Part shown: positions 1-33,383 of the stretch, piece after piece
How the letters are laid out: each line of letters opens with the position of its first letter
How positions within the stretch are numbered: position 1 is the stretch's first letter
DNA from: Salinivenus sp.
GTDB lineage: Bacteria; Bacteroidota; Rhodothermia; Rhodothermales; Salinibacteraceae
Length of the DNA stretch: 33,383 bases
Direction of reading: 5' to 3'
NCBI GenBank assembly: GCA_018609755.1
Contig: JAHENZ010000185.1
Coordinates: 1 to 33,383 of the forward strand
The notes under the pieces: generated by a model
What the model was told of the DNA's origin: nothing
The model's database searches: none
The model's input: the letters and a program-made list of their open reading frames with translations, nothing else
Position numbers and translations under genes: made by a program

Positions 1-67
1 GATGCATCTGGCTGCGGGAGCACCGACACCTTTTTCGTTTGGCACTACCTCTACTCGACGAACGCGA

Positions 68-949
68 ATGTGGAATTCCTTGCAGATTTGGCTTCACGCT
101 GCGCGCCCCAAGACCCTTGCAGCCTCGCTTTCCCCAGTGCTCGTAGGCACGGCGATGGCCATCGAGGCGGGCGGCGGGGACGCGCTCGTGGCGGGATGTA
201 CATTTTTGAGTGCGGCACTCATCCAGGTTGGGGTCAACTATCATAACGACTACACCGACTACCTGCAGGGAGCCGATACGGAGGAGCGAACCGGTCCCCT
301 GCGCGTCACGCAGGCGGGGCTCGTTGCTCCGGACACCATGCGGCGGGCGACGATCGCGGTATTCGTCGCCGCCGTGGCGACAGGGGGATACCTCATCTAT
401 CGGGGTGGGCTTCCCATTCTTCTGATCGGGATTGCTTCTATCGGAACTGCCATCTGGTACACCGCCGGCCCGTATTCACTGGCAGCTCTCGGCCTGGCGG
501 ACCTGGCCGTTTTTATCTTTTTCGGGCCCGTGGCGGTTGCGGGGACGTACTACGTTCAGGTGCTTGCGTGTCCGCCGGAAGTGATTGTTGCCGGAATCGC
601 ACCGGGACTGTTCTCTGTCGGCATTTTGCTGGTGAACAACATTCGGGACTTGCCCAATGATCGGGACGCAGGGAAACGGACCCTCGTGGTCCGGCTTGGG
701 CGGCGGTTTGGCGTGAGGTTCTACGGGATCTGTCTTTTTTGCGCAGTGCTTCTGCCCGTCGGACTGGTCGTCTGGACGGGGGGGCATTGGTGGAGCCTGT
801 TGACGCTTGGGATGCTGCCGTTTCTAGTGGGGGCGTTTAGAACCGTTCGGCAAACCAGCGATCCGGATCGGCTGAATGGGCTGCTCGCGACCACGGGACA
901 ACTCCTGGCATTGTGGTCCGTGCTTTTCTCGATCGGATGGAATCTTTGA
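68..949 (+). CDS. menA: 1,4-dihydroxy-2-naphthoate polyprenyltransferase (MenA)
   Basis: Integral membrane UbiA-family prenyltransferase that joins a polyprenyl chain to 1,4-dihydroxy-2-naphthoate in menaquinone synthesis. The first Asp-rich motif is visible as N57-x2-N-D61-x2-D64 with G-x-D70 after it, and the second as N-x-RD-x3-D-x3-GKRT near residue 190. About eight hydrophobic segments follow one another, and the length (293 aa) is normal for the family. The ATG at 68 gives the usual short MenA N-terminus; the same frame is open back to an ATG at position 2, so the true start could be a little upstream or outside the window. menC and menE follow on the same strand, which settles the choice of MenA over other UbiA enzymes. 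No clear Shine-Dalgarno site is visible. Function is well supported; only the start is uncertain. Confidence 0.9.
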   Translation: MWNSLQIWLHAARPKTLAASLSPVLVGTAMAIEAGGGDALVAGCTFLSAALIQVGVNYHNDYTDYLQGADTEERTGPLRVTQAGLVAPDTMRRATIAVFVAAVATGGYLIYRGGLPILLIGIASIGTAIWYTAGPYSLAALGLADLAVFIFFGPVAVAGTYYVQVLACPPEVIVAGIAPGLFSVGILLVNNIRDLPNDRDAGKRTLVVRLGRRFGVRFYGICLFCAVLLPVGLVVWTGGHWWSLLTLGMLPFLVGAFRTVRQTSDPDRLNGLLATTGQLLALWSVLFSIGWNL

Positions 950-1056
950 CATCTGCAGACCTAAGGCAGAGGCATTGATCCTACGGAGGTCCTCAGCAGG
1001 AGAAGAGGGCAGGCGTCCCCGTTGTCATTATTGGCAATCAGTTCTGTAAATCTCTC

Positions 1057-2127
1057 ATGGTCATCACGTCCGCAGACTGTTTTCGGTACTCATTGCCACT
1101 GACTTCTCCTCTAAACGTTGGTGGAGAGATGCTTTCGGAGCGGCGAGGACTTGTGCTGCGGCTGGAGGGAGAACGGGGAGACGTGGGGTGGGGCGAAGCG
1201 GCCCCGTTGCCTGGGTTCAGTAGAGAGAGCTTAGAGGAGGCGTCGAATGATCTTTGTCGACGGGCCGAGCAGTTGACGGGGGCGGAGGTGATGGACTCGG
1301 TCATCGACGATGCGCTTCGGCGTCACTCCGATGCAAACCGTCCGCCGTCCGTCCAGTTTGCTGTGTCAAGTGCGATTACGGAGCTTTGGGCCGACCGATG
1401 GGACTCGACGGTGGCGTCCGTTCTCGGAGGAGGGGCGCAGGCTGTGCCCCTCAGCGCACTGATCAGGGACGACGAGACAGCCCTTACGGACTGTGCGGAG
1501 CGGTATCGCGCTTCCGGATTTCGGGCCGTGAAGCTAAAGGTCGGTCGTCGATCCGTCGAGGAGGATGCCAAACGAGTGAGAACGCTCTCCTCCATTCTAG
1601 GGAACGAGGTCTCACTGCGCCTCGACGCCAATCGGGCATGGACCTACAAACAGGCTGCCTCCTTTGCGGAGGCGATTGGGGACGTACCCGTCGAGTATCT
1701 CGAAGAGCCCCTGAACGAGCCTGATCGTCTCTCAGCATTTGCTGACGACACCGGGATTCCCGTCGCGCTCGATGAGACGACGCGTGAGGTATCTCCGAGG
1801 ACGCTTTCAGAACGGTCGGGCGTTGCTGCAGTGGTACTCAAACCCACCTTGCTTGGGGACATCCGCTTCGTGCAGCGATGGGTTACCTACGCTATGAATG
1901 TGGGGATCACGCCCGTTTTCAGTGCAGCCTATGAGTCGGGCGTTGGAACGCGAATGCTTATCGCGCTGGCGTCGGTCTTATCGGAGGCCCCTGCGGGCCT
2001 GTCCACGTACACTCGCCTGGCCTCGGACCTCTTGTCGCCCCGACTCTCGCTGGATGGGGCAGAGGCGTCGCAGGCAGAAGGATACGAAGCGACCGTAAAC
2101 CAAGACCGGCTTGAGCCCGTTAATTAA
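1057..2127 (+). CDS. menC: o-succinylbenzoate synthase (MenC)
   Basis: Enolase-superfamily enzyme that dehydrates SHCHC to o-succinylbenzoate in menaquinone synthesis. The residues expected of the family are present: the K159-x-K161 pair, metal ligands D190 (LDANRAW), E216 (LEEP) and D239 (ALDE), and the second catalytic lysine K262 (VLKP). The 356 aa length is close to the family norm. It starts with ATG 107 bp after menA and ends 33 bp before menE, so the three are probably one transcription unit. Enolase-superfamily members can also be dipeptide epimerases or N-acylamino-acid racemases; the men neighbours argue strongly for MenC. Confidence 0.9.
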   Translation: MVITSADCFRYSLPLTSPLNVGGEMLSERRGLVLRLEGERGDVGWGEAAPLPGFSRESLEEASNDLCRRAEQLTGAEVMDSVIDDALRRHSDANRPPSVQFAVSSAITELWADRWDSTVASVLGGGAQAVPLSALIRDDETALTDCAERYRASGFRAVKLKVGRRSVEEDAKRVRTLSSILGNEVSLRLDANRAWTYKQAASFAEAIGDVPVEYLEEPLNEPDRLSAFADDTGIPVALDETTREVSPRTLSERSGVAAVVLKPTLLGDIRFVQRWVTYAMNVGITPVFSAAYESGVGTRMLIALASVLSEAPAGLSTYTRLASDLLSPRLSLDGAEASQAEGYEATVNQDRLEPVN

Positions 2128-2160
2128 AATCAATAGTCTCCCGACGTCGACCAGCGGTTC

Positions 2161-3567
2161 ATGGACCCCATTTTTCGGCATACGCAGGCCCATCCGAGGA
2201 CGCTGGCCCTTCGTACGCCGACGAAAAAATGGTCCTATGGTGATCTTAATGCCGTTATTGCAAATGCAGTAAATCTGCTCGGCCAGCAGGACATTGGGGA
2301 GGGCACTCGGGTCGCCCTGCGATTGCCGACCGGAATGCCATTGATCATTCTCCTGTGGGCGCTCTGGCGGCGAAGAGCGATTGCCGTGCCGATCAGCGGG
2401 CGGGTCCCCTCTGCGGAGTGGCGTCGGCAGGTGCGACACGTCGGTTGCACCGTGCTCATCACGGAAGAGGACGATGCTGAAGAGGGAGATCTGCGAGTGT
2501 TTTCGCCCGAGACCTTCCTTCAGAAGACGGGAGTAAACGGCCGTCCTGAAGAATCTGCTTCTCTGGCCGACGGGCAGCGGGCAACCATTGTCTTCACGTC
2601 GGGCAGTACCGGTGCACCGAAAGCGGCCCTTCACGCGTGGGGGAATCACCGGTACAGTGCGAAGGGGGCAAATGCGAACCTGCCGCTTGGGAGGGGGGAC
2701 CGGTGGCTGCTCTCCTTGCCACTGTACCACGTTGGGGGGGTGGCCATTCTCGTTCGCTGCGCTCTGGCGGGAGCAGCCGTGGCCGTTCCCGCGGCCGATC
2801 AGCCGCTCCACGAGGCCTTACAATCCACGCAGGCGTCACACGTCTCGCTGGTGGCCACCCAGTTGCGCCGTCTACTGGACGCCAGCACGGGAGCCCCCCC
2901 GGCGTTCCTTCGAGCCGTTCTGCTGGGCGGTGGCCCGATTCCGTCCGCGCTCCTGCGGCGGGGGCACGAGCGGGGATGGCCCCTCCTCACCAGCTACGGC
3001 AACACGGAGATGGGCTCTCAGGTGACGACGACCGCCCCGGGGGACGCACTGGGCACCCTTCACACCGCAGGCCGGCGCCTGCCGCACCGCCAACTGCGCA
3101 TCGTGGACGGCGAGATTCAGGTAAAGGGAACCCCGCTCTTTGAGGGCTACGTTACGACGGATGATTTGGAGGATCCGTGCACCGACGAGGGCTGGTACCA
3201 TACGGGGGACCGAGGCCGGATCGACGCCAGCGGTCGACTCCACGTGCTCGGACGCATTGATCGGATGTTCGTGTCGGGAGGGGAAAACATCCAGCCCGAG
3301 GAAATTGAATCCGCCCTGGAGGAGTTGGAGGAAGTCGAGCGTGCTATCGTCGTTCCCGTTCCGAGTTCCGAGTTTGGGCATCGACCCGTCGCATTCGTTC
3401 GGGGGCAAGGGGAACCGTCTCCGTCGGCGTTGGCCGATGAACTGCGTCGGGTGCTGCCTGGATTCAAAATACCGGACGCATTTCATTCTCTCCCTCCGTC
3501 GGTCGAAGAAGACGGCCTGAAGGTCGACCGATCGGTCCTGCGAGAGCGGGCACAGGAGTTGCATTGA
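2161..3567 (+). CDS. menE: o-succinylbenzoate-CoA ligase (MenE)
   Basis: Adenylate-forming (ANL) enzyme that activates o-succinylbenzoate with ATP and transfers it to CoA. The phosphate-binding motif FTSGSTGAPK is at residues 145-154, the A5-type motif YGNTEMG is near 280, and YHTGDRG with the following GRIDRMFVSGGENI (hinge and CoA-conformation region) is near 345-380. The C-terminal lysine motif is present as LKVDRSVL. The length (468 aa) fits MenE, which is shorter than most acyl-CoA synthetases. It follows menC by 33 bp, completing menA-menC-menE; menF, menD and menB are presumably to the left of the window. A weak 5-bp hairpin (3568-3581) follows the stop but has no T-run, so I do not call it a terminator. 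Confidence 0.9.
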   Translation: MDPIFRHTQAHPRTLALRTPTKKWSYGDLNAVIANAVNLLGQQDIGEGTRVALRLPTGMPLIILLWALWRRRAIAVPISGRVPSAEWRRQVRHVGCTVLITEEDDAEEGDLRVFSPETFLQKTGVNGRPEESASLADGQRATIVFTSGSTGAPKAALHAWGNHRYSAKGANANLPLGRGDRWLLSLPLYHVGGVAILVRCALAGAAVAVPAADQPLHEALQSTQASHVSLVATQLRRLLDASTGAPPAFLRAVLLGGGPIPSALLRRGHERGWPLLTSYGNTEMGSQVTTTAPGDALGTLHTAGRRLPHRQLRIVDGEIQVKGTPLFEGYVTTDDLEDPCTDEGWYHTGDRGRIDASGRLHVLGRIDRMFVSGGENIQPEEIESALEELEEVERAIVVPVPSSEFGHRPVAFVRGQGEPSPSALADELRRVLPGFKIPDAFHSLPPSVEEDGLKVDRSVLRERAQELH

Positions 3568-3694
3568 TCCCTTGTGAGGGAACGAGAACCTAAATTCCGT
3601 CGCCCAGGATTGACATGGGTGGAGGGGGGTATTCTTCCGCTGAGGAGACGAGATTCCTTTTCGCTATCGTTGTATTGGAAGCGCTTCCTACATT

Positions 3695-4306
3695 ATGAGT
3701 ATCACATTTCCTGTTGACCAAGTCACACCTCTTACGCGGGATCGAGTGCGGTTCGAACCGCTCCAGATGGAGAACATCCACACTCATTTTCAATGGAATA
3801 ATGACGCAGAACTAAACCGGCTCGACAGTGAGCTTCCGTACGAGGAGGAGTCGTTTGGAACCTTCAAGAAGCGATTTGAACGGCTCTGCACGGAGCCTTC
3901 GAACAGCCACCGTCATTTTGAAATTCACAGCCGGGAAGACGAGGAGTTGATCGGGGTGGCGTTCGCGATCCGCATCAGCGAGCACAATCGGCACGCCCTC
4001 GTCGGCATCACCATTGGGGAGCGTGAGTACTGGGGCCAGGGGTATGGGAAAGAATCCCTCCGGTTACTGCTGGAGTATTGCTTTGAGGCGCTGGACCTGC
4101 ACCGCGTAAGCGCAGAGACGTTCGAGTATAACACGACCTGGCGCGACTTGGTGGAGGGGCTGGGGTTTCGAAAGGAGGGAACCGCGCGGGACTATTTGTA
4201 CCGCGATGGTCAGTTCTGGGACAAAGAGATGTATGCTGTGTTGGAAGACGAGTACGCCGAGCGGATCGGTTCCTCACGTGAGGAGCCTCTGGAGACTGCG
4301 GCGTAG
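3695..4306 (+). CDS. GNAT-family N-acetyltransferase (RimJ/RimL type)
   Basis: A 203-residue acetyl-CoA-dependent N-acyltransferase. The acetyl-CoA-binding motif A is clear (GEREYWGQGYGKESL, Q/R-x2-G-x-G/A core), followed by the helix with EYCFEALDLHRV and the motif-B segment NTTWRDLVEGLGFRKEG seen in the RimJ/RimL subgroup (acetyltransf_3). The residues after the last motif (DYLYRDGQFWDKEMYAVL) also match that subgroup. The substrate cannot be told from the sequence: ribosomal-protein N-termini, amino-sugars and drugs are all known substrates of the subgroup. It stands alone 128 bp after menE. A TTGACA lies at 3610-3615, but I see no -10 element at a proper distance. Confidence 0.8.
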   Translation: MSITFPVDQVTPLTRDRVRFEPLQMENIHTHFQWNNDAELNRLDSELPYEEESFGTFKKRFERLCTEPSNSHRHFEIHSREDEELIGVAFAIRISEHNRHALVGITIGEREYWGQGYGKESLRLLLEYCFEALDLHRVSAETFEYNTTWRDLVEGLGFRKEGTARDYLYRDGQFWDKEMYAVLEDEYAERIGSSREEPLETAA

Positions 4307-4369
4307 CCGATTAGTACTGCGTCGACGACGAATTTCCCGGTAGGTCCAATTCAGGAAAGCGAACCGTTC

Positions 4370-4400
4370 TGTAGCGTCGTTGGACTCCAACGACGCTACA
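4370..4400. repeat. Perfect 15-bp inverted repeat between convergent genes
   Basis: The arms 4370-4384 (TGTAGCGTCGTTGGA) and 4386-4400 are exact reverse complements separated by one base. The element sits between the convergent acetyltransferase and PP2C genes, so it could end transcription from both sides. It lacks a T-run on either strand, and such a long arm with almost no loop could also be a binding site or a mobile palindromic repeat. I see nothing else recognisable in the 269-bp gap 4307-4575. Confidence 0.75.
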
Positions 4401-4575
4401 CAGGGGATATTGGCCTTTGCAGGAGACGAAAATCCAGTGCTACGGTGTGTCGCTCCTGCGGTTAAAGTCGCAAAGTCGCGCTCCAACGGCGCTTGGGGTG
4501 TGTCGTAGAAATCGACAAACGTGTGCGCGGCGTGGAGTGACTATTTATGCCGAAATATTAGCGGGGGACATAGCA

Positions 4576-5688
4576 TTAGGCGTCCCGCTGGAGCCACACA
4601 ATTAATATGTCGTCTTGAAAGTCGTCCTCGTTACTGCGATCGAGAGCGGCGTCCTGTAGCGCTTCCAGAGGGGCATCACTGCCGTAGGCGTCGGCCGTAA
4701 CCTCCAGCACGCCCTCCTCACCCAGCATGTCCCCGTTTGTCGTCGGGAGCTCCATCAGGCCATCCGTGTACGCGACGAGAGCCGTATTGGGGGAAAGGTC
4801 GAGCGTGGCGTCTGAAAAAGACGCGCTGGCCTCCAACCCGAGGATGAGGTCGCTGTGTTCGACGATTTCCGGTCCCTCCTCCGTAAGAAGGACCGGGCGG
4901 CAGTGGCCGGCATTCGCATAGGTTAGCGTATGGGCCTCAGGGTCCCAGTGCATGAGTAGGAAAGAGGCGAAGGTATCCTCCAGCACCTCATCATCGAGGA
5001 GCATGTCGTTGATGTGCTTCATCACCGCTGCGGGGGAGGACGATTCCTGCAGGAGCGTATGGAGGGTTCCCCGGACGTAGCTGAGAAAGCTGTAGGCGTA
5101 AAATTTTGCACGCAGGCCTTTCCCCATCACGTCCCCGATGGTGAGAAAGTACGAGCCCTCGTCCGTCTCCGTCCAGTCAAACAGATCGCCTCCGCCTTGT
5201 TCGTGTGCCTCCGAGTGGAAATGGAACTGATACCCATCGACCGAGGGGACACTGTCCGGGAGGAGGCGGTTCGAAAAGTCACGTCCGATTTCCGCATCGA
5301 GTTGCGACTGAAACATCTCCACCCGCTCCAGTAGGCGTTCGACACGAGAGAGCAGCTGCTCCATGTCGAAGGGCTTCGTGATGTAATCGTCCACCCCCGT
5401 GCGTGCCCCTTCCTGACGCGCGGGCTCGTCGGCCCGAGCCGTCAGGAAGATGAAGGGGATCACCCGTGTGTTTTTATCGGCCTGGAGGGCCGACTGGAGG
5501 GCAAACCCATCCATCTTCGGCATCATGATGTCCGAGATGATGAGATCGGGGATGCGATTGGCAATTTCCTGCAGGGCCTCTTCCCCGTTCGTCGCCGTGT
5601 AAACCTCGTAGTGCTTGCCGAGACGGTACTTCAGGAGCTCTCGAACCGTACTGTCGTCCTCAACAATTAAAATAGCATGCTCAGCCAT
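4576..5688 (-). CDS. Response regulator fused to PP2C/SpoIIE-type serine phosphatase (RsbU/RsbP-like)
   Basis: A cytosolic two-domain protein. Residues 1-125 are a receiver domain with the acidic pair E10-D11-D12, phosphoacceptor D53 (ISDIMMPKMDG) and K105 (ITKPF). After a helical linker, residues about 145-370 form a PP2C-type phosphatase of the SpoIIE/RsbU class, with metal-binding acidic motifs GGGDLFDW, GDVMGKG, YTDG and DDFQDD. The expected role is to dephosphorylate the neighbouring STAS protein when the receiver is phosphorylated, releasing the anti-sigma factor from its partner. The start overlaps the end of the upstream HATPase gene by 22 bp, implying translational coupling. A cognate histidine kinase is not in the window. 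The domain calls are firm; the output of the module is inferred. Confidence 0.9.
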   Translation of the reverse strand: MAEHAILIVEDDSTVRELLKYRLGKHYEVYTATNGEEALQEIANRIPDLIISDIMMPKMDGFALQSALQADKNTRVIPFIFLTARADEPARQEGARTGVDDYITKPFDMEQLLSRVERLLERVEMFQSQLDAEIGRDFSNRLLPDSVPSVDGYQFHFHSEAHEQGGGDLFDWTETDEGSYFLTIGDVMGKGLRAKFYAYSFLSYVRGTLHTLLQESSSPAAVMKHINDMLLDDEVLEDTFASFLLMHWDPEAHTLTYANAGHCRPVLLTEEGPEIVEHSDLILGLEASASFSDATLDLSPNTALVAYTDGLMELPTTNGDMLGEEGVLEVTADAYGSDAPLEALQDAALDRSNEDDFQDDILIVWLQRDA

Positions 5689-6119
5689 GGATCGTGGTCG
5701 GCAGGAATGGAGAACTCAAAGCGATAGCGTCCCGAGTTCGTTGGTGTATAGGAGACGCTTTCGGTACAAGCGTTGATAATTCGAAGACCCATGCCCCGTT
5801 CGGGAAGGTCTTCCATCGCCTCGTCCTGGGAGGGAAGCTGGTCCTGAAAGTTGAACCCTTCAGAATTGTCAGTAACACTACAAGTTACGTGCCGGTTTTC
5901 CGTCTGTAGACGAATTTGAATGAGGGGAGATCGATCCTCGAAGTCCGCATGCTGGAGGAGGTTGGCAATCCATTCGTGAAGTACGAGTTGGGTGTACCGA
6001 ATGGTCTCAGGGGTGGGGGCAGACGCCGAGTTCTGCTCAGACGACCATTCTTCGATTAGCGTTCGGACCTCATCCAGGGCGCGGTCCAGGTCAGTATAAT
6101 CTTTCGCGAACGTGCTCAT
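5667..6119 (-). CDS. Anti-sigma-type serine kinase, HATPase domain (RsbW/SpoIIAB-like)
   Basis: A 150-residue GHKL ATPase of the HATPase_c_2 class. The N-box is E49-x3-N53-x3-H57, the G1 box is D84-N-S-E-G-F (a DNG-x-GF variant with Ser at the third place) and the G2 box is ERGMGL at 108-113. In RsbW-type proteins this domain phosphorylates a STAS protein on serine and binds a sigma factor or other client. It is flanked by exactly those partners: a STAS gene 38 bp upstream and a PP2C phosphatase overlapping its 3' end. No sigma factor gene adjoins, so the client is unknown. Confidence 0.87.
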   Translation of the reverse strand: MSTFAKDYTDLDRALDEVRTLIEEWSSEQNSASAPTPETIRYTQLVLHEWIANLLQHADFEDRSPLIQIRLQTENRHVTCSVTDNSEGFNFQDQLPSQDEAMEDLPERGMGLRIINACTESVSYTPTNSGRYRFEFSIPADHDPWLSMLF

Positions 6120-6157
6120 GGCACTGAAAGCCGGCGGGAGGGCCTACGGGGAGACGG

Positions 6158-6496
6158 CTACGCCAGTGCCTCCTTGGCGGCCTGGACGGACGGAAACTGC
6201 CGAAAAACTTTGTACGTGCGGGTGAGCTGGACGACGACCTGGACGGGGCGGGACACGTCCGCGAAGGCAACCTTGCCGTCCTCAGGAGAGATCTCGCGGT
6301 AGAGGGAGAAGATAGACCCGAGCCCCGTAGAGTCGAGGACCTCCGTGTCCGAGAAGTCGAGAATGAAGTTGCGAACGCCGTCCTCCACGTGGTCCTGGAA
6401 CGTGTCTTTGAACTCGTCGGCGTTTCGAAAGTCGAGGGCCTCGCCCATGTGGACGATGACCGTGTCGGAGGAGTGGGATTCCACGTCAAAGCTCAT
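6158..6496 (-). CDS. STAS-domain anti-sigma factor antagonist (RsbV/SpoIIAA-like)
   Basis: A 112-residue single STAS domain. The conserved loop LDSTGLGS contains S56, which corresponds to the serine phosphorylated by the partner kinase in SpoIIAA and RsbV. The rest follows the family pattern: an N-terminal strand pair with GEALDFRNA, then ILDFSDTEVLDSTGLG, then a final helix (PSVQAAKEAL). I chose the ATG at 6496 because it gives a standard STAS length; the frame is open to 6592, but those extra 32 residues look non-coding. It is the first gene of the minus-strand operon STAS - HATPase - RR-PP2C. The 294-bp space to lptC must hold both divergent promoters; I could not place either with confidence. 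Confidence 0.88.
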   Translation of the reverse strand: MSFDVESHSSDTVIVHMGEALDFRNADEFKDTFQDHVEDGVRNFILDFSDTEVLDSTGLGSIFSLYREISPEDGKVAFADVSRPVQVVVQLTRTYKVFRQFPSVQAAKEALA

Positions 6497-6790
6497 AGTG
6501 GCGAACAGCGTCTTCTGAGGAAAAAGTCTGTCGGTAGACGGGCGAAACGTGGGAGTAGAGGCGTGGGGGAGGGCTCCTGTGCCTAAAGCCAACGTGTAAA
6601 ACGGTCGCGCACCGTAAAAAAAGAGAGGCGTTCAGGAATTCTCGTCAAACGTGAGAGATTGAGAAAAGAAAGGGGAGCAATGCCCCCAAGCCCACAGTTG
6701 GGAAAAGCAAATGTCAGGCAGCGGTTCCATCCCAAAGACGGGTGGATCGTACCGGAATCTATCCAAGGAATCTAAGTAACGAGTGACACG

Positions 6791-7405
6791 ATGGAAACCA
6801 GTGGACGAGCCTTCTTTGCTGGCGGGTGGGGAATGTTTTTCGGAATCATTGGTCTTCTCGGACTGTCCGGCGGGTGTGAGTTTCGGGCCGGGATGGAGCG
6901 TCCGTCGCCTTCTTCCGATTCGATTCGAGCGGATGCTCCCTCGCAAATTGCTTCAGATGCCCGGTTTACGATGAACAAGGGAGGAAAGCCCCGAGCCATG
7001 ATCCGGGCCGAACGGATGGAACAGTATGAGACCGAAGACAGCACGTATTCGGTGTGGCGGAGTCTCAGTGATACGGGACGTGTCCGATCCTACGTTTTTG
7101 ACACTGAGGGGGATTCGTCGGCGACGATCGTCGCTGATAGTGTCGTGTTTTTCAGCCAGGATGGACGCTTTGAAGCCTACGGGAACGTTATTGTCGTGAC
7201 GGATGAGAACCGACGACTTGAGAGTGAGCATTTGACCTGGAACCAGTTTGATCGGACGATTCGCACGCGTCGATTTGTACACATCACCACACCAACCGAG
7301 GACGTGCGCGGAAACGGCCTGGTGGCGGACGAGGATCTCGAAACGTACCAGATTGGACGTTTCGAGGCTGAGGTCGAAGTAGACGAAGACACGTCGGAAA
7401 CCTGA
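6791..7405 (+). CDS. lptC: LPS export protein LptC-like, probable lipoprotein
   Basis: A 204-residue protein with an N-terminal hydrophobic segment (residues 12-27) ending at C29. The box LSGGC is only a fair lipobox, so it may be lipid-anchored or simply membrane-anchored. The remainder is a beta-rich LptC/YrbK-type domain: alternating strands with RAERMEQYE, GDSSATIVADSVVFF and GRFEAYGNVIVV, the last matching the A-x-GNV signature of LptA/LptC folds. LptC joins the inner-membrane LptBFG transporter to the periplasmic LptA bridge. Next come an OstA/LptA-like gene (93 bp later) and lptB, which supports the call. Its length is normal for the Bacteroidota LptC family. Confidence 0.8.
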   Translation: METSGRAFFAGGWGMFFGIIGLLGLSGGCEFRAGMERPSPSSDSIRADAPSQIASDARFTMNKGGKPRAMIRAERMEQYETEDSTYSVWRSLSDTGRVRSYVFDTEGDSSATIVADSVVFFSQDGRFEAYGNVIVVTDENRRLESEHLTWNQFDRTIRTRRFVHITTPTEDVRGNGLVADEDLETYQIGRFEAEVEVDEDTSET

Positions 7406-7497
7406 AGTTGAGGCGACGTCTACGGAACGCCGTTCCGGGTCCGCTGGTGTAGGGGGCTCCACAATCCATCGTTCTCTCTCGATCCGTCCCGAAGAGC

Positions 7498-9699
7498 ATG
7501 CGCAGGGTCCTGACGACCACATGCTGGCCGAAGGTATGGGGGACGGTTCTCGTTGTGGGGCTCTTGTTTGCAGGGGTTGGACGGACGGCCGACGCTCAAG
7601 TCCCCGATTCTGTGGCGACGGACACCATTTCAGACGAGTCTTTCGCACCCCCTCCTCCAGCGCCTCCTGATACTGTACAGCGGCAAGACGTCGGGCCGTC
7701 CGAGCAGGAGAAGGCCCTCGTCAGTGCCGACTCGCTCAGTGCTCTCGTGCGGGAGGGAGAGCGCCTACAGGAGCTCTTCGACAATGTGTCGGTGAAGCAG
7801 GACACGACGCGTCTCCGGTCCAACTTCGCCCTTCGATATCTGGAGCGGGATCAGCTCCTCTTTACGGGCGACGTGGTCATCTACGAGCGTGGAGATACCT
7901 TGCAGGCCGATACGGTGCGGTACAACAAACAAACCAAGGTGGGGTACGCACGGGGGAACGTGCGTCTGACCGATGGAGAGGTGGTGGTCCGGTCCCGACG
8001 CGCAACCTATTACACTGAGGAGAAGCGATCAGTATTCCCGGATAGTGTTACTCTCGTGGACAGCAATCGGGTGTTGCGGGCCCAATCCGGCACCTACTGG
8101 TCCGACGAGCGCCGCGCCGATTTTCAGGGACGCGTGAGGCTCACCGATCCGGAAACGTACTTGGAGTCCGACTCGCTGACGTATTTTCGGGACGAGGACC
8201 GGTCCATTGCGAAAGGACGGGTTTTTATCCGGCGGGAGGAAACGGAAGAGGACACGACGGGTCGGCAGCGGCCTGATTCTCTAGGGGGGGATTCCACCAG
8301 GACCGCTGCGCGGGATACCACCGACCGAACCTACCTGTTCGGAGATTGGATTGACAATCAGGAGCAGCGGCGCTACAGCCGGGTGGAAGGGAACGCGTTG
8401 CTCGTTCGAGTCCGTATGGATTCGACCGGAGCGCCCGCCGACACGTTTGCGGTTCGGGCACAGGAATTGGAGGCCACTCGGACGGATACCCATCGGCGTC
8501 TCGTGGCGGTCGACTCTGTGCGTATCTGGCAGGCCGACCTCGCCGCGGTAGCCGACTCGGCGGTGTACGACCGCATCCTGGCCGCCGGGCCGCGGGATAC
8601 TGCCCAGGCGCCAGCCCCGCCTCCCGATTCGGAGGAGACGACTCCGGAGCCGACCTACGACAGCGTTCTGGATTCCTTGATTGCTGAGACCGATCCGCCG
8701 GCTCTTGCCCAACCGGAGATCCGAAGCGATACGACAGAGGCAGTATCCTCTCCAGCTCCTGGGGATACGGCCGTGGCGTCCAGGCAATCGACTCAGGATC
8801 AAAAGCAGGATACCCTTCAGCAATCATCTCGGCGGCGTCCGCCGGCGTCTGCCCCCCAGGCCGAGGGCCGCCGAGGAGCACGTCCCTCGGGCACACAGGC
8901 GGGGCGCCGCGTGTGGGATCGCCCCGAGGCTCGCTCCGACGCCAAACTACCCATCGAGGAGACGCGTTTGTTTCAGTCTCCTGTGACCTGGTTCCAGAGC
9001 GCGCAGGTGTGGGGCGACTCGATCCGCGTTCGAGCGCACGAACGGAGCCTGGATACGGTCTTCGTTCGGGGAGCGGCGTTTGCCGCGCAGCAGGACACCA
9101 CCGTCGATCGGATTCAGCAACTGAAGGGGAAAGACATTACGGCCTTTTTTCGGAGCGACTCTCTGCGTCGCATCCGGGCCGAACCGAACGCACAGGCCAT
9201 CCGGTTCCTCACAACGAGCGACGGGTCGTTGAAGGGAGCTGCAAAGGCGTCAGGCGATCGAATCGTCCTGCGCTTCCGGAATAACAGCGTGAAACGCATC
9301 AGTGTGATCGGGGGGGTGCAGAGCAACTACTATCGAAAACCGGAAGACATTCCAGATCCATTTCGCCTGGAGGGTTTCCAGTGGACGCCGGACCGGAAGC
9401 CAACGCGAGAAGGGCTTCTCCGTGCGCCGCGTGTCCGAGAGCGGCTTGCACCCGAGGACACCTCGCGTCCTCCGCTGGCACGACAGCGCGGCTCCCAGGC
9501 GTCTCCGAGTGGAGAGCCGGTCGGATCGAGTGCTCGTCCGGTTTCCCAGGTTGGTCTTGAGGACCGGCGTCGGAGAGAAGCTGTCCGGCCCGATTCTGTT
9601 TCCGCCCGTCCCGACTCCTTGCGAGCACGTCCTCGCCGGGCGACGGAGCGGCCCGCAACGGACAGCACCGAACTCTCATCTGACCCCGACTCCCAGTAA
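7498..9699 (+). CDS. OstA/LptA-like periplasmic LPS-transport protein with long low-complexity segment
   Basis: A 733-residue exported protein with a signal peptide (residues 1-34, TADAQ at the end). Residues about 105-245 are typical LptA/OstA beta-jellyroll repeats: [20 protein letters not shown], then [19 protein letters not shown] and [21 protein letters not shown] second related set occurs near 495-620 ([34 protein letters not shown]). The parts between and after are rich in Pro, Asp, Glu, Arg and Ser and probably disordered. Bacteroidota carry similar OstA-like proteins in place of a short LptA. Position between lptC and lptB fits a periplasmic bridge role. The stop TAA shares its last base with the lptB ATG. 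It lacks the C-terminal LptD barrel, so it is not LptD. Confidence 0.82.
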
Positions 9700-10475
9700 T
9701 GCCATCCGACTTCTCCGAGGATTCGTCTTCTCATTCCGGCGATCCTGTGACCTTATCGGCCCGGAACCTCACCAAACGCTACGACCGGCGTGCAGTGGTG
9801 GATGACGTGAGCCTGGACGTACGGCAGGGAGAGATCGTGGGGCTGCTGGGGCCCAACGGGGCGGGAAAAACCACGACATTCCACATGATTGTGGGCATGA
9901 CGCGTCCGAACGAAGGGCGAATTCTGCTGGGGGACGAGGACATCACCCGTCTTCCCATGTACAAGCGAGCGCGCCGGGGCATTGGCTATCTCGCGCAGGA
10001 GACCTCTGTCTTTCGGGAGCTGACCGTCGAGGAAAACCTCCACGCTGTCCTCGAATTTCAATCCATCAGCAAAGAGCAGCGGGAGGCCCGCGTTGAGTCT
10101 CTGATTGAGGAGTTTGGATTGGACCGCGTGCGGTCGTCGAAGGGGTATTCCCTGTCGGGGGGAGAGCGGCGCCGCACCGAGATTGCCCGGGCCTTGTCTA
10201 CTCAGCCTCGCTTTTTTCTCCTTGACGAACCGTTTGCGGGCGTGGACCCGATTGCGGTGGAAGACATCCAGAAGATCGTTGCGGACCTCCAGCAGCGGAG
10301 CATCGGGGTGCTCATCACGGACCACAACGTGCACGAGACCCTCGCGATCACGGATCGGGCCTATCTCTTGTACGAAGGACAAATCTTGAAACAGGGAACT
10401 GCTGAGGAACTGGCGGCAGATCCTGAGGTTCGCAAGCGGTATTTGGGGGAAAAGTTTTCGTTGGAACGGTACTAG
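9699..10475 (+). CDS. lptB: LPS export ABC transporter ATP-binding protein LptB
   Basis: A cytoplasmic ATPase that powers LPS extraction with LptF and LptG. All ABC motifs are present: Walker A GPNGAGKT (51-58), Q-loop [10 protein letters not shown], signature LSGGERRR, Walker [14 protein letters not shown] and switch histidine in DHNVHE. The sequence [12 protein letters not shown] is characteristic of LptB rather than of amino-acid or nitrate transporter ATPases. The 258 aa length includes about 18 extra N-terminal residues rich in Ser/Asp. The start overlaps the upstream stop (TAATG), indicating coupling. lptF and lptG are not in the window. Confidence 0.95.
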
Positions 10476-10675
10476 GATTTGAAAATTTGCTTCGTATCGA
10501 AAATATATTGGAGGATCTTTGGTATTCTTTCCGGTTGGGGTCCGGTTCTCGCCCTCTTCCGAACCAGCGGACGATTCTGGTGTTTTTTGGTGGAATGAAG
10601 GTGGGGGCCGGTGCGAAATCTACAGGGAAGGAACGCCCTTCACTTGTCTATACTCATTGATCTCATTTCTCTCGT

Positions 10676-12514
10676 ATGTGTGGAATTGTCGGGTACATCG
10701 GTAGCGAGCAGGCCGAGGACATCCTTCTCACAGGACTCAAACGTCTAGAGTATCGCGGCTACGACTCGGCCGGTCTCGCCATCGTCGGCGAGGAGGGGCT
10801 GGACGTTCAAAAGAAGGAGGGAAAGGTCGATGACCTCCGAGCGGCATTGGACGGACACCCGATGACGGGCACCTTGGGGATTGGCCATACGCGCTGGGCG
10901 ACCCACGGGGCGCCCAGTGACGTGAACGCGCACCCGCACGTGAGTGCCGACGGGTCGTTTGCCCTCGTTCACAACGGCATTATCGAGAATCACAGTGCGA
11001 TCAAAAAGCAGCTTCAAGAGAAGGGGTATACCTTTGACAGCGAGACGGACACGGAAGTCCTCGTTCACCTCATCGAAGAAGTGAAGCACCAGGCGGAGTT
11101 GAGTCTTCCGGAAGCAGTGCGACAGGCACTCACGCAGGTGGTAGGGGCCTACGGCATTGCCGTGGTTTCTCGTGACGATCCCGACCTGCTGCTGGCCGCC
11201 CGAAAGGGAAGTCCTCTCATTCTCGGGGTCGGAGAGGGAGAGTACTTCATCGGGTCGGACGCCGCGCCGCTGGTCGAGCATACCCGGCAGGTGGTGTACC
11301 TGAACGACGGAGAGATGGTGGAGGTGCGGCGCTCGGGGTACGAGGTGCGTACCATCGAGAATGAGCCCCTGGAGAAGGAGGTGCACGAGCTCGAGTGGAG
11401 CCTCAGCGAGATTGAGAAGGGAGGGTACGACCACTTTATGCTGAAGGAGATTATGGAGCAGCCCGACGCGATGGCCGATGCGATGCGCGGGCGGGTGTTG
11501 CCGGACGACAATGACATCGTGCTCGGGGGGCTCCACGACGTCTGGGAGGAGCTCTACGACGCCGACCGCATCATCATTGCGGCCTGCGGGACGTCCTGGC
11601 ACGCGGGACTCGTGGGCGAATATCTGATTGAGTCGTTTGCCCAGATTCCCGTCGAGGTGGAGTATGCGAGTGAATTTCGGTACCGCGACCCCATTTTGCG
11701 AGACGGCGACGTCGTGCTCGTCATCTCACAGAGTGGAGAGACGGCCGATACGCTGGCGGCCGTTCGGGAGGCACAGAGCAAGGGCGTGAAGTGCTTTGGC
11801 ATCTGTAACGTCGTGGGCTCTACGATTGCACGGGAGACGGACGCGGGCGTGTATCTGCACGCCGGACCGGAGATCGGCGTGGCGTCCACGAAAGCCTTCA
11901 CCGCACAGGTGACGGTGTTGTCCATGATTGCGCTCAAGCTCGCGAAGGGACGCACGCTCTCCACCGCCGAGATGGCTCGCAACATCCAGGCGTTGGCGGA
12001 GGTACCGGAAAAGGTTCGTACGGTGTTGGAGCACAACAACGACGAGATCCACGCGATGGCCCAGGTGTACCGCTACGCGTCCAACTTTCTCTACCTGGGC
12101 CGGGGGTACAACTTCCCCGTGGCGCTCGAAGGGGCACTCAAACTCAAAGAGATCTCGTACATCCACGCAGAGGGGTACCCGGCCGCCGAGATGAAGCACG
12201 GTCCCATTGCTCTCATCGACCGGTTCATGCCCGTCGTCTTCATCGCGATGAAGGATAGTACCTACGACAAGGTCCTCTCCAACATCGAAGAGGTGGCGGC
12301 GCGAGACGGATCGGTGATCGCCATCACGGATGAGCAGAACGGCGAGCTGAACGAGCTTTGCGAGTACGTCATCAATATTCCGCAGACGAAGGAATTCTTG
12401 TCTCCGCTCCTCACCGTGATTCCACTCCAGCTGCTTTCCTATCACATCGCCGTCATGCGGGGGTGCCATGTGGACCAGCCCCGGAATCTGGCGAAGAGTG
12501 TGACGGTGGAGTAG
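10676..12514 (+). CDS. glmS: Glutamine-fructose-6-phosphate aminotransferase (GlmS)
   Basis: Makes glucosamine-6-phosphate from fructose-6-phosphate and glutamine, the entry to peptidoglycan and LPS amino-sugars. The class II glutamine amidotransferase domain (residues 1-about 240) begins MCGIVGYIG with catalytic Cys at 2 and has GHTRWATHG. Two SIS domains follow, with ACGTSWHAG, SQSGETADTL and, near 490, the EGALKLKEISYIHAEG segment. The C-terminus PRNLAKSVTVE is the conserved GlmS tail. The length (612 aa) is close to that of the E. coli enzyme. About 200 bp upstream is AT-richer and non-coding, with a TATACT at 10649-10654 but no matching -35; no glmS-ribozyme-like structure was seen. Confidence 0.97.
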   Translation: MCGIVGYIGSEQAEDILLTGLKRLEYRGYDSAGLAIVGEEGLDVQKKEGKVDDLRAALDGHPMTGTLGIGHTRWATHGAPSDVNAHPHVSADGSFALVHNGIIENHSAIKKQLQEKGYTFDSETDTEVLVHLIEEVKHQAELSLPEAVRQALTQVVGAYGIAVVSRDDPDLLLAARKGSPLILGVGEGEYFIGSDAAPLVEHTRQVVYLNDGEMVEVRRSGYEVRTIENEPLEKEVHELEWSLSEIEKGGYDHFMLKEIMEQPDAMADAMRGRVLPDDNDIVLGGLHDVWEELYDADRIIIAACGTSWHAGLVGEYLIESFAQIPVEVEYASEFRYRDPILRDGDVVLVISQSGETADTLAAVREAQSKGVKCFGICNVVGSTIARETDAGVYLHAGPEIGVASTKAFTAQVTVLSMIALKLAKGRTLSTAEMARNIQALAEVPEKVRTVLEHNNDEIHAMAQVYRYASNFLYLGRGYNFPVALEGALKLKEISYIHAEGYPAAEMKHGPIALIDRFMPVVFIAMKDSTYDKVLSNIEEVAARDGSVIAITDEQNGELNELCEYVINIPQTKEFLSPLLTVIPLQLLSYHIAVMRGCHVDQPRNLAKSVTVE

Positions 12515-12552
12515 TGTACGATCAATGAGGTCGGATGTGGCGTCCCTGTAGG

Positions 12553-12612
12553 ATCTCAACGCTCGATCCGGACGGGGCCCGAGGGTCTCGTCCGTCGGGA
12601 AGCCGTTGAGAT
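12553..12612 (+). terminator. Possible stem-loop after glmS
   Basis: ATCTCAACG (12553-12561) pairs with CGTTGAGAT (12604-12612), and inside it CGGACG (12569-12574) pairs with CGTCCG (12589-12594). This would fold into a long two-stage hairpin 39 bases after the glmS stop. It has no T-run, so it may be a Rho-type or attenuating structure, or chance. Confidence 0.35.
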
Positions 12613-12659
12613 GGCTTTGGCAGAAGTCGTTCAGGTTCACCACGACTCGATCCGATTAA

Positions 12660-13691
12660 ATGATGGACGTCACGGTTCTGTATGGGGATCCCGAACTTCC
12701 GGATTCGGAGAAGGCCGACCGCCGCTTTACCCGGGAGGACCGAGAGGCCATCCGGCGAATGAAAGCGGCCCTATCGGCGTGTTCGGAATTGAACGTCCGT
12801 TATTTGGAGCGCCATACCGACCTCTTTTCCCGCCTGCAGTCGGATCCACCCTCGTTCGTCCTCAACTTCTGCGACACCGGCTACCGGAACGATCCCCGCA
12901 AGGAGTTGCACGTGCCGGCCCTTCTTGAGATGATGGATGTCCCCTACTCGGGCGCTGGCCCCGCCTGTTTGGGGCTCTGCTACGACAAGAGCACGGTGAG
13001 GGCGGTAGCACAGACCCACGGCGCGCCGGTCCCGGGGGAAATCTTCATTGGGGCCGACGTGGAGGCAATTCCTCTCCCGGACCGGTACCCGGCCTTCGTC
13101 AAACCCGCCACCGGGGATGGGAGCGTGGGGATCACGACCGACTCCGTGGTGCACTCGGCGGTCGAGGCCTGCAATTACGTCGAGCACCTTCGGCAGACTC
13201 TTCCGGGGCGCGACGTGCTGGTGCAGGAGTATCTCCAAGGGCCCGAGTATACGATTGAACTGGTGGGCAACCCCGGGCACGGGCTGGAGGCGCTTCCGCC
13301 CCTCGAGGTGGACTAAAGCGGCCTTGATTCCGAGCTTCCCCCCATACTGGCCTACGAGTCAAAGGCTGTTGCCGACTCGCCCTACTGGACGCAGATTACG
13401 TACCGAGGGGCGGACCTGGAATCCTCCCTCCGTGACACGCTGGAAACCCACGCCCGCTTTCTCTTTCGTCGTCTCGGCTGCCGCGACTACGCCCGCATCG
13501 ACTTCCGGTGCGACCAAGACGGGCATCCGTACCTTTTGGAAGTGAACCCCAACCCTGCCTGGTGTTGGGACGGGAAGATGAACATCATGGCGGGCTTCGG
13601 CGGGCGGGACTACAGCGAATTCCTACAGATGATTGTGGAGGCGGCTCGACGGCGCCTCGCCGGTCCGTCGTCCTCGGCCGACTCTGTCTAA
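12660..13691 (+). pseudogene. ATP-grasp ligase related to D-Ala-D-Ala ligase, interrupted by in-frame TAA
   Basis: The reading frame runs from ATG 12660 to a stop at 13689-13691 but is broken by TAA at 13314-13316, codon 219. Both sides are plainly coding and in the same frame. Before the stop are the central and ATP-binding parts of an ATP-grasp enzyme (AFVKPATGDGSVGI, VLVQEYLQGPEYTIEL). After it come PPILAYESKAVADSPY and the metal-binding end ARIDFRCDQDGHPYLLEVNP, with the E-x-N-P motif of Ddl-type ligases. In relatives this point is usually a Tyr in a VDYS-like motif, so a TAC/TAT-to-TAA change would explain it. The truncated 218-residue product would lack the Mg-binding motif. It overlaps the convergent hydrolase gene by 4 bp. 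The real substrate is unknown; the N-terminus differs enough that it is probably not the main cell-wall Ddl. Confidence 0.8.
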
Positions 13692-15718
13692 ACGTCGTCG
13701 CGCGGAATCGTCTCGTCCCACTCTCGCGTCTGGACGATCTCTTCGCCCTCCCGAGCCGTGAGTTCGGCCTCCAGCCGGAAGGTGTCGGCCGTGCAGGTAA
13801 GACGAGTTGAGAGCTCCAGTCGCACTGTCCAGTCGCCTCGGCGTAGAAGGCTCTGTTGCCGGATTTCTGTCTCTGCGCTACAAGGGGCGCCGTCGGTGAC
13901 GCGGAAGCTCTGTTCGATGCGGTACCCCACGTCGAGGTCAATGGCATCGAGGTGGGTGACGGCCCCATCGAATGCGTCGCCCTCACTCACGACCCGAGCT
14001 GTGGTGGTGCGGGTGGGGAGGTCGCGCTCCGTGGTGCGCGTGAACTGGGCCGGGCGCAGCGTGGCGGTCTCCAGCGCCGGGGCCGTCTCCGGCGCGTCGA
14101 ACGGGCGCAGTGCCTCGTCGTCGGCCCGGGGCGGGCGTTCCGGCAGGTCGAGGGTGCTGCTGCCGGTGTAGACGGAGAGGGTCGTGGGCGTTGGAGCAGG
14201 CCAGGCCAGCGGCCAGTAGCTCGTTGAGATCGCCACTCGCAGGCGGTGCCCCGCGGGAATCGATTGTGCGCAATCGTTGAGTTGAATACGCACACGGGTC
14301 CGCTCGTCCGGCGTCATCGGCTCCGGGTCTTCGTGGCTTTTCCGGTGGGACAGGTTGACCAGGCCGTAGGTCAAGCGAGCGGAGGCCCCGTCCGGAAAGA
14401 CCTCGCAGAGCCGCACCGCAACCATCCCAGCTGGGTGATCGGCGGCAACGTCGAGCTCCACCACGGGGGCTCCGAGCAGTTCCAAGTCGTCCGTCAGCGG
14501 TGCCGAGTCGAACGTAAGGGACTGCCCGTCGTCGGACCGCTGGTCCCCAGGCAACTCGCCGTCCGCCCCGAAGGCGCACCAGACGCCGCTCTGCCCACCC
14601 GTCGTGAGGGGCGAGCGGATCGATCGCTCGGTGGTTGGTTCCGGCTCCCGCCCAAGCCCGTCAGCGTTCAGGTGGAGGCGGCGCGTCTCGACGGTCGGGG
14701 AGGGCCAGGTCGGTTCGGCCACCCACCGGCCGGGACGCGTTTTGTACTGCGGGCGGGGGCGCACCGACTCCTGCATCCACACGCGGTACGTGGGCTCGTC
14801 CATAATTCCGGTGTCCCGTCCCTTGAGCCAGTGGTCCCACCACCGAATGGCCTCCTGCAAAAATCCAATCGACGGCCCCGGTCGGCTGTCATGGGGAAAG
14901 GCGTGCGACCAGGGACCCACCAGGCCCTTCCGGGGGCCTGACAGGCCTGCCAGTAGGCGCGGCACGGCGTTCGAATAGCCGTCGGCCCAGCCGCCGACGG
15001 CGTACACCGGGCAGTCGATAGCGTCGTAGTCCTCACAGACCGACCCATGACGCCAGAACTCATCGCGCCGTTGATGGCGGAGCCACTCGGCCGGGTAGCA
15101 CTTAAGGGCGTCGAGTCGTTCGAGCCACATGTCGCGCCATCGGTCCCCCACGAGGTCGGGGTCGGGGGGATAGGCGGCGAACATCGTGAAGATTGAGCCC
15201 CAGATCTGGTTCTCGTTCAGGAGACAGCCGCCCATGTAGTGGGCGTCGTCGGCGTAGCGGTCGTCCGTGGAGCAGAGCGTGAGAATTGCCTTCAGGGCCG
15301 GTGGGCGGCGGGCAGCGAGCTGCAGCGCATTGAAGCCTCCCCACGAGATGCCGGTCATCCCGACGTCGCCCGTGCACCAGGGCTGCTCGGCAAGCCATGC
15401 GATCACGGCTTCCCCGTCGGCGAGCTCCTGCTCGGTGTACTCGCCGGTAAGGACGCCCTCGGACTCGCCGGTGCCCCGCAGGTCGACGCGGACAGTGGCG
15501 TACCCGTGACCTGCGACGTATGGATGCATGCGTTCGTCCCGACCACGAGTGAAGTCCCGCTTGCGGTAGGGAATGTACTCAAGAATTGCCGGCACGGGAT
15601 TTTCCTCGGCGTCCGTCGGGCGCCACATGCGGGCGGCCAGGCGGGTACCGTCCGGCAGTGGAATCCAAGTGTGTTCGATTGCCTGAATGGAGCGCGGATA
15701 CTCGTTGATAATGGTCAA
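13688..15718 (-). CDS. CocE/NonD (S15)-family alpha/beta hydrolase, X-Pro dipeptidyl-peptidase-like
   Basis: A serine hydrolase with the family's three parts: an alpha/beta-hydrolase domain (about 15-140 and 235-340), an inserted helical region and a C-terminal jelly-roll (about 360-600). With TTG 15718 as start (676 aa), the catalytic triad is S125 (GISWGG), D246 (GGWADG) and H272 (GPWSHAFPHD). The N-terminal signature WIPLPDGTRLAARMWRP and the RVDLRGTGESEG strand-loop are typical. Members cleave X-Pro dipeptides, cocaine-type esters or glutaryl-cephalosporins; no signal peptide is seen, so it is likely cytoplasmic. An in-frame ATG at 15823 exists but would overlap the upstream gene by 95 bp; the TTG lies 10 bp after that gene's stop. 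The last ~70 residues are less typical. Confidence 0.85.
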   Translation of the reverse strand: MTIINEYPRSIQAIEHTWIPLPDGTRLAARMWRPTDAEENPVPAILEYIPYRKRDFTRGRDERMHPYVAGHGYATVRVDLRGTGESEGVLTGEYTEQELADGEAVIAWLAEQPWCTGDVGMTGISWGGFNALQLAARRPPALKAILTLCSTDDRYADDAHYMGGCLLNENQIWGSIFTMFAAYPPDPDLVGDRWRDMWLERLDALKCYPAEWLRHQRRDEFWRHGSVCEDYDAIDCPVYAVGGWADGYSNAVPRLLAGLSGPRKGLVGPWSHAFPHDSRPGPSIGFLQEAIRWWDHWLKGRDTGIMDEPTYRVWMQESVRPRPQYKTRPGRWVAEPTWPSPTVETRRLHLNADGLGREPEPTTERSIRSPLTTGGQSGVWCAFGADGELPGDQRSDDGQSLTFDSAPLTDDLELLGAPVVELDVAADHPAGMVAVRLCEVFPDGASARLTYGLVNLSHRKSHEDPEPMTPDERTRVRIQLNDCAQSIPAGHRLRVAISTSYWPLAWPAPTPTTLSVYTGSSTLDLPERPPRADDEALRPFDAPETAPALETATLRPAQFTRTTERDLPTRTTTARVVSEGDAFDGAVTHLDAIDLDVGYRIEQSFRVTDGAPCSAETEIRQQSLLRRGDWTVRLELSTRLTCTADTFRLEAELTAREGEEIVQTREWDETIPRDDV

Positions 15719-15728
15719 GGGCAGGGGG

Positions 15729-16676
15729 CTACGAGAGATGACTGATGGGGGCCTGCGGCGTGTGTCCCTCCCGCGCGGCGACGAAAAGATCGGCGAGGTT
15801 CTGGCGGGCGTGCAGGCCGGCATCGAGGTCCCAGCAGTTCACGATCCCGAGCCGGAAGCCGCCCGGCGGCATCGCGTGAAGGCCAGCGTCGCGGTCCTCG
15901 TGGAACGTAATCTGTACGCTCGAGATCTCCGGGCGCTCGGTGAGAGCACGCACCTTGGCCCGGTCCACCGGGGCGTACCGCATGCCGTGGCCCCCGAACA
16001 GGACGACACTGTAGCCCGTCCGCCGGTCGGCATCGGCGTACTCCCACGTGCCGTCGGCGTAGAGCTGGACGAGGGCCTCAAGCCAGCCATCGCCGTAGAG
16101 ATCGGGCCACTGATCCGCGAAGCGCAGGTGGGCCTCGATGATGGTGCCGCCGATGGTCTCCACGTTGAAGGCCCCGGTGTACCCCGATAGATGCTTTCGG
16201 GTCCAGTTGCCGAGGGTCTGTTCAAGGCTGGGCCGCGATTCGGCCTCGATCGTCCAGTAGTTGAACGTACCGCCGCCCATCTCCAGCCCCACGGTGTGCC
16301 GCCACCATTTCGGCACGCCGTCGACGAGCACCCCGTCGGTACTTACGTGCTCGCCGGTCATCATCGGCATCCACATGTAGCCCGGCTGCTGTATGCGCTC
16401 AAATTCTTCCTTCGACGTGACGACCTGTCCCCCCGTCCCCATGCCGCGCAGGTTCATAATCGGCTTACTAAAGACCGGGTACGTGTCCGGGACGATGCCG
16501 TGCGGGGCACAGTCCAAATCCTGCGACTCAGCAACCTGCAGTTTCGAGTAGATCCAGCGATGCTGTGGGTAGCGGCGGTACGCCAGCTCGTCGTCGGTCG
16601 GAATGACGACGTCATCTGGGCACGCGACGTGCTCAAAGTACTGTTGACGCCACGGATCTTTTTCAACGATGGGCAT
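15729..16676 (-). CDS. Divergent ATP-grasp-like protein of unknown substrate
   Basis: A 315-residue cytoplasmic protein, not a member of any enzyme family I can name. Several stretches look like an ATP-grasp fold: YPVFSKPIMNLRGMGTGG (a candidate ATP-binding Lys plus Gly-rich loop), MWMPMMTGEHVSTDGVLVDG (central strand) and GGTIIEAHLRFADQWPDLYG, which is placed like the metal-binding E-x-N motif but reads E-x-H-x-R. It starts with ATG and ends 10 bp before the S15-type hydrolase, so the two are probably co-transcribed. With the broken ATP-grasp ligase beyond the hydrolase, the context hints at making and cleaving a small peptide or amide. That is inference; the fold itself is moderately supported. 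Confidence 0.5.
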   Translation of the reverse strand: MPIVEKDPWRQQYFEHVACPDDVVIPTDDELAYRRYPQHRWIYSKLQVAESQDLDCAPHGIVPDTYPVFSKPIMNLRGMGTGGQVVTSKEEFERIQQPGYMWMPMMTGEHVSTDGVLVDGVPKWWRHTVGLEMGGGTFNYWTIEAESRPSLEQTLGNWTRKHLSGYTGAFNVETIGGTIIEAHLRFADQWPDLYGDGWLEALVQLYADGTWEYADADRRTGYSVVLFGGHGMRYAPVDRAKVRALTERPEISSVQITFHEDRDAGLHAMPPGGFRLGIVNCWDLDAGLHARQNLADLFVAAREGHTPQAPISHLS

Positions 16677-16837
16677 TGGACGATAGAAAAATGGGAAGCA
16701 GATTCGAGTACGTACGCACCATCGTTGGTTTCGGCCTCAATCGGTACGCGTTCCCACAGATTATTCATCCTGCCCCCGCGATGACGTCGTTTCTGCCCCT
16801 TGTACGCCGTCAGGATACGGATTCATCCCATTCTGTG

Positions 16838-17791
16838 TCATGGCATAGGAGAAGGACCGCCCGGCCTCACCTCATGAGTGATCGGGACAGTCATGAGGGA
16901 GGGGACGGGCTGGTTGTTTACTCGTCCCGGTGTGAATGGATGTTTGCGAAGCGCTCGGGTGACTGCAGCAACGAATGAGGGAGGTCCCCCTGTGAGCGTT
17001 TCGAGTGGACGCACGGTACCGTCGTCTTGCACGATAAACCGGACGACTGCTTCCCCTGGCTGCGAAGAGGATTGGTATTCTGTGTCGAGGGTTTCGGCGA
17101 AGGAGTCAATTTCCCCTTTTATACTGGGTTCGGTATCCACGACGGAGTATACGGTAAAGAGCGAATGGACCCCGGTTGCCGTTAGGCGCAGAGAATCCGG
17201 GACGGCACGGTAGAGCCCGTTCAATTTGGAGCGAAAGGGCAAAGGAAGCCGAAACCGCGCGTGGTTCATGTCCAATTTGATCGTGTCGGTTCGTGCAAGA
17301 CGCTGGAGGTCTTTGGGAGAAAGGGGAACGAAGCGGCTGTCCACGACCGAGTCGCCCCGACTCGACAGGGTGCGCCAGGCATGTCCCCGCCGCATTATGA
17401 GTTTCTTAGAGTAGAGATCGACGAATGAGAACGGACGCAGCAAACTGCTGTCAGGAAGAGTGGCTCGCACGTGGAGGCCCCACTGTGCTTGGTCATTGAC
17501 GAGTCCACCGAGAATTGTAATTTGTGCACGGGAGACGGTGTCTACAGTCCCCACTGGTTTTGCGGTTGCGGACACGGGGGAAACCAACGAATCTCGATAA
17601 AAGGGCGGCCGAGGCAGGGTTGTGAGGGAATCTGGAGTTTCCTTGATTTGCTCAAATATGCGTTCGGCACGAGGCGCGTCCGGTTGGCCAGTGGACTGGA
17701 GAGAAGAGGACGTGCTTCGGCACCCAAGAAGAACGCCGCACGTCAACAGTGCGATCGAGAGCAGTGGAATCGTGAGGGTACGCTGCAGCAT
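16838..17791 (-). CDS. Lipoprotein with C-terminal TonB domain
   Basis: A 317-residue exported lipoprotein. The signal peptide ends in a lipobox VLLGC with C24 as the acylated residue. The middle (about 80-230) is a beta-rich region I do not recognise. Residues about 240-310 match a TonB C-terminal domain: GEAVVRFIVQDDGTVRPLET, then AVTRALRKHPFTPGRVNNQP and a final strand. TonB proteins are normally anchored by an N-terminal membrane helix; here the anchor would be a lipid, so it is more likely a stand-alone periplasmic or outer-membrane protein using the fold than an energy transducer. ATG 17791 is chosen over the TTG at 17803 because GAGG lies 6 bases upstream. It has its own promoter (17897-17925). 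A 161-bp gap separates it from the next minus-strand gene. Confidence 0.75.
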   Translation of the reverse strand: MLQRTLTIPLLSIALLTCGVLLGCRSTSSSLQSTGQPDAPRAERIFEQIKETPDSLTTLPRPPFYRDSLVSPVSATAKPVGTVDTVSRAQITILGGLVNDQAQWGLHVRATLPDSSLLRPFSFVDLYSKKLIMRRGHAWRTLSSRGDSVVDSRFVPLSPKDLQRLARTDTIKLDMNHARFRLPLPFRSKLNGLYRAVPDSLRLTATGVHSLFTVYSVVDTEPSIKGEIDSFAETLDTEYQSSSQPGEAVVRFIVQDDGTVRPLETLTGGPPSFVAAVTRALRKHPFTPGRVNNQPVPSLMTVPITHEVRPGGPSPMP

Positions 17792-17896
17792 GGACCGCCT
17801 CAATTGATTGAATTTGGCTCAGGCTCGGTGTGAGAAAGCTTCTATCAAGATGGTTTCAGGCTTAACATATCCGTCTCGCCGTAGCTTCCGATCGTT

Positions 17897-17925
17897 ATTT
17901 TAAATAAGGTTAAATATTGTGTCAA
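17897..17925 (-). promoter_or_regulatory. Sigma-70-type promoter for the TonB-domain lipoprotein gene
   Basis: On the minus strand TTGACA (17925-17920) and TAAAAT (17902-17897) are separated by exactly 17 bases. The predicted transcript start is near 17890, about 100 bases before the ATG at 17791. The AT-rich spacer stands out in a GC-rich region. The -10 region lies within a palindrome TTATTT-T-AAATAA (17895-17907), which could be an operator. Confidence 0.65.
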
Positions 17926-18038
17926 CTCCATGCGCGAGAACGTGAGCGCCGGTTCCTTGACCTACGGACTGGCGGTCTTGCAGAGTGGGCGACCAGATCA
18001 CCTCTCTGGAAGACACTCTCGGGGGCCTTGAGGGCTGT

Positions 18039-18203
18039 TTAATCAGGTCGCTCTAAAAACTGAGCATAGATGTCCCTCGACCGACTGGCGGTCCGGTCAT
18101 AGAAGAATTTGCGGAGGGGAGAGTTTTTCGCCCACATCTGAATCGCCACCGCAGCTGTTGCCGCATTTCTGTCCAGCGAGCTTGACTCCCCGAGATTCTG
18201 CAC
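18039..18203 (-). pseudogene. Possible gene remnant in the 499-bp gap before napA
   Basis: The gap 17792-18290 holds no full gene. On the minus strand a 54-codon open stretch, bounded by TAG at 18204-18206 and ending in TAA at 18039-18041, has a protein-like composition (for example AAVAIQMWAKNSPLRKFF and YDRTASRSRDIYAQF) and no good start codon. It could be the 3' end of a lost gene, possibly of a mobile element; I do not recognise the family. An 11-bp direct repeat GACTGGCGGTC (17967-17977, 18083-18093) lies in and beside it. It may be a chance open frame. Confidence 0.3.
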
Positions 18204-18210
18204 CTATCCT
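18182..18210 (+). promoter_or_regulatory. Candidate promoter for the napA-like operon
   Basis: TTGACT (18182-18187) and TATCCT (18205-18210) have a 17-base spacer, 81 bases before the napA ATG. The match is fair (5/6 and 4/6 to the sigma-70 consensus). No FNR-like or NarL-like site was evident nearby. Confidence 0.4.
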
Positions 18211-18290
18211 AATCAGAAACCCGGTGAAAGAGGTCTAAAGGCCTTGGGAATCGGGCTGTTACCGCCGCCATACCGCTTTGGCTACAGTAT

Positions 18291-20597
18291 ATGTCGATGT
18301 CGGATTCTTTTTTCGAGTCCCACGACCTTACGCGTCGCGAACTCCTGAAGTTAGTAGGGACGGCCAGTGCCGGCACCATCCTCACGGGGGCGCTCTCGGG
18401 GTGCGGGCCGCTGTGGGAGCGTCAGCCCGCTATCGACGTGGACACTTGGCACAAGGGCGTGTGCCGGTTTTGCGGGACCGGGTGCGGGGTGCAGATTGGG
18501 ACGCAGGACGGAGAGATTGTCGACGTAAAAGGAGACCAATACGCACATAACCGCGGGCGTCTCTGCGTCAAGGGCATCCTCAACCGAGACATTTTGAAGG
18601 TAGAAGACCGTGCCGTTCATCCGTTGATCCGGAAAAACGGTACGCTTCAGCAGGCGAGCTGGGAGGAGGCCATGCGTCGAGCGGTCGACGGATTTCAGGA
18701 AGCGATCGACACTCGTGGCCCCGATAGCGTCGCCTTCTACGGCAGCGGCCAGCTCTATACCCAGGAAAGCTACACGGCCAACAAGCTGTTTAAGGGGGCA
18801 ATCGGTACCAACAACGTCGACGGCAATCCGCGGCTCTGCATGGCCTCGGCGGCGGCCGGGTACATCTCAACGTTCGGTGCCGATGAGCCGATGGGGTGCT
18901 ACGAGGACATCGATCACGCCGATTGCTTCTTTATCACGGGATCAAACACGGCCGAGTGCCACCCCATCGTCTGGGATCGCGTGCAGGACCGGAAAGAATC
19001 GCGGCCTGAGACCACGATCATCGTCGTGGATCCGCGAAAGACCCGCACGGCCCGCCACGCCGACTTGCATCTGCCCATCACGCCGGGTACCGACGTGGCG
19101 CTCTACAATGGCCTGATGCGACAGTTTGTGGAGATGGACGCCGTCGACCAGGACATGGTCGAGAACTACCTGACGTTTCAGCAGGGAGGAGGCGAGGGCG
19201 GGACGCGCACGTACGACGACCTCGTGCAGCACCTCTCCCGCTACCCACTGGAGCGAGTGAGCGACATTTGCGAGGTGAGTCCCCGAAACATCCGGGAGGC
19301 AGCCTTTCAGTTTGCCGACGCCGGGGCGGCGATGTCGATCTGGACGATGGGACTGAACCAGCAGGCACAGGGGACGGCCTGCAACCGCCTCGTGAACGCG
19401 ATGCACTTGCTTACCGGCCACATCGGCCGTCCGGGGGCCACGCCGTTCTCGCTGACGGGGCAGCCGAACGCCGGGGGCGGGGTGCGCGACACGGGGGCGC
19501 TGGCGCATGCTTTGCCTGGGGGGCGCAAGGTGGCGAGTGCAGAGGATCGACGCGAGATGGAAAAGCTGTGGGAACTCGAGGAGGGCAGCATCGACGACAG
19601 CCCGGGCTACGACGCCGTCTCCATGTTTGGTGCTATGGGCCGCGGGGACGTGCAAGCCGCCCTGGTGATGTGCACGAACCCGGCGCAGTCCCTGCCCAAC
19701 GCCGAGCAGTACCGCCAGGCGATGGACGAGGCGTTTCTGGTTGTGGCCGACGCCATTCATCCGACCGAAACCACGAAGTTTGCGGACGTGGTCCTGCCGG
19801 CGGCGATGTGGGCGGAGAAGGGGCCGGGCATCTTCAGTCAGAGCGAGCGGCGCTACCACGCCGTGCCGCAGATCGTGGACCCGCCCGGGGAGGCGCGCCC
19901 GGACCTCGACATTCTGGTGGACTTCGCCACGCGCCTGGGACATGACGACGTGATCACCGCGCAAACCTACGAGGACGTGTGGGCGGAGTGGCGGAAAATC
20001 TCTCAGTATTCCTACTACGATTTCTCGGGCATGACCATGGAGCGACTGCTGGAGGAGCGGGGCCTGCTGTGGCCGTGTCCGTCGGAGGATCATCCCGGCA
20101 CCTGTCGCCGGTACGTGCCGGGGGAGGACCCGCTGGCCGAAGGAGAGGGGCGATTTGACTTCTACGGCCGGTCGGACGGGCAAGCCGTCGTTTGGCTCGA
20201 AGACCAGGAGCCCCCCTCCGACGAACGCACTGATGACTTTCCGCTCGTGCTCACGACCGGTCGCGTGTACGAGCACTGGCACACCGCCACCATCACCGGC
20301 GCCCTCGACCAACTCGACAACATCGACATCGATTTTCTCGCGATCAATCCGGCCGACGCCCGAGCGCGGGGCATTGCCGATGGCGATCGGGTGGAAGTAG
20401 AGAGCACCCGCGGGTCGGTCGAGCTGGTCGCCAAGGTCACGTCCGACATCGTCTCCGGCGTCGTCTTCTCAACGTTTCACTCGCCGAACCACATCGTCAA
20501 CCGTGCCGTCAACGACGAACTCGACCCCTCCTCGAAGCAACCCGAATTCAAGGTCAGCGCCGTTGCCGTCCGGCCCGCGTCCGGGGCTGTCTCCTAA
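18291..20597 (+). CDS. napA: NapA-type periplasmic nitrate reductase-like molybdoenzyme
   Basis: A 768-residue exported enzyme of the bis-MGD molybdopterin family. A Tat signal (TRRELLK, residues 14-20, then a hydrophobic stretch) targets the folded protein. The 4Fe-4S ligands are C58-x2-C61-x3-C65-x26-C92, followed by K94, the conserved electron-transfer lysine. C183 in NPRLCMASAAAG is the expected molybdenum ligand, and the segment after it (TFGADEPMGCYEDIDHADC, GSNTAECHP) is NapA-like rather than formate-dehydrogenase-like. The C-terminal pterin-binding domain begins near TGRVYEHWHTATITG. It is about 60 residues shorter than common NapA proteins. The tetraheme cytochrome gene beside it fits quinol-linked nitrate reduction in the periplasm; no napB, napD or napG/H is present here, so another oxyanion substrate cannot be excluded. 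Confidence 0.82.
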   Translation: MSMSDSFFESHDLTRRELLKLVGTASAGTILTGALSGCGPLWERQPAIDVDTWHKGVCRFCGTGCGVQIGTQDGEIVDVKGDQYAHNRGRLCVKGILNRDILKVEDRAVHPLIRKNGTLQQASWEEAMRRAVDGFQEAIDTRGPDSVAFYGSGQLYTQESYTANKLFKGAIGTNNVDGNPRLCMASAAAGYISTFGADEPMGCYEDIDHADCFFITGSNTAECHPIVWDRVQDRKESRPETTIIVVDPRKTRTARHADLHLPITPGTDVALYNGLMRQFVEMDAVDQDMVENYLTFQQGGGEGGTRTYDDLVQHLSRYPLERVSDICEVSPRNIREAAFQFADAGAAMSIWTMGLNQQAQGTACNRLVNAMHLLTGHIGRPGATPFSLTGQPNAGGGVRDTGALAHALPGGRKVASAEDRREMEKLWELEEGSIDDSPGYDAVSMFGAMGRGDVQAALVMCTNPAQSLPNAEQYRQAMDEAFLVVADAIHPTETTKFADVVLPAAMWAEKGPGIFSQSERRYHAVPQIVDPPGEARPDLDILVDFATRLGHDDVITAQTYEDVWAEWRKISQYSYYDFSGMTMERLLEERGLLWPCPSEDHPGTCRRYVPGEDPLAEGEGRFDFYGRSDGQAVVWLEDQEPPSDERTDDFPLVLTTGRVYEHWHTATITGALDQLDNIDIDFLAINPADARARGIADGDRVEVESTRGSVELVAKVTSDIVSGVVFSTFHSPNHIVNRAVNDELDPSSKQPEFKVSAVAVRPASGAVS

Positions 20598-21357
20598 ACA
20601 GAAGGACGACGAGACGGGATTTCAGGGGCTATGGGGCGTCCTTCTCGGTCTTCTAGTCGTAGGGGTTGGGATGGGAGCGTTCGGGACCGCACCTGCATTG
20701 GGGGCGGAGGAGGGAGCGGTCACGTTCGGCACCTTTTTCCGGGTCCTGGGCATTGTGGCTTCGTCCACGGCGATCGTTGCGCTCATCCTGGTGCAGTTTG
20801 TCTTTCACGATCGCTTTCACCGCACCACGCGCCACTGGATTCTAATGGTGCTGCTGCTGGTCTTTCCGCTCATCTCGGTTTTGGGCACAATGGAAACGGT
20901 GATGGAGGAGACGAAAACTGTTGCCTCGTGCAATTCCTGCCACGTGATGGAGCCGTTCGTGAATGATCTACAGAATGACAGCAGCTCGACCCTCGCGGCT
21001 CGGCACTATAAGAACAAGTGGATCCCGAAGCAGCAGTGCTATCAGTGCCACACCACCTACGGGGTGCACGGGACGCTGGCGGCAAAGCGGGATGGGTTTC
21101 GGCACTGGCTGCTGTACGTGACCGGGACCTACGACGAGCCCATTCAGTACAGCGGTTCCTACCCGAACGTCAACTGCACGAACTGCCACGCCGGCACCGA
21201 TAAGTTTCAGTCGGTTGAAGTCCACTCGAGTCTCCGACCGCTGCTGGCCAGCGACCAGGTAAGTTGCACCAGCTGTCATGGCCCGCCGCACCCGTCTCCC
21301 CCGGATCGGGCCCTTCTCGACTCCATTTCCACTCCTCATCCCACTGCCGCGCGATGA
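20503..21357 (+). CDS. NapC/NirT-like membrane-anchored tetraheme cytochrome c
   Basis: A membrane protein with four heme-binding CxxCH motifs: CNSCH just after the last membrane segment, then CYQCH, CTNCH and CTSCH. It would take electrons from menaquinol and pass them to the NapA-like enzyme encoded upstream. Two strong hydrophobic segments (near 20725-20810 and 20835-20890) precede the hemes; NapC itself normally has one. The start is uncertain: the given GTG overlaps napA by 95 bp, while ATG 20671 has AGGGG 5 bases upstream and would give 228 residues. A hydrophobic stretch just before that ATG could instead be a signal peptide, favouring the earlier start. It ends in ATGA overlap with the next gene. 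Confidence 0.8.
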   Translation: MPSTTNSTPPRSNPNSRSAPLPSGPRPGLSPKQKDDETGFQGLWGVLLGLLVVGVGMGAFGTAPALGAEEGAVTFGTFFRVLGIVASSTAIVALILVQFVFHDRFHRTTRHWILMVLLLVFPLISVLGTMETVMEETKTVASCNSCHVMEPFVNDLQNDSSSTLAARHYKNKWIPKQQCYQCHTTYGVHGTLAAKRDGFRHWLLYVTGTYDEPIQYSGSYPNVNCTNCHAGTDKFQSVEVHSSLRPLLASDQVSCTSCHGPPHPSPPDRALLDSISTPHPTAAR

Positions 21358-21590
21358 GCACATCTGAGTCTGACTCGTCTGATCGGTCCAGCGTCGTCCA
21401 CAGTCGCATCCAGAGGGCAGTCGTATGCACCCTCGTGGGCCTTAGCTGTGTCCTCCTGTTTCTGCTGTCCGGATTTCAGTCCTGGAGCGTAGGGATTGGG
21501 GTCTTTTTTGGCTTTCCCATGTTGCTCCTCGGCATAGGCTTTTACGTCGCCGGAGTCGTACACGATCTTCGCCGGCGGGAACTGTTATGA
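21354..21590 (+). CDS. Small two-helix membrane protein of the nap-like operon
   Basis: A 78-residue protein with a Ser/Asp-rich start and two hydrophobic helices (about 22-45 and 48-70), ending in a basic tail RRRELL. The ATG overlaps the TGA of the cytochrome gene (ATGA), so translation is coupled and the product probably works with the cytochrome or reductase. It is similar in size and shape to NapE-type or other small cytochrome-associated subunits, but I cannot assign it to a family. Confidence 0.6.
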   Translation: MSTSESDSSDRSSVVHSRIQRAVVCTLVGLSCVLLFLLSGFQSWSVGIGVFFGFPMLLLGIGFYVAGVVHDLRRRELL

Positions 21591-21982
21591 TTCGCAAGGG
21601 AGAACTTCCGCTTTTCTGGAATCTCCGGAAGACCTGCTTGTATCGAGCTCTAGGGAAAATATAGGGCTTATAGGAATCGTATTTCGGGAGGGCGGTTTTC
21701 TCCTTGCACTCGTCTGACAACTGTGGGCCGACGGCCCCGGTTTTCGGGGGAGGGCAATTCTACACTAGACACCACCCTCAGGTTGGGTGTAGCGTTGTAG
21801 CAGGCAGTCGTGGATTTTCTACCTACTGTCCCCATTTCTGCAGGAGAACAGCGCTCTGATGCGATTCAGAGGAAGCTCGTGTAGTTCACCGGTCCAGTCG
21901 AAACGGTGGAAGGGCCGCTTGGTCAAAGGGGGCACAATGGCATTTTTCCCCACCAGATTCAGGATCCGTATCCTGTTCCGCC
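21591..21982. other. 392-bp intergenic region with hairpins, no gene seen
   Basis: No convincing coding frame is present. Possible structures are CCCCG-GTTTT-CGGGG (21735-21749), CTTCCG/CGGAAG close after the operon end, and CAGGAT-CCGT-ATCCTG (21960-21975), which ends 7 bases before the GTG start of the next gene and could block its ribosome site. The first two may act in ending the nap-like transcript, but neither has a proper T-run. Confidence 0.4.
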
Positions 21983-24532
21983 GTGCGCTTGTTTTTCCTG
22001 TATCGAAGTCTCTTTGTCTTCGGTTTTCTGTTTCTGTTTCTGGGCCCTCGACAAATCCAGGCCCAAGATGGGACGTCGGAGTCCAGATCGGCAACTGTAA
22101 CGGCCGCTGCCGCTACGAGCATGACCATTGACGGTCAGTTGCAGGAGGACGCTTGGGATAAGGCGAGTCCCGCGATGGGGTTTCGCCAATTTGAGCCGGA
22201 TGAGGGAGCCCCCGCCAGTCAGCGGACCGAGGTCCAAGTGCTGTACGGGGAGGATCACTTGTACGTCGGCGCTCACCTGTACGACGACCACCCGGACCGC
22301 ATCCAGGCCACGCTGGGGCGGCGCGACGAATGGAATCGCGCCGATTGGTTTCTGGTCTCCATTGACTCAGATCTGGATCGCCGACAGGCCTTCGCATTCG
22401 GCATCAATGCAGCCGGGGTGCAATTGGACGCCACGCGGTCCGGTGGGGAGGGAGGGCCGGGGCCGGGCGGGCTCGACCCTTCGTGGGACGCCGTGTGGTA
22501 TAGCGACGTGCGCATTACGTCCGAGGGGTGGGTGGCCGAACTCAAGATTCCATACAGTATGCTTCGGTTTTCCAGCGCGGAGTCTCAGACCTGGGGGATT
22601 CACTTTACCCGATCAAATCCGCGATTTGGAGAGCAAGCAGAGTGGCCGATGGTGCCCCGCGGAGAACGCGGGAATTTCGTCGCCCAGTTCGGGCGGATAA
22701 CCGGCATGACGGGATTGGAGGCTCGACGGAACGTTCAGGTGCGGCCCTATACGTTGAGTCGAGCAGAGTCGGTTGAAAGTGAGCAGGCGCCCGGGACCGC
22801 GAACTGGAATAGTAGTCTGGACGTCGGGGGGAACGTGAAGGTGGGGCTAGGCTCCAACTCAACCCTCGACCTGACCGTCAATCCGGATTTCGGTCAGGTC
22901 GAATCTGATCCTGCGGTTCTCAATCTCTCGGCGTTCGAGACGTTTTTCGACGAGAAGCGGCCGTTCTTTGTCGAAGGCATCAGTAAGTTTGAGTTTAGCG
23001 CCGGACCGGGGGAGCTTCTCTACACCCGGCGCATTGGGGGACGGGGCCCAATCGTAGGGGCTGCCAAGCTTGCAGGACGGACGGAGGGAGATCTCTCCTA
23101 CGGGGTGCTTGGCGCTACGACGGGAGAGGGCTTCAACCCGAAACGTCACTACGGCGTCACGCGGCTGAAACAGCAAATTGGCGACTACTCGTCGGTCGGA
23201 GGCATTCTCACCGGGTTTTCAGGCCCGCGTCGGAATGGGCCGGGTCGACGGTCCAGTGTGTCGAGCGGGGCGGACTGGGATCTGCGCTTTGCAAACAATG
23301 GCTATGGGATCGAAGGGTTTGCGGCCGTGACGCACCTGCGCCGTCCTGCACTTACCGGAGGGCAGCAAACTGGAGGAGCGGGCAAGGTGTGGGCTCGGAA
23401 GCGACAGGGGGACTGGACGGGCTTCGTGGGGCTCGACGTGTTTGGCGATCAGTTTAATCCCAATGATCTCGGGCAACTCCGGGAGAACAACATGATCGTG
23501 ATCCTGAACTCGCTCGACTACAACGTCAATTCTGGGCAGCCCTTCGGTCCGTTTCGTCGAGCAAACATTGGCACCTTTAGCACCCAGTCGTTTTCGTACC
23601 GAAATGGCCTGGATCGGGGCCTGAGCACAGACCTCAACTCGGAGTGGACCCTGCGGGGGTTCCAAGAAATTCAGCTGTCGGGCACGATTGAGAATCCGTT
23701 CGGGGGCTATGACCTGTACGAAACGAGGGGGCTCGGTCCCTGGCAGGAGCCCGGCAGCGTCGGGGGCAGCCTGGAGTTTGAGACGGACCGCCGACGCGAG
23801 TGGCAGCTTGAGCCGGAAGTCGGGTATACGGCATTCGAGGATGGCGGGCGAGAATACTCTGCTGAGTTGGAGGGCACCGTGAATGTGGGGAGTCGGCTAT
23901 CCTTTTCGAGTTCAGTAGAGGCCGAGTGGGAACGGGACGTGACTGCCTGGACGGCAAACGAGACGCTTCGGAAGGCTGAAAACGAGTGGCAGATTGGACG
24001 ACAATCGGGACGCTCCCCCTCTGCGTTTATTCCTCTGTCAAACACTCAACTCGACGAGCACCTTCAGTCCGTGGCGCCCGTATCCGGTAGTCCCCCGGAG
24101 TATTATCTCTCTGTATTCGGCGAGCGGAACACCCGTTCGGTGGACGTGACCGGCCGCAGTACGGTCACGTTTACGCCTCAGCTTTCTCTGCAGTTGTACG
24201 GCCAGCTGTTTGTTGCCCAGGGCCAGTACGAGGACTTCTCACTTCTGCAGAATCGCGACTCCCTGGTGCCGTTTGACCAGTATCCGAAGAACGACGAATT
24301 TGCAATCCAGAGTCTCCAGTCCAATACGGTCCTTCGGTGGCAGTACCGGCCCGGCTCCACCCTGTTTTTGGTGTGGACGCACGGGCGTCGGGCCAATTCT
24401 CAGGTGAATCCGCTGGCGTCCCGCCCAGAGTCCCTCTACGATCGGTCGTTTCGAGAGCACGTGTCGGACACGTTCGGGCTGTTTCCTCGGAATACATTCA
24501 TCCTGAAGGTAAGCTATACGTTTCTTCGGTAG
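21983..24532 (+). CDS. DUF5916 protein with N-terminal carbohydrate-binding (CBM9-like) domain
   Basis: An 849-residue exported protein. The signal peptide covers residues 1-28 (ending IQAQ). Residues about 38-235 are a CBM9-like domain: MTIDGQLQEDAWDKASP is its typical start, then TEVQVLYGEDHLYVGAHLYD and WVAELKIPYSMLRF. The rest is the DUF5916 region, with the family signature LDLTVNPDFGQVESDPAVLN and ETFFDEKRPFFVEG near 295-335, then many alternating strands with aromatic residues, suggesting an outer-membrane beta-barrel ending TFILKVSYTFLR. Such proteins are common in Bacteroidota and Rhodothermota; their function is unknown. The first codon is GTG with no obvious Shine-Dalgarno site. 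It appears to be a single-gene transcript ended by the terminator at 24559. Confidence 0.85.
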   Translation: MRLFFLYRSLFVFGFLFLFLGPRQIQAQDGTSESRSATVTAAAATSMTIDGQLQEDAWDKASPAMGFRQFEPDEGAPASQRTEVQVLYGEDHLYVGAHLYDDHPDRIQATLGRRDEWNRADWFLVSIDSDLDRRQAFAFGINAAGVQLDATRSGGEGGPGPGGLDPSWDAVWYSDVRITSEGWVAELKIPYSMLRFSSAESQTWGIHFTRSNPRFGEQAEWPMVPRGERGNFVAQFGRITGMTGLEARRNVQVRPYTLSRAESVESEQAPGTANWNSSLDVGGNVKVGLGSNSTLDLTVNPDFGQVESDPAVLNLSAFETFFDEKRPFFVEGISKFEFSAGPGELLYTRRIGGRGPIVGAAKLAGRTEGDLSYGVLGATTGEGFNPKRHYGVTRLKQQIGDYSSVGGILTGFSGPRRNGPGRRSSVSSGADWDLRFANNGYGIEGFAAVTHLRRPALTGGQQTGGAGKVWARKRQGDWTGFVGLDVFGDQFNPNDLGQLRENNMIVILNSLDYNVNSGQPFGPFRRANIGTFSTQSFSYRNGLDRGLSTDLNSEWTLRGFQEIQLSGTIENPFGGYDLYETRGLGPWQEPGSVGGSLEFETDRRREWQLEPEVGYTAFEDGGREYSAELEGTVNVGSRLSFSSSVEAEWERDVTAWTANETLRKAENEWQIGRQSGRSPSAFIPLSNTQLDEHLQSVAPVSGSPPEYYLSVFGERNTRSVDVTGRSTVTFTPQLSLQLYGQLFVAQGQYEDFSLLQNRDSLVPFDQYPKNDEFAIQSLQSNTVLRWQYRPGSTLFLVWTHGRRANSQVNPLASRPESLYDRSFREHVSDTFGLFPRNTFILKVSYTFLR

Positions 24533-24558
24533 GTAAGCACCCTAAAGGATGGAAGGAA

Positions 24559-24599
24559 GGGGCGGCGTGAGTCGCGAGAATACCGCCCCGTTTTCGTTT
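24559..24599 (+). terminator. Rho-independent-type terminator after the DUF5916 gene
   Basis: GGGGCGG (24559-24565) pairs with CCGCCCC (24583-24589), followed by GTTTTCGTTT. It lies 27 bases after the DUF5916 stop and 47 bases before the 3' end of the convergent sheath gene, so it separates the two transcripts. Confidence 0.7.
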
Positions 24600-24645
24600 G
24601 GGGTCCCTCTGTCAGTCAATCGTCGAACGTCTGCGGCAAAATGGT

Positions 24646-26571
24646 TCAGGCGTTTGCTGGAATCCGAAGGACCATCGCGAGCTTAGCATCTGCCGTCAAG
24701 ACCCGATCGGGGGGACGAAGACGGACGGCCAGAACCTCTTGGTTCGGAAGGTCCACGTCCGTGACGTGTTCGACGCGAACGGGCGGCGGCTCCTCTATCT
24801 TCTTGTTAGGGTCAGACGCATCCCGGTCGCGCACGTCATCCGGTTTCTCAGACGGAACGGTATCGGGGGCCAGAAAGGATTCCATTTGGGCGGCGACCGT
24901 TGCCTGCAGCTCCTCCAAAGGAGCGGTGAGATCCAGCTCGCGTTTCAGGGTGAATAGACGGTGAGCCACTCGGGTCAAAAACAGGCGGCAGGGAAGGGAG
25001 GCTTCCGTGCGGGCGTCGGCGGCGGCCGATGGGTCGTCGTAAACGCTCGGCTCGTGCACCGATGGTGCGTGCACGATGTGAATACTACCGTCATCGGTCT
25101 CGTCGAGAACGGTGAAGCCCGCCCGAGCCAACTCCGATTGCATGCTACCCGAAAACGGAGCCGAAAGACATTGTTTTCCCGGAGAATGAGAGGGCGACTG
25201 GATTTCGATCTGCTGTTGTGTCAGATGGGTGGCCCATCCGGTGTCAACGTAGCTCTGAGCGGCCGCTACTCCCACTGCGAGCGCCCCGCTTCCGAAGAGG
25301 CCCTCGTCCTCGTCAACGTCGAACGAGGTCGCTGAGGAATCTCCTCGATAAGGGGGGCGTAACTGCACCGACGGCAACGTAAGGCTCAGGAAGGAGGCGG
25401 ACTCTTCGGATCGAAGGCGCTCCCATTCGACGTACTCGTCGCCCTGCAACTGGGGGCGGAGGGACGGCAGCCGACTTAGCCCACGGACGTGTTCTGTCCC
25501 GAAAAAATCTGCTGCCACCGACGCCACGACCGGAGCTTGAAGGCTTTCCCCCGTTCCTGCGAGATCGGCCAATTGTTCGACGTCAACGTGTGAATGTCCA
25601 AACGCCTGGTCAACCATCACCAGAGACGTTGGAGGATCGTCGTTGGCTTCGTCGTGCTCGGGGAGCAGGACCTGATGGTGCAGGGCCTCGTGTAGATCGT
25701 CGCGATTTGCGGACAGCACCAACAGGTCTACGCCGCCGTCCAGGTCGATCTGCTTTTCCAGAAAATAAAGGCCTCGCCAGGCAGCCTCTAGCTGGCGAAA
25801 TTCCGGGTGCGTGAGCACTGCCTCCACCTGTGCCGCGAGCCGCTCGTCGAGTCGGGCAAGGATGCGGTCAGCCGCCACTTCGTCACTGACCGACGACGTT
25901 CTTTTCTCTGATGAGGACGGGGATTCTGAGGCAGGGGAGGCCCCGTCTTGCCCATTGGTTTCGACCATGTCCATGACCCTCCCGAGGGCATCGTCTCCTT
26001 CGCTCCGCGCAAGCGAAGAGGAGTCCGCTTCTGGGGCGGTTCCCTCAGGAACCTCTCCGTCCACGAGCAACTGATACAGATCGTCTGCCCAATCGACGTT
26101 CAAGTCGATGTCGTCAAGTTTTTCCTGGAATGTCGATGCGTCCATCGTCTCGTTTTGTACCGCCTGCACTAAGGAGCGGGCTTCGAGCAGACGGGCGGTC
26201 GGGTCCATCTGCTGCGCGATCTGCTTCGGGGAAAACGCCTCCCGCGTCGGAAAGGAAAGCGAGACTGTCCACGTGTCCGGATGGTCACTGAGCCGATTGG
26301 GCACCTCCACGGTGAGTTCCGGCCCGAGCTCGGCCATGAGGTCTGTCGCACTTTTCGGTCCGATGTGGTGACGGCGATCCTCTTTTGACCAGTCCGAGGG
26401 AGAGGCGTGGGGCGTGAGAGGACTCACGAACAAGAGGCGAAACGGGAGCGAGGCCTCAGCCGGAGGCGATTGGGATTCGTCGGCACGGCCGGTCGTAATT
26501 TCCATCCCAATGCGGGCACCGGTGGAATCGTCAGGGGACGGGTCAGTCTCTGAAGAAGGAGGGTTGTCCAT
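24646..26571 (-). CDS. Type VI secretion contractile sheath protein, fused TssB-TssC
   Basis: A 641-residue protein that appears to hold both T6SS sheath subunits in one chain. Residues about 42-140 follow TssB/VipA: LPFRLLFVSPLTP, then GPKSATDLMAELGPELTVEV and the SPKQIAQQMDPTARLLEARS helix. A Ser/Asp/Glu-rich linker runs to about 230. Residues about 232-641 follow TssC/VipB from end to end: RILARLDERLAAQVEAVL, HPEFRQLEAAWRGLYFL (255-271), VDLLVLSANRDDL, LTLPSVQLRPPYRG, CRLFLTRVAHRLFTLKREL and the last strands VRLRPPD...LAMVLRIPA. In usual T6SSs these are separate genes of about 160-180 and 490 codons; the total here matches their sum. The two DUF1795 genes directly upstream fit a T6SS. The chain is very acidic, like the rest of the window. 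Baseplate, Hcp and ClpV genes are not in view. Confidence 0.85.
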   Translation of the reverse strand: MDNPPSSETDPSPDDSTGARIGMEITTGRADESQSPPAEASLPFRLLFVSPLTPHASPSDWSKEDRRHHIGPKSATDLMAELGPELTVEVPNRLSDHPDTWTVSLSFPTREAFSPKQIAQQMDPTARLLEARSLVQAVQNETMDASTFQEKLDDIDLNVDWADDLYQLLVDGEVPEGTAPEADSSSLARSEGDDALGRVMDMVETNGQDGASPASESPSSSEKRTSSVSDEVAADRILARLDERLAAQVEAVLTHPEFRQLEAAWRGLYFLEKQIDLDGGVDLLVLSANRDDLHEALHHQVLLPEHDEANDDPPTSLVMVDQAFGHSHVDVEQLADLAGTGESLQAPVVASVAADFFGTEHVRGLSRLPSLRPQLQGDEYVEWERLRSEESASFLSLTLPSVQLRPPYRGDSSATSFDVDEDEGLFGSGALAVGVAAAQSYVDTGWATHLTQQQIEIQSPSHSPGKQCLSAPFSGSMQSELARAGFTVLDETDDGSIHIVHAPSVHEPSVYDDPSAAADARTEASLPCRLFLTRVAHRLFTLKRELDLTAPLEELQATVAAQMESFLAPDTVPSEKPDDVRDRDASDPNKKIEEPPPVRVEHVTDVDLPNQEVLAVRLRPPDRVLTADAKLAMVLRIPANA

Positions 26572-26628
26572 GCTTTGAGAGAAAGAATTGGAAGGAGAGG
26601 GAAGGGAGAGGAGAGCCCGTGGAAAGGT

Positions 26629-27318
26629 TCAAGCTGCAGGCCAATTTCTACGTTCGGTGTCGACGGGACGGAAGCTTCGCATCACACGTTCGACCTCAGG
26701 ACCGAGTTGCTTCCGCGTCGTAGGGGTAAACCCGGCCGAGAGCACGTACCCAGTGTTGTCGTGTATTGTGTAGAGTTGCTCGTGATAACGTTTTCGATCG
26801 GGGGCCGGATACCAGACGTAAATTCCCCGATGGGCGGGATGTCCGCACGCGAGTGTGATCGGGTCGTCCATGAGGAGGCGACACCCGTCAAGTTGGGCCT
26901 CCAGTTGTTCCCGTTCGTGTTGGGCGAATACAGACGGATCATCTATCCCTACGTCCTCAACCGTCGTGATTGAAATGCGGTGTGTCAGTCCGTCGCGCGT
27001 AGGGCCGATGAGGGTGTGGGTAGACTGATCGGTCCAGGTATCGTCCGGGAGCGTGCACTGAAAGGCATCTGTCCGGTACCTGCGAGGCTTCTGAGTTTCT
27101 GGTAGTGGAGAGGGTTCTGATGCCGACGAGCCACGTTGATTGTTGGCAGAGTGTTCGTCGGCAGATGCGAGGTCTTGATAATACTCGGGAAGGTCCTTAC
27201 TCACGGATTCTGATACCGTTTGGACAAAACGGTTATTGGTTGTTTCAGAAATGAAAGTACGATACAGGTGTGCGTATGCTTTATGTGTCGGGCTGTTGCA
27301 TGACAAGGGGGTACACAT
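26629..27318 (-). CDS. DUF1795/DcrB-family protein, EagR-like T6SS adaptor (copy 1)
   Basis: A 229-residue protein whose C-terminal part (about 75-225) matches the DUF1795/DcrB fold: FQCTLPDDTWTDQSTHTLIG, then HEREQLEAQLDGCRLL, CGHPAHRGIYVWYPAP and YVLSAGFTPTTRKQLG. In T6SSs this domain is found in EagR chaperones, which load toxin-bearing effectors onto VgrG. I start it at ATG 27318, 20 bp after the upstream stop, with AAAAGG 5 bases before; the frame is open to a TTG at 27372. The first ~75 residues look poorly conserved and the DNA there is AT-richer. It lies 57 bp upstream of the TssBC gene. The role as effector adaptor is inferred from family and context. Confidence 0.7.
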   Translation of the reverse strand: MCTPLSCNSPTHKAYAHLYRTFISETTNNRFVQTVSESVSKDLPEYYQDLASADEHSANNQRGSSASEPSPLPETQKPRRYRTDAFQCTLPDDTWTDQSTHTLIGPTRDGLTHRISITTVEDVGIDDPSVFAQHEREQLEAQLDGCRLLMDDPITLACGHPAHRGIYVWYPAPDRKRYHEQLYTIHDNTGYVLSAGFTPTTRKQLGPEVERVMRSFRPVDTERRNWPAA

Positions 27319-27337
27319 CGCGGCCTTTTCTTGAAGA

Positions 27338-27877
27338 TTACCGCCGATGCCGTAAGGGAGGGTGAGGCTCAAAGCTTCGGAAGATGTGCTCTACCTTCGG
27401 ACCTACGACCGGCAGGCTTTGCTCAGTAAATCGCGCCGATAACCGGTATCCGACCTCGTGATAGACAAGATACCAGTCTTCCTGAAGGAGCGGACGGTCG
27501 GCTCCCGAGGTTAATGAAAAGACGACCCGTGATGCGGGGAGGTCGTTGTCGAGCTTTGTGCGAGACCGGGCACTTACTTGCCCGTTTTCCAAGGCTTCAG
27601 TTTGTTGTTCGACGCGTCGTCCAGCGTAGTCAACCATGGCAATGTCACCGACCTCCGGGTCGACGTTGATCCGGATGATGTGCTGAAATTCGTCCTCAAC
27701 AGGGCCTCTCAGGCAGTACACGGTGTTGCTGTTCCAGGCGTCGTCCAGAGACACCGTGAAGGCATCAGCGAAGTACGTCGTGGATGGGGGAGGGGGCTTA
27801 TTGTTAGAGAATTGCGAATCATTTCCCGAGTCGTGTGCCGACGCTGTCCCGGGGAAGGACGTAGACGTTCGATTCAT
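27338..27877 (-). CDS. DUF1795/DcrB-family protein, EagR-like T6SS adaptor (copy 2)
   Basis: A 179-residue paralogue of the next gene. After a Ser/Asn/Pro-rich leader of ~35 residues comes the DUF1795/DcrB domain: FTVSLDDAWNSNTVYCLRG, IIRINVDPEV, LPASRVVFSL and GYRLSARFTEQSLPVVGPKV. No signal peptide is visible, so unlike DcrB proper it is cytoplasmic, as EagR chaperones are. ATG 27877 has AAGG 7 bases upstream. The two copies share the domain plan but differ widely, suggesting different partners. It follows the frameshifted remnant gene by 87 bp. Confidence 0.68.
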   Translation of the reverse strand: MNRTSTSFPGTASAHDSGNDSQFSNNKPPPPSTTYFADAFTVSLDDAWNSNTVYCLRGPVEDEFQHIIRINVDPEVGDIAMVDYAGRRVEQQTEALENGQVSARSRTKLDNDLPASRVVFSLTSGADRPLLQEDWYLVYHEVGYRLSARFTEQSLPVVGPKVEHIFRSFEPHPPLRHRR

Positions 27878-28634
27878 GATGGAACCTTCAGCGATGATAT
27901 TAGGGACGGAAGAAGAGGTGGGTACTCAGCCTATCAGTTTCAAAAGTGTATCCAGAGCAATGCGTTAAGTAAGTTTTTGTTTACTATCTGTGTTCCTAAA
28001 GTGGAGTTCCATAGGGGGCTTCTCAATTGGCACGTTGAAAGCGATCAAAGATCTGATCTGGGCCAGCTGGTCGACCGAGGCGCCCTGCCGGGCTGCATCC
28101 CGGTAGGCATTCGCCAGAAAGAAAAGGTGCAGGCCGTCGATGGCGATCGCATTTCGGCTCACCCGTCGCTGTCCGGCTTTGTACAGGTTGGCTTTCCGCC
28201 GGTGCTCGGTGACCTCGTCCATCTTCTTCCCGTATTCCTGAAGTCCGGCCTCGCGGCCCTGCATGGCCTGCTGGGCCTCTTTCCCGGTCTGCACGCGCTT
28301 TCCTTTCAATTTGAAGAGCTCGTCGGCCTTCTTGCCCGTGCCTACGTTGTCGTGGACGTACTGGGCGACCGCCCCGATGGCACTGCGGTGCGATCTGCCA
28401 CAGGGACGCTTCGTTCGAGTCGGGACCGGTGGTGCCGTGGAGCGGAGCGTCTCGGCTCGACCTCAAAAGCTCCGGGAAGAAGTACTTGATGGGGCCGGGC
28501 GGAACGTCGGAGAGCTCGGCGCGGCCCTCCGCATCGAGTGTCGTTTTTTGCTCGCTTCCGTCCGGAAGAATCACGACGACCGTCTCGTCCGCCACCGGCG
28601 CGTCGGTCACGAGGTCGCAGAGGCGAATGGTCAC

Positions 28635-28764
28635 GTCGTCCACGAACGTCGGGAGGCCCTTTTCCTTCGCGTCGGTTGAGTCTGACTGCACCCCCAGCAC
28701 GTCCACGGTATAGAAAAACCGCGGCTGCGCGTACCCCTCCGGCGCCTCCCACTCGGAGACGATG
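28635..28764 (-). repeat. Direct repeat B, copy 1 (130 bp)
   Basis: About 120 of 130 bases match 32906-33035 by eye. It encodes the EWEAPEGYAQPRFFYTVDV segment through FVDD. It lies only 25 bp from repeat A copy 1, whereas in the intact genes the two lie in different genes about 1.1 kb apart and in the opposite order. Confidence 0.88.
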
Positions 28765-28789
28765 GTGGCCACCTCGCTACTCCGTGCGA

Positions 28790-29003
28790 TGATGACCACC
28801 GGACACCGGTAGCCTTCGAGAAGCCAGTGAACGAGGCACCGGCGCGTCTGCTCGTTGGCCACTCCGCTTATCGGGCCGTCGTAGTACGTCAGAGATCCCT
28901 CTGGATTTTGGGTCCCCGACAGGCGTTCGACGTACTCGCCCTCGGCCTCCAGATCCTCCTGGGCCACCCGCCCCATCCCCGCGTAGATCTGAAATTCCCG
29001 CAC
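28790..29003 (-). repeat. Direct repeat A, copy 1 (214 bp)
   Basis: About 206 of 214 bases match 31547-31760 by eye, including an unbroken run of over 100. It encodes the end of a peptidoglycan-binding domain and the segment ending CPVVI. In this copy it opens the chimeric remnant. Confidence 0.9.
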
Positions 29004-29108
29004 TGAGTACTCAATATAAATTCCCCCTACGGTCTTGTTTCATTTGAACCAAAGTATTCGGGGAGCATATAGAAGCACGGTATATTTTTGAAGAACTGGT
29101 ACCGACTG

Positions 29109-30275
29109 ATGACGCTCGTGAATATGTTCTCATCTTCAGTTGGGCTTCCGAAAATACGAGCAGTGTTGCACCGACCGAAGGCGATTGTAACCGCTGGCTT
29201 ATTGGTGGCCGGAGCGTTCGGGTTTAGCACGTTCGGCTCCAACGAGACGCCCCCAGCCACCTTCGCCGCCGAACAGGACGAAAGGGTAGAGTCCACGGAC
29301 ACGTCCGATGAAGCGACGAACGCCGAGGATCGAACCGAGGTTGACTGTCCAGTCGGTTCAAAACGAGGAGACGCCACCATCCGGATCGACTCGACCAATC
29401 GAGAATGGACGATTACCACGATAAAGCCGGACTCCCAGTTCAAAGCTAAAGGAGAACACCTGCCGGTCGACTGGAACGAACTGGAATTGGTAAGTCGGGG
29501 AGACATAAATCGGGACGGCCGAATGGACGCGGTGGTAAAAATCCAATTTGATACTGCTCGCCCCGTTGGAGGACGGCATCACTGGGTGTTTGTCAGCTGT
29601 GGTAGAGACCGGTACGTATCGGTCACGCCGATCTTGAGGCTTGACCGAGATCATCTGCACCGTACGAGGAAGGTTGAGAAGCCGTGGCCCAATTTAACGG
29701 CGCTTGGAGAAGTGAGGAGGGCTAACCATCCGAAAGGGTACTACTATCGTCAGACATACCGGTATAACAAAGAAGAGGAGCGGTACCGCCCCGTATCGGG
29801 ATCGGCCCGATACAAAAAAGAGTCGGCTAAGCGACTTGGGATTAACCTCGACGATCGCCCCCAATGCTCCGTTGGAAAGGGGCCGCCGATTCGGATCCAG
29901 CCCACCGAGAAGACCAAACGCCCCCTCCAGCCCGGCGACAGCGTGCGAATCGAACCAACGTACCATCCAGAAAAGTCCTATGAGATAGAGTGGGCGGGTG
30001 ATTTGAATTACAACAAAAGAGATGACCTAGTGGTTGAGGTTGGCTGTGGTAGCGCGGACAGATGCAGACATGTTGTGTATTACAGATGCAGTACTGAACG
30101 TCACTGGTATTCTGTAATTTCAGAAGAAATACATGCAAAAGAAATAAATGTTGATGACGAAAATAAAAATGGATGGAGGAAAATCAGAAAAATAGGTAGT
30201 ATAAAAGAGAATGAGTACGTACTTGAATTTGGTTTTACTGGGTATACCCAGAAGAGCCTTTCACCAGTTGAATGA
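29109..30275 (+). CDS. Secreted protein with two Ca-binding-like repeats; candidate immunity protein
   Basis: The only plus-strand gene in the T6SS region. With ATG 29109 it has 388 residues (TTG 29088 would add seven). A hydrophobic segment (about residues 24-40) is a signal peptide or anchor, so the rest should be periplasmic. The mature part looks like an internal duplication: RGDINRDGRMDAVVKIQF with HHWVFVSC in the first half, AGDLNYNKRDDLVVEV with HVVYYRC in the second. The D-x-N-x-D-x-R-x-D pattern resembles FG-GAP or dockerin-like Ca loops. It lies tail to tail with the effector candidate, overlapping its 3' end by 15 bp. That pairing and the location suggest immunity to a cell-wall-cutting effector, but this is inference. 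The last ~90 codons are AT-rich with many AAA, ATA, AGA and AGG codons, unlike the neighbours. Confidence 0.55.
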   Translation: MTLVNMFSSSVGLPKIRAVLHRPKAIVTAGLLVAGAFGFSTFGSNETPPATFAAEQDERVESTDTSDEATNAEDRTEVDCPVGSKRGDATIRIDSTNREWTITTIKPDSQFKAKGEHLPVDWNELELVSRGDINRDGRMDAVVKIQFDTARPVGGRHHWVFVSCGRDRYVSVTPILRLDRDHLHRTRKVEKPWPNLTALGEVRRANHPKGYYYRQTYRYNKEEERYRPVSGSARYKKESAKRLGINLDDRPQCSVGKGPPIRIQPTEKTKRPLQPGDSVRIEPTYHPEKSYEIEWAGDLNYNKRDDLVVEVGCGSADRCRHVVYYRCSTERHWYSVISEEIHAKEINVDDENKNGWRKIRKIGSIKENEYVLEFGFTGYTQKSLSPVE

Positions 30276-32132
30276 GTCCCTGCGATTAAGGATGGGCTGA
30301 TCATCGATGCGAGCGAGCGTATCGCCGAGCCTGCCAGATACATCTCCTCCGACGTTATCAATCTGGGAGATTAGAGCGGACTCGTGATCATCAGTCCAAT
30401 AAATCGGATCGCAGGTCCATGAATTGCCTATTGCGTTTTGATCCACGTCGAGGTTGGGGACTTCTGCACGCGCATTTTCCAATACTGTTGTGAGGTTCGC
30501 GTCCTGACAAGGCCCACTCGTGTCAATGAATGAGCTAGGATGGAACACGTGCCATCGCACGAGCATTGCCACCGCTTTCTCAGAGGTAAACACGTCGCCA
30601 ATTGTGGTGTCGTCCGGCCAGTGCTCGAGAGGATTCTCCCACTGGACGCTCAGCACGTCTTCCACCCGCATCCGGGCATAGTCCCAGCAGGCCTCCTGGA
30701 ACGAATTCTCCATCTGTGGAAAGTGTTGGAGACGGGAGGCCATCAAGAACCGGTAGTACCAATGCCAATTCCGAAAGTAGTCCCACTCTCTGCTTGCTTC
30801 TTCCTCGGAAAATGGATCCTCCCCGGTTCTCATCGGCAGTAGCTCCATTCCGCCCGAGGTCTCTTTCTCGATCGAGGCCACGTACTTTTGCTGAGAGGTG
30901 AAAAGCGCCTCCCCGTTCTCCCCCCAGTCGGTGTCGACGTCAACCCCGAATTGTCCGAAGATGTACTCGTAGGTGTGTTCGTATTCGCTTTTCAGGTAGG
31001 ACAAAAACCCGCAAAGCTCTCCTTCTTGCACGGGGCGCTTGTCGTACCGGGGCATGGTCCAGTGGTACGGACCGGCCGAAAGAAGGGCTTCGTCGTACGC
31101 ATTAAGACTGTCGAGATGGCCGTTGCATTCAACCTGGCTGATGGCCTCTATGACGTTGTACATCGAGTTCTCTTCGGTCCCGAACAGCTCAGGGGTAATT
31201 TCCGTCGAGTCCCACGTCTGTCCCTCCTGTGATACCGTGCACGGCCCATACCATTCATTGCTCTCGTCCATTAGATAGTAGCCGAGCGTAATCCGATCCC
31301 CATACTCGTATTCCCCCTCGTCACTCCCAGCGATTTCGCTGGTAAGGTCTGTGCTTTCGTCATTCAGGAGTGCTCTATCCGAGCCAGGCTCTGAGGGGGC
31401 AAGAAAGTAGCCGGTGAAGTCATGGGCAAACATTCGACAAGCAGTCGTCTCAACGTCGTCGTGCCGCCAGAGATTTTCGGCGTCTGCTCCCTCGGCAATA
31501 GCGCCGCCGTCGTAGACGGACTCGTATCCGTCGCCGGTCCGAGCGGTGATGACCACCGGACACCGGTAGCCTTCGAGGAGCCAGTGAACGAGGCACCGGC
31601 GCGTCTGCTCGTTGGCCACTCCGCTTATCGGGCCGTCGTAGTACGTCAGAGATCCCTCTGGATTTTGGGTCCCCGACAGGCGCTCCACGTACTCGCCCTC
31701 GGCCTCCGGATTCTCCTGGGCCACCCGGCCCATCCCCGCATAGATCTGAAACTCCCGCACCGCCTGCTCGGTCCGGGGGCCGAACACCCCATCGAACTCC
31801 CGGATGAGGCCGAACCCCAGATTCCACAGGTCCAATTGAAGTTGAGTCACGTATCCGCCGAGGGAAACCGTCGGGGGCTGCTCCTCGGCCGGATCCACGA
31901 CAATGCCGGGAAGCACCACGTCTCCGTTGGCGAGTCCAATCTCCCGCCCCTCCTCCACGGGCGCCGAGGGCCAGGAGCCGTCCCAGTCGTTCCGGCGGAG
32001 CGTGTAGTTGCCGTACCGCCGGTAGAACGGAGCCTCCTCCGGGAGCAGGTCAACGGCGGCCTGCCCGGCCTCCGAAAAGCTCGTCTCAATCCAGGACTCG
32101 ATCGTCGGCTCGGATGAATTCGACGTAGACAT
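30261..32132 (-). CDS. Candidate T6SS effector: peptidoglycan-binding domain plus lysozyme-like region
   Basis: A 623-residue cytoplasmic-type protein without signal peptide. Residues 95-135 are a PG_binding_1 domain (VTQLQLDLWNLGF, FDGVFGPRTEQAVREFQ). The segment 155-196, part of repeat A, is shared with the remnant. From about 200 on I recognise no named family, but residues 326-360 read like the active region of a lysozyme-fold glycosidase: E335 in SQVECNGHLDSLNAYDEALL followed by SAGPYHWTM. Many Trp and Tyr residues follow (WDYFRNWHWYYRFLMASRL). Cell-wall cleavage after T6SS delivery is a reasonable guess; the T6SS genes nearby and the possible immunity gene at its 3' end support it. It begins 47 bp after the upstream gene, so it is probably in the same transcript. 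Confidence 0.55.
   Translation of the reverse strand: MSTSNSSEPTIESWIETSFSEAGQAAVDLLPEEAPFYRRYGNYTLRRNDWDGSWPSAPVEEGREIGLANGDVVLPGIVVDPAEEQPPTVSLGGYVTQLQLDLWNLGFGLIREFDGVFGPRTEQAVREFQIYAGMGRVAQENPEAEGEYVERLSGTQNPEGSLTYYDGPISGVANEQTRRCLVHWLLEGYRCPVVITARTGDGYESVYDGGAIAEGADAENLWRHDDVETTACRMFAHDFTGYFLAPSEPGSDRALLNDESTDLTSEIAGSDEGEYEYGDRITLGYYLMDESNEWYGPCTVSQEGQTWDSTEITPELFGTEENSMYNVIEAISQVECNGHLDSLNAYDEALLSAGPYHWTMPRYDKRPVQEGELCGFLSYLKSEYEHTYEYIFGQFGVDVDTDWGENGEALFTSQQKYVASIEKETSGGMELLPMRTGEDPFSEEEASREWDYFRNWHWYYRFLMASRLQHFPQMENSFQEACWDYARMRVEDVLSVQWENPLEHWPDDTTIGDVFTSEKAVAMLVRWHVFHPSSFIDTSGPCQDANLTTVLENARAEVPNLDVDQNAIGNSWTCDPIYWTDDHESALISQIDNVGGDVSGRLGDTLARIDDQPILNRRDSFNW
31547..31760 (-). repeat. 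Direct repeat A, copy 2 (214 bp)
   Basis: The intact-gene copy of repeat A, coding for residues 125-196 of the effector candidate. It has the same orientation as copy 1, about 2.76 kb away. Recombination between the copies would delete the plus-strand gene between them and the effector's C-terminal part. Confidence 0.9.
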
Positions 32133-32179
32133 GACAAAAGGAGTTTGAGAAGCAAAACAAATGAGAAGTGACCGGGGAC

Positions 32180-33383
32180 CTACGCGTCCCGAAACCGCAA
32201 TCCGTCGAGCATCGGGCGCTCCATGTCGGGGATCGTGCCGCTAACGGAGGTCCCCAGCTGCGCTTGCAACGACTGAACGGCCGCCGTCGACAGCGGGCCG
32301 GGGGCCCCGTCGACCGTTCCGCCGTACGAGCCGACTTGCGCGAGGCGCTGCTGCAGCCCGTCGTCGTCCTCGCCCGCCGAAAGATCCGTAAGGTCCAGCG
32401 GGATCGTCACGTCCCCACCCTCTGTCTTCAGCGTAAGCGCGGCGGCCACCGATCCCACGGGCACCGCCTGCTGCAGCCGTCCCTCAGTGCCTACTGTTCC
32501 GTCGAGCGTGGAGGTAGATCCGTCCTCGGTCTTGACCTTCAGCGTGTAGTCGGTCCCTGTCGGCTCCGCGCCGATGAGCCCGTGCTCTAAGTGGAGGTCG
32601 ATTTGGGGCGGCACGACGCAGATCGTCTCCTCGCCTCCAGTGGCCACCTCGGCGGTCGCTTCCAGCGTGTCCATCACGAGTCGTGTTGCGTCGTCGGGCG
32701 AAGGGGGGACCTCGGTCTCCGATTCGTTTGTCGAAGGGTCGTAGCTGGCCAGCCCGATCTGAACCGGGCCTGGCGGTACCCCTTGCATTTGGAGGCGCCC
32801 GTCCCCGGACGTCTGCTTTTCCTGGGTGGACCCGTCCGCAAAGGTGATTTCGACACTCTGGTTGGCCAGCGGCGCTTCATTCTCGTTCACAAACTGGAGC
32901 TCCAGGTCGTCCACGAACGTCAGGAGACCCTTTTCCTTCGCGTCGGTTGAGTCCGCCTGCACGCCCAACACGTCGACGGTATAGAAAAACCGCGGCTGGG
33001 CGTACCCCTCCGGCGCCTCCCACTCGGGAACGATGTCCTCGGTGTCCCCCGGGTACTGAAACTGATACATCACCTCCACGGCCGCATTCTCCACCCGCGG
33101 CCGCAGCCGAGTGACAGGTTTGTGGGCCTCCCCCCGCGGGGCCTCCTGAAAGATCCGCACGACGGCCCGCTCTCCGTCCGGCGCCCCGCGGGCCTCCGCC
33201 GAAAGCGTAAGAATGTCGCACCGCTGGACGGTCTCCTGCGACCACCGGGGGCCGGAGACCCGCACCGGATCGGTGATCCGAACCGCCTCCGACTCGGCCG
33301 AGAGGCCGTGGTTCGGCATGTTCACCTTCGCCAGCAGACCGCCTTTGGCCTCGGGGGGCACCCGGAGCTGGAGGTTCAGGTCC
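32180..33383 (-). CDS. T6SS-associated multidomain protein with C-terminal peptidoglycan-binding domain (5' end outside window)
   Basis: The frame is open through the right edge, so at least 401 residues are seen and the N-terminus is missing. The visible part begins with DLNLQLRVPPEAKGG and continues with a beta-rich region ending EWEAPEGYAQPRFFYTVDV, which includes repeat B. Then come two carboxypeptidase-regulatory-like units (ITFADGSTQEKQTSGDGRL with VPPGPV, and LKVKTEDGSTSTLDGTVG). The last ~55 residues form a PG_binding_1 domain (LQQRLAQVGSYGGTVDGAPG, STAAVQSLQAQLG). Proteins with this plan often lie beside vgrG or PAAR genes and may be effector carriers or spike-associated. It is probably co-transcribed with the effector candidate 47 bp downstream. 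The exact role cannot be told without its first part. Confidence 0.6.
   Translation of the reverse strand, partial: DLNLQLRVPPEAKGGLLAKVNMPNHGLSAESEAVRITDPVRVSGPRWSQETVQRCDILTLSAEARGAPDGERAVVRIFQEAPRGEAHKPVTRLRPRVENAAVEVMYQFQYPGDTEDIVPEWEAPEGYAQPRFFYTVDVLGVQADSTDAKEKGLLTFVDDLELQFVNENEAPLANQSVEITFADGSTQEKQTSGDGRLQMQGVPPGPVQIGLASYDPSTNESETEVPPSPDDATRLVMDTLEATAEVATGGEETICVVPPQIDLHLEHGLIGAEPTGTDYTLKVKTEDGSTSTLDGTVGTEGRLQQAVPVGSVAAALTLKTEGGDVTIPLDLTDLSAGEDDDGLQQRLAQVGSYGGTVDGAPGPLSTAAVQSLQAQLGTSVSGTIPDMERPMLDGLRFRDA
32906..33035 (-). repeat. Direct repeat B, copy 2 (130 bp)
   Basis: The copy of repeat B within the T6SS-associated gene that runs off the right end of the window. It has the same orientation as copy 1 and lies 4.27 kb from it. 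Confidence 0.88.

Follow-up and report, generated by a model that had tools for sequence, protein, structure and literature searches.

The question raised by this locus is whether three adjoining genes, encoding two ATP-grasp proteins and a hydrolase, serve one pathway, and what kind of enzyme the 315-residue protein among them is. The genes lie at 12660–16676 of a stretch of 33,383 nucleotides from Salinivenus sp. (contig JAHENZ010000185.1), referred to here as the window. All three genes named in the preliminary description, which had suggested a pathway for a small peptide or amide, for instance a signal or compatible solute, were present side by side; they are called LIG, S15 and HYP in Table 1.

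Table 1. Features of the three-gene locus in the window.
Feature	Position	Strand	Description
LIG	12660..13691	+	D-Ala-D-Ala-ligase-fold ATP-grasp ligase, split by an in-frame TAA (218 codons upstream, 124 downstream)
In-frame stop TAA inside LIG	13314..13316	+	Stop at this site in 0/27 aligned relatives
S15	13688..15718	-	CocE/NonD-type alpha/beta hydrolase with PepX_C domain; likely TTG start
HYP	15729..16676	-	315-residue ATP-grasp protein without Pfam/NCBIfam profile, E-x-H-x-R signature

Downstream of the interrupting TAA, the frame of LIG stays open and retains homology as far as a second TAA at 13689–13691, which overlaps the stop codon of S15 (13688–13690). The open frame of S15 reaches 15823 on the reverse strand, and the alignment to relatives favours the TTG at 15718 as its start. 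Since the 3' end of HYP is located 10 bases ahead of this likely start, HYP and S15 appear to form a single operon that converges on LIG. A scan for promoters and terminators yielded nothing above shuffled sequences.

HYP matched no Pfam or NCBIfam family up to an E-value of 1, no curated ATP-grasp profile and no sequence in the PDB, nor did a profile search of the PDB sequences with the HYP alignment give a match up to an E-value of 10. Its AlphaFold2 model (pLDDT 88.7, pTM 0.86) was recognised in structure comparison as an ATP-grasp fold over residues 1–302, which is essentially the full length. Among the closest folds are PurD (3lp8; Z 20.6, rmsd 3.3, 283 aligned residues), an L-amino-acid ligase (3vot; Z 19.5, rmsd 3.7, 287 aligned residues), PurK and biotin carboxylase, while the top Foldseek matches are L-amino-acid ligase and PylC with E-values of about 1e-12. 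The best match among viral structures was an uncharacterised Caudovirales protein (E 2.1e-12), and the others were mostly general ATP-grasp proteins. In the alignment of 94 sequences, K71, E173, H183 and R185 are conserved in all, K45 in 93 and E181 in 91; from their motif positions we take K45 and K71 to be the ATP-binding lysines and E173 and E181 the acidic metal ligands. Most ATP-grasp enzymes carry E-x-N at the metal site, and a histidine within E-x-H-x-R is unusual. The E-x-H-x-R motif of HYP (residues 181–185), which had already been noticed, departs from E-x-N by having His instead of Asn in 94 of 94 sequences. The structure prediction thus supports the earlier assignment of the 315-residue protein to the ATP-grasp proteins, whereas the invariant residues contradict its being called degenerate; as judged from the model, HYP is a full-length ATP-grasp protein. 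The L-amino-acid ligases (BL00235, YwfE/BacD) and PylC share the whole-length fold with HYP, which has kept the lysines and glutamates at the motif positions. However, the identity is only about 10–18%, and HYP has E-x-H-x-R where these enzymes have E-x-N. HYP most likely represents a new family of ATP-dependent carboxylate-amine ligases in an undescribed pathway. The ATP-grasp fold is also used by carboxylases and other enzymes, which weakens the case for amide formation, and with PurD, PurK and biotin carboxylase among the closest folds and the unusual histidine, HYP could instead be an ATP-grasp protein of other chemistry (carboxylase-like, kinase-like or a non-catalytic regulator) that shares regulation with its neighbours, not a pathway. 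We consider this quite improbable; that lysine, glutamate and arginine residues are invariant speaks for catalysis.

S15 scores above the cut-offs of TIGR00976 (257 bits against 66.3), PF02129 and PF08530, and Ser125, Asp246 and His272, which we presume from CocE to be the catalytic triad, are invariant in the 17 aligned sequences. The hydrolase had been described as proline-specific-peptidase-type, but with the NCBIfam models for Xaa-Pro dipeptidyl-peptidases its best score is 92.7 against a cut-off of 642. By its sequence, S15 is a CocE/NonD-type hydrolase and not a recognisable proline peptidase. It has the three profiles and the Ser, Asp and His in common with the CocE/NonD hydrolases (cocaine esterase, S15), and differs from them by about 155 residues beyond the PepX_C match and by being encoded beside an ATP-grasp gene.

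Both halves of LIG match the Pfam C-terminal domain of D-Ala-D-Ala ligase (24.7 and 41.1 bits, cut-off 24), and the predicted fold of an intact relative (L008) superimposes on D-Ala-D-Ala ligase with Z 30.6 and rmsd 2.2 over 296 residues. All 21 sequences compared have kept both ATP lysines and the N-x-N-P motif, and the Glu of E-x-N is nearly invariant. Although the fold and the ATP-grasp residues are thus common to LIG and the D-Ala-D-Ala and D-Ala-D-lactate ligases, LIG scores only 44–107 bits with the D-Ala-D-Ala ligase model NF002378 (cut-off 243), which is missed by the two halves in the window (53.1 and 44.4), by the intact relative (79.1) and by two relatives fused to a methyltransferase (106.8 and 88.5). 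The substrate motif is altered as well: beyond E-x-N it reads N-P-A-W-x-x-D-G-K, with Gly at the position of the VanA Ser, followed by an invariant Lys. This change argues against an activity of LIG on D-Ala and D-Ala. The fusions with a methyltransferase, found in other genomes, make up 12 rows of the LIG tree, where a LIG frame of 420 residues (L155) is without the methyltransferase part. With PADLOC, the fusion matches mad2 (E 1.1e-21) over residues 32–192, that is, in its methyltransferase part, and there was no anti-phage defence match for HYP, S15 or LIG. No methyltransferase-LIG was found on plasmids at an E-value of 1e-40. A methylmalonyl-CoA mutase and an anion transporter, seen by eye near the fusions, occurred at only 2 and 3 of the 26 loci compared and were rejected as leads.

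Together, the predicted folds, the conserved catalytic residues and a gene order recurring across several phyla make it reasonably probable that the trio belongs to a single undescribed small-molecule pathway, with HYP and LIG as its ATP-grasp ligases and S15 as its hydrolase. Amide formation by both ligases, the kind of substrates they would use, the order of the steps and the action of the trio in one pathway are inferred. Each ligase would bind ATP between its small domain and the core and phosphorylate a carboxylate with ATP and Mg2+, so that attack by an amine would give an amide; in HYP, Glu173, Glu181 and His183 would serve in place of E-x-N. S15 would hydrolyse an ester or amide of the pathway, either trimming an intermediate or recycling the product. 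However, the profile comparison between HYP and LIG is weak (probability 4.7%), and the kinship of HYP therefore rests on fold and motif. The cystargolide/belactosin pathway brings together a methyltransferase, an ATP-grasp ligase and a hydrolase, acting around a small peptide, and involves a transient methyl ester (PMC11427300). The likeness to the trio is one of analogy only, and the methyltransferase is not part of the trio but occurs in other genomes as a fusion with LIG. The earlier statement that no pathway with these genes is described agrees with our literature search, in which no description of the HYP/S15/LIG set was found.

The neighbourhoods of HYP were counted in the best 80 of 223 relatives, and the counts consequently lean to close relatives. 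In 40 of these 80, S15 is found no more than 1 kb from HYP, for which reason the adjacency is not due to chance, and LIG lies within 4.5 kb in 28. The prevailing order is HYP>S15> <LIG, with LIG on the strand opposite to HYP in 28 of 28 cases; where at least 3.6 kb downstream of S15 was available (29 loci), LIG was also present in 24. In five relatives (L015, L023, L047, L061, L076), no LIG stands next to HYP-S15 despite sufficient room. Records whose title or classification is Pseudomonadota, Myxococcota or Nitrospirota show the same order again, which speaks against mere shared regulation of an ATP-grasp protein of other chemistry; on the other hand, 16 of the 80 loci show neither partner context within the distances used, as that explanation would allow, one of which (L018) has S15 and LIG farther off. 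The preliminary description had regarded the genes as a set and their occurrence apart in most relatives as evidence to the contrary. The genes do form a recurring unit, yet the contrary evidence is half present: S15 was not found within 1 kb of HYP in the other 40 of the best 80, and it does not adjoin HYP in 13 of 18 HYP genomes from a drawn sample of 337 Alphaproteobacteria (18 with HYP, 319 others). In this sample, LIG was found in 5/18 HYP genomes and in 11/319 others (p 0.0007), HYP being absent from 11 of the 16 LIG genomes. After removal of the five HYP genomes already in the relatives set (G412, G430, G433, G435, G452), LIG remained in 2/13 (p 0.087), which counts against the two-ligase pathway; this test and the corresponding one for EgtD are both small and uncorrected.

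A second recurring neighbourhood of HYP consists of ergothioneine genes. Among the same best 80 of 223 relatives, HYP adjoins EgtB in 23 and, in 22 of those, EgtD as well, and both genes are beside it at 3 of 13 further sampled loci. NCBIfam models, above cut-off, identified five of these neighbouring proteins (from four loci) as EgtB or EgtD; for the rest the identification comes from tblastn. Three arrangements were distinguished: divergent, EgtB-EgtD-HYP (L042, L045, L084) and HYP-EgtB-EgtD (L073). HYP could accordingly act in histidine-betaine (ergothioneine) metabolism wherever it is present, coupling an amine to the carboxylate of hercynine or ergothioneine, or making a peptide supplied to EgtB, with LIG and S15 extending or trimming the conjugate. 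HYP is nearly alike in both contexts (107 positions shared at ≥90%, a consistent difference at 3), and its numerous Trp and His residues that do not vary would fit a quaternary ammonium. Of the genomes in which neither S15 nor LIG is near HYP, 32/38 gave an EgtD match (31 above cut-off). However, where S15 or LIG is near HYP, a match was obtained in only 21/41 (19 above cut-off) and none in 20/41, a count that contains some incomplete bins, omits L032 and includes L081 (LIG, no S15). When every one of the 18 HYP genomes in the Alphaproteobacteria sample is counted, the enrichment of EgtD is not significant (8/18 against 96/319, p 0.20); without the five known genomes it becomes 8/13 against 96/319 (p 0.028, uncorrected for relatedness or subset choice). 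The two contexts are never mixed at one HYP locus of the best 80, and in the HYP tree, which leaves out L032 (same genome as L027) and L069 (short frame), the egtB-egtD neighbourhood is limited to one clade and includes none of the S15/LIG loci. The window genome carries an EgtD-family gene, but EgtB and EgtD are not adjacent to HYP in the window, and no EgtB exceeded the cut-off in the genome (best 86.7 against 360). A general ergothioneine role is rather unlikely in our view. It also seems improbable that HYP defines an unknown branch of this metabolism, in which an E-x-H-x-R ATP-grasp enzyme would couple an amine to ergothioneine or hercynine, its gene accompanying egtB-egtD in a group of Alphaproteobacteria and, in several phyla, a second ligase and a hydrolase, with egtD-less members importing the thiol-betaine. 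If HYP does act on either compound, bacteria may make conjugates of this antioxidant, of which we found no report; if not, the trio still marks an unassigned, probably amide-forming pathway in Nitrococcus, Oceanibacterium and the organism of the window. Cultured strains with intact copies include Nitrococcus mobilis, Oceanibacterium hippocampi and Afifella sp. IM 167 for the trio, and Reyranella aquatilis for HYP in the ergothioneine context.

In the window genome the two-ligase pathway meets with the interruption of LIG, so that it would run on HYP and S15 alone, unless it is in decay or the stop stems from a sequencing error. A decaying, horizontally acquired import whose ligase is already dead would be compatible with this pathway and is a serious possibility, of less than even probability. 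Among 395 genomes of the phylum only one has HYP, and in nine stretches from relatives (eight of the same genus, one of the same order) glmS is not followed by the trio genes, although the stretch of L172 extends less than 1 kb past glmS, too short to tell, and that of L166 about 3 kb. The match between the window and these nine stretches ends with glmS, so no insertion boundary can be drawn. Contamination of the contig is unlikely because GlmS shares 95% identity with its counterpart in a congener. Against decay, the remainder of LIG has kept an open frame and its homology, and neither HYP nor S15 is damaged, for which reason the loss of LIG is recent at most, or the stop a sequencing error. 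The GC3 of the three genes (0.78–0.83) is close to that of glmS (0.79), and in the five relatives named above no LIG stands near HYP-S15 despite room. HYP was not found on plasmids.

Two further neighbours of HYP were rejected as leads. The penicillin amidase after HYP in L118 lies past an oppositely oriented frame, dehydrogenase-like by eye, and for the PIG-L gene next to the diverged HYP of L120, the single neighbour tested at that place in the similar L127 gave no equivalent. Genes of the 2-oxoacid-dehydrogenase type are found beside HYP in L012, L020, L024 and L031, and are annotated in L020 only.

Within the best 80 of 223 relatives of the 315-residue protein HYP, obtained from a scan of genome contigs, two kinds of neighbourhood were found. 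The gene of the CocE/NonD-type hydrolase S15 lies within 1 kb of HYP in 40/80 loci and that of the ATP-grasp ligase LIG within 4.5 kb in 28/80, and LIG is also present in 24 of the 29 S15 loci whose downstream sequence extends to 3.6 kb or more. The strand of LIG is opposite to that of HYP in all 28 loci, and that of S15 in two only (L037, L065); locus L081 has LIG without S15, and in L018 both genes lie a few kb from HYP. The ergothioneine gene EgtB occurs within 1.5 kb of HYP in 23/80 loci, 22 of which also carry EgtD within 2.5 kb, the naming being based on NCBIfam cut-offs for five proteins from four loci and on tblastn for the others. In none of the 80 loci do Egt genes occur near HYP together with S15 or LIG, and in 16/80 neither set was present. 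According to the record titles, the relatives belong to Alpha-, Gamma- and Deltaproteobacteria, Nitrospirae and Chloroflexi, with many metagenome bins whose labels are possibly wrong. A subgroup of HYP (L012, L020, L024, L031; neighbours annotated in L020 only) has 2-oxoacid-dehydrogenase-type genes on one side and a zinc alcohol dehydrogenase with a DUF1499 gene on the other, and a strongly diverged copy adjoins a PIG-L family gene.

HYP found no match in Pfam, NCBIfam or the PDB sequences up to E 1, nor did a 37-row profile in the PDB set up to E 10. AlphaFold2, run on 37 sequences, gave a confident model (pLDDT 88.7, pTM 0.86) whose residues 1-302 match ATP-grasp enzymes, with Z 20.6 for PurD (3lp8) and 19.5 for an L-amino-acid ligase (3vot); an L-amino-acid ligase and PylC ranked top in Foldseek. 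Across the window's HYP, the 80 relatives from the scan and 13 sampled ones (94 sequences), K71, E173, H183 and R185 are invariant, K45 is changed in one and E181 in three, and this conservation makes E-x-H-x-R a signature of the HYP family. E-x-N is typical of other ATP-grasp families, and PurK, PurT and PurP have Ser or Ala at this position.

The genes of the window are listed in the table. HYP and S15 are separated by ten bases on the same strand, S15 and LIG are convergent with overlapping stop codons, and no promoter or terminator pattern at the locus exceeded shuffles. HYP occurs in 1/395 genomes of the phylum; since the glmS adjoining the trio is 95% identical to that of a congener, the contig most likely belongs to the genome. 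By its proteins, the organism appears to be Salinibacter-like. Its genome carries an EgtD-family gene (PF10017, 381 bits), and the search for EgtB gave no score over the cut-off.

Features of the window and of related loci
Feature	Location	Positions	Strand	Remark
LIG	window	12660-13691	+	in-frame TAA at 13314-13316
S15	window	13688-15718	-	likely start; open frame reaches 15823
HYP	window	15729-16676	-	order LIG, S15, HYP
Type VI secretion sheath frame	window	24646-26571	-	641 residues
Similar frames	window	28023-29003, 30261-32132, 32180-33361	-	within 28023-33361
EgtD-family methyltransferase	L088 (contig C10, window's own genome)	1489-2463	-	
PIG-L family gene	L120	3815-4585	-	adjoins diverged HYP
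Methyltransferase-LIG fusions	L118, L150-L154, L156-L158, L160-L162			

S15 scores 257 bits on TIGR00976 (CocE/NonD; cut-off 66.3) and far under the cut-off on X-Pro dipeptidyl-peptidase models, and every solved structure listed at E 1e-10 (13 sequences) is a cocaine esterase. Ser125, Asp246 and His272, which we take by position to be the catalytic triad after CocE, are invariant in 17/17 aligned sequences.

An intact LIG relative (L008) is predicted to have the D-Ala-D-Ala-ligase fold (pLDDT 91.0, Z 30.6), and LIG scores 44-107 bits on the NCBIfam D-Ala-D-Ala ligases against a cut-off of 243. Past E-x-N, the family carries the motif N-P-A-W-x-x-D-G-K, and because its Gly-Lys aligns with Ser-Arg of VanA, the second substrate is probably different. 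None of the 27 aligned relatives has a stop at the TAA position of the window. In 12 genes from 11 sampled genomes, LIG is fused to an N-terminal SAM methyltransferase, assigned by Methyltransf_25 in the two fusions tested (76.9 and 62.2 bits) and by homology in the remainder. The fusions form one clade with a support of 85 (99 without L118), and L118 is the sole fusion with HYP beside it, directly 3'; no methyltransferase of this type was found among the 80 scan loci. Three genomes with HYP elsewhere contain D-Ala-D-Ala-ligase-like genes in tandem pairs (G559:C204, G761:C207, G517:C49), with 27-30% identity to LIG.

The reaction of ATP-grasp ligases proceeds through an acyl phosphate: the carboxylate is activated in this form and then transferred to an amine. 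HYP and LIG would be two such ligases of one pathway, with S15 as its hydrolase. No description of this set was found in a search of mostly open-access literature, as judged by titles and abstract starts. By analogy only, a similar combination of methyltransferase, ATP-grasp enzyme and hydrolase occurs in cystargolide biosynthesis, which proceeds via a transient methyl ester (PMC11427300).

The alternative would place HYP in ergothioneine (histidine-betaine) metabolism. In a tree built by a quick method, trio rows lie on either side of the midpoint root, and all Egt-linked rows fall within one 30-row clade (support 96), which includes rows without a recognised partner. Trio (n=40) and Egt-linked (n=26) HYP share the same residue at ≥90% in 107 positions and differ consistently in three (44, 66, 295), which suggests that the reaction is the same in both contexts.

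Among 337 drawn Alphaproteobacteria, HYP was present in 18, LIG in 16 (E 1e-40) and EgtD in 104 (94 over the cut-off). HYP adjoins S15 in 5/18 genomes (G412, G430, G433, G484, G805), LIG without S15 in two (G435, G526), Egt genes in three (G538, G656, G749) and none of these in eight. With p values uncorrected for relatedness, LIG occurs in 5/18 HYP genomes versus 11/319 others (p 0.0007), in 4/17 without the centre genome G430 (p 0.004), and in 2/13 without the five genomes overlapping with the scan set (p 0.087); EgtD occurs in 8/18 versus 96/319 (p 0.20), and in 8/13 without the same five (p 0.028). Owing to the uncorrected relatedness, co-occurrence alone decides for neither the HYP/LIG/S15 pathway nor a role in ergothioneine metabolism.

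Elsewhere in the window, a single frame contains the two domains of the type VI secretion sheath, VipA (61.9 bits) and VipB (129 bits), and the translations of three further frames, the second with a peptidoglycan-binding domain, are alike by eye over long stretches.

What the first reader, a model, noticed from the sequence alone, without database searches (positions are those of the whole stretch)
24646..26571. One-chain T6SS sheath: TssB and TssC fused
The two sheath subunits of T6SS are normally separate proteins that assemble as a heterodimer. Here TssB-like (about 42-140) and TssC-like (about 232-641) regions are in one frame with an acidic linker of some 90 residues. This would fix the 1:1 ratio and resembles the single-polypeptide sheaths of phage tails and extracellular injection systems. 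The linker may also affect ClpV access, since the ClpV-binding helix in usual systems is at the TssC N-terminus, which here is internal. I know of no widely described natural TssBC fusion, but cannot search.
Basis: partly seen in the sequence, partly recalled or inferred. Interest (0 to 1): 0.8.

Follow-up and report, generated by a model that had tools for sequence, protein, structure and literature searches.

The report
Fused spare sheath protein of T6SS
A bacterium's harpoon-like weapon, the type VI secretion system, has its normal two-part contractile sleeve plus an extra sleeve protein in which both parts are joined into one chain; related bacteria keep this extra protein next to the weapon's loading and control genes, so it is probably a specialised sleeve part and not the sleeve itself.

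Summary
The fusion is real. The minus-strand ORF 26571-24646 encodes 641 aa with a TssB-like part (38-155) and a TssC-like part (about 223-628), both above Pfam cut-offs. It is no sequencing error: 16 other full-length one-frame versions (19 genomes in all, counting fragments) occur across Rhodothermales, form one clade (100/100) and are under purifying selection. A one-chain sheath replacing the usual two is not supported: the same genome has intact separate tssB and tssC in a full T6SS cluster, as do 17 of the 19. The fusion is a fast-evolving accessory paralogue, encoded after an effector-loading chaperone gene (EagR/DcrB or DUF2169) in 10 of 17, and before an FHA-transglycosylase/PP2C/kinase module in 15 of 17. 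The 'acidic linker' is a short spacer plus TssC's own N-terminus, whose ClpV-binding motif survives in 16/17 (the window copy has D-to-G). Positions needed for bulk sheath assembly and contraction are relaxed. The AlphaFold model superposes as one protomer on single-chain eCIS and phage sheaths. Best reading: a specialised minor sheath subunit, perhaps a basal or terminal ring. Not unprecedented: a different TssB-TssC fusion, TssCL, beside separate tssB/tssC, was reported in roseobacters in 2022.

The parts
24646..26571 (-). TssB-TssC fusion gene, 641 aa (accessory sheath paralogue)
   Evidence: ORF; Pfam VipA + VipB; 16 other full-length homologues; dN/dS with G009 0.16
26455..26571 (-). N-terminal arm, residues 1-39, the place of the TssB strand exchanged between sheath subunits; rebuilt relative to canonical TssB; disordered in the monomer model
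26107..26460 (-). TssB/VipA-like part, residues 38-155
   Evidence: PF05591 E 7.9e-17
25963..25992 (-). Residues 194-203 DALGRVMDMV: internal counterpart of the TssC ClpV-binding motif (LLDEIM type); D-to-G in this copy, [LV]D in 16 of 17 fusions
   Evidence: motif definition from PMC4239648
24688..25905 (-). TssC/VipB-like part, residues 223-628, including the C-terminal region
   Evidence: PF05943 E 2.4e-37; aligns to solved TssC chains Z 26-33
26629..27372 (-). EagR/DcrB-type T6SS effector chaperone, directly upstream of the fusion (57 bp gap); N-terminus uncertain (TTG start)
   Evidence: PF08786 E 3.3e-9; AlphaFold model (mean pLDDT 58 overall, about 75-89 in the domain) best matches EagT6 and SciW; spacing
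27338..27877 (-). Second DcrB/EagR-like gene
   Evidence: PF08786 E 0.011, below cut-off; paralogue of the first, same pair in G009
28023..29003 (-). Protein with weak carboxypeptidase-regulatory-like match; possibly T6SS accessory (uncertain)
30261..32132 (-). Peptidoglycan-binding-domain protein, possibly T6SS-associated (uncertain)
   Evidence: PF01471 E 2.4e-8
32180..33383 (-). PG_binding protein running off the contig end; the last 83 bases match the start of contig C302 (canonical T6SS cluster) at 79/83

Best explanation
SHOWN: 24646-26571(-) encodes an accessory paralogue of the T6SS sheath in which TssB and TssC are one chain. It forms a single clade in the sampled Rhodothermales, is inherited with an IcmF-type T6SS that keeps its own separate TssB and TssC, and sits beside an effector-loading chaperone gene and usually an FHA-transglycosylase/phosphatase/kinase module. 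INFERRED: it folds as a single sheath protomer and joins the tail of that same T6SS as a minor, position-specific sheath subunit, most likely a ring at the baseplate/spike end or a terminal ring, as the AFP eCIS sheath is built from three paralogues (Afp2, Afp3, Afp4). The covalent link fixes the 1:1 ratio for a part made in few copies. Positions needed for bulk polymerisation and contraction have drifted, while the ClpV recognition helix is kept in the internal linker so that the part can be extracted and recycled with the rest.
For: Both domains over Pfam cut-offs. Canonical tssB/tssC in the same genome. 19 of 114 genomes of the order carry the fusion and 17 of these also carry canonical TssC. 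One clade, 100/100, on both the TssB and TssC parts, apart from all canonical copies. Purifying selection: dN/dS about 0.1-0.3 where dS is estimable; dN 2.6-11 times that of TssC from the same genome pairs. Operon context: chaperone gene (DcrB/EagR in 4, DUF2169 in 6) within -4 to 260 nt upstream in 10 of 17; FHA-SLT directly downstream in 15 of 17 (also G424); Pfam identities; neighbour folds like EagT6/SciW. Structural model: TssC chains at Z 26-33, and single-chain sheaths of AFP, PVC and phages, including AFP cap and baseplate chains, at Z about 15-21 over 40-628 in one superposition. ClpV motif in the linker in 16/17 against 0.2 expected by shuffling; Rhodothermales ClpV has an aliphatic residue 6 like Vibrio, the class that pairs with LLDEIM-type TssC (PMC4239648). 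Relaxed sites: the column of VipB K223 (needed for assembly) is K in 19/23 canonical but 1/17 fusions; D333 (needed for contraction) is acidic in 21/23 canonical but 9/17 fusions (roles from PMC5797969). An 11-residue TssC segment is missing in 17/17. eCIS precedent for several sheath paralogues: PMC12961389.
Against: No evidence of expression, assembly or position exists. K223 loss in V. cholerae stops sheath assembly, so the fusion may not polymerise with TssBC at all. The neighbours (chaperones, FHA, kinase) equally suit a loading or regulatory role. In the window lineage and G009 the FHA-SLT neighbour is missing, and in G009 the gene is over 1 Mb from the T6SS cluster, so tight coupling is not absolute. 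The window copy has lost the conserved Asp of the ClpV motif. The N-terminal arm cannot be aligned unambiguously.
Confidence: 0.42

Rival explanations
1. Regulatory 'brake' subunit: the fusion co-assembles with TssBC along the sheath and, because contraction-critical contacts are changed, makes sheaths that hold or fire only when the neighbouring kinase/phosphatase/FHA module permits; a natural version of the dominant-negative VipA/VipB mutants.
For: D333 acidic in only 9/17 fusions; V. cholerae VipB-D333A and long-linker VipA subunits co-assemble with wild type and block T6SS (PMC5797969); PP2C-kinase-FHA genes adjacent in most genomes.
Against: K223, needed for assembly, is lost in 16/17, so co-assembly along the sheath is doubtful; 9/17 still have an acidic residue at D333; no direct data.
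Confidence: 0.17
2. Effector-loading or spike-assembly scaffold: a sheath-derived protein that no longer forms sheath but helps load EagR- or DUF2169-dependent effectors on VgrG/PAAR.
For: Directly downstream of DcrB/EagR or DUF2169 chaperone genes, with 4-nt overlaps in G009 and G455; DUF1795 and DUF2169 families are effector-loading factors (PMC11883445); faster evolution than the sheath.
Against: The sheath fold including the C-terminal region, and the ClpV motif, are kept; FHA-SLT is a more constant neighbour than the chaperone.
Confidence: 0.2
3. Second bulk sheath: the fusion polymerises by itself around Hcp as an alternative long contractile sheath, giving a second firing mode with the same baseplate.
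For: Full-length protomer fold; motif for ClpV recycling kept.
Against: No second Hcp/TssE/F/G/K set seen near it; assembly and contraction sites relaxed; dN several times that of TssC, unlike a bulk polymer.
Confidence: 0.1
4. Decaying relic, or assembly artefact of adjacent tssB and tssC.
For: A shrunken 468-aa version exists in G442 with the TssB part nearly gone; no fusion was found in G018, which still has FHA-SLT and DUF2169.
Against: 17 full-length open frames in many genera, one clade, dN/dS well below 1; separate tssB/tssC exist elsewhere in the same genomes, so it is not a misread pair.
Confidence: 0.03

Closest known systems
TssCL of roseobacters (PMC9515649, 2022; Leisingera, Parasedimentitalea)
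   Same: TssB-like and TssC-like parts in one chain; separate tssB and tssC kept in the same cluster; gene lies beside spike (VgrG/PAAR) and FHA genes; highly divergent from canonical TssC; a TssC-type N-terminal segment remains between the two parts.
   Different: TssCL has a 520-780 aa N-terminal acidic extension with 8-15 LDxLL-like repeats and lacks the TssC C-terminal region; by eye it keeps the segment that the Rhodothermales fusions have deleted. Common origin neither supported nor rejected (p-AU 0.513).
Canonical T6SS sheath TssB/TssC (VipA/VipB)
   Same: Homologous over nearly the whole length; same fold (Z 26-33); ClpV-type motif.
   Different: One chain; scores about half the equivalog cut-offs; assembly/contraction residues and an 11-residue segment not kept; an accessory extra copy.
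Single-chain sheaths of eCIS (Afp2/3/4, PVC), pyocins and phages
   Same: One polypeptide spanning both halves; model residues 40-628 superpose as one protomer (Z about 15-21); AFP uses three sheath paralogues (PMC12961389).
   Different: By sequence it is TssB+TssC, not an eCIS sheath; it belongs with a membrane-anchored IcmF T6SS which has its own two-chain sheath.
TagF-PppA fusions of T6SS
   Same: Fusion of two T6SS partners (as cited in PMC9515649).
   Different: There the single copies are absent; here the separate genes remain.

Membership tests
T6SS sheath subunits TssB and TssC (Pfam PF05591, PF05943) | Match above curated family cut-offs | tested here: met
   61.9 vs 24 bits and 129 vs 27 bits
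Canonical TssB (TIGR03358) and TssC (TIGR03355) equivalogs | Score above the equivalog cut-off, the mark of a standard sheath subunit | tested here: not met
   56.7 vs 97.25 and 135.2 vs 271.5 bits
Canonical T6SS sheath | Encoded as the only TssB/TssC of the genome | tested here: not met
   Separate tssB and tssC in the same genome
Canonical T6SS sheath | Residues needed for assembly (K223) and contraction (D333) in V. cholerae VipB | tested here: not met
   K223 column K in 1/17, D333 column acidic in 9/17; window copy has E and G
Canonical T6SS sheath | ClpV-binding motif at the TssC N-terminus | tested here: inconclusive
   Motif internal, present in 16/17 fusions; the window copy itself has LG for LD
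Canonical T6SS sheath | Polymerises around Hcp and contracts | not testable with these tools
   Needs biochemistry or cryo-EM
TssCL (roseobacter TssB-TssC fusion) | TssB and TssC domains in one chain with separate tssB and tssC retained | tested here: met
TssCL (roseobacter TssB-TssC fusion) | Long N-terminal acidic LDxLL-repeat extension and missing TssC C-terminus | tested here: not met
   N-terminal extension only about 39 aa; C-terminal region present
TssCL (roseobacter TssB-TssC fusion) | Common origin (one clade) | tested here: inconclusive
   p-AU 0.513, long branches
eCIS / phage single-chain sheath | One-chain protomer fold | tested here: met
   Single superposition over 40-628 at Z about 15-21; predicted model only
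eCIS / phage single-chain sheath | Closest sequence relatives are eCIS or phage sheaths | tested here: not met
   All sequence matches in the PDB are T6SS TssB/TssC

The most novel reading that the evidence does not exclude
The T6SS of Rhodothermales has a dedicated minor sheath ring made of a single-chain TssBC, coupled to effector chaperones and a phospho-regulatory module: a structural part of the tail (sheath initiator, terminator or firing gate) for which I know no T6SS counterpart, and of which roseobacter TssCL would be an independent or sister instance.
Probability: 0.33. Interest if true: 0.75.

Novelty: new variant of a known kind. Interest (0 to 1): 0.52.

Why it matters
T6SS sheaths are described as polymers of one TssB-TssC pair, whereas some eCIS sheaths use several paralogues. 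A conserved single-chain TssBC paralogue carried beside the normal pair suggests that some T6SS tails also have specialised sheath positions, and that such parts exist in at least two bacterial phyla (Rhodothermales here, roseobacter TssCL in the literature). It gives a cultivable, non-pathogenic host (Roseithermus sacchariphilus) in which to ask what a minor sheath subunit does: start, stop, gate or recycle the sheath.

Tried and rejected
(1) Sequencing error or misassembly: rejected by 16 other full-length one-frame homologues. (2) The fusion as the sole sheath: rejected, separate genes exist. (3) Vibrio sp. THAF191 plasmids, where tblastn joined TssB and TssC in one piece with no annotation: these are two separate ORFs with a stop between. 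(4) G352, G374, G293 in other Bacteroidota: separate genes with stops between. (5) A longer TssB N-terminal linker as a sign of non-contractility: first look gave R-to-LP spacing of 18 (17 in two) in canonical TssB and 20-28 in fusions by my hand alignment, but MAFFT places a second conserved segment (TxIxxP) 13-19 residues before LP, so the strand equivalence is ambiguous; not used as evidence. (6) First genome-contig scan with the single protein found nothing; with the alignment it found only Rhodothermia. That is a one-pattern scan, so absence elsewhere is weak evidence; beyond Bacteroidota I could check only that scan, plasmids and phages; the genome search accepts no centre outside the phylum. 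(8) phmmer of a DcrB neighbour against the PDB gave nothing; the fold search did. (9) Two Pfam calls failed on my own coordinates.

Full report
OBSERVATION. The ORF at 24646-26571 is on the minus strand, 641 aa from an ATG. Pfam finds T6SS_VipA (TssB) at 38-155 (E 7.9e-17) and VipB (TssC) at 235-453 (E 2.4e-37), both well over their cut-offs. The NCBIfam equivalogs for standard TssB and TssC match the same places at only about half their cut-off scores, the first sign that this is a divergent copy. All sequence matches in the PDB are T6SS sheath chains.

NOT AN ARTEFACT. Whole-genome searches found the same one-frame architecture in 19 of 114 genomes of the order; 17 full-length sequences, the window's included, were aligned, one more is cut at a contig end (G441) and one is split over contigs (G424). 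Named relatives include Roseithermus sacchariphilus and several Rhodothermales/Salinibacteraceae MAGs. dN/dS is about 0.1-0.3 for pairs with estimable dS.

NOT THE SOLE SHEATH. The window's own genome has intact tssB (177 aa) and tssC (511 aa) on contig C302, in a cluster with TssK, IcmF/TssM, TagF, TssA, Hcp, TssE, TssF, TssG and the start of ClpV. Of 19 fusion-bearing genomes 17 have canonical TssC; the two exceptions are 81% and 74% complete. In G024, G033, G035, G031 and others the fusion is on the same contig, 15-30 kb from tssBC. In the window's genome the two contigs probably adjoin: the last 83 bases of the window and the first 83 of C302 agree at 79 positions, inside one gene read in the same direction. 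In the nearest relative, G009, the fusion lies more than 1 Mb away. In the rest of the phylum sample (395 genomes) only separate TssB and TssC were seen.

HISTORY. Trees of the TssC part and of the TssB part both give one fusion clade (100/100), separate from canonical copies of the same genomes and of Vibrio and other Bacteroidota; fusion branches are much longer. dN between fusion pairs is 2.6 to 11 times that of TssC between the same genomes. The simplest reading is one old fusion, kept alongside the normal sheath and evolving faster. A shrunken 468-aa version in G442 has almost lost its TssB part and still precedes FHA-SLT.

NEIGHBOURHOOD. Directly upstream, within -4 to 260 nt, is a DcrB/EagR-like gene (G000, G009, G039, G455) or a DUF2169 gene (G024, G030, G033, G035, G432, G444); both are effector-loading families (PMC11883445). 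The window's own neighbour (26629-27372) matches PF08786 and its modelled domain (mean pLDDT 58 overall, higher in the domain) best matches EagT6 and SciW chaperones. Directly downstream, in 15 of 17, is an FHA-transglycosylase gene followed by PP2C, a Ser/Thr kinase and CsgG-TPR proteins; the window lineage and G009 lack it there.

ANATOMY. The AlphaFold2 model (mean pLDDT 79.7, pTM 0.78) aligns to solved TssC over 220/230-628 (Z 26-33) and, in single superpositions spanning about 40-628, to one-chain sheaths of eCIS, pyocins and phages (Z about 15-21), including AFP baseplate and cap chains. So the TssB and TssC halves are predicted to pair in cis as one protomer. The ClpV of these genomes has an aliphatic residue at position 6, as in Vibrio and unlike roseobacter ClpV (R), the class that goes with LLDEIM-type TssC. 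By contrast, the column of VipB K223 (assembly) is K in 19/23 canonical TssC but 1/17 fusions, that of D333 (contraction) is acidic in 21/23 but 9/17 (roles from PMC5797969), and an 11-residue segment is deleted in all fusions.

MECHANISM. Taken together: an accessory, single-chain sheath protomer of the resident T6SS, encoded with effector-loading and phospho-control genes, that keeps the fold and the ClpV handle but not the sites required of bulk sheath. I think a minor position-specific ring (basal or terminal) is likeliest (0.42), by analogy with the AFP eCIS, whose sheath is built of Afp2, Afp3 and Afp4 (PMC12961389). A loading scaffold (0.2) or a contraction brake (0.17) remain open. All steps after 'accessory paralogue in a T6SS gene neighbourhood' are inference.

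WHAT IS KNOWN. I found one earlier description of a natural TssB-TssC fusion: TssCL of roseobacters, beside separate tssB and tssC, reported as confined to Alphaproteobacteria (PMC9515649). I fetched three TssCL genes: they have a TssB-like and a TssC-like part, a 520-780 aa N-terminal extension with 8-15 LDxLL-type repeats (expected 0.7-0.9), and no TssC C-terminal region. Whether the two families share an origin is undecided (p-AU 0.513). Literature searches with fusion and paralogue terms found nothing else. Hence: new variant of a known kind.

LIMITS. No expression or protein data; distribution outside Bacteroidota tested only by a one-pattern genome scan, plasmids and phages; N-terminal arm not alignable with confidence; no multi-chain prediction available; the genome is a 328-contig assembly with 4.96% estimated contamination, but the co-occurrence also holds in complete or near-complete relatives (G031, G035, G009).

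Noticed in passing
L102:28735-32352, L103:31732-34980, L104:32065-36177: Roseobacter TssCL proteins carry 8-15 LDx[LIV][LFM] repeats in a long acidic N-terminal extension (0.7-0.9 expected by shuffling), resembling the ClpV-binding motif; could be a multivalent ClpV recruiter.
   Followed up: partly
L092:9969-11375 (G442): A shrunken 468-aa relative of the fusion, TssB part nearly gone, still directly before FHA-SLT; reads AVDRLMRM in the linker.
   Followed up: partly
L037:1468-3345 and homologues: FHA domain fused to a lytic transglycosylase (SLT) domain, the most constant neighbour of the fusion; possibly opens the wall for the T6SS or reads the kinase signal.
   Followed up: partly
L025 (G000:C302): Rhodothermales have an IcmF/TssM-containing T6SS, unlike the Bacteroidota T6SS described as lacking canonical membrane-complex genes (PMC10781749).
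   Followed up: no
window 28023-33383 and L034, L040: A set of peptidoglycan-binding, carboxypeptidase-regulatory-like and PQQ/OmpA-domain proteins recurs near VgrG or the fusion in several genomes; candidate T6SS accessory or effector genes.
   Followed up: no
window 33301-33383 and G000:C302:1-83: Contig ends overlap at 79 of 83 bases, suggesting strain variation broke the assembly inside the T6SS cluster.
   Followed up: yes
window 18291-20597: NapA/formate-dehydrogenase-like molybdopterin oxidoreductase, below all equivalog cut-offs.
   Followed up: no
G018:C352, G018:C239 and L099: Two different canonical TssC genes but no fusion in a relative that still has DUF2169 and FHA-SLT; the fusion's expected place holds unrelated ORFs.
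   Followed up: partly
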